From positions 1-64,000 of the forward strand of contig BPHC01000008.1 in assembly GCA_026003355.1 (NCBI GenBank): a DNA stretch of 64,000 nucleotides, read 5' to 3'. Of this stretch, positions 1 through 64,000 are shown piece by piece. The notes below the pieces were generated by a model. The model ran no database searches. It worked only from the letters and a program-made list of their open reading frames with translations, and was not told the origin of the DNA. Within the stretch, counting starts at the first letter, position 1, and the number at the start of each line of letters is the position of its first letter. Origin of the DNA: Cyclobacteriaceae bacterium. GTDB taxonomy: Bacteria; Bacteroidota; Bacteroidia; Cytophagales; Cyclobacteriaceae. Both the position numbers and the translations under genes were made by a program.

Positions 1-86
1 GAAAACAAAATCACAAATAAAAAAATAGGAAAGTAAAAGCAGAAACACCGGAACAATACATCGAACAACTGACTGACGAAAGAAAA

Positions 87-482
87 ATGGCGGTCAGACA
101 ATTGCGAAAAACTATACTTGACAACTTACCGAAAGGGTTTACCGAAACGATTAGTTACGGTATGATTGCATATGTTGTTCCACATTCCATTTATCCGAAT
201 GGATACCATTGTGATTCCACACAACCTTTACCGTTTATCAGCATTGCATCTCAAAAAAACTATATAGCCCTGTATCATATGGGGCTTTACGCAAATGCTG
301 AATTACTTAAATGGTTTACTGGCGAATATGCGAAGCACAGCAAAACTAAATTGGATATGGGAAAAAGTTGTATCCGGTTTAAAACACCTCTCCACATTCC
401 ATTCGAACTGATAGGGGAGCTATGTTCAAAAATCACAACTGAACAGTGGATTGGAATGTATGAAAACAATTTTAAAAGGTAA
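87..482 (+). CDS. DUF1801 protein, 5' end out of frame
   Basis: Small DUF1801 (YdhG-like) domain protein of unknown biochemical role. The body shows the family pattern: an ISYGM motif near residue 23, then a stretch with YIALYHMG and a C-terminal helix. The first ATG is at 87, but family-like sequence continues in frame upstream from about 36 (residues reading AETPEQYIEQL), the usual DUF1801 start, with no ATG, GTG or TTG before the in-frame stop at 18-20. Just upstream, the frame beginning at position 1 reads into a plausible N-terminus and ends at about 33, so one missing base near 31-35 would join the two. Either a frameshift (mutation or sequence error) has separated the N-terminus, or translation starts at 87 and gives a shortened protein. 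Function unknown. Confidence 0.7.
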   Translation: MAVRQLRKTILDNLPKGFTETISYGMIAYVVPHSIYPNGYHCDSTQPLPFISIASQKNYIALYHMGLYANAELLKWFTGEYAKHSKTKLDMGKSCIRFKTPLHIPFELIGELCSKITTEQWIGMYENNFKR

Positions 483-566
483 CCATTAAGGTAAAGGTAT
501 CAGAAGGCTGCCCGAAACCTGGATAACCCTTTCTTTACACTTAACCTTAAAAATTTCAACAAAAAA

Positions 567-598
567 TTTGCGAAACCGAAAAGTTGCACTTATGTTTG
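567..598 (+). promoter_or_regulatory. Bacteroidota-type promoter
   Basis: TTTG at 567-570 and TATGTTTG at 591-598 are separated by 20 bp, which fits the phylum's -33 TTTG / -7 TAnnTTTG consensus. It lies 38 bp upstream of the ATG at 636 and probably drives the reductase gene and the overlapping ArsR gene. It is the best full -33/-7 match I found in the window. Confidence 0.6.
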
Positions 599-635
599 CA
601 ACCGATTAGTTTCACAAATTAAAAACAAGATAAAA

Positions 636-1211
636 ATGAGAAAGTTAAAGTTACAGGTCCAAATGTCGGTTGATGGCTTTATTTCAGGACCTAATAATGA
701 AATGGATTGGGTGACTTTTAATTGGTCGGACGACATTAAAAAGTATGTTGACGAAATCACCAAACCCGTTGATACTATCCTTCTTGGCAAAAATTTGGCA
801 ATGGGGTTTATACCACATTGGGCAGCAGTTGCCAACGACAAGGACAATCCAGAGCAAGAAGCTGGCATTACTTACACCCAAACACCTAAAATTGTGTTTA
901 GCAAAACCTTGAAAAAATCTGAATGGGAAAATACGGAAGTTGAAAATGGTGACTTTGTAGAAAAAATCAACGCATTGAAAAATCAATCAGGTAAAGACCT
1001 TATTGTTTATGGTGGCGGAAAGTTTGTTTCTTCCTTAATCAAAGAAAAACTTATTGACGAGTTGCACTTATTTATCAATCCAGCAATACTTGGTAAAGGA
1101 ATGCCAATTTTTCAGGATGTAGATGCGATGCAAAAATTAGAATTGGTTTCTTCAAAACACTTTGAATGTGGTATCATAGTGCTTGTATATAAACCTTTGT
1201 CAAATGCGTAG
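636..1211 (+). CDS. Dihydrofolate reductase family protein (RibD C-terminal domain)
   Basis: 191-residue single-domain protein of the RibD_C/DHFR-like reductase family, expected to be a cytosolic NAD(P)H-dependent reductase with unknown substrate. Family features visible are the N-terminal strand followed by SVDGFI (residues 9-14), DTILLGKN (about 46-53), an IVFSKTL strand, and the nucleotide-binding segment [12 protein letters not shown] (about 123-134), then [15 protein letters not shown]. These one-domain reductases are common beside ArsR/SRPBCC genes in Bacteroidota and are not riboflavin biosynthesis genes. Its stop codon overlaps the start of the ArsR gene by 8 bp, so the two are probably translationally coupled. 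The likely promoter is at 567-598. Confidence 0.85.
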
Positions 1212-1524
1212 AGATGTTTTTCAAGCTATTGCAGACCCTACCAGACGGGCAATTATAATGTTATTGACCGTTGGCTCAATGACACCCAATGCACTTGCAG
1301 AACATTTTAACACCAGCCGGCAAGCCGTATCAAAACACCTGAAAATACTTACCGAATGCGATGTGGTAGCACCCGTACAAAAAGGCAGGGAAATCTACTA
1401 TCACCTCAATGCAGGCAAAATGAAAGATGTGGAAAAATGGCTTGAAAAATTCAGGCAGTTGATGGAGAAACGCTTTAAACAATTGGATGATGTGCTGGAA
1501 CAACTTAAAAAAATGGATAAATAA
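1204..1524 (+). CDS. ArsR/SmtB-family winged-helix repressor
   Basis: 106-residue winged-helix DNA-binding protein. It begins with the family signature [15 protein letters not shown], followed by a helix-turn-helix ([19 protein letters not shown], about residues 33-51) and the wing (GREIYYHL). No metal-binding ELCVCDL-type cysteine motif is present, so it belongs to the non-metal ArsR group usually found with SRPBCC/AHSA1 and DoxX genes, as here. The ATG at 1204 was chosen over an upstream in-frame codon at 1183 because the conserved N-terminus begins there and it gives an 8-bp overlap with the preceding stop. It probably autoregulates this small operon. The ligand is unknown. Confidence 0.88.
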
Positions 1525-1565
1525 ATAATCAGTTCAGAAACAGATTCAAAACAAAATCTATAATT

Positions 1566-1961
1566 ATGAAGAACATTCCCTTAAAAAAATATCGCATTGT
1601 TTTCTGGGTCAGCACGGTGTTGTTCGGAGCATTTATTCTCTCGTCAGCCATACCTAACATTTTGCAAACAGAGGATTGGGTAAACATTTTTAACCTGCTC
1701 GGCTACCCCCGGTATTTGCTGCCCTTTATTGGGGTAGCCAAGCTGCTGGGCGTAGTGGCGTTGCTGGTCCCGGGTTTTCCGAGATTAAAGGAATGGGCCT
1801 ATGCCGGTTTATTCTTTGATTTGACCGGAGCCGTTTACAGCGGACTGGCAGTAGGAGGTTTTCATCCGCAAATGCTAACCCTGCTGGTGCCGTTTGCACT
1901 GGGAGCAGCATCGTACATAACGCATCATAAATTGAACAAAGCACCAATAACCTATACGTGA
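1566..1961 (+). CDS. DoxX-like small membrane protein
   Basis: 131-residue integral membrane protein with four predicted hydrophobic segments (about residues 11-29, 49-69, 76-95 and 101-118). The second carries the DoxX-like pattern PFIGVAKLLGVVALL and the third contains a conserved EWAYAGLFFDLTGA. The DoxX-like family lies in the inner membrane; a redox or electron-transfer role has been suggested for some members but none is demonstrated for this subgroup. It sits between the ArsR repressor and two SRPBCC proteins, a recurrent arrangement in Bacteroidota, and is separated from the next ATG by only 6 bp. Confidence 0.8.
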   Translation: MKNIPLKKYRIVFWVSTVLFGAFILSSAIPNILQTEDWVNIFNLLGYPRYLLPFIGVAKLLGVVALLVPGFPRLKEWAYAGLFFDLTGAVYSGLAVGGFHPQMLTLLVPFALGAASYITHHKLNKAPITYT

Positions 1962-1967
1962 AATAAC

Positions 1968-2456
1968 ATGACAACCGAAATTATCGTCAACCCCAATACC
2001 TTTACCTTTCAGGCAAAACGAATATTCCATGCACCGCTTGCCCTGGTCTGGCGTGCCTATACCGAACCGGCATTGCTCGACCAATGGTGGGCGCCTAAAC
2101 CCTGGAAAGCCGAAACCCAAAGCATGGATTTTACACCCGGAGGAAAATGGATTTACGACATGGTGGGGCCCAACGGTGAACGACACGGTGCCATGCAGAT
2201 TTTCAAAGAAATTGTTTTTGAAAAATATTTTTCAGGCATTGATGCCTTTGTGGATGAACACGGAAAGATTAACGAATCCATGCCGGTAGCCACCTGGAAA
2301 AACACCTTTGAGGCCGTTGGCGACCAAACACTGGTAACGGTTTATGCCCAGTACCCGAATAAAGAATCGCTGGAATTTGTAATTAAAATGGGGATGGATA
2401 AAGGTGTTTCAATGGCGCATGACAATCTTTCTGAATTACTTAACAAAATCAAATAA
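1968..2456 (+). CDS. SRPBCC/AHSA1 domain protein
   Basis: 162-residue START-like (Bet v1 fold, AHSA1 subgroup) protein. Diagnostic features are RIFHAPLALVWRAYTEP (about residues 18-34), the LLDQWWAPKPW segment, FTPGGKWIYDMVGPNGE, and the long C-terminal helix ending LSELLNKIK. Such proteins form a hydrophobic ligand cavity in the cytosol; ligand and role are unknown. It is in a run with the DoxX-like gene and a second SRPBCC gene 2 bp downstream, and pairs with the ArsR repressor at 1204. It resembles the N-terminal half of the fused protein at 4297. Confidence 0.88.
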   Translation: MTTEIIVNPNTFTFQAKRIFHAPLALVWRAYTEPALLDQWWAPKPWKAETQSMDFTPGGKWIYDMVGPNGERHGAMQIFKEIVFEKYFSGIDAFVDEHGKINESMPVATWKNTFEAVGDQTLVTVYAQYPNKESLEFVIKMGMDKGVSMAHDNLSELLNKIK

Positions 2457-2458
2457 AT

Positions 2459-2875
2459 ATGAACACAACCAAAATCACCATTTCTGCAGTGGTAAATGCC
2501 GGCAAACAAAAAGTGTGGGACTATTACACCCAACCCGCACACATTATAAAATGGAATTTTGCCTTAGATACCTGGCATTGCCCGCATGCGTCCAACGATT
2601 TACAGGTAGGCGGACGCTACGTGGCACGCATGGAAGCCAAAGACGGAAGTTTTGGCTTTGACTTTGAAGGCATTTACGATGAAGTAGTATCTGGCGAAAA
2701 ATTGGTTTTTACCATGCCCGACCAGAGAGTGGTTCAGGTAAATTTTAAAGAGCTGAACAGCAAAACAGAAGTAACTATAATTTTTGATGCAGAAAACCAA
2801 AATCCCATAGAAATGCAGCAACAGGGCTGGCAGGCCATCTTAAACAATTTTAAAAAATACACAGAGACAAACTGA
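2459..2875 (+). CDS. SRPBCC domain protein
   Basis: 138-residue protein of the SRPBCC superfamily. The pattern NAGKQKVWDYYTQPAHIIKWNFA near the start and DLQVGGRYVARMEAKDGSF (about residues 44-62) is typical of AHSA1-like cavities, and a long C-terminal helix (GWQAILNNFKKY) closes the domain. It begins 2 bp after the previous SRPBCC gene, and its stop overlaps the next start in a TGATG arrangement at 2873-2877, suggesting translational coupling. Ligand unknown. Confidence 0.87.
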   Translation: MNTTKITISAVVNAGKQKVWDYYTQPAHIIKWNFALDTWHCPHASNDLQVGGRYVARMEAKDGSFGFDFEGIYDEVVSGEKLVFTMPDQRVVQVNFKELNSKTEVTIIFDAENQNPIEMQQQGWQAILNNFKKYTETN

Positions 2876-3426
2876 TGGACGAAAGAAAAACCAGTGCTAA
2901 TAGTTATTTGATGCCCAGATTTGTAGCTTTTCTGCGGGGCGTAAGCCCCATGAACTTGAAAATGGCGGACCTGAAGCAGTGCCTTGAAGCGGCTGTCTTC
3001 ACGGAAGTGAAGACGATACTTTCCAGCGGCAACGTGGCGTTTCATGCTACGATTGGAGATGAGGAAGCCCTCGCGCGAAGCATAGAAGAGCAACTTCAAA
3101 GGAAGCTCGGGCGTTCCTTCCCTGTTACGGTCAGGTCGGTTGAACATCTGCGTAAACTGCTGGCCAGGGATCCCTTCAGTAATTATTCGTTTCCGAAGGG
3201 AGCAAAGCAGGTCGTGACTTTTTTATGGCGTGCGCCCGATGCTAAGCTTGCGCTGCCCATCCGGTATGAAGGTGTTACCATTCATGAAGTAAAGGGGTTG
3301 GAAGTTTTTACTAGCTATGTTCCTCATCCGAAAGGTCCGGTGTTCATGAACCTTCTGGAGAAAACCTTTGGCAAAGAACAAACTACCCGCACCTGGGAAA
3401 CGGTAAAAAAATGCTCGCAGGCCTAA
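2875..3426 (+). CDS. DUF1697 protein
   Basis: 183-residue cytosolic protein of the DUF1697 family. It has the characteristic start RFVAFLRGVSPMNLKMADLKQCLE, the strand EVKTILSSGNVAFHA, and a C-terminal GPVFMNLLEKTFGKEQTTRTWETV motif in which the TTR(T/N)W segment is a family hallmark. Biochemical function is unknown. Its codon use is GC-richer than that of the two SRPBCC genes before it, although it overlaps the preceding stop by 1 bp, so it may have joined this operon from a different source. Confidence 0.87.
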   Translation: MDERKTSANSYLMPRFVAFLRGVSPMNLKMADLKQCLEAAVFTEVKTILSSGNVAFHATIGDEEALARSIEEQLQRKLGRSFPVTVRSVEHLRKLLARDPFSNYSFPKGAKQVVTFLWRAPDAKLALPIRYEGVTIHEVKGLEVFTSYVPHPKGPVFMNLLEKTFGKEQTTRTWETVKKCSQA

Positions 3427-3504
3427 GCTATCTATCTGACATCACGCTGGCACCCTATTGGAGCTTATCAGGTAATGTTGAATACCTAAATAAATACTTG
3501 AATT

Positions 3505-4290
3505 ATGGAGAAAAGTAATGCAAAATTCAAAAACGTTGACCATTATATTTCGTCTTGTCCCACAGATGTACAACCGGTGCTGCAACAACTCAGGGATACG
3601 ATCAAAAATGCCGCCCCAAATGCCATTGAAAAAATTAGTTATGGCATGCCTTTTTATGAATATGGCGGAAAAGGTTATAAGGGTAGGCTCATTTACTTTG
3701 CAGCTTTTAAAAAGCATATCAGCTTGTTTATTCCACCCGAACATGCCGGAGCGCTTCCGCGTGCGTTGCAAAAATATCATGTTTCAAAAGCAACTTACCA
3801 ATTTCCGTTAAACAAGCCCTTTCCGTATACACTGCTTGAAAAAACGGTTAAACAACTGGTTAAAGCAAGAGATGCCCGCAGTAAAAACAGCAACAATATC
3901 CCTGCCGACATCCTTTCCTATCACAACAAACTAAACAAAACCGATAAATCCATTTGTGATACGTTATATAAGGAAATCCAAAAAGGCCTGCCCGATGCCG
4001 AAAACAAAATTTGGCACGGACACCCGGTGTGGTTTCTGGATGGCAACCCAATTGTGGGATACAGCAAACAAAAGCAAGGAATACGGCTTATGTTCTGGAG
4101 CGGTGCCAGCTTTGAAGAAGAAAGGCTCAATGTGGTGGGCAAAAAGTTTAAGGATGCTTCGGTTTTTTACCACGATGTGAAGGAAATAAATACCCGCGAT
4201 TTAAAACGCTGGCTGAAAAAATCACGCAACATACAATGGGACTATAAAAACATAGTGAAAAGAAAAGGTATTTTAGAACGATTAAAATAA
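3505..4290 (+). CDS. Protein with two DUF1801-like domains
   Basis: 261-residue protein. Residues 1-115 form a standard DUF1801 domain (KNVDHYISSCP, IEKISYGMPFYEY, YFAAFKKHISLF). After a linker of about 20 residues, residues 135-261 form a second, more diverged DUF1801-like domain (AENKIWHGHPVWFLDGNPIVGY, IRLMFWSGASF, and a terminal lysine-rich helix). The family is uncharacterised. It is related to the protein encoded at the left edge of the window, but the two domains here are continuous. It starts 78 bp after the DUF1697 stop and is followed 6 bp later by the SRPBCC-VOC gene. Confidence 0.8.
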   Translation: MEKSNAKFKNVDHYISSCPTDVQPVLQQLRDTIKNAAPNAIEKISYGMPFYEYGGKGYKGRLIYFAAFKKHISLFIPPEHAGALPRALQKYHVSKATYQFPLNKPFPYTLLEKTVKQLVKARDARSKNSNNIPADILSYHNKLNKTDKSICDTLYKEIQKGLPDAENKIWHGHPVWFLDGNPIVGYSKQKQGIRLMFWSGASFEEERLNVVGKKFKDASVFYHDVKEINTRDLKRWLKKSRNIQWDYKNIVKRKGILERLK

Positions 4291-4296
4291 TCCAAC

Positions 4297-5259
4297 ATGA
4301 ACAAAACCATACTGTTCAACTTTACGGTTGACAAAGACAACAATCAAATAAAAGTAGAACGCTCGTTTAATGCACCAATAGATTTGGTTTGGGCGGCCTG
4401 GACACAAGCCGATATTTTAGACCAATGGTGGGCACCTTATCCCTGGCGGGCCGAAACAAAGCACATGGATTTCAGAGAAGGGGGCTACTGGCTGTATGCC
4501 ATGGCAGGGCCCGGAGGCGAAAAACACTGGTCCAGAGCCGACTATCTGAAAATCATTCCTGAAAAATTTTTTTCTTATATGGATGGCTTCTGTAATGAAG
4601 CAGGAATACTAAACACCGCGTTACCCCGCAGCCAGTGGGAAAATAATTTTATGGAAAAAGCCGGACAAACGCAGGTGAACATCCTTTTAACCTTTAACAG
4701 CCTTTCCGACCTTGAAACCATTATTCAAATGGGCTTTAAAGAGGGCTTTACCGCAGGGCTGGAAAACCTTGACCAATATCTTGAAGCACAATTCAAACTG
4801 CGCAAACAAAATAAAACCAACAATATGGAACGAATATCCACGTATCTCAACTTTCCGGGCAATACCGAAGAAGCTTTTACTTTTTACAAAAAAGTTTTCA
4901 GGTCAGAATTTATCAACGGCATTCAGCGCTTTGGCGATTTGCCCCCGGACCCGAACCATCCGCCCATACCCGAAGCACTGAAAAAAATGGTGCTGCATGT
5001 TGAACTGCCTATTTTAGGTGGGCATATTTTAATGGGCACAGATGCTCCCAAAGAAATGGGCTTTAGCCTTACCAAAGGCAACAACATGCACATACAAATA
5101 GAACCGGCAAGCCGGCAGGAAGCCAAACGCCTGTTTGACGAACTATCGGCAGGCGGCATCGTGCAACAACCTATGCAGGATATGTTTTGGGGCGCGTACT
5201 ACGGCAGTTTTACAGACAAGTTTGGCGTGAACTGGATGATTAATTATCAGGAGAAGTAA
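4297..5259 (+). CDS. SRPBCC-VOC fusion protein
   Basis: 320-residue protein made of two domains usually encoded separately. Residues 1-165 are an SRPBCC/AHSA1 domain (RSFNAPIDLVWAAWTQAD, DQWWAPYPWRAET) closely similar to the protein at 1968. Residues 177-320 are a VOC (glyoxalase/PhnB-like) domain that starts with an internal methionine at 4825 (MERISTYLNFPGNTEEAF, ILGGHILMGTDAP, FGVNWMINYQ). The linker QFKLRKQNKTNN looks like a translated intergenic spacer, so loss of the upstream stop codon is the simple explanation. VOC domains bind a divalent metal; the substrate is unknown. A fragment of the VOC part is duplicated at 5689-5775. Confidence 0.82.
   Translation: MNKTILFNFTVDKDNNQIKVERSFNAPIDLVWAAWTQADILDQWWAPYPWRAETKHMDFREGGYWLYAMAGPGGEKHWSRADYLKIIPEKFFSYMDGFCNEAGILNTALPRSQWENNFMEKAGQTQVNILLTFNSLSDLETIIQMGFKEGFTAGLENLDQYLEAQFKLRKQNKTNNMERISTYLNFPGNTEEAFTFYKKVFRSEFINGIQRFGDLPPDPNHPPIPEALKKMVLHVELPILGGHILMGTDAPKEMGFSLTKGNNMHIQIEPASRQEAKRLFDELSAGGIVQQPMQDMFWGAYYGSFTDKFGVNWMINYQEK
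5112..5198. repeat. Source copy of an 87-bp duplication (VOC domain)
   Basis: This 87-bp stretch inside the VOC domain is repeated at 5689-5775 with two differences: G to A, changing Asp to Asn, and a silent T to C. The two copies lie in the same orientation, 490 bp apart, on either side of the DUF6157 gene. Confidence 0.9.
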
Positions 5260-5267
5260 GTAATGAA

Positions 5268-5681
5268 ATGCATTTGTACACCACAAACTATTTCAACACC
5301 TTTATTGAAGTGGCAGAAGATACTCCAACACAGCGCAGCATTATCCCGCCACAAAAAGAAAAAAAGACAATCGCTCGAATACAGTATGAACTGATTGCAA
5401 ATAATCCGTACAAATATACCTCTGACGACATCCTGTTCCTGACCTTTGCCATCAGAAACAATGTGCCACACGACAGATATAAATCATTAAGAGAAGGGTT
5501 CTTTTCAAAAGGTCAGCCCTGCTTACGAACATCGCCTTTGGCAAAAAGCTATGGTTTTGGTATTCATTGCGATAGTAAGGGTAAAGTGGCTATCTATGGA
5601 ATGGAAACTCCAGCATACAGGAAATTTATAACCGACCAAACAATAAAAAAGCTAAAGGCCATGCGCTCAAAAAGTAAATAG
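5268..5681 (+). CDS. DUF6157 family protein
   Basis: 137-residue protein matching the DUF6157 pattern as I recall it: TTNYFNTFIEVAEDTP at the start, a lysine-rich segment, TSDDILFLTFAIRN (about residues 51-64), and SKGQPCLRTSPLAKSYGFGIHCD. Function is unknown. It follows the SRPBCC-VOC gene by 8 bp and is the last gene of the small-gene cluster. A duplicated VOC fragment begins a few bases after its stop. Confidence 0.75.
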   Translation: MHLYTTNYFNTFIEVAEDTPTQRSIIPPQKEKKTIARIQYELIANNPYKYTSDDILFLTFAIRNNVPHDRYKSLREGFFSKGQPCLRTSPLAKSYGFGIHCDSKGKVAIYGMETPAYRKFITDQTIKKLKAMRSKSK

Positions 5682-5688
5682 TAAAGGC

Positions 5689-5775
5689 CCGGCAGGAAGC
5701 CAAACGCCTGTTTAACGAACTATCGGCAGGCGGCATCGTGCAACAACCTATGCAGGACATGTTTTGGGGCGCGTA
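5689..5775 (+). pseudogene. Truncated duplicate of the VOC gene
   Basis: An 87-bp copy of positions 5112-5198 with two substitutions, covering only an internal part of the VOC domain (QEAKRLF to MFWGAY). It has no start, and homology stops abruptly at 5775 just before non-homologous sequence leading to hsdR. It is either the relic of a tandem VOC paralogue or the scar of a recombination that placed the restriction island here. Confidence 0.85.
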
Positions 5776-5875
5776 TAGAACATTCACGAACACCGCTCAA
5801 AAACAAACAAATTGGAGCTAAGCCAAAAGATCCATTTTTTCCGAACGCACAGACCGATTAACGTGATTAAAAAAG

Positions 5876-5883
5876 TAACTTTG
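5876..5883 (+). promoter_or_regulatory. -7 promoter element for hsdR
   Basis: TAACTTTG matches the Bacteroidota -7 consensus TAnnTTTG exactly and ends 19 bp before the hsdR ATG at 5903, leaving a short leader. No clear -33 TTTG is present at the expected distance, so this is a partial match. Confidence 0.45.
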
Positions 5884-5902
5884 CCCGATATAAATTTTAT
5901 AT

Positions 5903-8888
5903 ATGACTAAAGAGCAACAAATAGAAAATAGTTTAATAGCCAAACTCACGGACCTGAAATACACTTACCGCCCGGACATCAGGGACAGGGCCTCACTGGA
6001 AAAGAATTTCCGTGAGAAGTTTCAGGCACTCAACAGAGTAAACCTCACCGATGCCGAATTTGCCCGACTTCGGGACGAAATGATTACTTCGGATGTGTTT
6101 GTCGCTTCAAAAAGATTACGAGAAATAAACACTTTTATCCGCGAAGACGGAACGCCTTTGCATTACACTTTGGTAAACATCAAAGATTGGTGCAAAAACG
6201 AGTTTGAAGTTATTCATCAACTTCGCATCAATACAGAAAACAGCTATCATCGTTATGATGTCATTTTATTGATTAACGGAGTTCCTGTTGTTCAAATTGA
6301 ACTTAAAAGTCTGGAAGTAAGCCCACGAAAAGCAATGCAGCAAATTGTGGACTATAAAAGCGACCCGGGCAACGGTTATACAAACTCATTGCTTTGCTTC
6401 ATGCAGCTTTTTATCGTTACCAATCGCAGTAACACCTATTATTTCGCTAACAACAACCCGCTTCATTTCAGATTTAATGCAGACGAACAATTTCTACCCG
6501 TTTATCAATTTGCCAATGAGGACAATAAAAAAATCACACACATAGATGATTTCGCAGAAAAGTTTCTCAGCAAATGCACACTTGCCGAAATGATAAGCAA
6601 ATACATGGTGCTGGTGCAAAGCGAACAAAAACTGCTCGTCATGCGGCCCTATCAGATTTATGCCGTGAAAGCCATCGTAAATTGCATCGAACAAAACCGC
6701 GGAAACGGCTATATATGGCACACCACCGGAAGCGGAAAAACGCTCACATCTTTTAAAGCATCTACCCTGCTCAAAGAAAATCCCAATATTGAAAAATGCC
6801 TCTTTGTCGTTGACCGCAAAGACCTGGACAAGCAAACCCGCGAAGAGTTCAACCGATTTCAGGAAGGTTGCGTAGAAGAAAACACCAATACCGAAACATT
6901 AGTTAGACGAATGCTTTCGGATGATTACGCTAACAAAGTAATTGTAACAACCATTCAAAAATTAGGACTGGCACTCGACCCCAACAACAAAAACAACTAT
7001 AAAGAAAGGTTGCAACCATTAAGAAACAAACGCATCGTTTTTATTTTTGACGAATGTCATCGTTCACAGTTTGGCGAAAATCATAAAGCCATCAAAGAAT
7101 TTTTCCCCAATGCCCAACTTTTCGGTTTTACGGGAACACCCATTTTTGAAGACAATGCCACCTATAAACAAATTGACGGAACCGTTGGCTCGTATGTAAC
7201 TACCAAAGACATTTTCCAAAATCTGCTGCACCGATACACCATCACGCATGCCATAGAAGACCGGAACGTACTGCGTTTTCATATTGACTATTTCAAGCCC
7301 GAAAAAAATATAACCGTTGGAAGCACCGAACACAAAAAAGCCGTTGTAAATGCTATTCTGAAAAAACACGATGCGGCCACACACAACAGACGATTTAACG
7401 CATTATTGGCAACGGCTTCTATCAACGATGCTATTGAATATTACGAATTATTCAAATCAGTTGAGACGTTGCATGCAACGTCTCAACTGATTGCAACGTC
7501 TCTGCAGAATCCCGATTTCATTCCTTTAAATATTGCCTGTGTGTTCTCTCCGCCTGCCGAAGGAAATAGAGATGTGTTGCAATTACAAGAAGATTTAGAG
7601 CAAGAAAAAGCCGACAACAAAATTGAACCCGAAAAAAAGAAAAAAGCACTGGAAGCCATTATCAACGATTACAACAAACAATATGGCACCAACCATAAAA
7701 TTACAGAGTTCGACCGCTATTACCAGGATGTGCAGCAACGCATAAAATTCCAGCAATTCAGCAATGCCGACTATCCACATAAAAATAAAATTGACATCAC
7801 CATTGTGGTGGATATGTTGCTTACCGGCTTTGATAGCAAATACCTGAACACCTTGTATGTAGATAAAAACCTGAAATACCACGGATTGATTCAGGCCTTC
7901 AGCCGAACCAACCGCGTGTTGAACGATACCAAGCCATACGGAAATATCCTGGATTTCAGGCAACAACAAGCAGAGGTAGACAAAGCCATTGCCCTATTCA
8001 GCGGAGAAACAGAACAACAAGCCAAAGAAATTTGGCTGGTAGAACCCGCACCCAAGGTAATTGAAAAATACGAGCAGGCAGTAAAAGCCATGGAAAAATG
8101 GATGCACGACAAAAACATGGTAGCAGAACCACAAGAAGTGTATAACATTAAAGGAGATGCCGCCCGTGTGGAGTTTATCAATCGCTTTAAAGAAGTGCAA
8201 CGCCTCAAAACCCAGCTTGACCAATACACCGACCTAACGGAAGAACAAAAAGCCAGGATTGAAGAACTGATGCCCGAAGAACAATTGCGCTCGTTCCGAA
8301 GCTCCTATCTTGGAAATTGCCAAACAACTCAAAGAAATTCAGCAAAAAGAAGGCAGCAGTGCCCCCGAAAATATTCAACAATTAGATTTTGAGTTTGTGC
8401 TGTTTGCTTCTGCACTTATTGATTACGATTACATCATGAACCTCATTGCCCAATATACCCGGCAGCCACCCAAAAAACAGAAAATGACCCGCGACCAGCT
8501 GATTGGCATCATGAGCAGCAGTGCCAACCTGATGGAAGAACGGGACGATATTGTTGAATACATCCACACCCTGGAAGCAGGAAAACCCCTCAACGAACAA
8601 CAAATTAAAGACGGCTATCAAAAATTTAAAGAGGAAAAAATTGCCAAACAATTGGCAGAAATATCCACCCGTCATGGCTTGGAAATTTCAGTATTGCAGC
8701 AATTTGTGGATACCATCATGAACCGGATGATTCTGGATACTGAAAAACTAAGCGAACTCTTTGAACCCTTTGACCTGGGTTGGAAAGAACGTACCAAACG
8801 CGAAGAAGCCCTGATGACCGATTTAATCCCTATCCTGAAAAAGAAAGCCGAAGGAAGAGAAATTAGCGGATTAAAAGCATATGAGTAA
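5903..8888 (+). pseudogene. hsdR: Type I restriction endonuclease subunit R, frameshifted
   Basis: HsdR, the nuclease and translocase subunit of a type I restriction complex. Frame 1 (5903-8392) holds the nuclease site Asp119...Glu133-Leu-Lys135, Walker A GSGKT (276-280), DECH (383-386), TGTP (410-413) and the arginine-finger motif QAFSRTNR (about 664). Near 8309-8313 the frame breaks: SSYL should continue as EIAKQLKEIQ, which lies in the next frame (8310-8888). One extra T or G explains it, and the repaired protein would be about 994 residues. The second frame opens with a TTG codon, but the homology is continuous with HsdR. A palindrome is inserted in frame at residues 518-530. As written, the C-terminal HsdM-contacting domain is lost from the main chain. 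Confidence 0.9.
7455..7502. repeat. 38-bp perfect palindrome plus third half-site inside hsdR
   Basis: Positions 7455-7492 form a perfect palindrome centred on GCATGC at 7473/7474, with core GAGACGTTGCATGCAACGTC. A third copy of the half-unit TGCAACGTCTC follows at 7492-7502. It is translated in frame as an insertion (SVETLHATSQLIATSLQ) between the conserved HsdR blocks ASINDAIEYYELFK and NPDFIPLNIACVFSPP, which normally lie close together. It looks like a small mobile palindromic repeat (REP or MITE-like) tolerated as a surface loop of the helicase part. Confidence 0.9.
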
Positions 8889-10317
8889 ATTGAACAATAT
8901 GCCGAATGAGAATAAACATATTGAATTTAAAAGAGAGTGGAATAAGGATGTAGATATAGAAAAAGAAGTTATTGCATTTCTTAACACTCCCGAGGGAGGT
9001 ACTATCTATATCGGTATTGAAAATAACGGTAATGTGGTAGGTGTTAACAACCCCGATTCTATCATTTTACAACTCAAAGACCGTTTAAAAAACAATATAT
9101 CTCCTTCTATTATGGGATTGTTTGATATAGTGCAAGAAACTATTAGCGGAAAACCAGTAATTAAAATAAAAATAGCCGGCGGAAGCGAAAAACCCTACTT
9201 TAAAAAGAAATATGGCATGTCCGAAAAGGGCTGCTACATACGAAACGGAACAGCGGCCGACCCTATGCCTCAAAATATGATTGACACCTTATTTGCATCG
9301 CGAACCCGCAATACCATCCGAAGAATATCTTCACCCCGCCGGAACTTAACATTTGAACAATTACAAATTTATTATCAAGAAACCGGAAAGCCCCTAAACA
9401 ATCATTTCAAAAAAAACCTTGAGCTATTAACAGATGATGGTAAGTTTAATCTTGTTGGTTATCTTTTAGCCGACAACAACACCTTTTCTGTTCAAGTGGC
9501 AAAATATGCCACCACCACTCGCGAACAACTTGTAGAAAAAGCCGAATTAGGCAATTGCTCACTCATAAAAGCCGCCAAAAGTGTACTTGAAAAAGTGGAT
9601 ATAGAAAATCGCACTTTTGTAAATATTACGTACAAAGAGCGTATAGAAAAAAGAAAGTGGCATTCCCTTGCATTACGCGAAGCCATTATAAACGCTTTTG
9701 TGCACGCTGATTATACCCTTGAAATTCCTCCAAAGTTTGAACTCTTTCCCGACAGAATAGAAATTACATCAGCCGGAGGATTACCGCAAAACCTTACCGA
9801 AGAAGAGTTTTTTGAAGGGTATTCCGTCCCGCGAAACAAAGAATTGATGCGCGTTTTTAAAGACCTTGAATTGGTGGAGCAACTCGGCACAGGCATACAA
9901 AGAATTTTACAATATTATAGCAAAGAGTGCTTTAAAATATCCCCCAATTTTATTCGCATTGTTTTCCCTGCCGATAAAGAGGTAGTAAAACATTTTCAAG
10001 AAAAAGATTTAATGAAGGAAGTCACCGAGCAAGTTACCCAGCAAGTTACCCAGCAAGTCACCCAGCAAGTTACCCAGCAAGTTACCCAGCAAGTCAAACA
10101 ACTGTTATCAGTAATGACAGAAACGCACAAACGAGAAGAATTACAAGAAAAACTTGGGCTCAAAGACAGAGAGCATTTCCGGAAAGAATATTTACAAGCG
10201 GCTATTGAATTAGGCATTGTAGAGCCCACCATACCTGATAAGCCAACCAGCAGTAAACAAAAATACCGCCTCACACCCTTGGGTAAAAAACTAAAACAAC
10301 AATTAAAAAATTCGTAA
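8881..10317 (+). CDS. AlbA_2 / HATPase domain protein (Schlafen-like, RecG-related family)
   Basis: 478-residue ATP-binding protein. An AlbA_2 (Schlafen AlbA) domain spans about residues 8-140 (IEFKREWN, FLNTPEGGTIYIGIENNG, KCYIRNG-like SEKGCYIRNGT). A HATPase_c_4 region lies at about 260-360 (REAIINAFVHADY, LFPDRIEITSAGGLP, LGTGIQRIL). Next come six QQVT-type four-residue repeats (381-404) and a C-terminal winged-helix-like domain (KREELQEKLGL). Such proteins are often called transcriptional regulators or putative helicases; the activity is unproven. The start overlaps the hsdR stop by 8 bp, and hsdS follows 23 bp later, so it is an integral accessory gene of the restriction operon. Codons are AT-rich like its neighbours. 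Confidence 0.82.
   Translation: MSKLNNMPNENKHIEFKREWNKDVDIEKEVIAFLNTPEGGTIYIGIENNGNVVGVNNPDSIILQLKDRLKNNISPSIMGLFDIVQETISGKPVIKIKIAGGSEKPYFKKKYGMSEKGCYIRNGTAADPMPQNMIDTLFASRTRNTIRRISSPRRNLTFEQLQIYYQETGKPLNNHFKKNLELLTDDGKFNLVGYLLADNNTFSVQVAKYATTTREQLVEKAELGNCSLIKAAKSVLEKVDIENRTFVNITYKERIEKRKWHSLALREAIINAFVHADYTLEIPPKFELFPDRIEITSAGGLPQNLTEEEFFEGYSVPRNKELMRVFKDLELVEQLGTGIQRILQYYSKECFKISPNFIRIVFPADKEVVKHFQEKDLMKEVTEQVTQQVTQQVTQQVTQQVTQQVKQLLSVMTETHKREELQEKLGLKDREHFRKEYLQAAIELGIVEPTIPDKPTSSKQKYRLTPLGKKLKQQLKNS
10021..10092 (+). repeat. Six 12-bp coding repeats (QQVT)
   Basis: Six tandem 12-bp units of the form GTTACCCAGCAA, with GTC/GTT variants and the first unit reading GAG for CAG, encode VTEQ followed by VTQQ repeats. 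Unit length is a multiple of three, so slippage would change the linker length between the HATPase and winged-helix parts without breaking the frame. Confidence 0.93.
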
Positions 10318-10340
10318 TTGAAAACTGACAACTGAAAAAA

Positions 10341-11624
10341 ATGAAAACTAAAACCGATAAACCTGCCCTTATCCCCCGCCTCCGCTTCCCCGAATTCCAA
10401 AATAGCGGAGAGTGGGAAGTGAAAAGGTTGGGGGAGGTGTTTAAACTACAAGATGGCTATTCCTTTAGTTCAAAGGAATTATCTCATAAAGCAAATGATG
10501 ATGAGTCTTATCAGGTTGTAAGGATTACAGAAATTAATAACAAAAATAAGAATGAAGATAAAGTCTATATTTCATACGAAACTGTTAAAAAAAATAATTT
10601 AGAATGTTTTAAGATAACCAAAGGGGATTTGCTTTTATCTTTAACAGGTGCGGCTGGATTTAATTTTTTTATTTGGAACGATAATAAAGAAGCATTTTTA
10701 AATCAGAGAACATTAAAATTGGTTCCAAAAGAAGAAAATAATAATTCTATAAAATATTTGGTAGAACCTCTTTTATTTAAGAAAATAAATTCATTTGGGA
10801 CAGGACAAAATAATAACTTATCAAAATCAATATTAGAAAACCTAAAACTCCCCCTTCCCCCCCTTCCCGAACAACAAAAAATCGCAGATTGTCTGTCGTC
10901 CCTGGATGCCCTTATCACAGCCGGGCGCCAAAAACTGCAAGCCCTCAAAGACCACAAAAAGGGCTTACTGCAAAACCTTTTTCCCCGGGAAGGTGAAACC
11001 CTACCCAAACTCCGCTTCCCCGAATTCCAAAATAGCGGAGAGTGGGAAGTGAAAAGGTTGGAAGATTTTGGATATTTTATTAGAGGATTAACATACAGTT
11101 CGAAAGATGTTTCTGATGATGGGCTATTAGTTATACGTGCAGGAAATATTAAAAATCAAAATCTAGTGCTGGACGATGATTTAGTTTTCGTTAACAAAAA
11201 AATTCATAAAGAATTATATCTAAAGGCTGGTGATATAGTAATTTGTATGTCCAGCGGTAGCAGGTCCTTGGTTGGAAAAAACGCAGAGTATGTTGGAAAT
11301 TATCCAACTGATTTAACTGTAGGTGCATTTTGCTCCATTTTTAGAACTGATAATAGATTGATGAAATATATTTTTCAGACAAGGGCTTACGAAAAGTTCA
11401 TCTCTCTTTCGATTGGAGAAGGAAATATTAAAAACTTAAGTGATACTGATCTGGAATTATATGAGTTTTTCGTTCCTGAAATTCCAGCCGAGCAACAAAA
11501 AATCGCGGCTTGTTTGTCGTCCCTTGATGATTTAATAAACGCACAAACACAAAAAATAGAACTTTTGGAATTGCATAAAAAAGGATTGTTGCAGGGGTTG
11601 TTTCCGCAACTGTCTGAACTATGA
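10341..11624 (+). CDS. hsdS: Type I restriction specificity subunit S
   Basis: 427-residue DNA-recognition subunit. It has two half-subunits, each beginning with the same LRFPEFQNSGEWEVKRL block (about residues 14-30 and 224-240), a variable target-recognition domain, and a conserved coiled-coil spacer (EQQKIADCLSSLDALI and EQQKIAACLSSLDDLI, with KKGLLQ(N/G)LFP). The two recognition domains differ from each other, so the target should be bipartite and asymmetric. The DNA for the shared block is a 52-bp exact direct repeat. Copies of the last 15 codons recur in the 132-bp repeats downstream. It lies between the AlbA_2 gene and the GxxExxY/hsdM genes. Confidence 0.93.
   Translation: MKTKTDKPALIPRLRFPEFQNSGEWEVKRLGEVFKLQDGYSFSSKELSHKANDDESYQVVRITEINNKNKNEDKVYISYETVKKNNLECFKITKGDLLLSLTGAAGFNFFIWNDNKEAFLNQRTLKLVPKEENNNSIKYLVEPLLFKKINSFGTGQNNNLSKSILENLKLPLPPLPEQQKIADCLSSLDALITAGRQKLQALKDHKKGLLQNLFPREGETLPKLRFPEFQNSGEWEVKRLEDFGYFIRGLTYSSKDVSDDGLLVIRAGNIKNQNLVLDDDLVFVNKKIHKELYLKAGDIVICMSSGSRSLVGKNAEYVGNYPTDLTVGAFCSIFRTDNRLMKYIFQTRAYEKFISLSIGEGNIKNLSDTDLELYEFFVPEIPAEQQKIAACLSSLDDLINAQTQKIELLELHKKGLLQGLFPQLSEL
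10380..10431. repeat. 52-bp direct repeat, copy 1 (hsdS first half)
   Basis: Identical over 52 bp to 11010-11061. It encodes the conserved entry to each target-recognition domain. Recombination between the copies would delete or exchange the first recognition domain in frame, since the 630-bp spacing is divisible by three. Confidence 0.93.
11010..11061. repeat. 52-bp direct repeat, copy 2 (hsdS second half)
   Basis: Second copy of the repeat at 10380-10431, at the start of the second half-subunit of HsdS. Confidence 0.93.
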
Positions 11625-12007
11625 TTTTTGTGATTAAATGATGAATATGATTAAAAATATAGCAAGTAAAATCAAGGTAATCCTTCATTCATACCCATCA
11701 GGGTTCAGACAAAAGGTTTATTGCAGGGCTTATTTCCGCAACTGTCTGAACTATGATTTTTGTGATTAAATGATGAATATGATTAAAAATATAGCAAGTA
11801 AAATCAAGGTAATCCTTCATTCATACCCATCAGGGTTCAGACAAAAGGTTTATTGCAGGGCTTATTTCCGCAACTGTCTGAACTATGATTTTTGTGATTA
11901 AATGATGAATATGATTAAAAATATAGCAAGTAAAATCAAGGTAATCCTTCATTCATACCCATCAGGGTTCAGACAAAAGGTTTATTGCAGGGCTTATTTC
12001 CGCAACT
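11612..12007. repeat. Three tandem 132-bp units after hsdS
   Basis: Three units start at 11612, 11744 and 11876, apparently identical by eye, with a fourth partial start at 12008. Each unit begins GTCTGAACTATGATTTT, contains GTTCAGAC about 90 bp later, and ends with a copy of the hsdS 3' coding end (KGLLQGLFPQL). The first unit begins at the hsdS terminus itself, so the array arose by duplication of the hsdS tail plus about 100 bp of spacer. The 410 bp between the hsdS stop and 12035 contain nothing else. A 42-codon reading frame recurs in the units but looks accidental. Confidence 0.92.
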
Positions 12008-12034
12008 GTCTTAACTATGATTGTAAATGATTAA

Positions 12035-12454
12035 ATGAACACTATGATTAAAAACGAATATCCACTTTCAGAACTCACAGGCAAAATTATAGGCTGTGCA
12101 ATGGAAGTGCACCGGATTTTAGGGAATGGATTTCAGGAAGTGATTTACCAAAGGGCTTTGGCAAAAGAAATGAGCATTCAAGGTTTGGAGTTTTCAAGAG
12201 AACACGAAATGACTATTTTTTATAAAGGTGATGAAATAGGAACAAGGCGTGTGGATTTTTTTGTAGAGGGCAAAGTGATGGTAGAATTAAAAGCCGTCAT
12301 ACAATTAGAAGATGTGCATTTAGCACAAGCTATAAATTATTTGGAAGCCTACGGATTAGAAATTGGTTTGTTGATAAATTTTGGCAACACCTCCTTACAA
12401 TTTAAAAGAGTAATGAAACCCAATAAAAATCATAGTCAATCAAAAAATCAATAA
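12035..12454 (+). CDS. GxxExxY protein (PDDEXK-like)
   Basis: 139-residue member of the GxxExxY family, related to PD-(D/E)xK nucleases. The name-giving motif reads GNGFQEVIY (about residues 31-39), followed by RRVDFFVEGKVMVELKA (about 71-87), where D and ExK fit a PDDEXK core, and AQAINYLEAYGLEIGLLINFG. Activity is unproven. It lies between hsdS and hsdM, has its own flanking inverted repeats (12008-12024 and 12921-12937), and its 3' 185 bp were duplicated by an insertion element, so the gene remains intact upstream of that element. The ATG at 12035 is used; a second ATG at 12044 is equally possible. Confidence 0.85.
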   Translation: MNTMIKNEYPLSELTGKIIGCAMEVHRILGNGFQEVIYQRALAKEMSIQGLEFSREHEMTIFYKGDEIGTRRVDFFVEGKVMVELKAVIQLEDVHLAQAINYLEAYGLEIGLLINFGNTSLQFKRVMKPNKNHSQSKNQ

Positions 12455-12457
12455 AAT
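12273..12457. repeat. 185-bp target duplication, left copy
   Basis: The last 185 bp up to the left inverted repeat of the IS remnant, comprising the 3' part of the GxxExxY gene. Repeated at 12741-12925 with two substitutions. Confidence 0.88.
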
Positions 12458-12740
12458 CCTGTTTTGCGCACTTTTAAAAAAGCGTTCTTCCAATATCCAT
12501 TTCCCACTATGAAAAAGTTTTCCTAATCGGCTAATTTTGGGTGTCCCGTTGCTATTTTTGCAGGATGTTTATACGCAAGAAGAAAAATAAAAGTGGCACC
12601 GCCAGCATTCAAATCATTGATAAATCGTCAAATCCAAAAAGAAAACCACTTTATTGTTACCAATAAATGTGCAATAACAAGAGATTTTAAAGGCATTTGA
12701 CATTAATTTTTAGTACGGGTGTCCCAATGCGCAAAATAGG
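12458..12740. mobile_element. Internally deleted IS1634-like element
   Basis: A 283-bp element bounded by 13-bp inverted repeats, CCTGTTTTGCGCA (12458-12470) and TGCGCAAAATAGG (12728-12740), with one mismatch. Inside, 12565-12666 encodes 33 residues beginning MFIRKKKNKSGTASIQIIDK, which I recognise as the conserved N-terminus of IS1634-family (IS4 group) transposases. The rest of the transposase is missing, so the copy is non-autonomous. Both flanks carry the same 185 bp, and each copy abuts an inverted repeat. Unusually long target duplications are a known trait of the IS1634 family. Confidence 0.8.
12565..12666 (+). pseudogene. IS1634-type transposase, N-terminal fragment
   Basis: 33-codon remnant starting at the ATG at 12565. 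The first 20 residues match the conserved start of IS1634-family transposases; after SSNPKRKP the sequence departs from the family and reaches a stop at 12664-12666. The catalytic DDE region is absent. Confidence 0.7.
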
Positions 12741-12925
12741 AAGTGATGGTAGAATTAAAAGCCATCATACAATTAGAAGATTTGCATTTAGCACAAGCTA
12801 TAAATTATTTGGAAGCCTACGGATTAGAAATTGGTTTGTTGATAAATTTTGGCAACACCTCCTTACAATTTAAAAGAGTAATGAAACCCAATAAAAATCA
12901 TAGTCAATCAAAAAATCAATAAAAT
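12741..12925. repeat. 185-bp target duplication, right copy
   Basis: Duplicate of 12273-12457 with G to A and G to T substitutions. It contains an out-of-context 3' fragment of the GxxExxY gene (from VMVELKA to the stop) without a start, followed directly by the native sequence leading to hsdM. Confidence 0.88.
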
Positions 12926-12941
12926 CATAGTTCAGACAATT

Positions 12942-14553
12942 ATGACAACCAACAACCATACCGAATTAGGCAAAACCCTCTGGAAAATCGCAGATGAACT
13001 GCGCGGAGCCATGAACGCTGACGACTTCCGCGATTACATGCTTTCGTTTTTGTTTCTGCGTTACCTGAGCGACAACTACGAAGAAGCTGCCCGCAAAGAA
13101 CTCGGCAAAGATTACCCATCGCTCAACGGAAACGGTGGCAAAACCCCATTATCCCTCTGGTATGAACAAAACCCGGCCGATGTGCCTGATTTTGAAAAGC
13201 AGATGCGCAGAAAGATACACTATGTTATTAAACCACAATATCTGTGGAACCACATTGCACACCTTGCCAAAACCCAAAGCAAAGATTTGCTTCGCACCTT
13301 GCAGGAAGGTTTTAAATACATAGAAAATGAATCGTTTGAAAGCACCTTTCAGGGTCTGTTTTCTGAAATCAATCTCGATTCAGAAAAACTTGGCAAAAAC
13401 TACGAAGAACGGAACAAAAAGCTCTGCAACATCATTCAGAAAATTGCCGAAGGCATCAATCAGTTTTCTACCGATAAAGATATATTAGGCGATGCGTATG
13501 AATACCTGATTGGTCAGTTTGCCGCAGGTTCCGGTAAAAAGGCAGGCGAATTTTATACCCCACAACGCATCTCGGATATTCTTTCCGAAATTGTTATTCT
13601 CGACAGCCAAAACCCCGCACAGGGCAAAAAGAAAAAAATTGAACGCGTGCTGGACTTTGCCTGCGGTTCGGGTTCTTTGTTGCTCAACGTCCGCAAAAAA
13701 ATGATGAACGCAGGCGGAACTATCGGCAAAATTTTTGGACAGGAAAAAAACATCACTACCTACAACCTTGCAAGAATGAACATGCTGTTGCATGGCGTGA
13801 AAGACACCGAATTTGACATCCATCACGGAGATACGTTGCAGAACGACTGGGAGATTTTAAGAGAAATCAATCCCGCAAAAAAATTAGAATTTGATGCCAT
13901 TGTAGCCAATCCGCCTTTTAGTTTAAAATGGGAACCTACCGACACACTCAAAGACGATTTTCGGTTTAAGAACTACGGCCTGGCACCCAAATCGGCCGCT
14001 GATTTTGCCTTTTCTGTTACATGGTTTTCATTTTTTAAGCAAAGAAGGCACCATGGCCATTATATTACCACATGGAGTTTTGTTCAGGGGAGGAGCGGAA
14101 GAAAAAATCAGAAAAAAATTATTGGAAGACGGAAATATTGACACCATCATCGGACTTCCTGCCAATCTGTTTTTCTCCACCGGTATTCCCGTTTGTATTT
14201 TGGTTTTAAAGAAATGCAAAAAGTTTGAAGATGTGTTGTTTATCAATGCCGCTGAACACTATGAAAAAGGAAAACGGCAAAATACCCTGCTGCCCGAACA
14301 CATTGATAAGATTGTTAACACCTATAAACACCGTAAAGAAGAAGACCGTTACTCGCGCAGAGTATCCATGCATGAAATCGGCAAGAACGATTTTAACCTG
14401 AACATATCACGTTATGTCAGCACATCGCAAGAAGAAGAACCCATTGACCTGAAAGAAATAAATAAAAAACTCGTTGAGATAGAAAAAGAAATAACCAAAG
14501 CCAGAGAGACACATAATCAATTTTTAAAGGAATTGGGGCTACCGCCAATATAA
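12942..14553 (+). pseudogene. hsdM: Type I modification methyltransferase subunit M, frameshifted
   Basis: HsdM, the N6-adenine methyltransferase of the type I complex. The N-terminal HsdM domain (KTLWKIADELRGAMNADDF, FLFLRYLSDNYEE) is followed by the SAM-binding motif DFACGSGS (about residues 238-245) and the catalytic NPPF (323-326). At 14010-14013 a run of four T breaks the frame: KSAADFAF should continue LLHGFHFLSKEGTMAIILPHG, which is in the next frame (to 14553). Removing one T restores a protein of about 536 residues. As written, the chain ends at 14141 and lacks the C-terminal third. It is preceded by the right end of the GxxExxY cassette, only a few bases before the ATG. Confidence 0.9.
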
Positions 14554-15143
14554 CAAGATAAATACCAACACTATTTGCAAGCATCCCGAAAGTTTTCGTG
14601 ACCAAAGCCGCACTACTTGTCCCGACCCTTCGGGAAGCCAAAACACGACCAAAGTTTTTAATAGAGCTTGCAAAACCAACGCAATAGAAAAATTATTTTT
14701 AATCCCCATTGCAATCGGGCCCCGACCCTTTAAAAAAATAAAAAACACAACGCACAGCCAATACGAAATGACACGACAACTCAATACTGACAATGATTTG
14801 CAAGGAAGGCCGGACAGTAACGCCAGCCGGTAACAGCCGTAATCACAAAAACTAGCCACATTACAGGCGTTTTAAGCGCGCTTGGTTTGCAAACAGCTTT
14901 TTGCGGTGTGATTTTTTGAGTGGCTTATAGATAAGCTATTGTGCCGATAATATAGTCAAGTTTTAAAAATTGCCTCGTATTGCTGGAGCAGTTTGTATGC
15001 CATGCTAAATATCGTTGGATGCCAAACGGCAGTGGCATGAAAATAACCGGTAACCTCCTGCATTTTCCCCGGCATGTTCAGGGAAAAGGCATTGGCCGTA
15101 CAGGTAAAATTGTGTAAATCAGGCAGCGTTAACCTTACCGGCT
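14554..15143. other. 590-bp non-coding stretch at the right edge of the restriction island
   Basis: No convincing gene is seen on either strand. The first half is AT-rich with a small hairpin CCCGA-CCCT-TCGGG (14621-14634) and the inverted pair TTGCAAGC / GCTTGCAA near 14576 and 14663. The middle (about 14815-14900) is GC-rich and repeat-like (CCAGCCGGTAACAGCCG). Base composition shifts from AT-rich to GC-richer here, so it probably contains the island's right boundary. The promoter of the next gene must lie in the last part, but no clear TAnnTTTG is seen. Confidence 0.5.
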
Positions 15144-18100
15144 ATGCGATTTTTAATGATTACGCTTTTCATGATTGTTGGGTACGCTGTGCATGCCCAG
15201 CGCACAAAACCTTCGGCACCGGCAACCGCCCCTGCTTTTCAGGCCGACCTGTTCAAGGGTCTGAAGTGGCGCAACATTGGTCCCTTTCGCGGGGGGCGCA
15301 GTGTGGCGGCTTCGGGAGTTGTGGGTAACGACCAGGTTTATTACACCGGCTACACCGGCGGTGGGCTGTGGAAGACAGAAGATGCCGGTATTACCTGGCG
15401 AAACATTTCGGACGGCTTTTTCCAATCCGGTTCGGTAGGCGATATCGCGGTGAGCGAGTCGGACCCCAACGTAATGTATGTGGGTATGGGCGAACATGCT
15501 GTACGCGGGGTAATGACTACCTATGGCGATGGCGTTTATAAATCAACCGATGGCGGAAAAACCTGGCAACACATGGGTTTGCAAAACACCCGCCATATAT
15601 CGGATGTAATTGTGCATCCTTCAAATCCCGATATCGTATATGTGGCCGCGCAGGGAGCCGTACATGGGCCCAACCCCGACCGGGGCATATTTAAATCAAC
15701 CGACGGGGGCAAAACATGGAAAAAAGTTCTGTACGTTGATGAAAACACGGGCGCATCATCACTAAGTATGGACATGACCAACCCCCGCATTTTGTATGCA
15801 GCCACCTGGCAACACCGCCGGTATCCGTGGAAAGTGGAAAGCGGAGGGCCCGGCTGTGCCATCTGGAAATCAACAGATGGCGGTGAAACCTGGGAGAAAA
15901 CAGTGGAAGGCTTGCCGAAAGAGATGGGTAAAATAGGCATATCGGTAAGCCGCGCCAACCCTAACCGGGTATATGCTATAGTAGAAGCCGAAAAATCAAA
16001 AGCCGGCCTTTACCGGTCGGATGATGGCGGAAAAAAATGGAACCACCTCAGCAGCGACCAGAACATTACCGCCCGTTCGTGGTATTACATGGAAGTATTT
16101 GCCGACCCCCAAAATGCCGATGTGGTCTATGTACTGAATGCCCCCTTTATGAAATCTGTTGATGGCGGAAAAACCTTTTTTTCCATACGCGTAGGACATG
16201 GCGATACGCACGACTTGTGGATAAATCCCCGTAACAGCCAGAACATGATTCTGGCCGATGATGGAGGCGGAGAGATAACCTTTAACGGGGGCAAAAGCTG
16301 GAGTACGCTGAACAATCAGCCTACGGCCCAGTTTTACCGGGTAAATACCGACAACCTCTTCCCCTTTCGCGTCTATGGCGGGCAGCAGGACAATTCATCG
16401 GTAGTGATCAAAAGCCGCAACAACAGCTTTGGAATTACTGAACAGGACTGGTTTGAAGGGCCCGGCTGCGAAAGCGCCTGGATTGCCTTTAACCCCGATG
16501 ACCCCACACTGCTCTATGGCGGTTGCTACCAGGGAAACATTGACGTGCTCGATACCCGCACGGGCGAACGCAAAGACATTATGCAGTACCCGGCCACCAA
16601 CCTGGCGTACCGGCCAAAGGAAATGAAATACCGGTTTAACTGGAATGCCCCCATCATAGCCTCGCCCCACGACCCGAACACCATTTACCATGCCGGCAAC
16701 GTAGTGTTTAAAACCACCAATGGCGGAATAAGCTGGGAGGTAATAAGCCCCGACCTTACGCGCAATGAAGAAAGCAAACAACAGGAGGGCGGAGGCCCCA
16801 TTACCAACGAAGGAGCCGGAGGCGAAAATTACAATACCATTTACTACCTCATTGAGTCACCGCATGAAAAAGGAGTACTGTATGCGGGCACTGACTGCGG
16901 CCTGGTACATATAACCCACGATGGCGGAAAAACCTGGCAGAACATTACCCCCGCCGGTTTGCCGGAAGGTATGATTCATTCCATTGAAGTATCGCCACAC
17001 GATAAAGCCACGGTGTACCTTGCTGCTTCGCGGTACAAATTTAATGACATGACCAGCTACACCTACAAGTCGAACGATTACGGCAAGAGCTGGACGCGCA
17101 TCAGCAACGGTGTGGATAAGGACGATTTTATCAAAGTCATCCGCGAAGACCGTAAGGTAAAAGATCTGTTATATGCCGGTGCCGAGAGGGGATTCTATGT
17201 TTCGTTTAACGGAGGTGTTAACTGGCATAGGTTGCAACTCAACCTTCCGGTTGTGCCGGTAACCGACCTGGCCATTCAGGGCAACGACCTGGTGGCGGCC
17301 ACAGCCGGGCGGTCGTTCTGGATATTGGACGATCTGGGAGCCATCCAGCAGTCGCGGGGCCATTTGGGTACCGCACAGGTAAAACTGTTTACCCCCAAGG
17401 CAACCGTACGCTATCCGGCTGTAACCATTCCGGAGTGGATGGGAAATGTTCCCGGCTTAGGCATGAATCCGCCCGATGGAGTAATACTGGATTATTATCT
17501 GAAAGAAAAAGCCGATACCAACACCATAAAGCTCGAAATATTCGATGCGCAGGGCAATAAAATCCGTGCCTACACCAACAAAAAAGACGAAACATTTAAA
17601 CCCTGGCCGGGCGGGCCGCCAGCCCCGCAGGTTATTCCGGCCGATGCGGGCGTGAACCGCTTTGCATGGGACTTCCGCACCGAATCTCTTCCCGGAGTTA
17701 CCAATGCTTTTGTGTATGGCGACCACCGCGGCCATCGCGTGGCCCCCGGAAAGTATAAGGCGCGCATAACCTATAAAGGGGAGACTTCGGAAGCCGATAT
17801 CGAAATAATACAAGACCCCAACCTGAAGGTTACCCCGGCCGACTGGAATGCCCAGCAACAGTTTTTACAACAACTGGCCGACCGCATAACCGAAATACAC
17901 CAAACGGTAAATCGCATGCGCACGGTAAAGAAGCAGGTAGAGACCTATGCCGAAGTATTGTCGGCCGTCCCTGCTTTTAAAGATTTGGCCGCTCAGGGCA
18001 AAGACCTGATTAAAAAACTGGAGGCATGGGAAGACCATGTGGTGCAAACCCGTCAGAAAAATTTTCAGGATGTAATCAACTTTCCCAGTAAACTCAACGC

Positions 18101-18299
18101 CGAATATTTTAAACTACGCGATGTGGCAGACGTGCACGATCCGCGTGTAACACAGGGCGCCCGCGATCGTTTTGCCGATCTGGAAAAAATGTGGGCGGGG
18201 TATAAGCAGGAGCTCGACAACCTTATTAACCTCGACATTGCCCGGTTTAACGAGCAGTTCAGGCAGAAAGCCGTACCGGCAGTAGTGGTTGAACGATAG
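15144..18299 (+). CDS. Exported VPS10/BNR-repeat beta-propeller protein
   Basis: 1051-residue protein with an N-terminal signal peptide ending near VHAQ (residues 1-18). Residues about 35-720 contain many Asp-box/BNR repeats of the form STDGGKTW, folded as the tandem beta-propellers of the sortilin (VPS10)/sialidase-like superfamily. The C-terminal part holds an Ig-like segment (about 790-890) and a helical, probably coiled-coil, tail (about 895-1030). Members in Bacteroidota are often labelled glycosyl hydrolases, but no catalytic residues can be assigned from repeats alone; a binding or scaffolding role outside the inner membrane is equally possible. It is a single transcription unit ending at the terminator at 18324-18357 and convergent with the S9 peptidase gene. 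Confidence 0.85.
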
Positions 18300-18323
18300 A
18301 AAACCCGTTTACGAAGTTAAGGC

Positions 18324-18357
18324 AAGCCACGCGACAGTACGCGTGGCTTTTTCTTTT
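18324..18357 (+). terminator. Rho-independent terminator
   Basis: A perfect 10-bp stem AAGCCACGCG / CGCGTGGCTT with a 6-nt loop (ACAGTA) is followed by a T-rich tract. It ends the propeller gene on the + strand and lies between two convergent genes. Confidence 0.9.
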
Positions 18358-20693
18358 CATCGCAAATGGGTTTCAAACAGGCGCAGAATGCGCTTATACT
18401 CGTCTGTCCAGCTGCTGGGCTCCACAAAGCCGTGGTCTTCAACCGGGTAAACCGCCAGCTCCCAGTTATCCTTGCCCAACTCAATAAGTCGTTGTGCCAG
18501 CCGCACTACATCCTGAAAGTGTACGTTCACATCAACCATGCCATGGCATATCAGCAAAGCGCCCTTCAGGCCTTCGGCATGGTAAAGGGGCGAGCTTCTG
18601 GCATAAGCCAGGCTATCGGTATAGGGCAAGTTAAGAATATTTGAAGTATATGGGTGGTTATAGTGGGCCCAGTCGGTTACCGGGCGCAGGGCTGCGCCAG
18701 CGGCAAATACATCGGGAGTGGTAAACATGGCCATCAGGGTAATAAAGCCGCCATACGAACCACCATAAATGCCAATACGTTTCGGGTCAATGCCGTGCTC
18801 TCTTACCAGCCAGTTGGCGCCATCTACATGGTCGGTAAGGTCTTTGCCCCCCATGTGCCGGTAAATGGCGGTGCGCCAGTCGCGCCCATAGCCGGCGCTG
18901 GCCCGGTAGTCTATATCCAACACGGTATAACCTTTATCGGCCAGCAGGTTGTGGAACATGTATTCGCGGAAGTAACTGCTCCACCATTTATGTGCATTTT
19001 GCAAATAGCCGGCACCGTGCACAAAGATTACGGCCGCACCATTGGGCTTTTCGGGTTTGTAAAGGCGGGCGTACACCTCGGCACCATCGCGTGCTTTAAA
19101 GGTAGTAACCACGGGGTCGCGCCACGGGTACGATTTAAATTCTTCGCTAAGCGATTGCGTAATCTGCCGGGCTTTACCTTCGGTTTTTACCGGCTTGCCC
19201 GGAGGCGGATTTTCCATCAGATACAACTCCCACGGCTTGTTGCTGTAGGAGTAACGAAAGGCAATCCATTTTTCATCGGGCGAAAGTTCCGGTTCGTGGG
19301 CGCCGGTTAAGTAGGTTAGCCGTTCGGGTTGGCCCCCGGTTACCGGCAGGCGGTAAAGGTGTTTTTCTCCGGGGTGCACTTCGTTGGTGATGAGATAGAA
19401 ATGTTTGCGGTTACGCGAAAGTTCAACCCGCTGTACTTCGTACCGTCCCCGGGTAAGCGCCCGCCGGGTTTGGGTGGAAAGGTTGAAGGCATACAAATGG
19501 GCATAGCCGGTTTCTTCCGACACAAACCATATTTCATCGGAGTTGATCCAGCCCAGGCTAAAACTTCCTGGTCCGCCAATCCAGGCTTCGTCATGCTGGC
19601 GGTATAGGGGCAGCAGTTTGGCCTTCGAAACATCTACCAGTGCAATCCAGCGGTCTTTATTGTCCTGCGCCCGTAGTTGTATCACAGCCTGCTTACCATT
19701 GGGCGACCAGACGATACCGAAAAAATTTACCGCCCGCGGTTGCGGCTTTTTTGCCGGTTCTTCATCCGGAGTCTTCAGGTAATCGGGTTTATCAAAAATG
19801 CCGGGAAGCTCATCGGTTTTAAACTGAATAACCGTATCGCGTACAAGGTTGTACACATAAAGCTCCTGTATATTTTGCGGTGCACCCACCTTGGTGCGGG
19901 CGTTAAGGTCTTCGGTAAAGCCGCTTTCGGTAACGTAGTTCGGAACTATGGTGGCTTTGGCGCTGGCATTTTTGGTTAGCACAAAAGTAACGTACTGCCC
20001 GTCGGGGCTTAGCCATTGCTGGCTAATCGTTTTATCATCCAGATAAATTTCTTTAGGTCTGGCGGGCTCTTCGGTTTTGTTATACCTGGCTGCGGCATCA
20101 CGTTTTTCCTTTCGCTCGCGCAACACCTGCAGGTAAGCCAGCTGGTCCTGCCGCAGCCATTTTTGCTGTTCGGTTTCGGGTGGGGCAGAAGGTTTTTTAC
20201 CGCGCCTGAAGTCAGTTACCTGGGTAAATGTGCCGGCAGCCATATCCCAGGTGTAGAGGTTTTGTTCACAGGTAAACACCACCTTTGTTTCATCGCCCGA
20301 AAAGTAGGGGTTGCTTTCTCGCTGCACGGTATGCGTAATACGGGTGGTTTTTCCGGTGGCAATATCCAGCAGAAAAATGTCTCCGTCTTTGGCATACACC
20401 ATTCGGGTATAGGTATTGTTGTAAACCCCCGGCGCAGGAATGCTAAGCCGCTCGGCTTTCGATACCTTTTGCGGAGTGAAGTTGTTCAGGGTGATTTTGA
20501 ACAGCGAATCGCCCGGATGGTTATCGGGGTTCCAGTTAAAATAAACAGTCTTTCCGTCAACCGACCACCTTATGTTGGAGGGCGATGTGCCCATCCACCG
20601 GGGGTCGCGCATAATTTTTTCTACCGTTAATCCGGTAAGTTGTGCCCGTACCGTTCCAGCCAGCAAGCAACAGAAAAGGAGCAAACGCATCAT
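18357..20693 (-). CDS. Exported S9 family prolyl oligopeptidase
   Basis: 778-residue serine peptidase. A signal peptide ends near VRAQ (residue 18). Residues about 25-500 form a WD40-like beta-propeller, and the alpha/beta-hydrolase domain follows. The catalytic triad can be placed at Ser646 (GGSYGG), Asp721 (HGMVDVN) and His754 (EDHG). The family cleaves short peptides, often after proline or at dipeptide steps, in the periplasm. It ends beside the shared terminator at 18324 and is divergent from the GNAT gene at 20759, whose intergenic region holds the -7-like TATATTTT for this strand. Confidence 0.92.
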   Translation of the reverse strand: MMRLLLFCCLLAGTVRAQLTGLTVEKIMRDPRWMGTSPSNIRWSVDGKTVYFNWNPDNHPGDSLFKITLNNFTPQKVSKAERLSIPAPGVYNNTYTRMVYAKDGDIFLLDIATGKTTRITHTVQRESNPYFSGDETKVVFTCEQNLYTWDMAAGTFTQVTDFRRGKKPSAPPETEQQKWLRQDQLAYLQVLRERKEKRDAAARYNKTEEPARPKEIYLDDKTISQQWLSPDGQYVTFVLTKNASAKATIVPNYVTESGFTEDLNARTKVGAPQNIQELYVYNLVRDTVIQFKTDELPGIFDKPDYLKTPDEEPAKKPQPRAVNFFGIVWSPNGKQAVIQLRAQDNKDRWIALVDVSKAKLLPLYRQHDEAWIGGPGSFSLGWINSDEIWFVSEETGYAHLYAFNLSTQTRRALTRGRYEVQRVELSRNRKHFYLITNEVHPGEKHLYRLPVTGGQPERLTYLTGAHEPELSPDEKWIAFRYSYSNKPWELYLMENPPPGKPVKTEGKARQITQSLSEEFKSYPWRDPVVTTFKARDGAEVYARLYKPEKPNGAAVIFVHGAGYLQNAHKWWSSYFREYMFHNLLADKGYTVLDIDYRASAGYGRDWRTAIYRHMGGKDLTDHVDGANWLVREHGIDPKRIGIYGGSYGGFITLMAMFTTPDVFAAGAALRPVTDWAHYNHPYTSNILNLPYTDSLAYARSSPLYHAEGLKGALLICHGMVDVNVHFQDVVRLAQRLIELGKDNWELAVYPVEDHGFVEPSSWTDEYKRILRLFETHLR

Positions 20694-20758
20694 AGAGAAG
20701 ATATTTTTTGTGGGTAAGATAAAATATATTGCGGGTTCGATGCCTGATTTTTACATCA

Positions 20759-21238
20759 ATGAAGATACGGCCCATTCGCCCGGAAGATAATGCCGTGGTG
20801 GCGCAGATTATCCGCACCGTAATGCCGGAGTTTGGTGCCGGCGGCAAAGGATTTGCCCTTCACGATGCTGAAGTAGATGACATGTATACCGCATACAACC
20901 AGCCCCGCAGTGTATATTATGTATGCGAAGTTAACGGCAAGGTGGTGGGGGGCGGGGGCATTGGCCCGCTGCAAGGAGGAGATGAAAATACCTGCGAGCT
21001 GAAGAAAATGTATTTTCTTCCGGAAGGCAGGGGGCACGGCTGGGGGCAACAGGTGCTCGATAGGTGTTTGCAAAGCGCCCGGCAATTTGGTTTTACATGG
21101 TGCTACCTGGAAACGTTCCACACCATGCAGCAGGCCATGCGCCTGTACGAAAAAAACGGCTTCGAAAGAATTGTTGCACCCTGCGGCAGTACCGGCCATT
21201 TTGCATGCGATACGTTTTACCGGCTGCGGCTGCTCTGA
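20759..21238 (+). CDS. GNAT family N-acetyltransferase
   Basis: 159-residue acetyltransferase with the GNAT fold: IRPIRPEDNAVVAQII at the start, the strand KVVGGGGIGPL (about residues 58-68), the acetyl-CoA pyrophosphate loop LPEGRGHGWGQQVLDRCL (about 88-105), and LETFHTMQQAMRLYEKNGF near the end. The substrate is unknown. The ATG at 20759 is preferred over an in-frame TTG 30 bp upstream because the family sequence begins there. It is followed by the convergent murF-alr gene. Confidence 0.87.
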   Translation: MKIRPIRPEDNAVVAQIIRTVMPEFGAGGKGFALHDAEVDDMYTAYNQPRSVYYVCEVNGKVVGGGGIGPLQGGDENTCELKKMYFLPEGRGHGWGQQVLDRCLQSARQFGFTWCYLETFHTMQQAMRLYEKNGFERIVAPCGSTGHFACDTFYRLRLL

Positions 21239-21272
21239 GCGGCCGGGATAACTATTTTTTTGTTTTGCACCG

Positions 21273-23702
21273 CTACATCCCCTCTGCCACCAGCACGCGT
21301 TTTACCCGCGCGCTGGTATGGGTAAGAATTTCGTAGGGAATGGTGTTCATGCTGGCGGCCACTTCTTCAATGGGCAGGCCTTCTCCGAAAATAACCGCCT
21401 CATCGCCTTCTTTTACGTCCAGCCCGGTAACATCTACCATCGTCATGTCCATGCATACATTTCCCACCACCGGAACGCGCTCACCGTGAATAAGCACCCG
21501 GCCCACCCCGTTTCCAAAAGCGCGGCTAAACCCGTCGGCATAACCAATGGCCAGCGTGGCAATGGTGCGGTCGCGGGCCGATACGCCCCTGCCCGAGTAG
21601 CCCACCGGCTCACCCGCCTTTACCCTGCGCACCTGCGAAACCGTTGTTTTAAGCGTGGCCACCGGCTGCAACTTATTTGTTCCGGTTGGATCGATGCCAT
21701 ACAAACCAATACCCAGCCTTACCATGTTGAAATGATATTGCGGGAACCGCAGTATGCCCGAGGTATTTACCAGATGGAGCAAAGGCTCAGCGCTGCAAAC
21801 TTCCTTCAGCGCAAAAGCCATGCGCATAAACCGGTCGGCCTGCTGGTGTGTAAGGGCATCCAGGTCAGGATTATCGGATGCAGAAAGATGACTGAAAACG
21901 GATTTAACCTGAAGATTGGGGTGGTTTTTCAACATACTGGCCAGGCGGGGCATATCATCTTCGCTAAATCCCAGGCGATGCATGCCGGTATCCAGTTTAA
22001 TGTGAATGCCAATGGGGCGCCCATCGAGAAAAGCTGCCAGTTTTTGTAATAACAATATGCTATACACTTCAGGCTCCAGCCGATGTTGCACCAGGGTATC
22101 GAAACTTTCTTCGGCCGGGTTCATCACCATTACCGGCAGCGTAATGTTATGCTGGCGCAACTCGGCCCCTTCGTCTGCATAGGCCACACCCAGATAATCG
22201 GCCTTGTGGTATTGCAGCAGGTTGGCTACCTGCACACTGTGGTTGCCGTAGGCAAAGGCCTTAACCATGGCCATGATGCGCGTACCGGGCCTGAGCTGCG
22301 AGCGGAAGAAATTTAAGTTCGCAACCAGCGCGGCAGCATTGATTTCGAGCACCGTACCATGCAGCCTGCGCTGCAGTTGCGCCGAAATGCGTTCAAAGCG
22401 AAAGGCCCGTGCGCCCTTTATCAGAATGGTTTCGTTTTTGAAATCAGCGGCATTAAAGCCCGCCAGAAAATCTTCGGTAGTGGGGAAGAACGAGTGCGCC
22501 ATGGTAAAAAACTGTGGCCAGCGCGACAGTACCGGCCCGATGCCGATAAAGCGGCTTATGCCGGCCCCGGTAATTTTATCGGCTACTTCTTTTACCCATG
22601 CCTCTTCGTTCCGGGCAGTCTGCTCCAGGTCAGACAGTATTACGGTGCGCCTGCTGTGCTGCCGCTGGTACTGCAAAAAGTCCAGGCTCATCTGCAGTCC
22701 GGCCAGGTCGTTGTTGTAGGCATCGTCCACCAGCAGGCATCCGTTTATGCCCTCCTTTACTTCGAGCCGCATGGGAATTTGTCTGAGCTGCCTTATACGG
22801 GCTGCAATGGTTTCGGGCTCATAATTCAATAACCACATCAGGGTTGCGCAGTGCATGGCGTTTTCTATGCCGGCAGCATCGGCAAATGCAAACGAAACGG
22901 GCGTTTTGTTTCCGCCAAAATCAAGAAAGTACTCATCTTTTTCCTGAACCAGCCGCAGGCTGGCGCCGGCACTGCGGCCCCAGGTACATGCCGGAATATT
23001 TTGTGCCGTTACCGCCCGGTGAATGTCCTGATGATCAATACAATATATCAGCTTTTTTACACGGGCAAAGAGCGCAAGTTTTTCCTGTATTTTCTCTTCG
23101 CGGTTTTTAAAGCCCGCATCATGTGCCGAACCGATGTTGGTAAATATGCCGTAATCCGGCCGGATTATATTTTCCAGGGCCTGCATTTCATGGTATTTGC
23201 TTATGCCGGCTTCAAAGATGCCCAGTTGATGGTAGGGCCGGATTTGCCATACCGACAACGGAACGCCAATCTGTGAATTATAGCTGCCCGGATTTTTAAC
23301 CACAGCATATTCGGGTGAAAGCAGCTGGTACAGCCATTCTTTTACAATGGTTTTGCCGTTGCTGCCGGTAATGCCCACCACCGGAAGCGAAAACTGTTTG
23401 CGGTGATGTGCCGCCAGAAGCTGAAGCGCCCGCACCGATGAATCAACCAGCAATACATTGGCAGACGGATAATTGGAAAGATGAAATGCGCGTTCTGCCA
23501 CAAACTGCCTGATGCCCTTTTCGTACAGCATCCGGATATAATCATGCCCATCGTGCCGTTCACCACGGATGGCAAAGAAAACCGATCCCTCCTCCGGTAT
23601 TACGCGGCGGCTGTCGGTAAGCAAATGCACCACCGGACGGTTGGCCGCAAGCTGCAGCAACTTTCCGCCCGTAATGCCGGCCAGATCTGAAAACTGTATC
23701 AT
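21273..23702 (-). CDS. murF-alr: Fused MurF ligase and alanine racemase
   Basis: 809-residue bifunctional enzyme of cell-wall synthesis. Residues 1-440 are UDP-MurNAc-tripeptide-D-Ala-D-Ala ligase with the ATP-binding loop GITGSNGKT (110-118) and DDAYNNDLAG (326-335). Residues 448-809 are a PLP-dependent alanine racemase with the PLP lysine in AMVKAFAYG (Lys481), HIKLDTGMHRLGF and GYADG (720-724). The fusion supplies D-alanine and uses its dipeptide in the same pathway, and is typical of Bacteroidota. MurF normally has GKT with a following Thr/Ser; here GKT-I is seen, a minor variation. It lies 2 bp downstream of csaA, probably in one operon. Confidence 0.96.
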   Translation of the reverse strand: MIQFSDLAGITGGKLLQLAANRPVVHLLTDSRRVIPEEGSVFFAIRGERHDGHDYIRMLYEKGIRQFVAERAFHLSNYPSANVLLVDSSVRALQLLAAHHRKQFSLPVVGITGSNGKTIVKEWLYQLLSPEYAVVKNPGSYNSQIGVPLSVWQIRPYHQLGIFEAGISKYHEMQALENIIRPDYGIFTNIGSAHDAGFKNREEKIQEKLALFARVKKLIYCIDHQDIHRAVTAQNIPACTWGRSAGASLRLVQEKDEYFLDFGGNKTPVSFAFADAAGIENAMHCATLMWLLNYEPETIAARIRQLRQIPMRLEVKEGINGCLLVDDAYNNDLAGLQMSLDFLQYQRQHSRRTVILSDLEQTARNEEAWVKEVADKITGAGISRFIGIGPVLSRWPQFFTMAHSFFPTTEDFLAGFNAADFKNETILIKGARAFRFERISAQLQRRLHGTVLEINAAALVANLNFFRSQLRPGTRIMAMVKAFAYGNHSVQVANLLQYHKADYLGVAYADEGAELRQHNITLPVMVMNPAEESFDTLVQHRLEPEVYSILLLQKLAAFLDGRPIGIHIKLDTGMHRLGFSEDDMPRLASMLKNHPNLQVKSVFSHLSASDNPDLDALTHQQADRFMRMAFALKEVCSAEPLLHLVNTSGILRFPQYHFNMVRLGIGLYGIDPTGTNKLQPVATLKTTVSQVRRVKAGEPVGYSGRGVSARDRTIATLAIGYADGFSRAFGNGVGRVLIHGERVPVVGNVCMDMTMVDVTGLDVKEGDEAVIFGEGLPIEEVAASMNTIPYEILTHTSARVKRVLVAEGM

Positions 23703-23704
23703 CG

Positions 23705-24037
23705 TTAGAAAAGCCGGGCTCCGTTGGGTACCTTCCTGTCGGTAACAGCCAGCACCACATTGCCTGCCGCATCCGGAAAACCGGTAACGAGCACCTGCGA
23801 CTCAAAGCCCGCAATGTTTTTTGGCGGAAAATTTACAACACAAATCACCTGTTTGCCGGTCAGCGCTTCGGGCGTGTAGCAGGCCGTAATCTGTGCGCTG
23901 GATGTCTTTACGCCCAGCGCTCCCAGGTCAATCCACAGTTTATACGCAGGTTTGCGGGCTTGCGGAAAAACTTCGGCTTTTATAATGGTGCCGGCCCGGA
24001 TGTCTACCTTTTCAAAGTCGGTTATGGTTATTGGCAT
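23705..24037 (-). CDS. csaA: tRNA-binding domain protein CsaA
   Basis: 110-residue protein made of a single EMAP/tRNA-binding OB-fold domain. The hallmark sequence is [23 protein letters not shown] near the start, then [14 protein letters not shown] and [20 protein letters not shown]. CsaA binds tRNA and has been described as an export-related chaperone in Bacillus. The gene starts the two-gene unit csaA-murF-alr, with a 2-bp gap to the next start. Confidence 0.92.
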
Positions 24038-24193
24038 GGGTTAATGGGCAAACCACCGCAAAATAGGCCAAAAAGCCCGGTTTTATCTATCCAATCAGTT
24101 AATTCGTCTAATTTTTTACATCCCGTCCAAAGGAAATTTTTACCTTTCGCGTAACACAACGTTAAAATTTTGCGTTTACACCATGCCCGTAAA

Positions 24194-24553
24194 ATGAAGC
24201 AATCAACCCCACTTTTATTGCTTGGCGCACTGGCGCTGGTTTGTGGCGCAGCCATTACAACCAGGGCACAGGAAGGCCTTGAGCCGCTGCCCATGCGCGA
24301 AACAAGAGATGCCCGGGGTACCGAGACCAACCCCACCCACCACGAAGCCGAAGTAGATACCAAATCTTTTAAGCCCGCTGGGGCCAATCTCCGCGAAGGC
24401 ATGGTACGCGAAAGCTCGCCCCGCGATTCGGTATATCACACAGCGCCTGTTGTTCCGCGTAAAGCCGAAAAGCAAAAGACCGATGACGTGCTTCAGTTTA
24501 ACTTTCTTTATTACATCATCCAGCGGTTCAAGTTTTCCGACATCATCGAATAA
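24194..24553 (+). CDS. Small exported protein of unknown function
   Basis: 119-residue protein with a signal peptide (MKQSTPLLLLGALALVCG, cleavage near TTRAQ), a polar, low-complexity middle rich in charged residues, and a hydrophobic-aromatic end FNFLYYIIQRFKFSDIIE. I do not recognise a family. An in-frame codon at 24170 would add eight residues but spoil the signal peptide, so the ATG at 24194 was chosen. It is divergent from csaA and stands just upstream of the TonB receptor promoter. Confidence 0.65.
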   Translation: MKQSTPLLLLGALALVCGAAITTRAQEGLEPLPMRETRDARGTETNPTHHEAEVDTKSFKPAGANLREGMVRESSPRDSVYHTAPVVPRKAEKQKTDDVLQFNFLYYIIQRFKFSDIIE

Positions 24554-24582
24554 AAAAATACCGCGCTTTACCCGTTAATTTT

Positions 24583-24603
24583 TAGATTTGCAACGTTGTT
24601 GCA
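24583..24603 (+). promoter_or_regulatory. Promoter with palindromic operator TGCAAC-N3-GTTGCA
   Basis: The -7 element TAGATTTG (24583-24590) overlaps a 15-bp inverted repeat TGCAAC-GTT-GTTGCA (24589-24603). The same operator, placed the same way relative to a -7-like element, precedes the lipoprotein gene at 27067. A dyad at the transcription start suits a metal-responsive Fur-family repressor (Zur type), which is an inference from the TonB receptor downstream. Confidence 0.65.
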
Positions 24604-24613
24604 CTTTTTAGCT

Positions 24614-27013
24614 TTGCGCCCGGCCATCTCTTTTTTACTGGTTTTTGCGGCGGGCCTGATCAGGGCCCAGGACTGTTCACTTACCCTGTCGGGGATGGTA
24701 CAATCGGACGAAGGCGAACGGCTTGCGGGTGCGGTAATCCGCCTAACCGGTGGGCCGGTTGGCGCAGCCGGAAACAACGGAGAATTTTCTTTTTACCCCC
24801 TTTGCCCGGGCAGGTATGGACTCACCGTTCAGTTTGTGGGATATGACACGTTTTCGGAGGAGATTACCCTGCTGCGCGATACCGTTGTGCACATCCGGCT
24901 AAAAACCGCAAAAACGGTGTTATCTGAAGTGGTGGTGCACGGTCATTTTGATAATGAACTCCGGTACGGCAACCGGCAGCTGGTTTCGGGACAGCAACTG
25001 GAAGCAAACCGCGACCGCCCCCTGGGCGAAATGCTTCGTCAGGCGGCTGGTTTGGGAGTACTGCAAACGGGTCCTTCGGTTTTTAAGCCTGTTGTACACG
25101 GGTTGCACAGCCAGCGCCTGCTGTTAATCAACAACGGAGTACGTCACGAAAGCCAGCAATGGGGCGCGGAACATGCTCCCGAAATTGATCCGAATACGGC
25201 CGATAACGTGGTTATTGTAAAAGATGCCTCGGCCTTAAAATACGGACCTGAAGCCCTCGGGGGTGTATTGCTGATTAACCCTGCTCCGCTTCCGGAAGAT
25301 GGGAGTTGGGGCGGAGAGGTGTTTAGCCATTTGCAAAGCAACGGCCGGGGCGGAACCCTGGCGCTGCTGGCCGAAGGCGCAAGCCGGAAATTACAGGGAC
25401 TGGGCTGGCGCGCCCAGACCTCGATGAAACGCCTGGGAGATTTTGAAAGCCCGCGCTATGTGCTGAGCAATACCGGCGTTTCGGAGTTGAATTTTTCATT
25501 GGCCACCGGCCTGCACCGCTCACGCCTGGGCTGGGATGCCTTCTTTAGCCATTTTCAAACTGAACTGGGCATATTAAGGGGAACATCGGTTTCCAGTCTG
25601 GAAGACCTGCGCACGGCCATGACCCGCGAACCTCCGCAATACACCGATGCCTTTACCTATGCCATTCAAAATCCGCGGCAACAAACCCGGCACAACCTGC
25701 TTAAACTGCAGGCTCACCGGCATATACACCAAGGCGATTTGCAGGTGCAGTATGCATTTCAGCAAAACAACCGAAAGGAGTTCGACCTGCGCCGGCAGCC
25801 GCTTAATGATTTTCCGGCCCTGCACCTCGACCTGCTTACCCATACGCTCGATGCTTCCTGGCAGCAGCATACCCGGCAGCCCGCACAGTGGCAGGGAGGT
25901 ATAAATCTGATTTATCAATCCAACAACAATGTGGCGGGCACACAGCGCATTCCCTTTATTCCCAATTTTGTACAACTGGGTTCGGGCGTTTTTCTTGCAT
26001 TGGGCTATCAGCTCAATAACTGGACATTAAGCGGTACCGCACGGTACGATTACCGGTATTACGAGGTAGCCGGCTTCGATTTTGCCAACCGCAGATACGC
26101 TGACCGTTTTGCCATACAGGGTGTGGCTGCTGCTGCCGGCATACACTACCAGGCTAACCCCAGCCTGCATATTGTTTCGACTGTGGGCAGCGCCTGGCGC
26201 CCACCCCATGTTTCTGAGCTTTACAGCGCGGGCGTACACCAAAGCGCGGCAGCCATAGAATACGGCCTGCTGCTTAACCAAACCACTAACGAAGTAATGC
26301 CCTTTGATGGGATGCATTTTAAGCCTGAAAGGGCCTGGAAGTGGACCAACACCCTGTCGTGGCAAAAAAAGAACTGGCAGGCCGATGTAACCGGCTACGG
26401 CAATTTTATAAGCCATTTTACCTATTTACGGCCCGAAGGCATAACCCGCAACATAAGGGGCATTTATCCCTACCTGCGGTACGATAGAACCAACGCCCTG
26501 TTTACGGGATTGGACCTTCATGCCGCATACCACTTTGCACCAGGTTTTTCGGCTAACGCGCAGGTGGCGCTGCTCCGGGCAGAAGATGTAACCCGCAGCG
26601 ATTACCTTATATACATCCCCCCCAATCGGTATTCCTTTTTCTTAACCGGGCAGAGCAACTCCCAAAACAGAAAGGCCCAGTTTTCCGCACGCCTTTCGGT
26701 TACCTTTACCGACCGGCAGCGCCGGGCACCGCGCGTAATTACGGTTGAGCAACTGCTGGATGCCTACGAACAGGGAAATGACCCCCTGCAGGGCAACCCC
26801 GCAATTTTCGACTTCATGCCCGCACCGCAAGGCTATGTGCTGCTGGGCCTGGAAACCGGGTGCACGTTCAGGCCGGACGGAAAAAAAATGAGTATCCGGC
26901 TGCGTGCCGATAACCTGCTCAATCACGCTTACCGCGATTATACCGACCGCATGCGGTATTACGCCCTGGAAGCCGGCAGAAATATTTCGCTTTCGGTACA
27001 GTACAGCTTTTAA
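24614..27013 (+). CDS. TonB-dependent outer-membrane receptor, ZnuD-like
   Basis: About 799-residue outer-membrane transporter. A signal peptide (to LIRAQ) is followed by a carboxypeptidase-like beta-sandwich (CSLTLSGMVQ to VHIRLKTA, about residues 25-105), the plug domain (QLVSGQQLEANRDRPLGEML, VKDASALKYGPEALGGV) and a 22-strand-type barrel ending in YSF. The plug segment GVRHESQQWGAEHAPEIDPN resembles zinc/ZnuD-like receptors. No ATG is available: in-frame TTG codons lie at 24596, 24599 and 24614. The promoter and operator extend to 24603, so the TTG at 24614 is preferred. It shares its operator with the lipoprotein gene downstream. Confidence 0.88.
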   Translation: MRPAISFLLVFAAGLIRAQDCSLTLSGMVQSDEGERLAGAVIRLTGGPVGAAGNNGEFSFYPLCPGRYGLTVQFVGYDTFSEEITLLRDTVVHIRLKTAKTVLSEVVVHGHFDNELRYGNRQLVSGQQLEANRDRPLGEMLRQAAGLGVLQTGPSVFKPVVHGLHSQRLLLINNGVRHESQQWGAEHAPEIDPNTADNVVIVKDASALKYGPEALGGVLLINPAPLPEDGSWGGEVFSHLQSNGRGGTLALLAEGASRKLQGLGWRAQTSMKRLGDFESPRYVLSNTGVSELNFSLATGLHRSRLGWDAFFSHFQTELGILRGTSVSSLEDLRTAMTREPPQYTDAFTYAIQNPRQQTRHNLLKLQAHRHIHQGDLQVQYAFQQNNRKEFDLRRQPLNDFPALHLDLLTHTLDASWQQHTRQPAQWQGGINLIYQSNNNVAGTQRIPFIPNFVQLGSGVFLALGYQLNNWTLSGTARYDYRYYEVAGFDFANRRYADRFAIQGVAAAAGIHYQANPSLHIVSTVGSAWRPPHVSELYSAGVHQSAAAIEYGLLLNQTTNEVMPFDGMHFKPERAWKWTNTLSWQKKNWQADVTGYGNFISHFTYLRPEGITRNIRGIYPYLRYDRTNALFTGLDLHAAYHFAPGFSANAQVALLRAEDVTRSDYLIYIPPNRYSFFLTGQSNSQNRKAQFSARLSVTFTDRQRRAPRVITVEQLLDAYEQGNDPLQGNPAIFDFMPAPQGYVLLGLETGCTFRPDGKKMSIRLRADNLLNHAYRDYTDRMRYYALEAGRNISLSVQYSF

Positions 27014-27030
27014 AATTGCCGGGGCTTGTT

Positions 27031-27051
27031 TATAATTGCAACGATGTTGCA
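27031..27051 (+). promoter_or_regulatory. Second promoter with operator TGCAAC-N3-GTTGCA
   Basis: TATAATTG (27031-27038, one mismatch from TAnnTTTG) overlaps TGCAAC-GAT-GTTGCA (27037-27051), 16 bp before the lipoprotein ATG at 27067. Geometry is identical to the site at 24583-24603, so both genes probably answer to the same regulator. Confidence 0.65.
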
Positions 27052-27066
27052 TAAAAATCCAATACC

Positions 27067-27681
27067 ATGAAACACTTTTTTTCTTATTCAGCGGTTTTTG
27101 CGCTTGCGGCTCTACTCCTGGGCCTGTCCGGTTGCAGCGATGACCCCGTACAGGAAAACGTTCCGGAAATGATTACCAAAGTAACCCTTACCTTTACACC
27201 TGTTGGTGGCGGGGGTTCTACGGTAACTGTAAATGCCGTAGATCCCGATGGCGAAGGCACGCAGGACCTGGCTGCCGACGGCCCCATTGAGCTTGAGGAT
27301 GGCGTGGAGTACGATCTGGCTATAACCCTTTTTAACGGACTGCTGAGCCCCGGCTCACCGGGTTACGACCTTACGGAAGAAATTGAAGAGGAGGGAGATG
27401 AACACCAGTTTTTCTTTGGTTTTAGCGATGGCGCCTTCAGCTCGCCAACCGGCACCGGCAATATTGCACCTTCAACCGGAACGGTAAACTACCGCGATGA
27501 AGATGCCAACGGCTTGCCGATTGGTTTGTTAACCCGCTGGACTGCCGGGCCTGTTCAAAGCGATAAAAATTTCCGTATCGTACTGAAGCATCTGCCCGGT
27601 ATCAAATCGGAAGGCGTTACTTCTGATGAAGGCGAAACCGATATGGACGTTTCGTTTGTGCTCCACATTAGCGGAGCCTGA
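27067..27681 (+). CDS. Lipoprotein paired with the TonB receptor
   Basis: 204-residue lipoprotein. The lipobox LSGC places the lipidated cysteine at residue 23, followed by an acidic SDDP, which favours surface or outer-membrane location in this phylum. The mature part is acidic with beta-rich repeats, including EEEGDEHQFFFGF, YRDEDANGLPIGL and VLKHLPG, a pattern I associate with lipoproteins loosely named 'type 1 periplasmic binding fold' beside metal TonB receptors. The HQ-rich acidic patch could bind metal, which is inference. It is transcribed from its own operator-bearing promoter and ends at a strong terminator. Confidence 0.8.
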   Translation: MKHFFSYSAVFALAALLLGLSGCSDDPVQENVPEMITKVTLTFTPVGGGGSTVTVNAVDPDGEGTQDLAADGPIELEDGVEYDLAITLFNGLLSPGSPGYDLTEEIEEEGDEHQFFFGFSDGAFSSPTGTGNIAPSTGTVNYRDEDANGLPIGLLTRWTAGPVQSDKNFRIVLKHLPGIKSEGVTSDEGETDMDVSFVLHISGA

Positions 27682-27706
27682 TTTTACTGATCCTGATTAA
27701 AGGAAC

Positions 27707-27739
27707 AACCCTGCCCGGTATGGCAGGGTTATTTTTTTT
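27707..27739 (+). terminator. Rho-independent terminator
   Basis: A perfect 9-bp stem AACCCTGCC / GGCAGGGTT with a 6-nt loop is followed by A and eight T. The stem overlaps the stop codon of the convergent hisA-like gene (27729-27731). Confidence 0.92.
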
Positions 27740-28472
27740 CCCGAACAATAAACTGTTCCAGATCTTTAAGTTTAAGGATGCCTTCGTAATAGGCTTTGCC
27801 GAAAATTACGGCAAACAGGCCCAGGTCGTTCAGGCGTTTAATGTCGTCCACACCCCGCACTCCGCCGCTGGCCAGGATGCACAGTTCGGGGAAGCGCTCC
27901 CGCAATTCCTTGTAGAAATCAAAAGCCGGGCCCTCGAGCACGCCATCGCGCGACACATCGGTTGATTTGACGTACTTCAACCCGCGGGTATAAAAATAAT
28001 CCAGATGCTCGAACAGCGTAAGCTCCGACCGCTTCTGCCACCCGCGAAACAGCAGTTTCTTGGTAACCACATCGGTTACATCGGCTCCCAGCGTAATTTT
28101 TTCCCTTCCGTAGGTAATGAGCCAGGAGGCAAACAATTCGGGGTTGGCTATGGCAATACTGGAGGCAGTAATGTAGGCAGCGCCGGCTTCGTAGGATTTG
28201 CTGATGTCGCCATCGGTTGAAATACCTCCGGTAAAATCAATTTTCAGATTGGTATAACCGGCTATTTGCTCAATAATATGATAATTCAGCGGGGCACCAC
28301 GTTCGGCACCATCCAGGTCTACCAGATGCACCACTTCAATGCCATGATCGGCAAAGCGCCTGGCCAGATCCAGCGGATTTTCGGGATAGGTCTTTTCGCT
28401 GGCCGGGTCGCCCTTCCGCATTTTCACTACCCGGCCCTTCCGGATGGCGATGGATGGAATAACCTGAATCAT
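27729..28472 (-). CDS. HisA-like (beta/alpha)8 protein lacking a catalytic Asp
   Basis: 247-residue homologue of HisA, the ProFAR isomerase of histidine biosynthesis. The barrel shows KMRKGD, VVHLVDLDGA, IDFTGGI, the second catalytic Asp in GADVTD, the STDVSRDG loop, ILASGGV and FGKAYYEG. The first catalytic Asp, normally in PA(I/L)DL (Asp8 in Thermotoga HisA), is replaced: the protein reads PSIAI, with Ala9 in that position. No other his gene is nearby. It may be a paralogue with a different phosphosugar substrate or a non-catalytic role. It is convergent with the lipoprotein gene and divergent from the gene at 28551. Confidence 0.85.
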   Translation of the reverse strand: MIQVIPSIAIRKGRVVKMRKGDPASEKTYPENPLDLARRFADHGIEVVHLVDLDGAERGAPLNYHIIEQIAGYTNLKIDFTGGISTDGDISKSYEAGAAYITASSIAIANPELFASWLITYGREKITLGADVTDVVTKKLLFRGWQKRSELTLFEHLDYFYTRGLKYVKSTDVSRDGVLEGPAFDFYKELRERFPELCILASGGVRGVDDIKRLNDLGLFAVIFGKAYYEGILKLKDLEQFIVREKK

Positions 28473-28550
28473 ACGGGCAAGTTACCACTTGCAAAGAAAT
28501 TTGCCTGCCTTCGGGCATTGATTTTGCATAATGTATTAACTTTAAAAGGC

Positions 28551-30131
28551 ATGAATCGTATTGCAATCGTTTTCTGTATTCTTTCGGCTTTGCCGGCTGC
28601 CGCACAGGCACCGGTGCGCAAACTTCCGCCCATTATCAACCATCCCTCCATCAATGTTTCAGCGCCCTATATCAGTGCCGATGGCAATACACTGGTATAT
28701 CTGAGCGACTACTCCGAAGGCGGGGTGCTTACCGTGTATTTCACACAGCGCACCGCCGGACAATGGAAACAACCGGTGGCACTGCCCAGGCATATCAATA
28801 CACGGCTAAACTTTATACGGGGCTATGCCCTGAGCGCCGATGGTAACACGCTGTTCATTACATCGGCTAAGTCGGGAGGCGTGGGTGGTTACGATATATG
28901 GTGGGGAAGGCTTAATTCTTATTCGTGGAATGACCTTGAGAATATGTTCAAACCCATAAACTCGCCTGAAAACGAAGGATGCCCGAGTATTACACCCGAC
29001 GGAAACACAGTTTACTTTATGCGATGCGAAAAAATGGATGCCGACAAGGCCTCCGGTTGCCGCATAATGGTATCGGTAAAAGATAATGTTGGCCGCTGGA
29101 CGGAACCGCAGGAACTGCCGCCTTATATTAATACCGGAAATTCGCAATGCCCACGGATAATGGCCGATACCGAAACGCTTATTTTTTCATCAGACCGGCA
29201 GGGCCCGGGCAAAGGAGGAATGGACCTGTACCTGACCCGCCTGGCAAACGGAACGTGGAGCAAACCTGTGCCGCTTGATTTTGCCAACACCGAAGGTGAC
29301 GATATTTATGTAAGCGCCACCTCAAACGGACGTTACCTGTTGCGCGACATGACGGGAAAGTTCAAAACTGAACTTACCGAACTTCTGTTCCCGGAAGAGG
29401 TACGCCCGAAAGGAGTAATGAAAATAGAAGGCTCGGTTAATGGCAGTGATGGCAACGTTCCTGCCGCCTATGTGTCGGTTACAGACCTTTCATCCGGGCA
29501 GCGTGCCTACTCTGTGCGCCCCGACCCGCAGGGCAATTTTACCCTTTACCTCAAAGCCGGAACAACCTACGAGCTGGCTGTTGACCCGGCTGAAAGCCAC
29601 CTCACATATTATACCGAAGTCATTGACCTTACCGGTGATGCCAACCTGAACACACGGAAAATATCAGCATCCATAAAACCATTGAAGGTGGGTGATGAGC
29701 TGGAACCCCCTGGCCTGGCATTTAAACCTTATTCGTCAGAACCTGCCCATAGCGAAGCCGCATTAAACCGGCTGGCGCGGTTGCTTAAAAATAATCCGCA
29801 GTTTCAGTACGAAATACAGGTTTTGCTGGAGGGCTATCAGGAAGACTCCGTGCAGTCATCTCCCGACCTTACCGAAGTAGTGGCCGACACCCTGCGGTAC
29901 AAAATTGCCGATATCGATACGCTGGGGCAGCTGTATGAGCGCGATAGCCTGTCGGTAAAAGTTACCTGGCATAATGACCGTACCGCGCGGCAGGCAGAGC
30001 AAATCATCGGGCAACTCACGCAACTGGGTGTTCCGGCCGAAGCGCTGCATCCTTTTACCAATGCACGTCCTGAGCCGGATGCCACCCTGCGCAGAACGCG
30101 CATACGCGTGGCCGTTCGTAATAAACCTTAG
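28551..30131 (+). CDS. PorE-like exported protein: PD40 propeller, CarboxypepD-like, OmpA-like
   Basis: 526-residue protein from the ATG at 28551, which gives a clean signal peptide (to AAAQ); the longer upstream frame has none. Residues about 40-280 are PD40/WD40-like propeller repeats (SADGNTLVYLSDYSEGG, TPDGNTVYFMRCEK, FSSDRQGPGKGGMDLY). Residues about 288-375 are a carboxypeptidase-regulatory-like beta-sandwich, and about 395-526 a diverged OmpA-like domain (EAALNRLARLLKNNPQFQYEI, LRRTRIRVAV) with an insertion. The order matches T9SS PorE, but the N-terminal TPR region and a lipobox are missing. A role in anchoring surface structures to peptidoglycan is likely. A -7-like TAACTTTA lies at 28537-28544. 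Confidence 0.8.
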   Translation: MNRIAIVFCILSALPAAAQAPVRKLPPIINHPSINVSAPYISADGNTLVYLSDYSEGGVLTVYFTQRTAGQWKQPVALPRHINTRLNFIRGYALSADGNTLFITSAKSGGVGGYDIWWGRLNSYSWNDLENMFKPINSPENEGCPSITPDGNTVYFMRCEKMDADKASGCRIMVSVKDNVGRWTEPQELPPYINTGNSQCPRIMADTETLIFSSDRQGPGKGGMDLYLTRLANGTWSKPVPLDFANTEGDDIYVSATSNGRYLLRDMTGKFKTELTELLFPEEVRPKGVMKIEGSVNGSDGNVPAAYVSVTDLSSGQRAYSVRPDPQGNFTLYLKAGTTYELAVDPAESHLTYYTEVIDLTGDANLNTRKISASIKPLKVGDELEPPGLAFKPYSSEPAHSEAALNRLARLLKNNPQFQYEIQVLLEGYQEDSVQSSPDLTEVVADTLRYKIADIDTLGQLYERDSLSVKVTWHNDRTARQAEQIIGQLTQLGVPAEALHPFTNARPEPDATLRRTRIRVAVRNKP

Positions 30132-30241
30132 TTAATGCCCTGATTTTTAAACATTTTTAACGAAATTGCGCTGCCGGAAACCAAAGAACCTTCCGGTTCG
30201 TTATCAAAGCGTTACGTTTATTAATTTACTGAAAGACAGAA

Positions 30242-30469
30242 ATGGGACGACCTCCTACCCTACCCAAAAAGAAAAAAGACGGTTTTTATATCGAAGTCAG
30301 AAATAAAGGCTCCAAATCACCCGGGATTATTCTTATCCGCGACACCTATGAGGCCATGATGCAGGCTGCAAGAATGTACGAAGTTACCAAAGACGTTATT
30401 ATTCTGGGTGAGCACCGGGGCGGAAAGCGTGTGGAAGACCAGCCTAAAAGGAAATCTTCAAAAAAATAG
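30242..30469 (+). CDS. Small basic protein of unknown function
   Basis: 75-residue, very basic protein (lysine-rich ends, MGRPPTLPKKKKDGFYIEV at the start, KRKSSKK at the end) with a short alpha/beta middle (IILIRDTYEAMMQAARMYEVTKDVIILGEH). Charge and size suggest nucleic-acid or ribosome binding, which is inference; I do not recognise a named family. A -7-like TACGTTTA lies about 25 bp upstream. Its stop is 1 bp from the end of the convergent ispH gene. Confidence 0.7.
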   Translation: MGRPPTLPKKKKDGFYIEVRNKGSKSPGIILIRDTYEAMMQAARMYEVTKDVIILGEHRGGKRVEDQPKRKSSKK

Positions 30470-30470
30470 C

Positions 30471-31571
30471 CTACGCGGGCTGCAGAAAATCGCGCACCAC
30501 ATCTTCCACCGGCCTTGCTTCGGGGAAAAAAGCTGCCAGGCGCAGCAAAACCCGGTCTACCAGTGTATCGGGGCATGAGGCCCCGCTGGTAAGCACCACT
30601 GTAACTGGATGGGATGCGGGCAGCCAGTTACGTGTAACTTCATGCTTTTTTTCTTCATAATTCCAGTGCCGTATTTCGTGCTCCGAAAGAATTTCACGCT
30701 CTGAGTTGATAAAATAAGTGGGGAACTTCCGGCGGCACAATTCGGCAATGTGCGAAGTGTTGGAACTGTTGTAGCCACCCACCACCAGGGCGAGATTGGC
30801 CGGCATAGCGAGCAGCGCCAGTGTGGCTTCCTGGTTATCGTTGGTGGCATAGCACAGCGTATCGCGGGTGTCGGCAAAATGCCTGCTCAGGTTTTCGCTT
30901 CCGTATTTTTCGGCCATTACATTTCTGAAAAAATCAGCTATGCCCTGTGTTTCGGTGGCCAGCATGGTGGTTTGGTTTACCACGCCAACGCGCTGCAAAT
31001 GTTTTTCGGGGTCAAAGCCGGCCGAGTAGCGACCTGCAAATTCCTCAAAGAACTGCGCCCCGGGTTTTTCACCCTTTATGTAGGCTGCCAGCCTTATGGC
31101 TTCATCCATATTGCGGATAACAACCGAAGGTGCCGAGCGTGCGCTATGCGAAAAAGTGGCACGTGTTTCTTCGTGTGCAGGTTTGCCGTGAATAATTACG
31201 GTATAGTTTTCTTTGCCCAACCGGGCAGCACGGTTCCATACCTTTTCAACAAATGGGCACGTGGTGTTGTATTTATGCAGTTCCACGCCTTTATTCAGCA
31301 GCAGCTGTTCGGTTTCTACTGTAGTACCGAAGGCGGGCACAATAACGATGTCATCGGCACGTATTTCATCCCAGGGAATAAAGAGGGTGCCGTCGGTGTC
31401 GGCAATGAAGCGGATGCCGCGTTCCTGAAGGTCGGTATTTACCTCAGGGTTATGAATCATCTGGCTGAGCAGGAAAACGCGACGGCCTTTTTGCTCCTCC
31501 AGAGCCCGGTAGCTTATTTCGATGGCATTTTCAACACCGTAGCAAAAGCCAAAGTGCCGTGCCAGATACAC
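30471..31571 (-). CDS. ispH: 4-hydroxy-3-methylbut-2-enyl diphosphate reductase
   Basis: IspH (LytB), the [4Fe-4S] enzyme giving IPP and DMAPP in the last step of the MEP isoprenoid pathway. The cluster cysteines are Cys10 (FGFCYGV), Cys105 (TTCPFV) and Cys333 (GASCPDTL); the substrate-binding IIHGKPAHEETRAT is also present. The first usable start is the GTG at 31571, but coding sequence continues upstream without a stop for 43 codons (KKFNIPAWYRSSVTGAVKEA..., LLDFGPLK), resembling the long N-terminus of Cytophagales IspH as I recall it. That extension would begin at an ATC codon at 31700, as no ATG, GTG or TTG exists. Upstream lies a promoter with an 8-bp inverted repeat (31719-31740). Confidence 0.93.
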   Translation of the reverse strand: MYLARHFGFCYGVENAIEISYRALEEQKGRRVFLLSQMIHNPEVNTDLQERGIRFIADTDGTLFIPWDEIRADDIVIVPAFGTTVETEQLLLNKGVELHKYNTTCPFVEKVWNRAARLGKENYTVIIHGKPAHEETRATFSHSARSAPSVVIRNMDEAIRLAAYIKGEKPGAQFFEEFAGRYSAGFDPEKHLQRVGVVNQTTMLATETQGIADFFRNVMAEKYGSENLSRHFADTRDTLCYATNDNQEATLALLAMPANLALVVGGYNSSNTSHIAELCRRKFPTYFINSEREILSEHEIRHWNYEEKKHEVTRNWLPASHPVTVVLTSGASCPDTLVDRVLLRLAAFFPEARPVEDVVRDFLQPA

Positions 31572-31718
31572 TTTAAGCGGGCCGAAATCGAGCAGGCTGG
31601 GCGAAAAATCCTGCTTGCGCTGATCGCGCAGCCTGCGCGCCTCCTTTACCGCTCCGGTAACGGACGAGCGGTACCATGCGGGTATATTGAATTTTTTGAT
31701 AAGCCTGTAAGGTTTACT

Positions 31719-31740
31719 ATGCTAACCGCAAAGTTAGCAT
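31719..31740 (-). promoter_or_regulatory. ispH promoter with inverted repeat ATGCTAAC-N6-GTTAGCAT
   Basis: On the - strand the 8-bp arms ATGCTAAC and GTTAGCAT enclose TTTGCG, so that TAACTTTG, an exact -7 element, spans the left arm and spacer (31729-31736). A perfect dyad over the -7 element suggests repression by a dimeric regulator. It lies between the small gene at 31753 and ispH. Confidence 0.6.
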
Positions 31741-31752
31741 TTTGTTTTGCCT

Positions 31753-31926
31753 TCAGGCTGCCTTGCTCAGGGTGTTTTCCTTTACCTTCTTTTTGCGCAC
31801 TTCGCGCGATTCCAGGTCGAAGGTCATTACCTCTACCAGGTTGTTGCGCAGGTAGCGAAGCACCTCCATTACTTTGCCATCAATTTTGCTGCGTACCCGC
31901 TCGCCTCTTTTAAACAGTCTTCTCAT
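31753..31926 (-). CDS. 57-residue basic protein (YodC-like fold suspected)
   Basis: A short gene read directly from the - strand: ATG at 31926, stop at 31753-31755. The product starts MRRLFKRGERVRSKIDGKVM and continues EVLRYLRNNLVEVMTFDLES to a lysine-rich end. The pattern F-x-x-G-E-x-V-x-S-K-x-x-G, with alternating hydrophobics, recalls the small SH3-like DUF2158/YodC proteins, but this is a weak match. It starts 3 bp downstream of the htrA stop and so is probably cotranscribed with htrA. Codon use is normal for the neighbourhood. Confidence 0.65.
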   Translation of the reverse strand: MRRLFKRGERVRSKIDGKVMEVLRYLRNNLVEVMTFDLESREVRKKKVKENTLSKAA

Positions 31927-31929
31927 ATT

Positions 31930-33417
31930 TTACATTCTGAAAGCATAGTTAAACTCGCGCGGAAAGTCTTCATACACACCGCTTAGTATAACAAGCTCGC
32001 CGGGTTTTTTCTTTCCGATTATTTCATTGAAATGCTTTACGGATTTAACCGGTTCATCGTTTACTTTTGTGATAATAAAGCCTTCGTGTACATCGGTATA
32101 TCGCGAAAGCTTGCCATTGGTAAGCGCTTTTATGCGTATGCCGTTTTGCAGATCCAGTTTCTTCAGGGTTTTAGCATCAACTTCTTCCAGCTCAACGCCC
32201 AGTGCGGCCAGAGCGGGTTTTTCTTCCGGCTTCACCACCGAAGTATCGCCCTGACGGTTTTTAAGTACAACGGGAATGGTTATCTCCTTACCTTTCCGGT
32301 TTACGGTAATGTTCAGCTTGTCGCCCGGGCGGTGGCGGCCTACAATTTCTATCAGCGCTGCGCTGGATTTGATGGGGGTATCGTTAATACGCACCACCAC
32401 ATCGCCCTCTTTAATGCCAGCTTCTTTGGCAGCGCTCTTCTCGGCAAAGCCGTTTACAAAGGCGCCTTCGGTTACGGCCAGGTCATGCTCTTTTACCAGG
32501 TCACCGGTTACGCTGGTAATGGTAACGCCCAGCCAACCGCGCTGTACCGAGCCGTACTTCATCAGGTCTTCAACGATTTTGCTTACGATATTCGAGGGTA
32601 CGGCAAATCCGTAGCCGGCATAAGCGCCCGTGGGGCTGGCTATGGCCGTGTTAATGCCCAGCAGCCCTCCGGAAAGGTTAACCAGCGCTCCGCCGCTGTT
32701 GCCGGGGTTAATGGCTGCATCGGTTTGAATAAATGACTCTATAGCCGTGTTGCCCTGGCCGTTGTTGCGGTTAATGATGTCAATGTTTCTTCCTTTGGCA
32801 CTGATGATTCCCGCTGTAACGGTGCTGTTAAGGTTAAACGGATTGCCCACGGCCAGCACCCATTCGCCAACTTTGGCCTGGTCGGAATCAACAAACGACA
32901 GGAACGGAAGATTTTTTTCGTTGATTTTTACCAGGGCAATATCAGTGTCGGGGTCGGTGCCTATTACTTCGGCCTTGAAAGTGCGGTTGTCGTTTAAGGT
33001 TACTTCAACGATGTCGGCATTTTGTACTACGTGGTTATTGGTTACAATATACCCGTCAGAATTAATGATTACGCCAGAGCCCGTGCTTTGGGCGGGGCCG
33101 AAATTTCGGGGTTCAAAAAATTCGCGGAAAGGGAAATCGCGGAAAGGGTCTATGGTTCGCTCCTGCTGCATGGACCGCGCAGTTTGCGTACTGCGGATGT
33201 GCACTACGGCAGGCGTTACTTTTTCGGCCACCCCGGTAAAGTCAAGTACCACGGGGTTGCCTTCTGCATCTTTGGTAAAGGCTATGCGCGTAACCGGCGT
33301 GCCCTGTACGTAATGCACCGAAACCGGCTGCTGAGGTTTAACTACGTAATGATAGATAGCCAGTGTGAGCAGGCTGCCCATGAGCGCAGCCAACAGCAGC
33401 GAACCAAATTTTTTCAT
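31930..33417 (-). CDS. degP: HtrA/DegP family periplasmic serine protease
   Basis: 495-residue envelope protease/chaperone. One N-terminal hydrophobic segment (residues 5-22) acts as signal or anchor. The trypsin-like domain (about 60-300) has the triad His129 (TNNHVV), Asp159 (DTDIALVK) and Ser241 (GNSGGALV). Two PDZ domains follow: the first (about 295-390) is standard (AKEAGIKEGDVVVRIND), the second (about 405-490) is shorter and diverged. The linker near 85-108, rich in Phe, Arg and Pro, corresponds to the LA loop. The small basic gene at 31753 follows 3 bp downstream. It is divergent from the rlmI-like gene. Confidence 0.94.
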   Translation of the reverse strand: MKKFGSLLLAALMGSLLTLAIYHYVVKPQQPVSVHYVQGTPVTRIAFTKDAEGNPVVLDFTGVAEKVTPAVVHIRSTQTARSMQQERTIDPFRDFPFREFFEPRNFGPAQSTGSGVIINSDGYIVTNNHVVQNADIVEVTLNDNRTFKAEVIGTDPDTDIALVKINEKNLPFLSFVDSDQAKVGEWVLAVGNPFNLNSTVTAGIISAKGRNIDIINRNNGQGNTAIESFIQTDAAINPGNSGGALVNLSGGLLGINTAIASPTGAYAGYGFAVPSNIVSKIVEDLMKYGSVQRGWLGVTITSVTGDLVKEHDLAVTEGAFVNGFAEKSAAKEAGIKEGDVVVRINDTPIKSSAALIEIVGRHRPGDKLNITVNRKGKEITIPVVLKNRQGDTSVVKPEEKPALAALGVELEEVDAKTLKKLDLQNGIRIKALTNGKLSRYTDVHEGFIITKVNDEPVKSVKHFNEIIGKKKPGELVILSGVYEDFPREFNYAFRM

Positions 33418-33551
33418 AGCTGTAAATTTTTAAGCACCAATAATGCAAGCAAAAAACGGACAAATGCCGATTTTGGTTTTTTCAGGGAACAAAAAACTGA
33501 AAACTTGTCAGTCCGGAAGCCGGCGTTCCGGTCGTAATTACGCAAATGCGG

Positions 33552-33559
33552 TAATTTTG
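33552..33559 (+). promoter_or_regulatory. -7 element upstream of the rRNA methyltransferase gene
   Basis: TAATTTTG matches TAnnTTTG exactly and ends 12 bp before the ATG at 33572. This supports that start over the upstream in-frame ORF extension. No -33 TTTG is seen at the usual distance. Confidence 0.5.
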
Positions 33560-33571
33560 GTTGTTGAGAAT

Positions 33572-34756
33572 ATGATAAACGGGAAAGTATGGCTACGTAA
33601 AGGCCGGGAAGAGTCGGTGCTGCGGGGGCATCCGTGGATATTTTCGGGCTCTGTGCAACAGGCTGACCCCGGCCTTGCCGATGGCGACTGGGCCGAAGTG
33701 GTAAACAGCCACGGTAAAACGCTGGGCTATGGACACTATCAACGCGGCACCATAACGGTGCGCATGCTCGTAAGGGGAGAAGAATCTCCGCCCCCCGATT
33801 TCTGGAAAACCAGGCTTGCACGGGCCCTGGATATGCGGCGGGCGCTGAACCTGCCTGAGGCCGGAACCAATGCCTTCAGGCTGGTGCATGGCGAAGGTGA
33901 CGGCATGCCCGGCCTGATAATAGACTATTACAACGGAGTAGCCGTAGTTCAGGCGCATTCGGCCGGTATGCATCGTCAGCGCCACGCCATTGCCGATGCC
34001 CTGGTTCAACTCATGGGGACGGCTTTGCAGGCCGTTTATTACAAAAGCCGGGGCACCCTGCCCGTTGCGCTGCGTGCCGAAGCAGCGGATGAATACCTGT
34101 ATGGCCATGCTGCTGTACCCCATTGTATTTCGGAAAATAACTGCCTGTTCGATGTAAACTGGGAAGAAGGCCAGAAAACGGGATTTTTCCTGGACCAGCG
34201 CGAAAACCGCTCCTGGGTGGCGCGCCATTGCCATAACCGGACCGTACTGAACACCTTTTGTTACACCGGGGGCTTTACCCTCTATGCCCTGAAAGCCGGA
34301 GCCCTGCGGGCCGACTCGGTTGATGTCTCTGCGCGGGCCTTAGAGATTACCAAAACCAACCTGAGGTTGAACGGCTTTGACACAAACCACAATCGTTGCC
34401 TGCAGGCCGATGCCTTTGACTACCTGGAAACTTCGGCCGGAAACTACGACTTGATTATTCTGGACCCTCCCGCCTTTGCCAAACACCGGGAGTCGAAACA
34501 TCAGGCTGTAAAGGGTTACCAGCGACTCAACATGCTGGCGATGAAGGGCATAAAAGAAGGCGGGCTGTTGGCCACCTTTTCCTGCTCGCAGGTTATTGAC
34601 AGGCAGTTGTTTTACGATACCGTTGTGTCGGCTGCAGTGCTTGCCGGCCGCGACATAAAAATTTTACACCGTATGGGTCAGCCACCCGATCACCCCGTGT
34701 CGGCCTTCCATCCGGAAGGGGAGTATTTAAAAGGGCTGATTTTGTGGGTGGGTTAG
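33572..34756 (+). CDS. rlmI: RlmI-like class I SAM-dependent rRNA methyltransferase
   Basis: 394-residue enzyme of the RlmI/RlmK family, which makes m5C in 23S rRNA. An N-terminal PUA domain (about residues 5-75: RKGREESVLRGHPWIFSGSV) is followed by a central EEHEH-like part (FRLVHGEGDGMPGLIID) and a Rossmann methyltransferase domain: FFLDQRENR, the SAM motif NTFCYTGGFTLYA, the catalytic-region DPPAFAK, and ATFSCSQ, whose Cys is the probable nucleophile. The ATG at 33572 follows a -7 element and starts the family sequence. It is divergent from htrA. Confidence 0.88.
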   Translation: MINGKVWLRKGREESVLRGHPWIFSGSVQQADPGLADGDWAEVVNSHGKTLGYGHYQRGTITVRMLVRGEESPPPDFWKTRLARALDMRRALNLPEAGTNAFRLVHGEGDGMPGLIIDYYNGVAVVQAHSAGMHRQRHAIADALVQLMGTALQAVYYKSRGTLPVALRAEAADEYLYGHAAVPHCISENNCLFDVNWEEGQKTGFFLDQRENRSWVARHCHNRTVLNTFCYTGGFTLYALKAGALRADSVDVSARALEITKTNLRLNGFDTNHNRCLQADAFDYLETSAGNYDLIILDPPAFAKHRESKHQAVKGYQRLNMLAMKGIKEGGLLATFSCSQVIDRQLFYDTVVSAAVLAGRDIKILHRMGQPPDHPVSAFHPEGEYLKGLILWVG

Positions 34757-34810
34757 GGTTATGCATTGTACGTACTCCTTTATTTCTTCTTACATCCGGC
34801 TGTATGCACA

Positions 34811-35527
34811 TTACTGCCGGGACAACTCAGGGGGGTGGGTATAAATTACTACCTCCCATCTGAAAGCCCATCGCCACTTTATGGAATAGTGCGCTATGCC
34901 GGCCTCGCGTAAAATATTCTGCCATTCGCTGAAAGTAAAACCGCGCAGCACCGACAGGGGGGCATCGTACTTAACCATATCCGAACCGGAAAACAAGCGG
35001 GTTAACAACCTGATGCTGTGATAGGCCAAAAAGTGGCGGTGCAGGTCGTTGATAACAATGCCTCTGCGGGCCTGGTGTTTTAGTTGTTTTAATAAAGTTA
35101 CCAGTTCCTGGTGTGTAAAATGATGCAGAAATAAGGTGGCCAGTACAATGTCGAACGTTTGTTCTGCAAATGAAGAATCGAAAATGTTAAGGGTCTCGAA
35201 ACGTATCTGGGGTGTATGGGTGTGCTGGCGTGCATAGGATATGATGTGCGGATTGGCATCAATGCCCGTAAGCTGCAGGTTATGCTGCGGAAAATTTTTG
35301 GCAATAAGCCGCAGCATTTCACCACTGCCGCAGCCCAGGTCGGCAAGGGTTACCGGCACATCGGGGCCGGGCAGGAGGCGGCGCAGAATGTTTAAGGTAA
35401 TGCGGTTGCCACCCAGCCATTGATTAATGAGGTCCAGTTCGCGCAGCGTGCGGCATACCACTTCGCCCGAGCATAGCAGGTTGTCCATCATTTCCGGGGC
35501 GTGGCTTCGTGCGGCAAACCGGCTCAT
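34811..35527 (-). CDS. Class I SAM-dependent methyltransferase of the PKS cluster
   Basis: 238-residue methyltransferase. The SAM-binding motif ADLGCGSGEML (about residues 62-72) is followed by LTGIDANPHIISYAR, FDIVLATLFLHHF and the UbiE-like INDLHRHFLAYH. Its start overlaps the stop of the type III PKS by 4 bp (ATGA), implying translational coupling and joint action. The likely role is O- or C-methylation of the polyketide made by the PKS, which is inference from context. The name UbiE would be too specific. Confidence 0.85.
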   Translation of the reverse strand: MSRFAARSHAPEMMDNLLCSGEVVCRTLRELDLINQWLGGNRITLNILRRLLPGPDVPVTLADLGCGSGEMLRLIAKNFPQHNLQLTGIDANPHIISYARQHTHTPQIRFETLNIFDSSFAEQTFDIVLATLFLHHFTHQELVTLLKQLKHQARRGIVINDLHRHFLAYHSIRLLTRLFSGSDMVKYDAPLSVLRGFTFSEWQNILREAGIAHYSIKWRWAFRWEVVIYTHPPELSRQ

Positions 35528-36618
35528 GCGTGTTCAACTTTCAGCAGCATGCTTTCCAGGGTAAGCCCTGGCCCGAAGGCAAAGCTAAGCACGGTGTTAC
35601 CGTCATCAGACCTGGTAAGCGATTGTGCCAGTCGTTGCAAAACAAACAAAACGGTAGGCGATGACATATTGCCGAATTCCTTTAACACGGTATAGGCCGC
35701 AAAGTTATCTTCTGTGCGAATACGCAGTTGTTCTTCAACAGCCTGCAGAATGCGCCTGCCGCCCGGATGTATGGCAAAGTAGGCAATGTCGGTAAGTTGA
35801 TGGCCCAACGGTTCCAGGAGCCGCCGGGTTAACGGACCAATACCTGAGCGGATAAGCTCCGGCACGTAGCCGGAAAGCCGCATGGCAAAGCCTGTGTTGC
35901 CAACATTCCAGGTCATGTGGTCGGTGCCGTTGATGGCCAAGGTATTGTAAAACTGCTGCAGTTTGAAGTTCAATCCCGGTTCGGGCTGGTTACTGACCAG
36001 TACGGCAGCGGCTCCATCAGCAAACAGGGCATTTGCCAGCACATTATCGTCCGTATTGTCGGGCTGAAAATGAAGGCTGCACAGTTCCGTGCATACCACC
36101 AGCACCCGGGCATCGGGGCGGGCTGCACAAAAAGCACTAGCCGCTTTTAATGCGGTAAAGGCGGCATAACAACCCATAAAGTTTATGCAAAGCCGCTCCA
36201 CATCAGGGTTTAACGGCAGGGCGTTTACCAGGTCAATATCCAAACCCGGGGCATACATGCCGGTGCAGCTTACCACAATAAGGTGGGTTATCCCTGCAGG
36301 GTTTGTTTGGTGCTGCCCTATGCAACTGCGAATGGCCGAAAGACTTAGCTGCAGTGCATGCTGCCGGTACACATTAAGGCGCTGTTCGGTTGAAGGAAAG
36401 GGGCCAACTCCATTGGGATAGAAAGAAAAGTTTTCGGTTTTACCGTAATCGCTTAATACCGAGTGTCGCCATTGAATACCACTGGCCCGGAAAACAGTGC
36501 GCAGCCTGCGGGCATCGGACGGGTTTAGTCCCATGGCGTGTACCATAAAGTCAGCCAGGGTTGTTTGGCTAAACCGGTATTGGGGTACCGCAGTTCCTAT
36601 GCGGGTTATGTAGGCCAT
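35524..36618 (-). CDS. Type III polyketide synthase (chalcone synthase-like)
   Basis: 364-residue ketosynthase homodimer subunit. The catalytic triad of the family can be placed at Cys150 (NFMGCYAAF), His284 (AIHPGGRRIL) and Asn317 (EFGNMSSPT). Other hallmarks are VVSCTGMYAPGLDIDL and LFADGAAAVLVS. Enzymes of this group extend acyl-CoA starters with malonyl-CoA to alkylresorcinols, pyrones or related aromatics; starter and product cannot be read from sequence. It is coupled to a methyltransferase downstream and divergent (43 bp) from a UbiA prenyltransferase, with an FAD oxidoreductase beyond. It carries no phosphopantetheine or signal sequence, so it should be cytosolic. Confidence 0.92.
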   Translation of the reverse strand: MAYITRIGTAVPQYRFSQTTLADFMVHAMGLNPSDARRLRTVFRASGIQWRHSVLSDYGKTENFSFYPNGVGPFPSTEQRLNVYRQHALQLSLSAIRSCIGQHQTNPAGITHLIVVSCTGMYAPGLDIDLVNALPLNPDVERLCINFMGCYAAFTALKAASAFCAARPDARVLVVCTELCSLHFQPDNTDDNVLANALFADGAAAVLVSNQPEPGLNFKLQQFYNTLAINGTDHMTWNVGNTGFAMRLSGYVPELIRSGIGPLTRRLLEPLGHQLTDIAYFAIHPGGRRILQAVEEQLRIRTEDNFAAYTVLKEFGNMSSPTVLFVLQRLAQSLTRSDDGNTVLSFAFGPGLTLESMLLKVEHA

Positions 36619-36661
36619 TTTCAGTTATGGATAAATTACACTAGTTTTCATGGATATAGCT

Positions 36662-37549
36662 ATGAAATCAACCCTGTTGCACCTTCGTTTCCCGTTTTCG
36701 TGGTTTTTGCTGCCGGTGTTTTTGTTCAGTCTTAGTTTTGCTCCGAACATTAGCCCCCAGCGTTTATTGTGGGTTTTTGTTATCCTGCACCTGCTGGTGT
36801 ATCCGGCCAGCAACGGATACAACAGTTATTTCGACCGCGATACGATGAGCATTGGTCTGCTCAAAAACCCTCCGCCCGTTAACCGCAGCCTGTATTTTGT
36901 GGCCCTGCTGCTCGACTTGCTTGCCCTTGTGTTTTCTGTTTTGTTTATTAACATAACCTTCGGTATAATGGTTTTGGTTTACGGACTGGTTTCGAAAGCG
37001 TACAGCCATCCTTCCGTCCGGCTAAAAAAGTATCCGGTTACCGGCTGGCTGGTTACCGGGATCTTTCAGGGCTTTTTTGTTTTTATAGCCTGTTATATTG
37101 GCCTTAACGACTTTTCATTGGTTCAGGCTCTGCGGCCGCAAATTCTCACACCGGCTATGCTCAGCAGCCTGATGTTGTGGGGCAGCTATCCGTTAACGCA
37201 GGTCTATCAGCATAACGAAGATGCGCGGCGGGGCGACAGGACCATAAGCTTGCAGCTGGGCGTGGCGGGCACTTTTCGTTTTAGTGCCTTACTGTTTTTT
37301 CTGGCCGGAACGGGCTTTTTCACGTTTTTTTATTTTGCCTTTGGCGGCAGGTACCTGGTTCCGCTGGCCATGGCCCTGACTTTGATTATGGCGTGGTTTG
37401 GCTACTGGTTTTACCGGGCTGTGCAGAATCCGGTGCATGCTTCGTTTAAAAATGCCATGTGGATGAACGCCATCTCATCTACCAGTCTGAATGTGTTTTT
37501 TACGTATTTGTTTTTGGACTCAACACAGGTGCTGGCCGCATTTGCCTAA
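36662..37549 (+). CDS. UbiA family prenyltransferase
   Basis: 295-residue membrane protein with eight or nine hydrophobic helices. The two Asp-rich prenyl-diphosphate/Mg sites are seen as NGYNSYFDRDTMSIG (about residues 51-65) and NEDARRGDRTISLQLG (about 184-199). UbiA enzymes attach isoprenyl chains to aromatic acceptors; here the acceptor could be the product of the type III PKS encoded divergently. The ATG at 36662 is preferred over 36650 because a -7-like TAGTTTTC at 36640-36647 leaves no leader for the upstream codon. The stop overlaps that of the convergent FAD oxidoreductase by 4 bp. Confidence 0.85.
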   Translation: MKSTLLHLRFPFSWFLLPVFLFSLSFAPNISPQRLLWVFVILHLLVYPASNGYNSYFDRDTMSIGLLKNPPPVNRSLYFVALLLDLLALVFSVLFINITFGIMVLVYGLVSKAYSHPSVRLKKYPVTGWLVTGIFQGFFVFIACYIGLNDFSLVQALRPQILTPAMLSSLMLWGSYPLTQVYQHNEDARRGDRTISLQLGVAGTFRFSALLFFLAGTGFFTFFYFAFGGRYLVPLAMALTLIMAWFGYWFYRAVQNPVHASFKNAMWMNAISSTSLNVFFTYLFLDSTQVLAAFA

Positions 37550-38661
37550 AACGGCCTGCCATGCGACAGGCGTACAAGCAGCCGGGCAACAACAGGCAAC
37601 TGTAAGGCAAGGTTAACTGCTGCGTTCGATGAGGCATGGCTGCCAAACAAATAATGCTGTACCAGCAGGCCGTAGCGCAGCCGCAGTGCAAAATGCTTTT
37701 TCCACAGACGGGCATAGGTTTTTTCAAGCCAGACGCGGCTTTTATTTTCCGCAAAGCAGGTTGCAATTACTTCGCTTACCAACTTACCGCTGCGAATGGC
37801 CATGGCCATACCGTTGCCGCAAAGGGGTGTTATGAGCCCGGCTGTATCACCGGCCATAAGCATGTGGTTATAAACCGGTTCGCGGATGTGAAATGAAATC
37901 TCGCTTATGGTTTCAGGTTTGGCGAACAGAAATTCCGAATGTTCAAAAATATGCTTTAGCAGCTGATTTTTGCACAGCACTTCGCGCTCAAGGGCTTCTA
38001 TGCCGCCGCATTTGCGCAGTGCATCGCGGTGGGTAAGGTAGCACAGGTTGGTAATATTATTTTCTACCCGGCTTATGCCGCAGTATCCTCCTTCAAAATT
38101 ATGAAGGGCTATGAGGTCGTCAGGAAAGTCGGTGCGGATGTGGTACTTAACGCCTACATAGGGCGAGCGCCTGCTTATAAAACTGCGGCCCAGCAGCACA
38201 TCCAGTCTGGCGCGTTTGCCGTAGGCGCCTATCACCAGTCCGGCGGTAAAGTTTCCGGATATAGTGTTGAGCGAAAACAGATTGCCGTTAAACGTTATCT
38301 GGTTTACCTCGCAATTTTCATGAACTGTAGCGCCTGCTTCGCGGGCTTTGCCGGCCAGAAAGCTGTCGAATGCATAGCGGCTAATGCCAAAGCCGCCCAG
38401 GGAGAGGGGTAAAAATGCATGTTTGCCGCTTACTGCGCTAAGCTGAAACCGATGAATGTGCGGGGGATGAAACGAGCGGGGGAAAATGCCCAGGGAGTTT
38501 AGAAAAGGAAGGGTTTCGTTCGACACATACTCGCCACATACACGATGAAACGGATAGCTTCGTTTTTCGAATACCGTACAGGCAATGCCTCTTCGCGCCA
38601 GGCAAATGGCCGATATGAGGCCGGCCAGCCCCCCGCCAATAATGGCCACGTTTTTATGCAT
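37546..38661 (-). CDS. FAD-dependent oxidoreductase (geranylgeranyl reductase/hydroxylase-like)
   Basis: 371-residue flavoprotein of the PHBH-like fold. The N-terminal dinucleotide-binding motif IIGGGLAGLISAICLARRG (about residues 7-25) is followed by the acidic residue of strand 2 (VFEK), HRVCGEYVSNE, a GAYGKR motif, and the second FAD motif MLAGDTAGLITPLCGNGMAMA (about 265-285). CGE-type family members reduce isoprenoid chains or hydroxylate aromatics. Next to a type III PKS, a methyltransferase and UbiA it probably tailors the polyketide, which is inference. It overlaps the UbiA 3' end by 4 bp and is divergent from the receiver-like gene. Confidence 0.85.
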   Translation of the reverse strand: MHKNVAIIGGGLAGLISAICLARRGIACTVFEKRSYPFHRVCGEYVSNETLPFLNSLGIFPRSFHPPHIHRFQLSAVSGKHAFLPLSLGGFGISRYAFDSFLAGKAREAGATVHENCEVNQITFNGNLFSLNTISGNFTAGLVIGAYGKRARLDVLLGRSFISRRSPYVGVKYHIRTDFPDDLIALHNFEGGYCGISRVENNITNLCYLTHRDALRKCGGIEALEREVLCKNQLLKHIFEHSEFLFAKPETISEISFHIREPVYNHMLMAGDTAGLITPLCGNGMAMAIRSGKLVSEVIATCFAENKSRVWLEKTYARLWKKHFALRLRYGLLVQHYLFGSHASSNAAVNLALQLPVVARLLVRLSHGRPF

Positions 38662-38743
38662 GCTGTGCTGAATTTAACAAAATCTCCCTACGAACAGGTA
38701 ACCTTTTTTCGTGCAATTCTGTTTTAAAATGCTAGTTGGCTTT

Positions 38744-39217
38744 ATGGAAACCGAAATCAAACAATCTGTGTCTGACCGCCCGTTGCGCATTTTACTGGTG
38801 GGGAACAATCCGCCGGAGTTAAGCCGCATGCGCGACATGTTGCAGCAAATTCCGGGGTACAGGGTAATTTCTGAAATAGCCTTTGATGTGCGCAGTGCCT
38901 GGCAGCGGCTCATGCGTTTTGCACCTCATTTTATTCTGATTGACGACAACATTGGGCGTAAAGAACTTGCCGAAGCCGTGCAGCGGCTTTCGTCCGGGCG
39001 CAGAACGCGAAATGTGCCCCTGGCGGTGCTTAAAAATTCCAATTATTCTGAATCGGTTGCCACTTCGGCAGCGCTGGATTACCTGCTTAAACAAAACCTT
39101 TCGGCCCCGGCACTATATGTAGCTTTAAAAAACGCGCTCAAGTTGCGGCAGGCACGTAAATATCTGGAACAGGCCTATGCCAGGCGCAAAAAGCAGCTGC
39201 TCAGATTCAATGGTTAA
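38744..39217 (+). CDS. Receiver-like (pseudo-receiver) protein
   Basis: 157-residue protein with one CheY-like receiver fold and a basic C-terminal helix (RQARKYLEQAYARRKKQLLRF), but no output domain. The first strand reads LRILLVGNNPPELSRM, where the usual acidic pair for Mg binding is replaced by Gly-Asn. The phospho-acceptor region FILIDDNIG keeps Asp, and the Lys of strand 5 is not obvious (DYLLKQNLS is the candidate). Phosphorylation is therefore doubtful, and it may act as a pseudo-receiver. The ATG at 38744 is preferred over the in-frame GTG at 38711. It is convergent with the aspartyl protease gene (4-bp overlap). Confidence 0.72.
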   Translation: METEIKQSVSDRPLRILLVGNNPPELSRMRDMLQQIPGYRVISEIAFDVRSAWQRLMRFAPHFILIDDNIGRKELAEAVQRLSSGRRTRNVPLAVLKNSNYSESVATSAALDYLLKQNLSAPALYVALKNALKLRQARKYLEQAYARRKKQLLRFNG

Positions 39218-40452
39218 ATCTGTGCGGTTAGCACCAGTTCAACAGGCTTGCTTATGCCACCGCGGCTAATTATCAGCTTAAGTTTACGGCCAGGTTTGGA
39301 ATTAAACAAAGCGTTAATGTCTTCAAGCCGCATGGATGAAGTGGGGAGGTTGTTAATGGAAAGAATAATATCTCCAGGAATAATGCCCGCCTGTTCACCG
39401 GCACTTCCCGCACGCACCTCGGTTACTTCGAACATGTTGAGTGCCGATCCTTTTGCCCGTACGTTGAGCCCGCTCATGTTGTAATAAAATTTTCGTTTAA
39501 TGTTCTGGTTGGGTTTGAGATAAATTTTTTCATGCGGAAAATTAAGCACTATGGTAAAGCGGCTTAGCAGTTCACCGCCCAGCGTGCCGTTGCGGTCAAC
39601 CCGCGAAACAAGCAGCGAATCGGGAAAATAGCTGTCGGGGTCTGGAAAATTTACCAACACATTGTTAATGGTTCGGTTACCCAGTTCAATAGAATGTATG
39701 CGTCCGATTTTTCCGGTAATGGCACCACCCAGACCACGGCCAATAACTCCGGAAACAGTTTTTTCAGGCAGGTGGATGCGGGGGTCTGAGTCGGTTTCCA
39801 GCATCAGGCTGTGGCTGGCGCCTGTGTCGATAAGCAATTTGGCATTAAGCGTGTGGGCGCCGTCAATGCTTACGGGCGCCAGCAGGTAGGGTTTGGTATC
39901 CTGTATGCGGATGGGAACAACCGTATATTTCCGCTTTGGCCTGAACCTGTCGGGCGCCATAAGGGTAAGCAGCTTGTGCTGGTAGTCTATGCGCACCACA
40001 AACCGACTGAACAACTCATAACCCAAAATGCCATGCACGTCTGCACCCAGATAATTGCGCAGCTCCAGGTAATCTTCTTCCAGCACCAGCATGGCCTGAC
40101 CGGTGCCGATAACCCCGGGCAGCCGCAGCGAAACATTGCTGGTAACGTAGGCGTCAATAATTTTTTCTCCTCCCGGCCCGGCAATGGAATATTTGCGGGT
40201 GTAGGGAAGTTGCAGAATATCGGAAAAAGCCTTCTGGGTGAGTATGGCCGTGCGCACACCGGTATCGACAATAAATTTCAGGGGCAGGGTTTCGTTCAAT
40301 ATTACCGGCACAATAACCAGGTTATTAATAATTTCTACGGGAATATCCACCCGCTTGCGCCCCTCAGCCAGCGTAAAGCCCAGGTTTGCAGAATGCTGTG
40401 AACGGGCATGGGCAAGAATAAGAATAAAAAAGATGGATAGACGTAGCTTCAA
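39214..40452 (-). CDS. Exported retropepsin-like aspartyl protease with PDZ domain
   Basis: 412-residue envelope protein. A signal peptide (to HARSQ) is followed by two retropepsin-like lobes, each with an active-site-like triplet: Asp63-Thr-Gly (FIVDTGVRTAIL) and Asp209-Thr-Gly (LLIDTGASHSLM). A C-terminal PDZ domain (about 320-405: VTEVRAGSAGEQAGIIPGDIILSINN) completes it. The two lobes in one chain resemble a fused pepsin-like dimer. Bacteroidota have many such PDZ aspartyl proteases of unknown substrate, probably acting in the periplasm. Confidence 0.87.
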   Translation of the reverse strand: MKLRLSIFFILILAHARSQHSANLGFTLAEGRKRVDIPVEIINNLVIVPVILNETLPLKFIVDTGVRTAILTQKAFSDILQLPYTRKYSIAGPGGEKIIDAYVTSNVSLRLPGVIGTGQAMLVLEEDYLELRNYLGADVHGILGYELFSRFVVRIDYQHKLLTLMAPDRFRPKRKYTVVPIRIQDTKPYLLAPVSIDGAHTLNAKLLIDTGASHSLMLETDSDPRIHLPEKTVSGVIGRGLGGAITGKIGRIHSIELGNRTINNVLVNFPDPDSYFPDSLLVSRVDRNGTLGGELLSRFTIVLNFPHEKIYLKPNQNIKRKFYYNMSGLNVRAKGSALNMFEVTEVRAGSAGEQAGIIPGDIILSINNLPTSSMRLEDINALFNSKPGRKLKLIISRGGISKPVELVLTAQI

Positions 40453-40500
40453 CCCGATGGGTTTTGTTAAAACTTCAACAAGATAGCAAACCCTTCGGTT

Positions 40501-41037
40501 TCAGGAAGCGGTTAGATAGGCCAGAACCTCTTTAGGAGTTGCGCCGGCAAAAATCATCTGCCGGCAGCGGGGGCTGAGAAAGCCTTCGCGGGTCATGGCA
40601 TCCATTTGTCTGAGCAAAGAGTCGTAAAAGCCATTGGTATTGAGCAGGGCTACGGGCTGATGGACAAGGCCCAGTTGTTTCCAGGTTAAAATTTCGGCTG
40701 TTTCATCGAGGGTACCCCAGCCGCCGGGCAGCATCAGAAAAGCATCGGCCAGTTCGGCCATTTTCTGTTTGCGTTCGTGCATGGTGCGCACCACAATCAG
40801 CTCGGTGAGGCCTTCGTGTCCCACCTCTTTTTCCAGCAAAAATCCCGGGATTACGCCCCGCACCTTTCCTCCGTGCTGCAATACGGCATCGGCTACCAGG
40901 CCCATCAGGCCAATTTTTCCGCCCCCGTACACCAGGGTATGTCCCAGCAGGGCCAGGAGTTTGCCCGTATCGCGGGCGGCTTGTGCGTAGGCCGCATGGT
41001 ACCCGCTGGCTGATCCGCAGAATATGCAAATGTGCAT
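40501..41037 (-). CDS. LOG family protein (TIGR00730, putative cytokinin riboside phosphohydrolase)
   Basis: 178-residue Rossmann-fold protein of the LOG family. It shows the start ICIFCGSASG, LVYGGGKIGLMGLVADAVL (about residues 36-54), and the active-site signature PGGWGTLDE (about 104-112; family PGGxGTxxE). Members hydrolyse nucleoside 5'-monophosphates to base and ribose 5-phosphate. It follows the small membrane-protein gene at 41056 by 18 bp on the same strand. Confidence 0.92.
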   Translation of the reverse strand: MHICIFCGSASGYHAAYAQAARDTGKLLALLGHTLVYGGGKIGLMGLVADAVLQHGGKVRGVIPGFLLEKEVGHEGLTELIVVRTMHERKQKMAELADAFLMLPGGWGTLDETAEILTWKQLGLVHQPVALLNTNGFYDSLLRQMDAMTREGFLSPRCRQMIFAGATPKEVLAYLTAS

Positions 41038-41055
41038 GGCCGGCGGGCCGTGGCG

Positions 41056-41175
41056 TCAGAACTTGTTATCGTGTTTGTCGTTGCTCACCATTTTATTGGG
41101 GAACACCCACGGAGAGATGATGGCCAGAATGAAAAGGGCAATAACTACATAAAAAGGTGTCCACGAGGCGTCCAT
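41056..41175 (-). CDS. 39-residue single-pass membrane protein
   Basis: Short gene on the - strand from the ATG at 41175 to the stop at 41056-41058. The product starts MDASWTPFYVVIALFILAII, has one strongly hydrophobic helix (residues 8-24), and ends in a polar tail (NKMVSNDKHDNKF). A longer in-frame reading to 41352 exists but overlaps the promoter and start of the DUF2911 gene, so the short form is preferred. Function unknown. It lies 18 bp upstream of the LOG gene. Confidence 0.55.
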   Translation of the reverse strand: MDASWTPFYVVIALFILAIISPWVFPNKMVSNDKHDNKF

Positions 41176-41263
41176 ATGCGTAATATTAATGCGTAAAAAT
41201 AATGCGAATGCTGTAATTTGCCCAAATGCGGTTATTCTTTCTAACCTGTAAGGTAAACACACT

Positions 41264-41833
41264 ATGACCCAAACGGTTAAAAAGCGTTTTTTAATATTCT
41301 CGGCCGTAGGAGCTGCCTTGCTGGCCATATTGGTTACGGCAGTACAATACATCCGTTACCGGCATACCAAATCGTTTAGTCCTGAGGCCGAAGTGGTTTA
41401 TACCGATGGCGATGTGCGCATGGCCGTGCATTACAACCGCCCGTATAAAAAGGGGCGAAAAATTTTCGGAGGGCTGGTTCCTTATGGAAAAGTATGGCGC
41501 ACAGGAGCCAACGAGGCCACTGTTTTCGAAATCAACCGGCAACTGTATGTCAAATCCAAAACTTTGCCGCCGGGCAAATACAGCCTGTGGACCATTCCCG
41601 ACTCTTTAACCTGGACGGTGATTTTTAATTCGCAATACGGCCAATGGGGCATAAAAAGCAACATGGAAGCCAACCGCGATCCGGCACTTGATGTGCTTTC
41701 GGTGACGGTACCGGCCATCCGACAGGATAAGGTTTGCGAGCAATTTACCATTGAAATTTCCAAAATGGGTCAGGAAGCCGAACTGGTGTTGATGTGGGAT
41801 AACACGGTGGTATCGGTACCCATTGAATACTGA
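41264..41833 (+). CDS. DUF2911 protein, membrane-anchored
   Basis: 189-residue protein with an uncleaved N-terminal helix (residues 9-29) and a DUF2911 domain: VRMAVHYNRPYKKGRKIFGGLVPYGKVWRTGANEAT (about 50-85), LPPGKYSLWTIPDSLTWTVIFN and QYGQWG. The domain is common in exported Bacteroidota proteins, and its function is unknown. It starts a likely unit with the kinase-like gene 17 bp downstream. Confidence 0.88.
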   Translation: MTQTVKKRFLIFSAVGAALLAILVTAVQYIRYRHTKSFSPEAEVVYTDGDVRMAVHYNRPYKKGRKIFGGLVPYGKVWRTGANEATVFEINRQLYVKSKTLPPGKYSLWTIPDSLTWTVIFNSQYGQWGIKSNMEANRDPALDVLSVTVPAIRQDKVCEQFTIEISKMGQEAELVLMWDNTVVSVPIEY

Positions 41834-41850
41834 TTGGCAATAACGGTAAC

Positions 41851-42708
41851 ATGAGGCTTCCGGCTGCTGTGCAAAATATGGCTGAGAGGCTTCTTAACGC
41901 CCCGGTCAGGGCATTTGTTCCTGCTGCCGGCGGGTGCATTAATCACGGAGGCGAAATAAAAACCGCAGGGGGTGCTTCGTACTTTATTAAATGGAATAAT
42001 GCGCAGCTCTTTCCGGATATGTTCGCAGCCGAACATAATGGGCTGTTGTTGCTGGCAAAAGCAAATGCCGTGCGGGTGCCTGCGGTGATGGGCGTGGTTC
42101 AGGACGATAGGTGGCAGGTTATGGTGATGGAATACATAAGGCCTTCAAAACCTGCCGGAAATTACTGGGAAATGCTGGGTGAGCAGCTGGCCGCCCTGCA
42201 CCTTATAACCGCTCCGCGTTTTGGCCTGGATACCGATAACTACATCGGTTCGCTGCCCCAGCACAATACGCAAAAAGCAAAATGGGTTGACTTCTTTATT
42301 TCGAACCGACTGGAATTTCAACTGTTACTGGCTGAACAACACGGTCGCGCAGAGGCCACTCTGCGAAAAAGATTTGAAAAACTGTACACCAGGTTACCGG
42401 AAATATTTCCCGATGAGCCACCCGCCCTGCTGCATGGCGATTTGTGGAGCGGAAATCTGATTACCGGTGAAGCGGGGCAACCCTGCCTTATTGACCCGGC
42501 CGTTTATTTCGGGCACCGCGAAGCCGAGCTGGCCTTTACCCGGCTGTTCGGGGGATTTGATAGCCGGTTTTATCAGGCCTACCAGTCTGTTTTTGCGCTG
42601 CACCCCGGCTTTTCGGATCGGGCCGATGTGTACAACCTCTATCCGTTGCTGGTACACGTAAATCTGTTCGGAGGCAGTTATCTGGCATCGGTGCTCCATG
42701 TACTCTGA
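41851..42708 (+). CDS. Fructosamine kinase family protein
   Basis: 285-residue member of the fructosamine/ketosamine-3-kinase family, protein-kinase-like fold. Visible motifs are AAGGCINHGGEIKT near the start, FIKW with the ATP-binding Lys, VMEYI (hinge), the catalytic loop LLHGDLWSGNLI (about residues 190-201), and the Mg-binding IDPAVYFGHREAELAF. The family phosphorylates sugar adducts on amines, a repair step for glycated proteins. It follows DUF2911 by 17 bp. Confidence 0.9.
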   Translation: MRLPAAVQNMAERLLNAPVRAFVPAAGGCINHGGEIKTAGGASYFIKWNNAQLFPDMFAAEHNGLLLLAKANAVRVPAVMGVVQDDRWQVMVMEYIRPSKPAGNYWEMLGEQLAALHLITAPRFGLDTDNYIGSLPQHNTQKAKWVDFFISNRLEFQLLLAEQHGRAEATLRKRFEKLYTRLPEIFPDEPPALLHGDLWSGNLITGEAGQPCLIDPAVYFGHREAELAFTRLFGGFDSRFYQAYQSVFALHPGFSDRADVYNLYPLLVHVNLFGGSYLASVLHVL

Positions 42709-42776
42709 GCCGCCTGGGTTGCTGAGTTGATATTTAAAAATGATTTGCAAAACTTTACCCTTCTAAACCTTACCGC

Positions 42777-44945
42777 ATGAAGATGAAAGCTTCTGTTATA
42801 TGTGTACTTGCCCTTTTTTGTACAGGGGCATATGGCCAGAAAGAAATTACGATTGACGACTTTACCCTGCGCAACACCTTTGCCCAGCGGTCGGTGTATG
42901 GCATTAACTGGATGAAAGACGGAAAACACTACACCACACGGGAAGGCAACAAAATTGTGCGATATGCCATTGCCACCGGCCAGGCCGTTGAAACGCTTGT
43001 GGATGGCGATATCCTTACGCCCCAGGTAAACTTTACTGATTACGAATTAAGCAGCGATGAAACAAAAATCCTGTTGCTTACCGATTTCGAGAGCATTTAC
43101 CGCCGGTCGTTCAGGGCAGAATATTTTGTATACGACCTGCCCACCAAAACCCTGCACAGGCTTTCAGATGGCGGAAAGCAGTCGTATGCCGCCTTCTCGC
43201 CCGATGGCACCAAAGTGGCCTTTGTAAGAAACAATAACCTGTTTTATGTAAACCTTTCTGATTGGCGCGAAGTGCAGGTAACCACCGACGGGCTGCCCAA
43301 TGCAATCATTAACGGCACCACCGATTGGGTGTACGAAGAAGAATTCGGCTTCGTAAAGGCCTACCACTGGTCGCCCGACAGCCACAAACTGGCCTACTAC
43401 CGGTTCGATGAATCGAACGTGCGCCAGTACACCCTTCAAAAATGGAACATGGGAGCGCTGTATCCCGAAAATTATGTGTACAAATATCCCAAAGCCGGTG
43501 AGGACAACTCGGTGGTGGAAATCTGGATTTATGATTTGCCAACCAACACCCGGGTTAAAGCCGACCTGGGCAGGGAGACCGATATATACATCCCCCGCGT
43601 TACCTGGACTTCCGGGCCCGGCACGCTGTCGGTACGCAGGCTCAACCGTCTGCAAAACCAGCTGGATATTCTGCATGTTGATGTCGCCACCGGAAAAAGC
43701 ACCATTGTTCTTACCGAGCGCAATGCCCGCTATGTGGATGTTGATTATTGCGATGAACTTATCTACCTGAATGACGGAAAGCACTTTATTTATTCAAGCG
43801 AAGAAAGCGGCTACAAGCACCTGTACCTGTACACCGTTTACGGGCAGCGTGTGCGGCAGATTACCTCCGGAAACTGGGAAGTGATTGAGTTTCTGGGGGT
43901 GGACGAAAAAACCAAAACCCTGTACTACATCTCGAACGAGGGCAACCACCTGAACCGCAACCTGTACAGCATAAGCTGGGACGGCAGGCGCAAAACCGCA
44001 CTCACCCCACAGCCCGGAACACACAGCATAAACCTGGGGCCCGACTACGAGTATTACCTGGACTACCACAGCCACGCCAGTCAGCCCCTTCAGGTAACGC
44101 TGTATGCCATGCGCGGCAATAAACCGGTGCGCGTGCTGGAAAGCAACGAGGAGCTTAAGAAAAAAATGGCAGAGTACAACCTGGCCAGCCGCGAGTTTTT
44201 TACCTACCCCTCGGCCGATGGAACAACCCGGCTTGATGCCACCATTATGAAGCCCGTTGATTTTGATTCTTCACGAAAATATCCGGTTATGGTATTTCAG
44301 TACAGCGGTCCGCGGGCACCCAGTGTACGCCAGGCGTTTGTAATTGACGGATGGGCGCAGCTGCTGGTACAAAAGGGCATACTGGTGGTTACCCTCGACA
44401 CCCGCGGAAGCAGCTACCGCGGCGAAGCCTTTGTAAAACAAACCTACAGGCAAATGGGCAGGCTGGAACTGGAAGACCTGCTGGCAGGAGCCAGGTACCT
44501 TGGCAAGCTGCCTTATGTAGACAGTACCCGGCTGGGTATATACGGCTGGAGTTATGGAGGCTTTATGGCCTCGCTGGTCATGACCAAAGGTGCCGGAGTT
44601 TATAAGCTGGGTATTGCAGGTGCGCCGGTCACTAACTGGCGTTACTACGATAATATTTACACCGAACGCTACATGCAGCGCCCGCAGGATAACCCCTCGG
44701 GGTATGACGATAACTCGCCCTTAACCTATGCGCACCGGCTAAGCGGGCATTTTCTGCTTATTCACGGTACAGGCGATGACAACGTGCACATACAGAATTC
44801 CATGGCCCTGCAGGATGCCCTTATCAGGGCCGGCAAGCAGTTTAACTCGTTTTTCTATCCGGACGATCCCCATGGCATCCGCGGTACACGGAGGCGGCAT
44901 CACCTATATACCCTGATGACTGAGTTTATTATTAAACATCTGTAA
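42777..44945 (+). CDS. Dipeptidyl peptidase IV-like S9 peptidase
   Basis: 722-residue exported peptidase. A signal peptide ends near AYGQ. The DPP IV-type propeller (about residues 30-460) carries the Glu motif VYEEEFGF (Glu187-189), which in DPP IV holds the substrate N-terminus. The hydrolase domain has Ser592 (GWSYGG), Asp667 (HGTGDDN) and His699 (DDPHGI). Together these point to a true dipeptidyl peptidase releasing X-Pro or X-Ala dipeptides in the periplasm, unlike the two other S9 enzymes in the window, which lack the EE motif. Monocistronic as far as can be seen. Confidence 0.94.
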   Translation: MKMKASVICVLALFCTGAYGQKEITIDDFTLRNTFAQRSVYGINWMKDGKHYTTREGNKIVRYAIATGQAVETLVDGDILTPQVNFTDYELSSDETKILLLTDFESIYRRSFRAEYFVYDLPTKTLHRLSDGGKQSYAAFSPDGTKVAFVRNNNLFYVNLSDWREVQVTTDGLPNAIINGTTDWVYEEEFGFVKAYHWSPDSHKLAYYRFDESNVRQYTLQKWNMGALYPENYVYKYPKAGEDNSVVEIWIYDLPTNTRVKADLGRETDIYIPRVTWTSGPGTLSVRRLNRLQNQLDILHVDVATGKSTIVLTERNARYVDVDYCDELIYLNDGKHFIYSSEESGYKHLYLYTVYGQRVRQITSGNWEVIEFLGVDEKTKTLYYISNEGNHLNRNLYSISWDGRRKTALTPQPGTHSINLGPDYEYYLDYHSHASQPLQVTLYAMRGNKPVRVLESNEELKKKMAEYNLASREFFTYPSADGTTRLDATIMKPVDFDSSRKYPVMVFQYSGPRAPSVRQAFVIDGWAQLLVQKGILVVTLDTRGSSYRGEAFVKQTYRQMGRLELEDLLAGARYLGKLPYVDSTRLGIYGWSYGGFMASLVMTKGAGVYKLGIAGAPVTNWRYYDNIYTERYMQRPQDNPSGYDDNSPLTYAHRLSGHFLLIHGTGDDNVHIQNSMALQDALIRAGKQFNSFFYPDDPHGIRGTRRRHHLYTLMTEFIIKHL

Positions 44946-45031
44946 TGAGCCAGCTCTTGGTTGCTTTGCCTGCATAGCTGTTCAACTGGTTACCAAAACA
45001 ATAAAGTGTGGAATAAAAATGCAACTAAGTT

Positions 45032-45039
45032 TATATTTG
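45032..45039 (+). promoter_or_regulatory. -7 element upstream of the T9SS cargo gene
   Basis: TATATTTG matches TAnnTTTG exactly and ends 18 bp before the ATG at 45058. It lies inside the longer in-frame reading from 45019, so the downstream ATG is the real start. A TGTG about 21 bp upstream is a poor -33. Confidence 0.5.
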
Positions 45040-45057
45040 CAAATTAAGGTTAAAAAA

Positions 45058-46335
45058 ATGAAGACACTCTCTCTTCTGCATTTATTATTTGGTCTGGTAG
45101 GCATACTGCCTTCTGTACAGGCACAGACCTATACCACCATAGCCGCAGGCAACTGGAACAGTAACACGGTCTGGTCGCTGGATGGGGGTACTACCCCATG
45201 CAACTGTAATCCGGGCAATAACCCCAACGGCCCCGATTTTGTTATTAACCATCACGTAACACTTGTTGCCAACACTCGCCTGCGGAATGCTGTGGTTACC
45301 ATAAATGGTAATAATGGCCAAATTAGCGGAAATTTCAATTTACGTTTGGACGAAAATACAGTAACCACGGTTAAGGCCGGTGGCTCCATTGCCAATGTTA
45401 ATCAAGTGCTTGTACAGAATAATTCAGTACTTATTGTGGAAGATAATGCATTCATTGGCACGGGCATCAACATGCAAATTCAAGACGGCAGCACCCTGAA
45501 TGTACACTCCGGAGGAGAGGTGTACCTCAATAATTTTCATATGCAGGGAAACAGCACATTAATACTGAACGGATTTATGGAAGTGGCTAATAACTTTACC
45601 ACCACGAATAGCAATCATAGTGTTAGTGGTTCCGGCGGATTACTGGTTCATGGAAATATTGATTTGGGCAACAATACAAACTGGTCAGGGTTAGCGTGGT
45701 GCCTGAACGGCGGAGGGACCAGTGATGCTCCGCCAGCTCATGATGACTGCGACTATGTTTATGCAATACAGGGCTCACTTCCTGTTCAATTGGTGAAGTT
45801 TCAGTCGCGTATAGTTAATAATACAGTTTTGCTTGAATGGACTACCGCATCGGAAGTGAACAATAACTTTTTTGTGGTTGAACGTTCAGCTAACGCTATT
45901 GAGTTTGAACCGCTCGATACCCTACAAGGTGCGGGCACTACCGATCACCCGGTAGATTATACCTTCACCGATAATTCACCCCTGTTTGTAATCAATTATT
46001 ACAGGCTCAGACAGGTCGATTTCGATGGAAGCCACAATTATTCACCCGTTATATCCGCTCAGATTGATATTACTGTAACCGAGCCCCAGATCTCGATTTA
46101 CCCCAACCCTTCGCAAGGAGCTTTTTACATTAAAACAATGGAATCAGGCCAACTACCTCAGATTAAAGCTTTATTTACGGCCGGCGGTAAAACGGTAAAT
46201 ATTGGTTCGATTAACTATGAAGTTAATATAGAAGAGGGCATGGTAAAAATTTCGGGATTGGAGTTAGGCCACTATATAATCTATTTAAATGTAAATAACC
46301 AAAATGTGGTGAGGCAGCTTATAGTTCAGCCTTAA
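45058..46335 (+). CDS. T9SS cargo protein with C-terminal sorting domain
   Basis: 425-residue secreted protein. A signal peptide (to SVQAQ) is followed by a beta-helix-like passenger rich in Asn and Gly (about residues 25-225: NNGQISGNFNL, NVHSGGEVYLNN), a fibronectin-type linker starting LPVQLVKFQSRIVNNTVLLEW (about 240-335), typical before sorting domains, and a type A C-terminal sorting domain (about 345-425: ISIYPNPSQGAFYI, ISGLELGHYIIYL, VVRQLIVQ). It should be exported by the type IX system and attached to the surface. AT-rich codons set it apart from its neighbours, as is common for T9SS cargo. Confidence 0.9.
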   Translation: MKTLSLLHLLFGLVGILPSVQAQTYTTIAAGNWNSNTVWSLDGGTTPCNCNPGNNPNGPDFVINHHVTLVANTRLRNAVVTINGNNGQISGNFNLRLDENTVTTVKAGGSIANVNQVLVQNNSVLIVEDNAFIGTGINMQIQDGSTLNVHSGGEVYLNNFHMQGNSTLILNGFMEVANNFTTTNSNHSVSGSGGLLVHGNIDLGNNTNWSGLAWCLNGGGTSDAPPAHDDCDYVYAIQGSLPVQLVKFQSRIVNNTVLLEWTTASEVNNNFFVVERSANAIEFEPLDTLQGAGTTDHPVDYTFTDNSPLFVINYYRLRQVDFDGSHNYSPVISAQIDITVTEPQISIYPNPSQGAFYIKTMESGQLPQIKALFTAGGKTVNIGSINYEVNIEEGMVKISGLELGHYIIYLNVNNQNVVRQLIVQP

Positions 46336-46412
46336 CAGTAAATGAGCTAAAGTATAACTTACCGGGTTCTGTTCACTAATGCTTAAAGGTAGAACGGGTG
46401 TAGTCATATCAT

Positions 46413-47003
46413 ATGAGATTAAAAACAGTACCTTCCCGTCAACTATACTTTATTGCCCTAGTGCTTCCGCCTTTGCTGCAACAGCAGGTAATTTCTTTCC
46501 AGCAACATTTCCTCGAACGGTACGGATGCCGGGCCGCCCTCCGCTCACCGCCCCATATTACCCTGCACATGCCATTTAGGTGGAAAGAAGCCAAGGAGAA
46601 TAAACTTGTACAGGCCCTGCAGCGCTTTGCCAAACAGCAACCTTCCGTTTATGTTAAACTGCAAAACTACGGGTGCTTTCCGCCGCGGGTAATCTATGTA
46701 AATGTGGTAAAAACGCCGGAACTGGAAAGGTTGCACCGGCAGTTAAGCGCCTTTTGCCGCACCGAACTGAACCTTACAGGCTCTACCTGGCGCAACGGGC
46801 CGTTCAGTCCGCATGTTACGCTGGCCTTTCGCGACCTGAAGAAAGCCCATTTTTCCGGTGCCTGGCAGGCATTTCATCACCGCAGGTTTGAAGGCGATTT
46901 TACGGCACACCACCTGTGGTTATTAAAGCACAACGGGCGGGAGTGGCAGGCGTGGAGGAACATGCCTTTTGCTGCCGGGCAGCATTTGCGGGGGGAGGTT
47001 TAA
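46413..47003 (+). CDS. 2'-5' RNA ligase family (2H phosphoesterase) protein
   Basis: 196-residue cytosolic protein with the two HxT motifs of the 2H phosphoesterase superfamily: His48-Ile-Thr50 (PPHITLHMPF) and His134-Val-Thr136 (SPHVTLAFRDL). Family members act on 2',5'-phosphodiester or cyclic phosphate bonds in RNA or nucleotides. The exact substrate is unknown. The ATG at 46413 is the first plausible one before the conserved FIALVLPP strand. Confidence 0.88.
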   Translation: MRLKTVPSRQLYFIALVLPPLLQQQVISFQQHFLERYGCRAALRSPPHITLHMPFRWKEAKENKLVQALQRFAKQQPSVYVKLQNYGCFPPRVIYVNVVKTPELERLHRQLSAFCRTELNLTGSTWRNGPFSPHVTLAFRDLKKAHFSGAWQAFHHRRFEGDFTAHHLWLLKHNGREWQAWRNMPFAAGQHLRGEV

Positions 47004-47421
47004 AACAGAATTGAACCAGAAATTCCAATCGATTTTTACTGTTTGCTTACGTAACTCAACATTGAAATTTATCTTTTCCGTCAAGCGCTTTAAGCACCTT
47101 TATTATGGTTTTTAATCTTGCATCTGTCAAACTATTTTCAAGTTTTGGCATGTGAGCTTGTTGATCACGCGCAAGTTTCGGGAGAGGCTACCCAGGGAAG
47201 ATTACTTTTCCCTTCCGGTATAACGGGTCATTCGCACACCGGGGTTCCTGTAGCAGTCACTCGGTTACAAACTTCTGGAACTTATTGCAACACCTGTTGC
47301 ATGAACTTATCTTGTGCTTTTCAATGACCCGATTTCGGGGCAACTTACACGTTTTTACCGGACTGGGATTAATTGATTTTTCCACTCATATTTTTTTGCA
47401 AAATTTAAATCACAAAACACC
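47004..47421. other. 418-bp intergenic stretch with an antitoxin remnant
   Basis: Contains the XRE-type antitoxin remnant at 47056-47187 (- strand) and a palindrome-like TGCAAC-N4-GTTGCA at 47286-47301, but no intact gene. The part directly before the DinB gene is AT-rich and probably holds its promoter. Confidence 0.5.
47056..47187 (-). pseudogene. Remnant of an XRE/HigA-type antitoxin
   Basis: A 43-codon open stretch on the - strand ends at the stop 47056-47058 and is closed upstream by a TAG at 47188-47190. It reads KLARDQQAHMPKLENSLTDA then RLKTIIKVLKALDGK, which matches the recognition helix and C-terminal part of HTH antitoxins of the HigA/XRE type (normally ...QAxISKLENGxxxxRLxTLxKxLxALG). 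The N-terminal half and any toxin partner are missing, so this is a decayed copy. Confidence 0.55.
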
Positions 47422-47898
47422 ATGAAAGAATATCTGCTTAAGCTGTACGAATACAACACATGGGCAAACGCGCGTGTGCTGCACGCTATTGAAAAGCAGC
47501 GGTGTAACGATGCCCGGGTATTAACGCTGTTCAGCCATATACTGGCTGCGCAGCTCCTGTGGCTTCACCGCGTGCAGGGCTGGCCCGCCCCTGAGGTGGA
47601 ACTGTGGAACCAGTACACTCCTGCTGAGCTGGCACACCTGCATGAGCGCGGGGCCAATGGCTGGAAAAATTTCCTGAGCCAGGTAACAGATGAGCAACTT
47701 TACCGTGTGCTGCAATACACCAACTATTCGGGCCAGCCTTTCGCGAACCGCATTCTGGATATACTGGCCCATACGGTAAATCACGCTTCGTATCACCGCG
47801 GGCAAATTGCCCTGCGCATGCGCGAACAGGGGTATGAGCCCGTAAATACCGATTTTATTACCTTTGACAGAATTATTTCCGGACAACTGCAGGCTTAA
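47422..47898 (+). CDS. DinB family protein
   Basis: 158-residue four-helix-bundle protein of the DinB/YfiT-like superfamily. The metal-binding His triad is His39 (LFSHIL), His121 and His125 (HTVNHASYHRGQ). Some members are bacillithiol- or mycothiol-dependent transferases, but the substrate here is unknown. The dienelactone hydrolase-like gene begins 17 bp downstream, suggesting one transcript. Confidence 0.9.
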   Translation: MKEYLLKLYEYNTWANARVLHAIEKQRCNDARVLTLFSHILAAQLLWLHRVQGWPAPEVELWNQYTPAELAHLHERGANGWKNFLSQVTDEQLYRVLQYTNYSGQPFANRILDILAHTVNHASYHRGQIALRMREQGYEPVNTDFITFDRIISGQLQA

Positions 47899-47914
47899 TA
47901 AAACCCTAAAAACC

Positions 47915-48754
47915 ATGAAAAACCTTGCTATCCTTTGCCTCTTTCTTGCCGCATCGGACAGGCTTATGGCACAGGCCGACAGGCTTTGCCACACACCCGC
48001 AACTGAAAAGTTTGCCATGTTTGCTTCAAACAGGCAGTTTTTAAACAACCATCCCAATCCCACACCCTATGTGCACCAGAGCGACATCGGCAAAATGATA
48101 ACCTTTTCAACTCCCGGCGGGCCGGATGCCCGCGGCTATCTCCTGCAGGCCGGCACCCAAACCAATAACTGGATATTTGTATTTCAGGAATGGTGGGGGC
48201 TTAACGACCACATTAAACGCGAGGCCGAAAAATTATACCGCGAGCTGGGTAACGTAAACGTGCTGGCGCTGGATATGTATGACGGCAAAATAGCCGATAA
48301 ACGCGAAGACGCAGCCCGTTACATGAGCGAGTTTAAACAGGACCGCGGAAACGCCATTGTGCAGGGCGCCATAAACTATGTTGGTAAAAATGCCCGTATA
48401 GGAACCATAGGCTGGTGTTTTGGCGGGGGCCAGTCGCTGCAGGCTGCACTGCTGGCCGGCAAGCAGGCAGTGGCCTGCGTGATGTATTACGGTATGCCCG
48501 AAGAAAACGTGGAACGCCTCAAAGCACTGAACTGCGATGTGCTGAACATCTGGCCCACACAGGACCAATGGATAAACAAGCAGGTAATGGACCGCTTCGA
48601 GGCCAACATGAAAGCCGCCGGCAAAAAGCTTACCATTAAGGCCTACGAAGCCGACCACGCTTTTGCCAACCCCAGCAACCCGAAACATAATCCCGGCTTC
48701 ACGGCCGATGCCTTTAAACACACTGTTGATTTTTTCAGGGCACGACTTAAATAA
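47915..48754 (+). CDS. Exported dienelactone hydrolase family protein
   Basis: 279-residue alpha/beta-hydrolase. A signal peptide runs to RLMAQ (residue 20). The dienelactone hydrolase Cys-Asp-His triad is visible: Cys168 (IGWCFGGGQS), Asp217 (WPTQDQWI) and His248 (EADHAFANP), with EWWGLNDHIKREAEKLY as the typical N-terminal core. Most DLH proteins are cytosolic, so the signal peptide places this one in the periplasm; the natural ester or lactone is unknown. The ATG at 47915 was chosen because the longer in-frame reading overlaps the DinB gene. Confidence 0.88.
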   Translation: MKNLAILCLFLAASDRLMAQADRLCHTPATEKFAMFASNRQFLNNHPNPTPYVHQSDIGKMITFSTPGGPDARGYLLQAGTQTNNWIFVFQEWWGLNDHIKREAEKLYRELGNVNVLALDMYDGKIADKREDAARYMSEFKQDRGNAIVQGAINYVGKNARIGTIGWCFGGGQSLQAALLAGKQAVACVMYYGMPEENVERLKALNCDVLNIWPTQDQWINKQVMDRFEANMKAAGKKLTIKAYEADHAFANPSNPKHNPGFTADAFKHTVDFFRARLK

Positions 48755-48830
48755 GCCGGTAATGGAAAAGCCGGAGGCAGAAGAGCCCTAATACCTGCCG
48801 TTGGTTTTTTCTCAAAAACCACTCACATCA

Positions 48831-48866
48831 AAACCCGGTAAATTGTGCCGGGTTTTCTGTTTCTTT
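48831..48866 (+). terminator. Probable Rho-independent terminator
   Basis: An 8-bp stem AAACCCGG / CCGGGTTT with a 9-nt loop is followed by a T-rich tail (TCTGTTTCTTT). It separates the DinB/DLH unit from the next S9 peptidase gene. Confidence 0.65.
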
Positions 48867-48885
48867 AAATAAAAAAGAACCCGTT

Positions 48886-50895
48886 ATGAAATCATTACTG
48901 TATACCCTGGTAATCACCATTGCCGCAGCTGGCGCCCAACCTGCTGGCAAACTTCGGTTGGAACATTACCTGGATATGGAAAATGTATCTGACCCGCAGC
49001 TTTCGCCCGACGGAAACGAAATAGTTTATGCACGTACCTGGATAGACAAAATAAACGACAGGCGCAACACCGACCTGTGGATAATGAACGCCAATGGTTC
49101 GAAAGACCGGTTTTTTGTAAACGGAAGCTCGCCCCGCTGGTCGCCTGACGGCACCCGCATTGCCTATCTGGCTCAGGGCGAACCCAGAGGGCAGCAGATT
49201 TTTGTGAAATACAAAGGCCTGGAAGGCAGCACCCAGATTACGCGCGTTGACCGCACCCCCGGCAACCTTACCTGGTCGCCCGATGGACAATACATAGCCT
49301 TTACCATGCTGGTGCCGGCCAAAAATCCCTGGCCGGTAAAAATCCCTGGCAAGCCGGAAGGCGCCCGCTGGACGGAAGAGCCGCGCTTTATTACCAACCT
49401 GGTGTACCGCAGAGACCGTGTGGGATACCTGGAAGAAGGCTATGTACACATTTTTGTGGTGCCTGCCGGCGGGGGTACGGCCCGGCAGATTACCCAGGGT
49501 AACTGGGACCACGGCACAAGCGGCATCTCCTGGACCCCCGACGGAAAAGAAATTCTGTTCAGCAGTCTGCGCATACCCGAAGCAGAATACGCCTATCGCG
49601 AATCGGATATCTATGCCGTTAATGTAAATAGCGGTGATGTGCGGCAGCTCACCACCCGCAGCGGGCCCGACTACGCTCCGCAGGTTTCGCCCGATGGCAA
49701 ATCGGTGGCCTATGTGGGCTACGACTGGACAGACGACACCTACCGCGATGCCCGGCTTTACGTGATGAATATTGACGGAACCGGCCACCGCGAACTTACT
49801 GCTACGCTTGACCGCACACCCCAGGGCCTTATATGGGCGCCCGATAATTCGGGTGTTTACTTCAACATTCAGGACCAGGGCAGCAGCAATGTTTACTTTG
49901 CGAATCTTAAAGCGAACTACCGCCCCATTACCCAGGGCAGGCATATGCTTACGCTGAGCAGCTTGAGCAAAACCGGTGTTATGACAGGCGTGTGGTCAGA
50001 CCCGCACAACCCGGGCGACATCGTAACCTTTACTGCCGCCAACCCCAAACCCAACCGGTTAACCCGGGTTAACGATGATGTGCTGGCCGGCATAAAACTG
50101 GGCGAAGTGGAAGAAATATGGTACCCTTCGGTTGATGATTACCGCATACAGGGATGGATTGTAAAACCACCCGACTTCGACCCGGCAAAAAAATATCCGC
50201 TTATACTGGTTATTCATGGCGGACCACACGCCATGTACAATGTGGGCTTCAACTTTACCTTCCAGCACCATGCAGCCGAAGGATATGTAGTGCTGTACAC
50301 CAACCCCAGGGGCTCAACCGGCTACGGCAGCGCCTTTGCCAATGCCATTAAAAACGCCTATCCGGGCAAGGACTACGATGACCTGATGAAAGGTGTGGAT
50401 GAAGTGATAAAACGCGGTTATGTGGATGAGCAGAACCTGTTTGTGTACGGCGGAAGCGGGGGAGGCGTACTTACTTCGTGGATAGTGGGGCATACCGACC
50501 GCTTTGCAGCGGCATCCGTAAACTACCCCGTTACCAACTGGCTGTCGTTTGTGGGTACTACCGATGGCGTGAGCTGGTACCGCAATTTTCAGAAGTACCC
50601 CTGGGAAGACCCCAGCGAACACCTAAAACGCTCTTCATTAATGTATGTGGGCAACGTTAAAACCCCTACCATGCTGATGTGCGGGGTAAACGACCTGCGC
50701 ACGCCCATTTCGCAAACCGAAGAGTATTACCAGGCGCTTAAGGTGCGCAAGGTGCCTACTGTAATGATTCGTTTTAATGACGAGTTTCACGGCACCTCAG
50801 GCAAGCCGTCAAACTACCTGCGCACACAGCAATACCTGTATTACTGGTTTAACCTGTACAAACGCGAAGCTGCTGCACCCGCAGGTAAACAGTAA
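48886..50895 (+). CDS. Exported S9 family peptidase (acylaminoacyl-peptidase-like)
   Basis: 669-residue peptidase with a short signal peptide (to AGAQ), a WD40/TolB-like propeller (about residues 25-400; SPDGNEIVYARTW, WSPDGQYIAF) and an S9C-type hydrolase domain. The triad is Ser524 (YGGSGGG), Asp603 (GVNDLR) and His635 (DEFHGT). The GGSGGG nucleophile elbow and the FHG motif fit acylaminoacyl peptidases rather than DPP IV. It probably degrades oligopeptides in the periplasm. Confidence 0.93.
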   Translation: MKSLLYTLVITIAAAGAQPAGKLRLEHYLDMENVSDPQLSPDGNEIVYARTWIDKINDRRNTDLWIMNANGSKDRFFVNGSSPRWSPDGTRIAYLAQGEPRGQQIFVKYKGLEGSTQITRVDRTPGNLTWSPDGQYIAFTMLVPAKNPWPVKIPGKPEGARWTEEPRFITNLVYRRDRVGYLEEGYVHIFVVPAGGGTARQITQGNWDHGTSGISWTPDGKEILFSSLRIPEAEYAYRESDIYAVNVNSGDVRQLTTRSGPDYAPQVSPDGKSVAYVGYDWTDDTYRDARLYVMNIDGTGHRELTATLDRTPQGLIWAPDNSGVYFNIQDQGSSNVYFANLKANYRPITQGRHMLTLSSLSKTGVMTGVWSDPHNPGDIVTFTAANPKPNRLTRVNDDVLAGIKLGEVEEIWYPSVDDYRIQGWIVKPPDFDPAKKYPLILVIHGGPHAMYNVGFNFTFQHHAAEGYVVLYTNPRGSTGYGSAFANAIKNAYPGKDYDDLMKGVDEVIKRGYVDEQNLFVYGGSGGGVLTSWIVGHTDRFAAASVNYPVTNWLSFVGTTDGVSWYRNFQKYPWEDPSEHLKRSSLMYVGNVKTPTMLMCGVNDLRTPISQTEEYYQALKVRKVPTVMIRFNDEFHGTSGKPSNYLRTQQYLYYWFNLYKREAAAPAGKQ

Positions 50896-50955
50896 ACACT
50901 ATGTTGGTGTAAGAATTTGCGGCAAAATAAACCGCATCCGGGCAACGGCGGGCGC

Positions 50956-52596
50956 TTATGCCCACACTACCGTGCCCTGCTGGTGATACCATTTTGAATA
51001 ATGGGGCAGGTAAATTTTTTCTACTTCATTGCGCCTTACTTTAAGGGTAGGGGTTAACAGCCCGTTTTCAATGGTCCAGTCTTCGCGCATAACAACAGCG
51101 GTTTTCAACTGCTCATAGGCTTCGAGTTGCCCGTTAACCGAAGCGATGGCAGCGCCAAGGTTGGCAGCAATCTCATCTTTGCTTTTGGCCTTTCCTGCTG
51201 CCGAAAGCACCACCAGCGCCATGGGCTGGGGCACACCCATGCCCACCACACAAACCTGTTCAATATCCGAATGGCGTAACAACATCATTTCAATGGGACC
51301 GGGTGAAATATATTTTCCCTTATCGGTTTTAAACTGGTCTTTCAACCGGCCGGTTATAAACAGGTATCCCTCCTCGTCATAACGGCCCATGTCTCCGGTG
51401 CGCAAAAAGCCTGCCTCATCAAAAGCCAGGGCGGTTAGCTCCGGTTCTTTGTAATAACCTTTCATGAGTGCCTTGCTTCGGATGCGCACTTCGCCTTCGT
51501 CCGAAATACGGGTTTCGGCCCCGGGAAGGGGCCGGCCCACACTTCCCCACTTGTTCCGGCCTATCAGGTTAAAGTGCGACAGCACACAGTCTTCGGTCAT
51601 TCCGTAATCCTGATGGATGGTTATCCCCAATCGTTTAAACCACAGCATTATATCGGTTGAAAGGGGGGCCGCACCTGAGCAGACATAAATGGCACGTGAA
51701 AGCCCCAGCTCCTTTTTCAGTTTTTTGCGGATAAGCGCGTTGAGTCCTGGAATGGCAAGCAGGATGTTAAGTTTTTTCTGTTCAATACGACTCAGGATTT
51801 TTTCCTGTATCTTGCTCCAGATGCGGGGCACGGCAAAAAATACCGCAGGTTGCGTATCTTTCAGGTCCTCGGCAAAAGTGTCGATGGTCTCGGCAAACGA
51901 AATCATGGCCCCTTTATAAAGGCTTAGCATTTCAATGCCCACCCGTTCGGCTATATGGCTTAGCGGAAGATAGGAAAACATGCGCGGCTGGTCGCTTAAT
52001 TGCGGCAGGGCCACATCAACCTCCCTGATTACTTCGGCAAAATTACCGGCTGTGTGCATTACTCCTTTGGGCTTGCCCGTGGTGCCCGAAGTGTAAATAA
52101 TCGTCATCAGATCGTTGTACTGTTGCTTCACTGGCTGCGAAATGGCTTTGCCTTCTGCTGTAAGCTTTTCCCAGCATATGCCCTCCTGTATGCCGTAGGC
52201 CGCTATGCTTATGCGCATGACCGAATCAGGAATACCTCCCCGCTGGCTTTGGTAATTATCAAGCTTGCCGATAATAATGCCGGCAGCTTGGCTGTGCTCC
52301 AGTATGGACCGTATGGCGTCATCACCTAAAGTTGGATAGATGGGCACCGAAACGTGCCCGGCCATCATTATGGCCAGGTCGGCCATAATCCAATGTGCGC
52401 AGTTTTTGGAGAGAATGGCTACATTCGAACGCAGGGGAAGTTCGGCAAGAGCGGCAGCCACACATCGTATTTCTTTACCGGCCTGGCGGTAAGTCCAGGT
52501 TTTCCATTTACGGTTTATGGGCTGTCGCAAAAACAAGGCGTCGGGCTGGTGTTGTTCCCGGTTAAGAAACCATTGAATGGGCAGGCTATCGGTCAT
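50956..52596 (-). CDS. AMP-binding long-chain fatty acid-CoA ligase
   Basis: 546-residue adenylate-forming enzyme. The AMP/P-loop signature IIYTSGTTGKPKGVMH spans about residues 166-181, followed by LPLSHIAERV, YGMTE, LRTGDMGRYDEEGYLFITGR, and the C-terminal Lys segment GLLTPTLKVRR. Architecture matches FadD15/FAA1-type long-chain acyl-CoA synthetases with the AERV gate motif, slightly short for the family. It acts in the cytosol or at the membrane on fatty acids. It is divergent from gldB, with an A/T-rich 96-bp region between them. Confidence 0.92.
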   Translation of the reverse strand: MTDSLPIQWFLNREQHQPDALFLRQPINRKWKTWTYRQAGKEIRCVAAALAELPLRSNVAILSKNCAHWIMADLAIMMAGHVSVPIYPTLGDDAIRSILEHSQAAGIIIGKLDNYQSQRGGIPDSVMRISIAAYGIQEGICWEKLTAEGKAISQPVKQQYNDLMTIIYTSGTTGKPKGVMHTAGNFAEVIREVDVALPQLSDQPRMFSYLPLSHIAERVGIEMLSLYKGAMISFAETIDTFAEDLKDTQPAVFFAVPRIWSKIQEKILSRIEQKKLNILLAIPGLNALIRKKLKKELGLSRAIYVCSGAAPLSTDIMLWFKRLGITIHQDYGMTEDCVLSHFNLIGRNKWGSVGRPLPGAETRISDEGEVRIRSKALMKGYYKEPELTALAFDEAGFLRTGDMGRYDEEGYLFITGRLKDQFKTDKGKYISPGPIEMMLLRHSDIEQVCVVGMGVPQPMALVVLSAAGKAKSKDEIAANLGAAIASVNGQLEAYEQLKTAVVMREDWTIENGLLTPTLKVRRNEVEKIYLPHYSKWYHQQGTVVWA

Positions 52597-52692
52597 GCTT
52601 TGATCAGGAAATTTATAAAATCAGACGGATACGTACTGCATGCCTGCTAAAACGGAATAGGGTATATTTACGCCCTGGTTTGAAACCGCTCT

Positions 52693-53697
52693 ATGGTAAT
52701 AAGATATTTTTTAGGTTTTGCTGTGCTTGCAGGGCTGCTGGCTTCCTGTGGCCGAAGCGATAAGGAATGTGAATTTATTCCGGACACAAAAGAGCCTGTA
52801 GAAATTTCATGGCTTTCGCTCAGCGATTCGCTGGCGCATATAACATCCAAAGCGCAGCTGGTAAGTCTTTTTAACGGCCATCCGGCGCTGCGCGATTATT
52901 TTTTTCAGCGCCCCTACTATCCCGATGACTCAGCATTTATTAATGAGCTGTACACCCGCTTCACTCATCCTTCTATCGATACGCTGCTTATGGAAGTACG
53001 CCGGGTATTTGGCAATGAACAGGCTCTGCGCGGGTCTTTTGAGCAGGCATTTGGTAATCTGAAATATTATTACCCTGAGGTGCGTATCCCCGCAATTGTT
53101 ACGTTAATAAGCGGTCTGGAAACCGATATGTTTGTAACCGATTCGGTGATATACATAGGTCTGGATTACTACCTGGGCCCCGGAGCCCGCTACCGGCCTA
53201 ATGTTTATAACTATATGTTAAGGCTTTATACACCCGAAACCGTAGCCCCTTCTGTTATGCTGCTTACCGGCATAAGCGAAAAATATAATTTTAATAACAT
53301 GAACGATAAAACCGCGTTGGCCGATATGATTGCGTTTGGCAAGGCTTACTACTTTGCCAGGCGCATGATGCCCTGTGTGCCCGACAGTGTTTTTCTGGGT
53401 TATACGGCCGATGAAATGGAGGGCTCGATCGAAAACGAGCATCTTATATGGTACCGTTTTGTTGAAGATGAGGTGTTATATTCCACCAGCCACCTGGTAA
53501 AGCAAAAGTACCTGGACCCACGCCCGAAAACCACCGAAATTAGCAACCGGTGCCCGGGCCGCATCGGGCAATGGGTTGGATGGCAAATTGTGAAAAGCTA
53601 TATGAACCGCCATCCCGAAACCACCCTGCCCGAACTCATGCAAATGCGCAATGCCGAAAAGCTCTTCAAAGAGTCGGGTTACCGGCCCGTAAAATAA
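52693..53697 (+). CDS. gldB: Gliding motility lipoprotein GldB
   Basis: 334-residue lipoprotein. The lipobox LLASC gives the lipidated Cys19. Family features are ISWLSLSDSL, HPALRDYFFQR, GLDYYLGPGARY, a PSVMLLTGISEKY region, and the C-terminal GRIGQWVGWQIVKSYMNRHPE with KLFKESGYRP. GldB is needed for gliding motility and linked to T9SS in Bacteroidota. No gldC follows, unlike in Flavobacterium. A -7-like TATATTTA lies about 20 bp upstream. It is followed 46 bp later by tpiA on the same strand. Confidence 0.9.
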   Translation: MVIRYFLGFAVLAGLLASCGRSDKECEFIPDTKEPVEISWLSLSDSLAHITSKAQLVSLFNGHPALRDYFFQRPYYPDDSAFINELYTRFTHPSIDTLLMEVRRVFGNEQALRGSFEQAFGNLKYYYPEVRIPAIVTLISGLETDMFVTDSVIYIGLDYYLGPGARYRPNVYNYMLRLYTPETVAPSVMLLTGISEKYNFNNMNDKTALADMIAFGKAYYFARRMMPCVPDSVFLGYTADEMEGSIENEHLIWYRFVEDEVLYSTSHLVKQKYLDPRPKTTEISNRCPGRIGQWVGWQIVKSYMNRHPETTLPELMQMRNAEKLFKESGYRPVK

Positions 53698-53743
53698 TTA
53701 AGCGATCAGAATGTAATATCTGCCAACAATAAAACCCTGTTCA

Positions 53744-54505
53744 ATGCGTACAAAGCTTGTTGCCGGAAACTGGAAAATGAATAAAACAGCCGCAGAGGCG
53801 CTGCAGCTAACCGATGAACTGCTAAACGGACTGCGACCCTTTCCGGCGGGGGTGGAGGTTGCCATCATGCCCCCTTTTCCTTACCTCATGTCCGTGGCCG
53901 AAAAAATTAAAACAACACCGGTTAAGCTTGGTGCGCAGAATTGCAGTGAGCACCCCTGGGGCGCCTACACTGGTGAGGTGTCAGCGCCCATGCTGAAGTC
54001 GGCAGGAGTAACCTATGTTATTATAGGCCACAGCGAGCGCAGGCAATATTTCGGTGAAGAAGGTGCTTTGCTGGCGCAGAAAACAGATGCCGCGCTGGCC
54101 AGCCAGTTGTTGCCCGTGTTTTGCTGTGGCGAACCCCTGGTGGTGCGCGAAGATAACAGGCATTTTGACCTGGTAAAGATGCAACTGGAGGAGGGCCTGT
54201 TTCACCTTCCGCCCGAAGCAATTACAAAGGTGGTTATTGCCTACGAGCCGGTGTGGGCTATTGGCACCGGCAAAACTGCCACGCCAGCGCAGGCGCAGGA
54301 AATGCACGCCTTTATCCGCCGGCAGCTTGCAGATAAATATGGCAACCAGGTGGCAGAACAGGTGCGCATACTGTATGGTGGCAGCGTAAACGCTGCAAAT
54401 GCCAACTCCCTGTTTGCCTGTGCCGATGTGGATGGCGGACTGGTGGGGGGAGCTTCGCTTAAAGCCGCTGAGTTTTTACAAATAGTGCGCGCTGCCGGAA
54501 ACTGA
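53744..54505 (+). CDS. tpiA: Triosephosphate isomerase
   Basis: 253-residue glycolytic (beta/alpha)8 enzyme interconverting dihydroxyacetone phosphate and glyceraldehyde 3-phosphate. Catalytic residues are Lys11 (GNWKMN), His96 (IIGHSERR) and Glu168 (AYEPVWAIGTGKTA, which includes the flexible loop). The phosphate-binding YGGSVN and VDGGLVGGASLK are intact. It lies between gldB and prmA, 8 bp before the prmA start, in one likely transcription unit. Confidence 0.98.
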   Translation: MRTKLVAGNWKMNKTAAEALQLTDELLNGLRPFPAGVEVAIMPPFPYLMSVAEKIKTTPVKLGAQNCSEHPWGAYTGEVSAPMLKSAGVTYVIIGHSERRQYFGEEGALLAQKTDAALASQLLPVFCCGEPLVVREDNRHFDLVKMQLEEGLFHLPPEAITKVVIAYEPVWAIGTGKTATPAQAQEMHAFIRRQLADKYGNQVAEQVRILYGGSVNAANANSLFACADVDGGLVGGASLKAAEFLQIVRAAGN

Positions 54506-54513
54506 TTGCCCCT

Positions 54514-55344
54514 ATGTATTATATCCGGTTAAAGGTAATCTGCTCACCGGACTGGTCGGAAATATTGATGGCCGAAACAGCCGAAGCCGGATTCGATACC
54601 TTTATGGAAACCGAACAGGGCTTTGAAGCCTATGCCGAAGAAGGTAAAGCCGATAACGCCAGGCTCAATGCCATTCTGGATAAATATGCTGCTCCTGCCT
54701 CGGCCGCATTCTGTTTCGATCGGGTTAAAAAAGAAAACTGGAATGAACAATGGGAAAAAAACTACCGGCCGGTAGTGATAGACGACCAGTGCATGGTAAG
54801 AGCCCACTTTCATAAACCGGATAAGCTTTATCCTTACGAAATTATTATAACACCCCGTATGTCGTTCGGAACGGGGCACCATGCCACTACATGGCTTATG
54901 ATTAAAAACCAGCTTCGCATAAACCACACCAACATGCGGGTTATGGACGCCGGAACAGGAACGGGTATATTGGCCATTATGGCGGAAAAACGTGGTGCCG
55001 CTTTTGTTGATGCTTTCGATACAGACGAATGGAGCCTGGAAAACAGTTCCGAAAACATCATCATAAACCACTGCCGCAACATCCGCATACGCAAAGGGAC
55101 CGTTCAAACCCTTACCTTTGAGGCGCCCTTCAGCCTGGTGCTGTCCAACATCAACAAAAATGTGCTGCTCGAAGAGATGCCGCTTTATGCGCGCCATCTG
55201 GTTTCGGGCGGCCGCCTGCTGCTAAGCGGCTTCTGGACAACCGATGTGGCCGACCTTACAGCAGCAGCAGCCAGATGCGGCCTGGTAACCGAATATACCG
55301 ATGAACGAGAGAACTGGGCAGCCATGTTACTGGTAAAACCATAA
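54514..55344 (+). CDS. prmA: Ribosomal protein L11 methyltransferase
   Basis: 276-residue methyltransferase that trimethylates ribosomal protein L11. The N-terminal substrate-recognition part (about residues 1-85) ends in NWNEQWEKNYRPVVI; the catalytic domain has RMSFGTGHHATT (about 114-125), the SAM motif VMDAGTGTGILAI (about 142-154) and the LSNINKNVL motif (NPPY-like position). It follows tpiA by 8 bp, an arrangement common in Bacteroidota. Confidence 0.95.
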   Translation: MYYIRLKVICSPDWSEILMAETAEAGFDTFMETEQGFEAYAEEGKADNARLNAILDKYAAPASAAFCFDRVKKENWNEQWEKNYRPVVIDDQCMVRAHFHKPDKLYPYEIIITPRMSFGTGHHATTWLMIKNQLRINHTNMRVMDAGTGTGILAIMAEKRGAAFVDAFDTDEWSLENSSENIIINHCRNIRIRKGTVQTLTFEAPFSLVLSNINKNVLLEEMPLYARHLVSGGRLLLSGFWTTDVADLTAAAARCGLVTEYTDERENWAAMLLVKP

Positions 55345-55383
55345 TGCCCGTTTTGGTATGCGTACAATATTTGCCAATTTGAG

Positions 55384-58300
55384 GTGTTTATCAGGAAAGT
55401 GCCTGCATTTGTAATCCGATACGGCTTTTGCTTATGCCTCAGTGTTCCCCTGCTGGGACAGGATGTTACCTCTTTTCCTGACAGCATCCAGGCGGCATGG
55501 GCTAAAACGCGCAACAGTAGCGCCATAACAGTAGCCGAAAACCTTAAACAGGCCTGGAGCCAACTGGATCTGGAGCAACAGCTCTCCGTCCGCAACCAGG
55601 TGTACCGGATGAAGCGCAAAGGTTACCGCATGAACCCCCACCTCACCGCTTTTCTGGGCAGCATTGCCGAGGCCGTTCTTACCGAAAACATCAGTGCAGC
55701 AGGCCTGAACCAATACCTGGAGATGACGCAGAAAGTTGTTGATAACCTTAAACCAGACAAGGCCCTTACCGTATTTCAGCAGGCTTTAACTTTTTTCCGC
55801 CACCATGCCCTGCAATACGATAAGTCTTTTCGGCTGTATGCGCGCGATGATACCTACCGGTTTGAATACATTGAGTTCATACCCCCTCCGCCCGACACCA
55901 CAACCACTGATTTTAACGACTGGAACAACTGGCCCGAAGAACCGGTTGATACCCTGCCCAAAGAACTGCCGCCCTACTGGATGACGCCTCCACCGCCTCC
56001 ACTCATCGAAGGGCCGGCCATCCGTTTCAGTCGGGTAACCTTTAACTTCGTAACGCCTTCCGATTCGGTATTTCTGACCAACACCAAAGGCGACTACTCC
56101 CTAATTGACAGAATATTTTCGGGTGAAGAGGGCACCTTTAACTGGACGCCCGCCCTGCTGCCTGCCGATGAAGTGCATTGCAATTTGCTGGCATACAGCT
56201 TTTCGGCAAAGCGACCCGAACTGGCTGCCGACCTGGTAAAATTCAACTATGCCGGCCGTACGCCGGGTTTTATATATGGCAGGTTTGAGTTCCGGTCGCA
56301 ACCGCGCAAAGACTCGGTTCCTTCTGCCTGGCCGCGCTTTACCTCGTACGAAAACAATATTGCCATTACCGGTTTCGGAAACGAACGCGTGCGGTATCGC
56401 GGGGGCTTTTCTTTAATCGGTAATAAAATCAAAAGCACCAACGTAAACCGCGATTATTCCACACTTGAAGTTACCGACAGCCTGGGAACCTTAAAATTCA
56501 GGGCACGTTCCCGGGATTTCGAATTTACCGATTCAACCGTTACTGCTCCGGGCACCATCATTACCATTTTCCAGGATAACGACTCCATAAGCCACCGGTC
56601 GGTACACCTGCGTTACAACTGGAACACCAACCTGCTAACACTAACGGCAGAAAAGGGCCCCATGCGCTACACCCCCTATGCGGCATCGTTTTTTGGCATG
56701 GAGTTTTCGGCCGACCGCCTTAAATGGAACCTGTGGGCCGATAGCCTGAACGTTGATATTACCGGGGGACGTTCCAGTGTGCCTATGGTGCTGGAATCGG
56801 TTAACTACTACGACCCCGAAGATTTCAGGCAACTGCAGGGTGTTGGATTTTCATTCCATCCGCTGGTTGTAGTAGCCCGCTACTGCCTGGCCAACAACAC
56901 GCGCCAGTTGCACAGTGGCGACCTGGCCAACTTTACCGGCCTGGATGTGCGCGACCTGCAAAGGGCCCTGCAGTTTCTGGCGGCAAAAGGCATGATAGAC
57001 TACCGGCCCGAAAAAGACCTGGCCCTGGTAAAAGAAAAGGCTATCAACCTGTATCGCGCCTTCATGGGTGAAACCGACTACGACAACATGAAAATTCATT
57101 CGGTTATCGACTCGTATGCCCTTACCGATTTGAAAAAGCCGGTTTATCCCAACGCCACCATTAACTTTAAAAAGCGCAACATGGTGGTTAGAGGCGTAGA
57201 AGAGTTTAACCTCAGCGATTCGCTGAATGTGGTAATCCGGCCCGACAGCAGCGTGATAACCGTTTTGCAAAACCGCGACATAAAGTTTAACGGTACCATT
57301 ACTGCCGGAAACTTCGAAATTACCGGCAAGGAATTTACGCTCAAGTACGACAGCTTTTTTATTAGCATGAATAAAATAGACAGCATTAACTTTTATTCGT
57401 ACGAGCGCAATGCACGCGGGCAGCTGGTGCGTCGCAAAATCAATAACGCCATGGTAAGTGCCGATTCGGCCGCTGCGGCAGCAGGAGGACTGGGCAATGT
57501 GGCCAAATCATCCGGCACGCTTTACATCAACCGGCCCGACAATAAATCGGGTAAGCTTGCCATTCCAAACTATCCGCGTCTCGATGCCACCACCGGGGGC
57601 GTAATCTATTTCGACCGGCCTGAAGTGCTCAACGGTGTGTACGATCGTTCGGTATTTTTTGTCGTACCACCGTTTAAGCTCGACAGCCTGAACGATGCCG
57701 ACCCTGCAGCCCTGAACTTTGAAGGTACTTTTGTTACCAGCGGCATGTTCCCTTCTTTCAAGGAAAAGCTGCACACCATGCCCGATAAGTCGCTGGGTTT
57801 TGAGCATACCGTTCCCCCGCAGGGATATCAGCTGTATAAGGGCGATGGAAAGCTAAGGGGCATAATCCGGCTCGACAACCGCGGCATACGATCGGCCGGA
57901 ACCATTAACTACCTGGCAGCAACCGTAAACTCGCCCGACTTTGTGTTTTATCCCGACAGCGTAACGGCCCGCGGCTCCCGCGCATATATTGAACAAAAAC
58001 AATTCGGCCCCGTGCACTTTCCGCAGGCTTCGCTGCCCGACTACCAGATGAAGTGGTATCCTAAACGCGACCAGATGCGGTTCCGCAACCTGTCGGTACC
58101 CTTCAACCTGTACGATTCGACCGCCACTATTAACGGTATGCTGATCGTTTCCAAAAACGGAGTAGCGGGTGCAGGCAAGCTCGAAACGCGCGGCTCGGAA
58201 GTGCTGTCGCGCGAGATGACCTTCTCGGCATTCGACTTCAGTGCACGCCATGCCCGCTTCCGCGCCAAATCGGCCGATCCGCAAAAACCCCTTATTGACG

Positions 58301-60135
58301 GAACCGATGTGCGCCTGCGCTTTAATCTGGCACAGAACTATGCCGATATAAGCCCCGAAACCGAAGGCGTGGCGGCCATTAACTTCCCCTATGCGCAATT
58401 CAAAACCTCCATACCCAATGCCCGGTGGGACCTTAGCTCAGAAAAAATCATCATGACCAAAAGCCCTGATGTGCCACTGGAAAACTCCTATTTTTATACT
58501 ACCCGCAAAGACCTTGACTCGCTTAGCTTTAATGCCGAACGCGCAGAATACGACCTCAAAACCCAGCAGCTAAAAGTTAGCGGCATTCCCTACATTATAG
58601 TTGCCGATGCCAAAATAACACCCGAAAACAACGAGGTGCTTATTCTTGAAAATGCCCGCATCGGCACCCTTAAAAACACTACCATTGTTATTGACACCCT
58701 TAACGGCTACCACCGTCTTACCGATGGCGTGGTGGATATCATTTCACGAAAAGAATTTCGCGGGCACGCCACTTATCAGTATGTTAATTTTCTGAAAGAC
58801 ACCTTCGCTATTAAAATGACCGACTTCCGCCTGGAGCCCGTAACACCTCCGGCCTCGTCCAGGCGCTTAACGCGCAAAGAGTCGACCGCAACCCTGCAGA
58901 CCGTGGCCACCGGCTCGGTTACCGAACAGAATAAACTGGTGCTCGGAGCCGGTATGTTTTACAAAGGCGATATGACCATGTATGCCACGCGGCCAGCCCT
59001 GCAGTTAACGGGTGCCGTTAAACTGGATATTAAAAACATTAAAAATTATAATACGTGGATCAGATACGAACAAACAGGCGAAGAAACAGAAGTGCTGATT
59101 GACTTTGACAACGCCCTTACCGAAGACGGAAGAAAAGTAGATGCCGGTCTCCACCTTTCGGCCCTGGATAATAACCTTTACATTTCTTTTCTGAACGACA
59201 AAAACGAACAGGATGAAGACTTTTTTGTGCCCAGCGGAACCCTGTATTACGATGTGGAAAGCAAAGAATACCGCATTGAAGACCGCGAAAAGGCTGCAGG
59301 AAACAAGCTTAGCGGAAAGGTCTTTGCCTATAACGATGAAACCCAGGTGGTTCGTTTTGAAGGTCCCGTTAACTTGTTCTACGGCACAAAAGATTTTAAC
59401 GTTGCCGCTACGGCCATAGGCCAGGGAAATATTAAAACCAACGACATTCAATTTAACGCACTGGTTGTTGTAAATACCACGGCCCTGCCGGCGGCATTTC
59501 AGCTTATGGCTATTGATTTAATGAACGTGGTGAAAAACGAAAACGTAGAAGAAGGCCTGGGCGACCGCACCGATTTGTTATACAAACTGGCCGACATAAT
59601 TGGCGAACGCGCAGTAAGAGAATATGAAAAGCGCAGCACCCAGGCGTATGTTTCGCTGGCCACACTGCCCGAAACTGCCAAAGCCCTTACTTTTGCCAAC
59701 GTAAATTTCAAGTGGTCGGCACAGCACAAAGCTTTTTACAGCGAGGGCGCCCTGGGCCTGAGCAACATTGGCCGGAATGACATTAACGGTGCATTCGAAG
59801 GCTTTATGGAGGTTCGTAAAACCGAAGACGGTACATCGGCATTTAATGTGTTTATTAAAGCCTCACCTGAATCGTGGTATTTTTTCAGTTATGAAGACAA
59901 CCGCCTGTTAATGTACTCATCGAATGAGGAATTTAACAATACCGTGGCCAAACGCACCAATTCGGGCAAAGCAAAGGTGGGCGAAATGGTGTACATTCCG
60001 GCAACCGAAGACGAAACCCTGGCTTTTATCAACCGCTTCCGCCGCGACTATTACGGAATAGAAGTACCCTATAATCTCAGCGCCGGAACAGCCGGAAAGA
60101 AAACCAAAAAAGAAGACGAGGGCGATGGTTTTTAA
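55384..60135 (+). CDS. Very large exported protein of unknown function
   Basis: 1583-residue protein starting with GTG at 55384 (no ATG is available; a second GTG at 55399 is possible). A signal-like segment (FVIRYGFCLCLSVPLLGQ) is followed by an N-terminal helical part (about 30-150), a Pro-rich linker (PPPPPLIEG, about 200-210), and more than 1200 residues of repeated short beta-strands (TITAGNFEITGKEFTLKYD, ATINGMLIVSKNGVAGAGKL). A winged-helix-like insert sits near 505-560 (LANFTGLDVRDLQRALQFLAAKG). The strand-rich part resembles the long beta-taco/OstA-like architecture of lipid-transfer bridges, but this is shape only. A basic-acidic tail (KKTKKEDEG) ends it. It starts 39 bp after prmA. 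Confidence 0.8.
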   Translation: MFIRKVPAFVIRYGFCLCLSVPLLGQDVTSFPDSIQAAWAKTRNSSAITVAENLKQAWSQLDLEQQLSVRNQVYRMKRKGYRMNPHLTAFLGSIAEAVLTENISAAGLNQYLEMTQKVVDNLKPDKALTVFQQALTFFRHHALQYDKSFRLYARDDTYRFEYIEFIPPPPDTTTTDFNDWNNWPEEPVDTLPKELPPYWMTPPPPPLIEGPAIRFSRVTFNFVTPSDSVFLTNTKGDYSLIDRIFSGEEGTFNWTPALLPADEVHCNLLAYSFSAKRPELAADLVKFNYAGRTPGFIYGRFEFRSQPRKDSVPSAWPRFTSYENNIAITGFGNERVRYRGGFSLIGNKIKSTNVNRDYSTLEVTDSLGTLKFRARSRDFEFTDSTVTAPGTIITIFQDNDSISHRSVHLRYNWNTNLLTLTAEKGPMRYTPYAASFFGMEFSADRLKWNLWADSLNVDITGGRSSVPMVLESVNYYDPEDFRQLQGVGFSFHPLVVVARYCLANNTRQLHSGDLANFTGLDVRDLQRALQFLAAKGMIDYRPEKDLALVKEKAINLYRAFMGETDYDNMKIHSVIDSYALTDLKKPVYPNATINFKKRNMVVRGVEEFNLSDSLNVVIRPDSSVITVLQNRDIKFNGTITAGNFEITGKEFTLKYDSFFISMNKIDSINFYSYERNARGQLVRRKINNAMVSADSAAAAAGGLGNVAKSSGTLYINRPDNKSGKLAIPNYPRLDATTGGVIYFDRPEVLNGVYDRSVFFVVPPFKLDSLNDADPAALNFEGTFVTSGMFPSFKEKLHTMPDKSLGFEHTVPPQGYQLYKGDGKLRGIIRLDNRGIRSAGTINYLAATVNSPDFVFYPDSVTARGSRAYIEQKQFGPVHFPQASLPDYQMKWYPKRDQMRFRNLSVPFNLYDSTATINGMLIVSKNGVAGAGKLETRGSEVLSREMTFSAFDFSARHARFRAKSADPQKPLIDGTDVRLRFNLAQNYADISPETEGVAAINFPYAQFKTSIPNARWDLSSEKIIMTKSPDVPLENSYFYTTRKDLDSLSFNAERAEYDLKTQQLKVSGIPYIIVADAKITPENNEVLILENARIGTLKNTTIVIDTLNGYHRLTDGVVDIISRKEFRGHATYQYVNFLKDTFAIKMTDFRLEPVTPPASSRRLTRKESTATLQTVATGSVTEQNKLVLGAGMFYKGDMTMYATRPALQLTGAVKLDIKNIKNYNTWIRYEQTGEETEVLIDFDNALTEDGRKVDAGLHLSALDNNLYISFLNDKNEQDEDFFVPSGTLYYDVESKEYRIEDREKAAGNKLSGKVFAYNDETQVVRFEGPVNLFYGTKDFNVAATAIGQGNIKTNDIQFNALVVVNTTALPAAFQLMAIDLMNVVKNENVEEGLGDRTDLLYKLADIIGERAVREYEKRSTQAYVSLATLPETAKALTFANVNFKWSAQHKAFYSEGALGLSNIGRNDINGAFEGFMEVRKTEDGTSAFNVFIKASPESWYFFSYEDNRLLMYSSNEEFNNTVAKRTNSGKAKVGEMVYIPATEDETLAFINRFRRDYYGIEVPYNLSAGTAGKKTKKEDEGDGF

Positions 60136-60216
60136 ACCAAACAGCCACCGTATTTCAGGAACAAAGGTGCAATTAGCGCAAATACCTTTAATTTGGGCAG
60201 CTAAAAATCGCATCGA

Positions 60217-61578
60217 ATGGTACAAACCTATATTGAGCAACACCGGCAGCGTTTCCTGGACGAACTTATAGCCTGGCTGCGCATCCCCTCTGTATCGGCC
60301 GACAGCCGCCACACATCCGATGTACGCCGCGCGGCCATCTACTTAAAAGAAAAACTTGCCGAAGCCGGGGCCGAGAAAACCGAATTAATTGAAACCCCCG
60401 GACATCCGGTGGTGTACGCAGAAAAAATCATTGATCCCGCACTCCCTACCGTTTTGGTGTATGGGCATTACGATGTACAGCCGCCCGATCCGCTCGAACT
60501 GTGGACCAGCCCCCCGTTTGAGCCGGTAATACGCGATGAAAAGATATTTGCCCGCGGAGCCTGCGATGACAAAGGTCAGGTGTACATGCATGTCAAGGCT
60601 CTTGAAATCATGAACCGGCTCAATGCCCTGCCCTGCAACATTAAGTTTATGGTAGAGGGCGAAGAAGAAGTGGGTTCGGCCCACCTGGCCGAATTTGTAA
60701 AGCAAAATCGTAATCGCCTTAAAGCCGATGTCATCCTCATATCCGATACGGCCCTTATCTCGCTGGATACCCCCTCCATTACCGTTGGTCTGCGCGGCCT
60801 TAGTTATGTGGAAGTAGAAGTAACCGGCCCCAACCGCGATCTTCACTCGGGTGTATATGGCGGGGCCGTGGCCAACCCAATCAATGTACTGGCAAAAATG
60901 ATTGCCGCTCTGCATGATGATGACGGCCGGGTTGCCATTCCGGGCTTTTACAATAAGGTGGCCATGCTTACCGATGAAGAACGCCGGGCACTGAACCTTG
61001 CGCCTTTTAACCTGGACCAATATAAGCAGGAACTTGGCCTTGCCGATGTGCACGGTGAAAAAGGCTATACCACCCTGGAGCGCACCGGTATTCGCCCTAC
61101 GCTGGATGTTAACGGCATCTGGGGAGGCTATACCGGTGAAGGAGCAAAAACAGTGTTACCATCGAAAGCGAACGCCAAAATTTCCATGCGGCTGGTGCCC
61201 CATCAGGACCCCAACGAAATAACCAGCCTGTTTACCAAACACTTTCTGTCGCTGGCCCCGGCTTCGGTTAAGGTAAAAGTTACACCCCTGCACGGAGGCG
61301 AACCTGTGGTAACGCCCACCGACTCGAAGGCATTCCGGGCAGCCAGCCGCGCATTCGAAGAAGTATGGGGCAAAACGCCCATACCCACACGCGACGGTGG
61401 CAGCATACCCATTGTTGCGCTGTTTAAAAAGGAGCTCGGGCTCGATACCGTGCTCATGGGCTTTGGCCTCGACTCCGATGCCATACATTCGCCCAATGAA
61501 CATTACGGACTCATCAACTTTTTTCGCGGTACCGAAACTATTGTGGCCTTTTACCGGCATTTTGCCGCCGGAAACTGA
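60217..61578 (+). CDS. M20 family dipeptidase
   Basis: 453-residue zinc peptidase of the M20 (ArgE/DapE/CNDP-like) family. Metal-binding signatures are VYGHYDVQPPDPLELW (His and Asp, about residues 87-102), RGACDDKGQ (about 112-120), the catalytic Glu pair in MVEGEEEVGSAH (about 144-155), and the terminal SPNEHYGL (His). A lid domain (about 190-310) carries GLRGLSYVEVEVTGPNRDLHSG. No signal peptide is seen, so it is cytosolic and probably cleaves imported dipeptides released by the S9 peptidases. Confidence 0.95.
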   Translation: MVQTYIEQHRQRFLDELIAWLRIPSVSADSRHTSDVRRAAIYLKEKLAEAGAEKTELIETPGHPVVYAEKIIDPALPTVLVYGHYDVQPPDPLELWTSPPFEPVIRDEKIFARGACDDKGQVYMHVKALEIMNRLNALPCNIKFMVEGEEEVGSAHLAEFVKQNRNRLKADVILISDTALISLDTPSITVGLRGLSYVEVEVTGPNRDLHSGVYGGAVANPINVLAKMIAALHDDDGRVAIPGFYNKVAMLTDEERRALNLAPFNLDQYKQELGLADVHGEKGYTTLERTGIRPTLDVNGIWGGYTGEGAKTVLPSKANAKISMRLVPHQDPNEITSLFTKHFLSLAPASVKVKVTPLHGGEPVVTPTDSKAFRAASRAFEEVWGKTPIPTRDGGSIPIVALFKKELGLDTVLMGFGLDSDAIHSPNEHYGLINFFRGTETIVAFYRHFAAGN

Positions 61579-61637
61579 AATCCTAAACTAATTTTTATCA
61601 GGTTGTGTTAGCACACCGTTACCTTTTCTGTTCAATC

Positions 61638-63710
61638 ATGAAAATGCTGCATTTGGCGTTTGTCCTCCTTAGCCTGCTTCAGGTGCCGGCTACTGCTCAG
61701 ATTTTAAAGCCGGCCAAATGGAGCTGTGCGCCCTCGGCCACTTCGGTCAAAGCCGGTGATGAGCTGGAGCTGATTTTTACCGTAACCACCGATAAAAACT
61801 GGTACGTTTATGCCAACAATTTCGACCCCGAATGCGGGCCAATGTTAACCACGGTAACGTTCGAAAAGCACCCGTCATTTCAAACTGTGGGCGAACTCAC
61901 GGCGGTTAATCCGCTTAACAAGCATGATGAAATTTTTGGATGCGATGTAAAAATATTCAAAGACAGGGGCGAGTTCCGCCAGCGCATCCGCGTACTCTCG
62001 GCTAAACCGGTAATTAAAGGAGTAATTGAGGGGCAAACCTGTACGGAAGTGGATGGCCGTTGTATTCCTTTTGAAGAAGACTTTGAAATTACCGGCCTGA
62101 CGGTTACCGGCAGCCTGCAGGGTACTGCCAAACCTGAACCTTTCGGCAAGTCAGCCAGACAAACAGACTCTGCAGTTGCACAGACCGCTCAGCCCGTGGC
62201 AACAGCCGATCCGGGGCCGGTACAGGGGCCTGTTCTGGATGTAACCATTCTGGATGGAAAGAACGAACTCGCCAATGAATCATTTTTGGGTTACCTGGTG
62301 TTTGCTTTTGTTCTGGGCCTGGTGTCGCTTATAACCCCTTGTGTTTTTCCCATGGTGCCCATGACGGTTACCTTCTTTCTGCGCGACAACCAGACACGCA
62401 GGCAGGGCATACGCAATGCTGTAATATTTGGCATTTCAATAGTGGTTATTTATACCCTGGCCGGCACTTTGTTTGCCGTTTTACTGGGTGCCGAGGGACT
62501 TAATGCGCTGGCTACCCACTGGGCGCCCAACCTGCTCGTGTTTATTATATTCATCGTGTTTGCCCTTTCTTTTCTGGGTTTGTTCGAAATCACAGCTCCC
62601 CATCAACTTGTAAATAAAGCCGACCGGCAGGCCGAAAAAGGAGGCCTTACTGGCATATTTTTTATGGCCGCCACACTTGTGCTCGTTTCTTTTTCGTGCA
62701 CCATACCTATTGTGGGGAATGTGGTGGTGCTGGCAGCCGGAGGGCAAATCATAAAGCCTATTCTGGCCATGCTGTCTTACTCACTGGCTTTTGCTATTCC
62801 GTTTACCTTGTTTGCTGTTTTTCCCGAATGGATGAAGGGGCTGCCCAAATCTGGTGGCTGGCTGAATGCCGTTAAGGTAACGCTTGGCTTTCTGGAACTG
62901 GCCCTGGCGCTTAAGTTTCTCAGCATAGCCGACCAGGCCTATCACTGGGGTTTGCTCGACAGAGACGTAAATATTGTGTTATGGATTGTGATTTTTTCTT
63001 TGCTGGGTTTTTACCTGCTGGGCAAAATACAGTTGCCGCACGATAGTAAGCTGGAAAAGATTTCGGTACCCCGGCTGCTGCTGGCCGTAGCCGTGTTCTC
63101 GTTTGTGGTGTACCTTATACCCGGCTTGTGGGGAGCGCCGCTCAAAGCCCTGGCGGGTTACCTGCCACCCCAGCACACCCACGATTTCGACCTGGTAGCC
63201 ATGACGCGCGCCACACGCGCCAACACCCTTTGCGAAGAACCCCGCTATGCCGACTTCCTTCACCTGCCGCACGGCCTGCAAGGATACTTTGATTATGAAC
63301 AGGCATTAGCCTGCGCCCGCCGGCAAAACAAACCCCTCTTTATTGACTTTACCGGACACGGGTGCACCAACTGCCGCGAAATGGAGGCCGTGGTCTGGAG
63401 CCACCCAGCCGTACTGGAACGCCTGAAGAACGACTTTGTAATTGCCGCGCTGTACGTAGACGATAAAACACCCCTGCCGGAGAGTGAATGGGTTGTTTCT
63501 TCATACGACGGGAAAGTGAAAAAAACATTAGGAAAGAAAAATGCCGACCTCCAGATAACCCGGCTAAACAACAACGCCCAGCCTTTTTATGTGCTGGTTG
63601 GCAAAGACGAGCGGGTACTGGCATGGCCCTACGGTTACGACCGCAGCGTGGATAAATTTGTGGAGTTCCTGGAACAGGGCAAACGCAAATACAGGGAGTT
63701 GTATCCCTGA
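61638..63710 (+). CDS. dsbD: Thiol:disulfide interchange protein DsbD
   Basis: 690-residue membrane thiol reductase. A signal peptide (to ATAQ) precedes the DsbD-alpha-like domain (about residues 20-160; Cys pair near GQTCTEVDGRC), an eight-helix transmembrane domain (about 210-520) with the paired cysteines in ITPCVFPMVP and SFSCTIPIVG, and a C-terminal thioredoxin domain with the active site Cys576-Thr-Asn-Cys579. It passes electrons from cytosolic thioredoxin to periplasmic partners. The ATG at 61638 was chosen over an upstream in-frame codon at 61605 because it starts the signal peptide. Confidence 0.93.
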   Translation: MKMLHLAFVLLSLLQVPATAQILKPAKWSCAPSATSVKAGDELELIFTVTTDKNWYVYANNFDPECGPMLTTVTFEKHPSFQTVGELTAVNPLNKHDEIFGCDVKIFKDRGEFRQRIRVLSAKPVIKGVIEGQTCTEVDGRCIPFEEDFEITGLTVTGSLQGTAKPEPFGKSARQTDSAVAQTAQPVATADPGPVQGPVLDVTILDGKNELANESFLGYLVFAFVLGLVSLITPCVFPMVPMTVTFFLRDNQTRRQGIRNAVIFGISIVVIYTLAGTLFAVLLGAEGLNALATHWAPNLLVFIIFIVFALSFLGLFEITAPHQLVNKADRQAEKGGLTGIFFMAATLVLVSFSCTIPIVGNVVVLAAGGQIIKPILAMLSYSLAFAIPFTLFAVFPEWMKGLPKSGGWLNAVKVTLGFLELALALKFLSIADQAYHWGLLDRDVNIVLWIVIFSLLGFYLLGKIQLPHDSKLEKISVPRLLLAVAVFSFVVYLIPGLWGAPLKALAGYLPPQHTHDFDLVAMTRATRANTLCEEPRYADFLHLPHGLQGYFDYEQALACARRQNKPLFIDFTGHGCTNCREMEAVVWSHPAVLERLKNDFVIAALYVDDKTPLPESEWVVSSYDGKVKKTLGKKNADLQITRLNNNAQPFYVLVGKDERVLAWPYGYDRSVDKFVEFLEQGKRKYRELYP

Positions 63711-63784
63711 CCATTTAACTGATTTTGCTATTTTTACCTGTTATTTTTTGCTGGTATTTTTTTTGCCCCTGTGGCCCGTGCTAT

Positions 63785-64000
63785 ATGAAGAAGTTTGTTC
63801 TCTATACGCTCTTTCCGGCCATTGCTGTAACGCAGTTAAGTTCGGTTTCGCGTACACCCGGTAATAACACGCACATGCCGTTTTCGTTTACTGTCTCGCT
63901 TCCTCCCCAACCCAATACCTTGTTTGGCCTGCCTGTTGACGGGCATGTGATTATTGAAGACCGGATAAAGCGCAACCAGTTCCTTACCGATATATTCAAA
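63785..64000 (+). CDS. Probable M23 family peptidase, 5' part
   Basis: The first 72 codons of a gene that continues beyond the window. It begins MKKFVLYTLFPAIAVTQLSS, a signal-like segment, and continues FGLPVDGHVIIEDRIKRNQFLTDIF. That stretch resembles the N-terminal LysM-like region of Bacteroidota M23 peptidoglycan endopeptidases (G-(I/L)-x-V-D-x-(F/H)-x-(V/I)-x-E-...-IKRNQ-L), but the catalytic part is not in view. Assignment is provisional. Confidence 0.5.
   Translation, partial: MKKFVLYTLFPAIAVTQLSSVSRTPGNNTHMPFSFTVSLPPQPNTLFGLPVDGHVIIEDRIKRNQFLTDIFK

Follow-up and report, generated by a model that had tools for sequence, protein, structure and literature searches.

The analysed window is a 64,000-nucleotide stretch of a Cyclobacteriaceae genome (assembly GCA_026003355.1, contig BPHC01000008.1). 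Within a type I restriction-modification operon of this window, an intact GxxExxY gene is followed by a short element remnant that lies between two direct repeats. The features of the locus are as follows:

12035-12454, + strand: intact GxxExxY gene (PDDEXK_3 / TIGR04256), the insertion host
12273-12457, + strand: direct repeat copy 1, the target, made up of the GxxExxY 3' part and the 3 bp that follow; single copy in four compared relatives
12458-12740, + strand: stub of an IS1634-type element, 283 bp, recognised by alignment to L045
12458-12470, + strand: left terminal inverted repeat CCTGTTTTGCGCA; relatives share CCTG-type ends
12539-12547, + strand: subterminal GGGTGTCCC, also close to the left end in full-length relatives
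12565-12630, + strand: transposase N-terminus remnant, 22 codons, MFIRKKKNKSGTASIQIIDKSS
12630/12631, no strand: internal deletion junction, about 1375 bp absent relative to L045
12633-12713, + strand: transposase 3' end remnant with the final 26 codons, of which one has become a stop, and the original stop codon; its frame differs from that of the N-terminal remnant
12717-12725, + strand: subterminal GGGTGTCCC close to the right end
12728-12740, - strand: right terminal inverted repeat, CCTATTTTGCGCA when read inward
12741-12925, + strand: direct repeat copy 2, with a GxxExxY 3' fragment of 59 codons (12743-12922)

The direct repeats are 185 bp each (186 when an ambiguous C is counted), differ at two positions (G12296/A12764 and G12314/T12782) and enclose 283 bp, as a previous sequence-only reading of this DNA had described. 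The 13-bp inverted repeats that it reported at 12458 and 12740 are present as well, with one mismatch that it did not mention. It had further proposed that the GxxExxY gene was rescued by a duplication recreating its 3' end. This part does not hold: the left copy is the original gene, and the left junction lies 3 bp past its stop codon (12452-12454). The fragment to the right of the stub covers profile positions 71-116.

L045, which matches the stub best among copies whose ends are paired and whose length is 1500-2000 bp, is a full-length relative of 1658 bp from a genome of the same class as that of the window, and it aligns to all 283 bp. The stub corresponds to the first 173 and the last 110 bp of L045, with identities of 126/173 and 96/110 and alignment scores of 154 and 164 (shuffled stubs reach no more than 30 on either side). 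The 33-residue open reading frame at 12565-12663, with matches in 10 of 390 genomes of the order (own genome included), had been read as the start of an IS1634-family transposase. This is correct for approximately 22 residues, which resemble IS1634-type transposases. The remaining residues are the transposase 3' end, read in the wrong frame after the internal deletion.

The surroundings of the insertion are repetitive. Just ahead of GxxExxY, 3.6 tandem copies of a 132-bp unit (11579-12054, 96% matches) reiterate the hsdS 3' end together with the sequence downstream of it. Another tandem repeat with a 12-bp unit (10019-10096) encodes a VTQQ run within the gene of a Schlafen AlbA_2 / Fic-like C-terminal protein (8881-10317). 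Both hsdR (5903-8392/8310-8888, with only the first frame covered by the profile scan) and hsdM (12942-14141/14005-14553) seem to be split across overlapping frames, which may reflect mutation, phase variation or an assembly error. A search of 11400-13100 against Rfam gave no match up to E=1.

The stub fragment, too short for any Pfam or NCBIfam model, matched none, and the family assignment comes from its relatives. The NCBIfam model NF033559 (IS1634 family) matched 10 of 10 full-length relatives scanned, and L045 falls inside their clade in the tree. With the L045 alignment covering the entire stub, this supports the proposal of an IS1634-like element reduced by deletion. The family table of PMC2266710 lists ends of the type C-----YT and a target duplication of 5-6 bp. 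Both stub ends, CCTGTTTT and CCTATTTT, follow this end rule, and the size of the stub falls short of the 1500-2000 bp of the family because of the internal deletion. The 185-bp duplication departs from the tabulated value, which is not family-defining because IS1634 and IS1549 themselves have direct repeats of 8-514 bp according to the same review, in line with the statement of the sequence-only reading that long target duplications are known for the family. The locus shows long repeats of this IS1634/IS1549 type, with a single copy at the empty site in four relatives. We classify the stub as a deletion derivative of an IS1634 member and not as an intact member. It is a decayed additional representative of an already known kind of element, and its value is that of a pointer to a large natural experiment on transposition.

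In the own genome (2.76 Mb, 15 contigs, 95% complete), no further stub copy was found among all 18 candidates scored, and no IS1634 transposase was detected. The 11-mer TGTTTTGCGCA, derived from CCTGTTTTGCGCA-like ends, occurs at 10 sites in this genome and its reversed control at one; the nine sites outside the locus have no inner sequence in common with the stub (69 bases inward), look like chance and were rejected as element ends. The stub might itself have transposed as a MITE-like element mobilised in trans by one of its full-length relatives, so that the stub made the 185-bp duplication, a course of events that we consider rather unlikely. It does retain both ends, and PMC3852290 describes IS1634-type MITEs in Methanosarcina, derived from ISMba11 (247 bp) and from ISMac10 (249 bp), that are likewise short, lack a transposase and keep both ends. 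The former is present in 23 copies (6-bp repeats) and the latter in 15 (0 bp), whereas the stub occurs once, flanked by a 185-bp repeat, in a genome that now shows no IS1634 transposase. The several short copies at different sites that define a MITE were not seen, as no second copy appeared among the matches listed for 195 relatives or for 217 relatives of the L045 host, where two candidates were scored per genome and copies could be missed.

The origin of the 185-bp repeat was analysed at empty sites. A search of 195 genomes (own genome included) gave matches to the region in 55. It returned 19 loci outside the own genome, of which four were compared. A model sequence with a single 185-bp copy produced one gapped alignment through the junction in 4/4 relatives, extending 13-25 bp past it, with identities of 79% (L163), 73% (L164), 71% (L165) and 80% (L172). 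Thus, the expectation that relatives without the element carry one 185-bp copy proved right in all four relatives compared. Upstream of the orthologous gene, L163 has 43-bp tandem units (1333-1511), which resemble the window sequence after GxxExxY. For a copy on a Rhodococcus plasmid, whose repeat measures 148 bp, the empty site is found in plasmid pDF02, colinear over 1295/1295 bp at 95.7% identity. In Aliarcobacter, where one copy has a 682-bp repeat, the related plasmid contains the repeated region a single time, with colinearity ending 92 bp short of the junction. These alignments indicate that the insertion created the 185-bp duplication.

To see how usual such repeats are, loci were collected from searches of the order, the class and the phylum, from 84,980 species (best 80 of 535 relatives) and from viral contigs. 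As similarity to a single clade was the basis of collection throughout, the repeat frequencies are valid for that clade. After removal of duplicates, 125 loci and the window gave 126 copies, with L029-L032, L129 and L130 (fragments or weak matches) outside this set. Element boundaries were set by the pattern C[CT][CT]G..TT and by end pairing. Twelve copies were dropped for unpaired ends (including L062 and L132, with 153- and 100-bp repeats by BLAST) and three for wrongly paired ends (L050, L091 and L118), leaving 111 with both ends recognised. Abutting repeats of 15 bp or more were present in 53 of these 111 copies, and in 47 of the 71 copies (window included) with at least 1 kb of flank on each side. 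The 53 repeats range from 16 to 629 bp, the longest being a lower bound as it begins at a contig end, with a median of 112 and quartiles of 72 and 190 bp; their lengths fit a shifted exponential or a lognormal distribution. Random boundary pairs in the same locus set had such a repeat in 0/2042 cases, a control that permitted no indels where the real count permitted up to three; it replaced an earlier control (41/934) contaminated by positions within true repeats. These counts corroborate the earlier claim that the element makes long target duplications. The accompanying claim that long duplications are rarely seen in Bacteroidota fails for this clade, in which about two thirds of the full-flank copies have them. 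Long repeats are likewise present in more distant copies, both in those 36-39% identical to the query and in a phylum-wide set, and long duplication appears to be what this element clade normally produces.

Plasmid copies from several phyla had long abutting repeats in 5/16 cases, namely in Persicobacter (415 bp), Aliarcobacter (682 bp) and three Rhodococcus copies (24-148 bp). The other 11 include Dietzia (5 bp) and one from Bacteroidota, Segatella, which falls far outside the long-repeat clade in the tree. With nine more Rhodococcus copies added, 8/12 have repeats of 24-148 bp. In a tree of 47 transposases, the long-repeat members are separate from a group to which the plasmid copies of Dietzia, Segatella and alphaproteobacterial origin belong, a provisional grouping that we use loosely as the tree has long branches. 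A Carnobacterium IS1634-type copy with tentative ends (L194, 2048-4753) has repeat pairs of 175 and 144 bp well outside the transposase gene.

No abutting 15-bp repeat was found in 24 of the 71 full-flank copies. Five of them (L044, L103, L123, L142 and L155) have the repeat displaced by 7-88 bp from one end. Direct repeats lying 37-274 bp off one element end, with the other end abutting, were seen in L044, L099, L142, L153 and L155. For L159 and L057, the right flanks (282 and 320 bp, respectively) recur with 100% identity directly beside another element copy in the same genome, and therefore these flanks were exchanged by recombination between element copies. Both partners came from whole-genome searches (two of two traced), and the flank swap among the copies already collected (10 groups, one with a single usable copy) revealed no swapped repeat. 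L127 has a 5-bp repeat (AAATT), and a similar stretch without interruption, located on its own contig, backs this: L127 sits in sequence resembling the left flank of L125 (83-85%), with a 5-bp overlap. L125 is the same element 13 kb away on this Bacteroidales contig, and has a 75-bp repeat. The remaining 16 of the 24 copies fall under none of these cases. L058 has a 7-bp match at the element ends that may be chance.

The junctions were compared by fixing the element ends from their own sequence and then counting the flanking bases. The base at -1 is T in 48/52 left and 44/52 right ends (read inward), the base at -2 is a pyrimidine in 47/52 at either end, and positions -3 and -4 at both ends, as well as -5 at the right end, are T-rich. 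Copies without a long repeat, short-flanked ones included, also have T at -1 (47/54 left, 46/53 right). The repeat ends away from the element carry T in 94/106 cases; therefore, the half-site is target-derived. The duplicated stretch tends to start with ARAAA and to finish with TTTYT, which is the same half-site inverted, and a strict YT core is present at both ends in 32 of 51 copies. Under leave-one-out scoring (n=51), the used sites rank in the top 2.5-2.6% of positions (medians; means 9% and 12%) and the inverted orientation is correct in 48/51 at each end. Left and right scores are uncorrelated (rho -0.05, n=51), and half-site score has no relation to distance at either end (n=51). A scanning model, in which the nearest site is taken, was unsupported, as the number of better-scoring sites within the stretch agrees with expectation (1097 observed, 1124.2 expected, n=51). 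Helical phasing of the repeat lengths was not detected (p 0.17-0.46). The window is a moderate case overall, with a weak left half-site (TAAAAT) and a better fitting right one (TCACTT). In Rhodococcus, the long repeats come without a T-tract (A at left -1 in 8/11 copies with both ends recognised), and therefore long duplication does not in general involve this half-site. The half-site sequence is a trait of the mainly Bacteroidota clade, and long duplication is more widely distributed.

The duplication made by a DDE transposase is normally short and almost constant in length, because both ends strike the target together. For the present locus, we regard a different course as probable, in which an internally deleted IS1634-family element inserted 3 bp downstream of the GxxExxY stop codon, with a 185-bp target duplication arising from independent joining of its ends. 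Each end would join the target immediately 5' of an ARAAA half-site, with attacks on opposite strands at inverted half-sites a variable distance apart. The stagger would then span the whole interval, and host DNA synthesis would fill it, leaving one copy on each side. DDE strand-transfer chemistry and gap filling by a host polymerase are the presumed steps; IS4-related elements attack the target through 3'-OH ends, as stated in the portion of PMC2266710 on these elements, and by analogy the same attack may operate in this clade. The transposase gene was presumably lost in place after insertion, but may instead have been lost beforehand. We lean, with somewhat less assurance than for the overall account, towards a split target: the halves of what other transposons use as a fixed palindromic target, recognised separately by one element end each, would lie inverted from a few bp to more than 600 bp apart, and their spacing rather than the transpososome would set the duplication length. 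The 75- and 5-bp repeats of L125 and L127, made by the same element, are expected if half-site spacing is free. If true, the two strand transfers would be independent, which would explain a puzzle raised in 1998-1999.

It is conceivable, if on the whole doubtful, that the two element ends find their targets on different sister DNA molecules, behind a replication fork (or a single-stranded gap), and that the duplication arises by sister joining and not by long gap filling. The broad range of lengths and the missing helical phase look as if there were no fixed transpososome-target geometry, which would suit this route. It should also yield deletions, whereas both traced repeat-less copies are recombinants. 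Considerably less probable is that the junction T-tract reflects a mere preference for AT-rich targets. The duplicated stretches are indeed slightly richer in A+T than the flanks (0.618 vs 0.589, p=0.0015), but the bias is strand-oriented, as seen from the 48/51 correct orientations at each end, and position-specific at -1 and -2. That the repeats were tandem duplications preceding the insertion at the junction, or products of recombination between element copies, has very little to recommend it: the locus and one relative are repeat-rich (the 132-bp and 43-bp units), but the empty sites in the four relatives and in Rhodococcus have single copies, and abutment at two ends in 53 copies is beyond coincidence.

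The clade can be compared with known systems. IS1634 from Mycoplasma mycoides and IS1549 from Mycobacterium smegmatis are likewise elements of a DDE-type family with long direct repeats of variable length. Unlike those reports, the present clade is large and mainly from Bacteroidota, its repeats are usual and reach at least 629 bp, and an Aliarcobacter plasmid has one of 682 bp. The inverted ARAAA/TTTYT half-sites are described here for this clade. Ordinary members of the family share the transposase type (NF033559 in the relatives), but make AT-rich duplications of 5-6 bp in the summary of PMC2266710, and the duplication of ISGka5 is given as 6 bp in the relevant passage of PMC8024623. In the 47-row tree, with its long-branch caveat, the long-repeat members group together, apart from the group with the 5-bp Dietzia copy.

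According to the 2008 review (PMC2266710), no mechanistic model had been put forward for the long variable duplications of IS1549 and IS1634; later models may exist. Half-sites for long IS1634-type repeats were not found in the titles and abstract openings of the open-access papers searched, and the original papers (PMC93511, PMC106989) may say more. What is new here are 53 junction pairs, most with inverted half-sites and without phasing, which provide a concrete and testable model. Each insertion is also marked by its long repeats, from which recombination between copies can be recognised in genome sequences, and annotation expecting 5-6 bp would overlook these repeats. In M. mycoides PG1, coordinates in part of PMC1798306 place 13-kb repeats on both sides of an IS1634-sized gap, and these could, in our reading and not that of the source, represent the same process at a larger scale.
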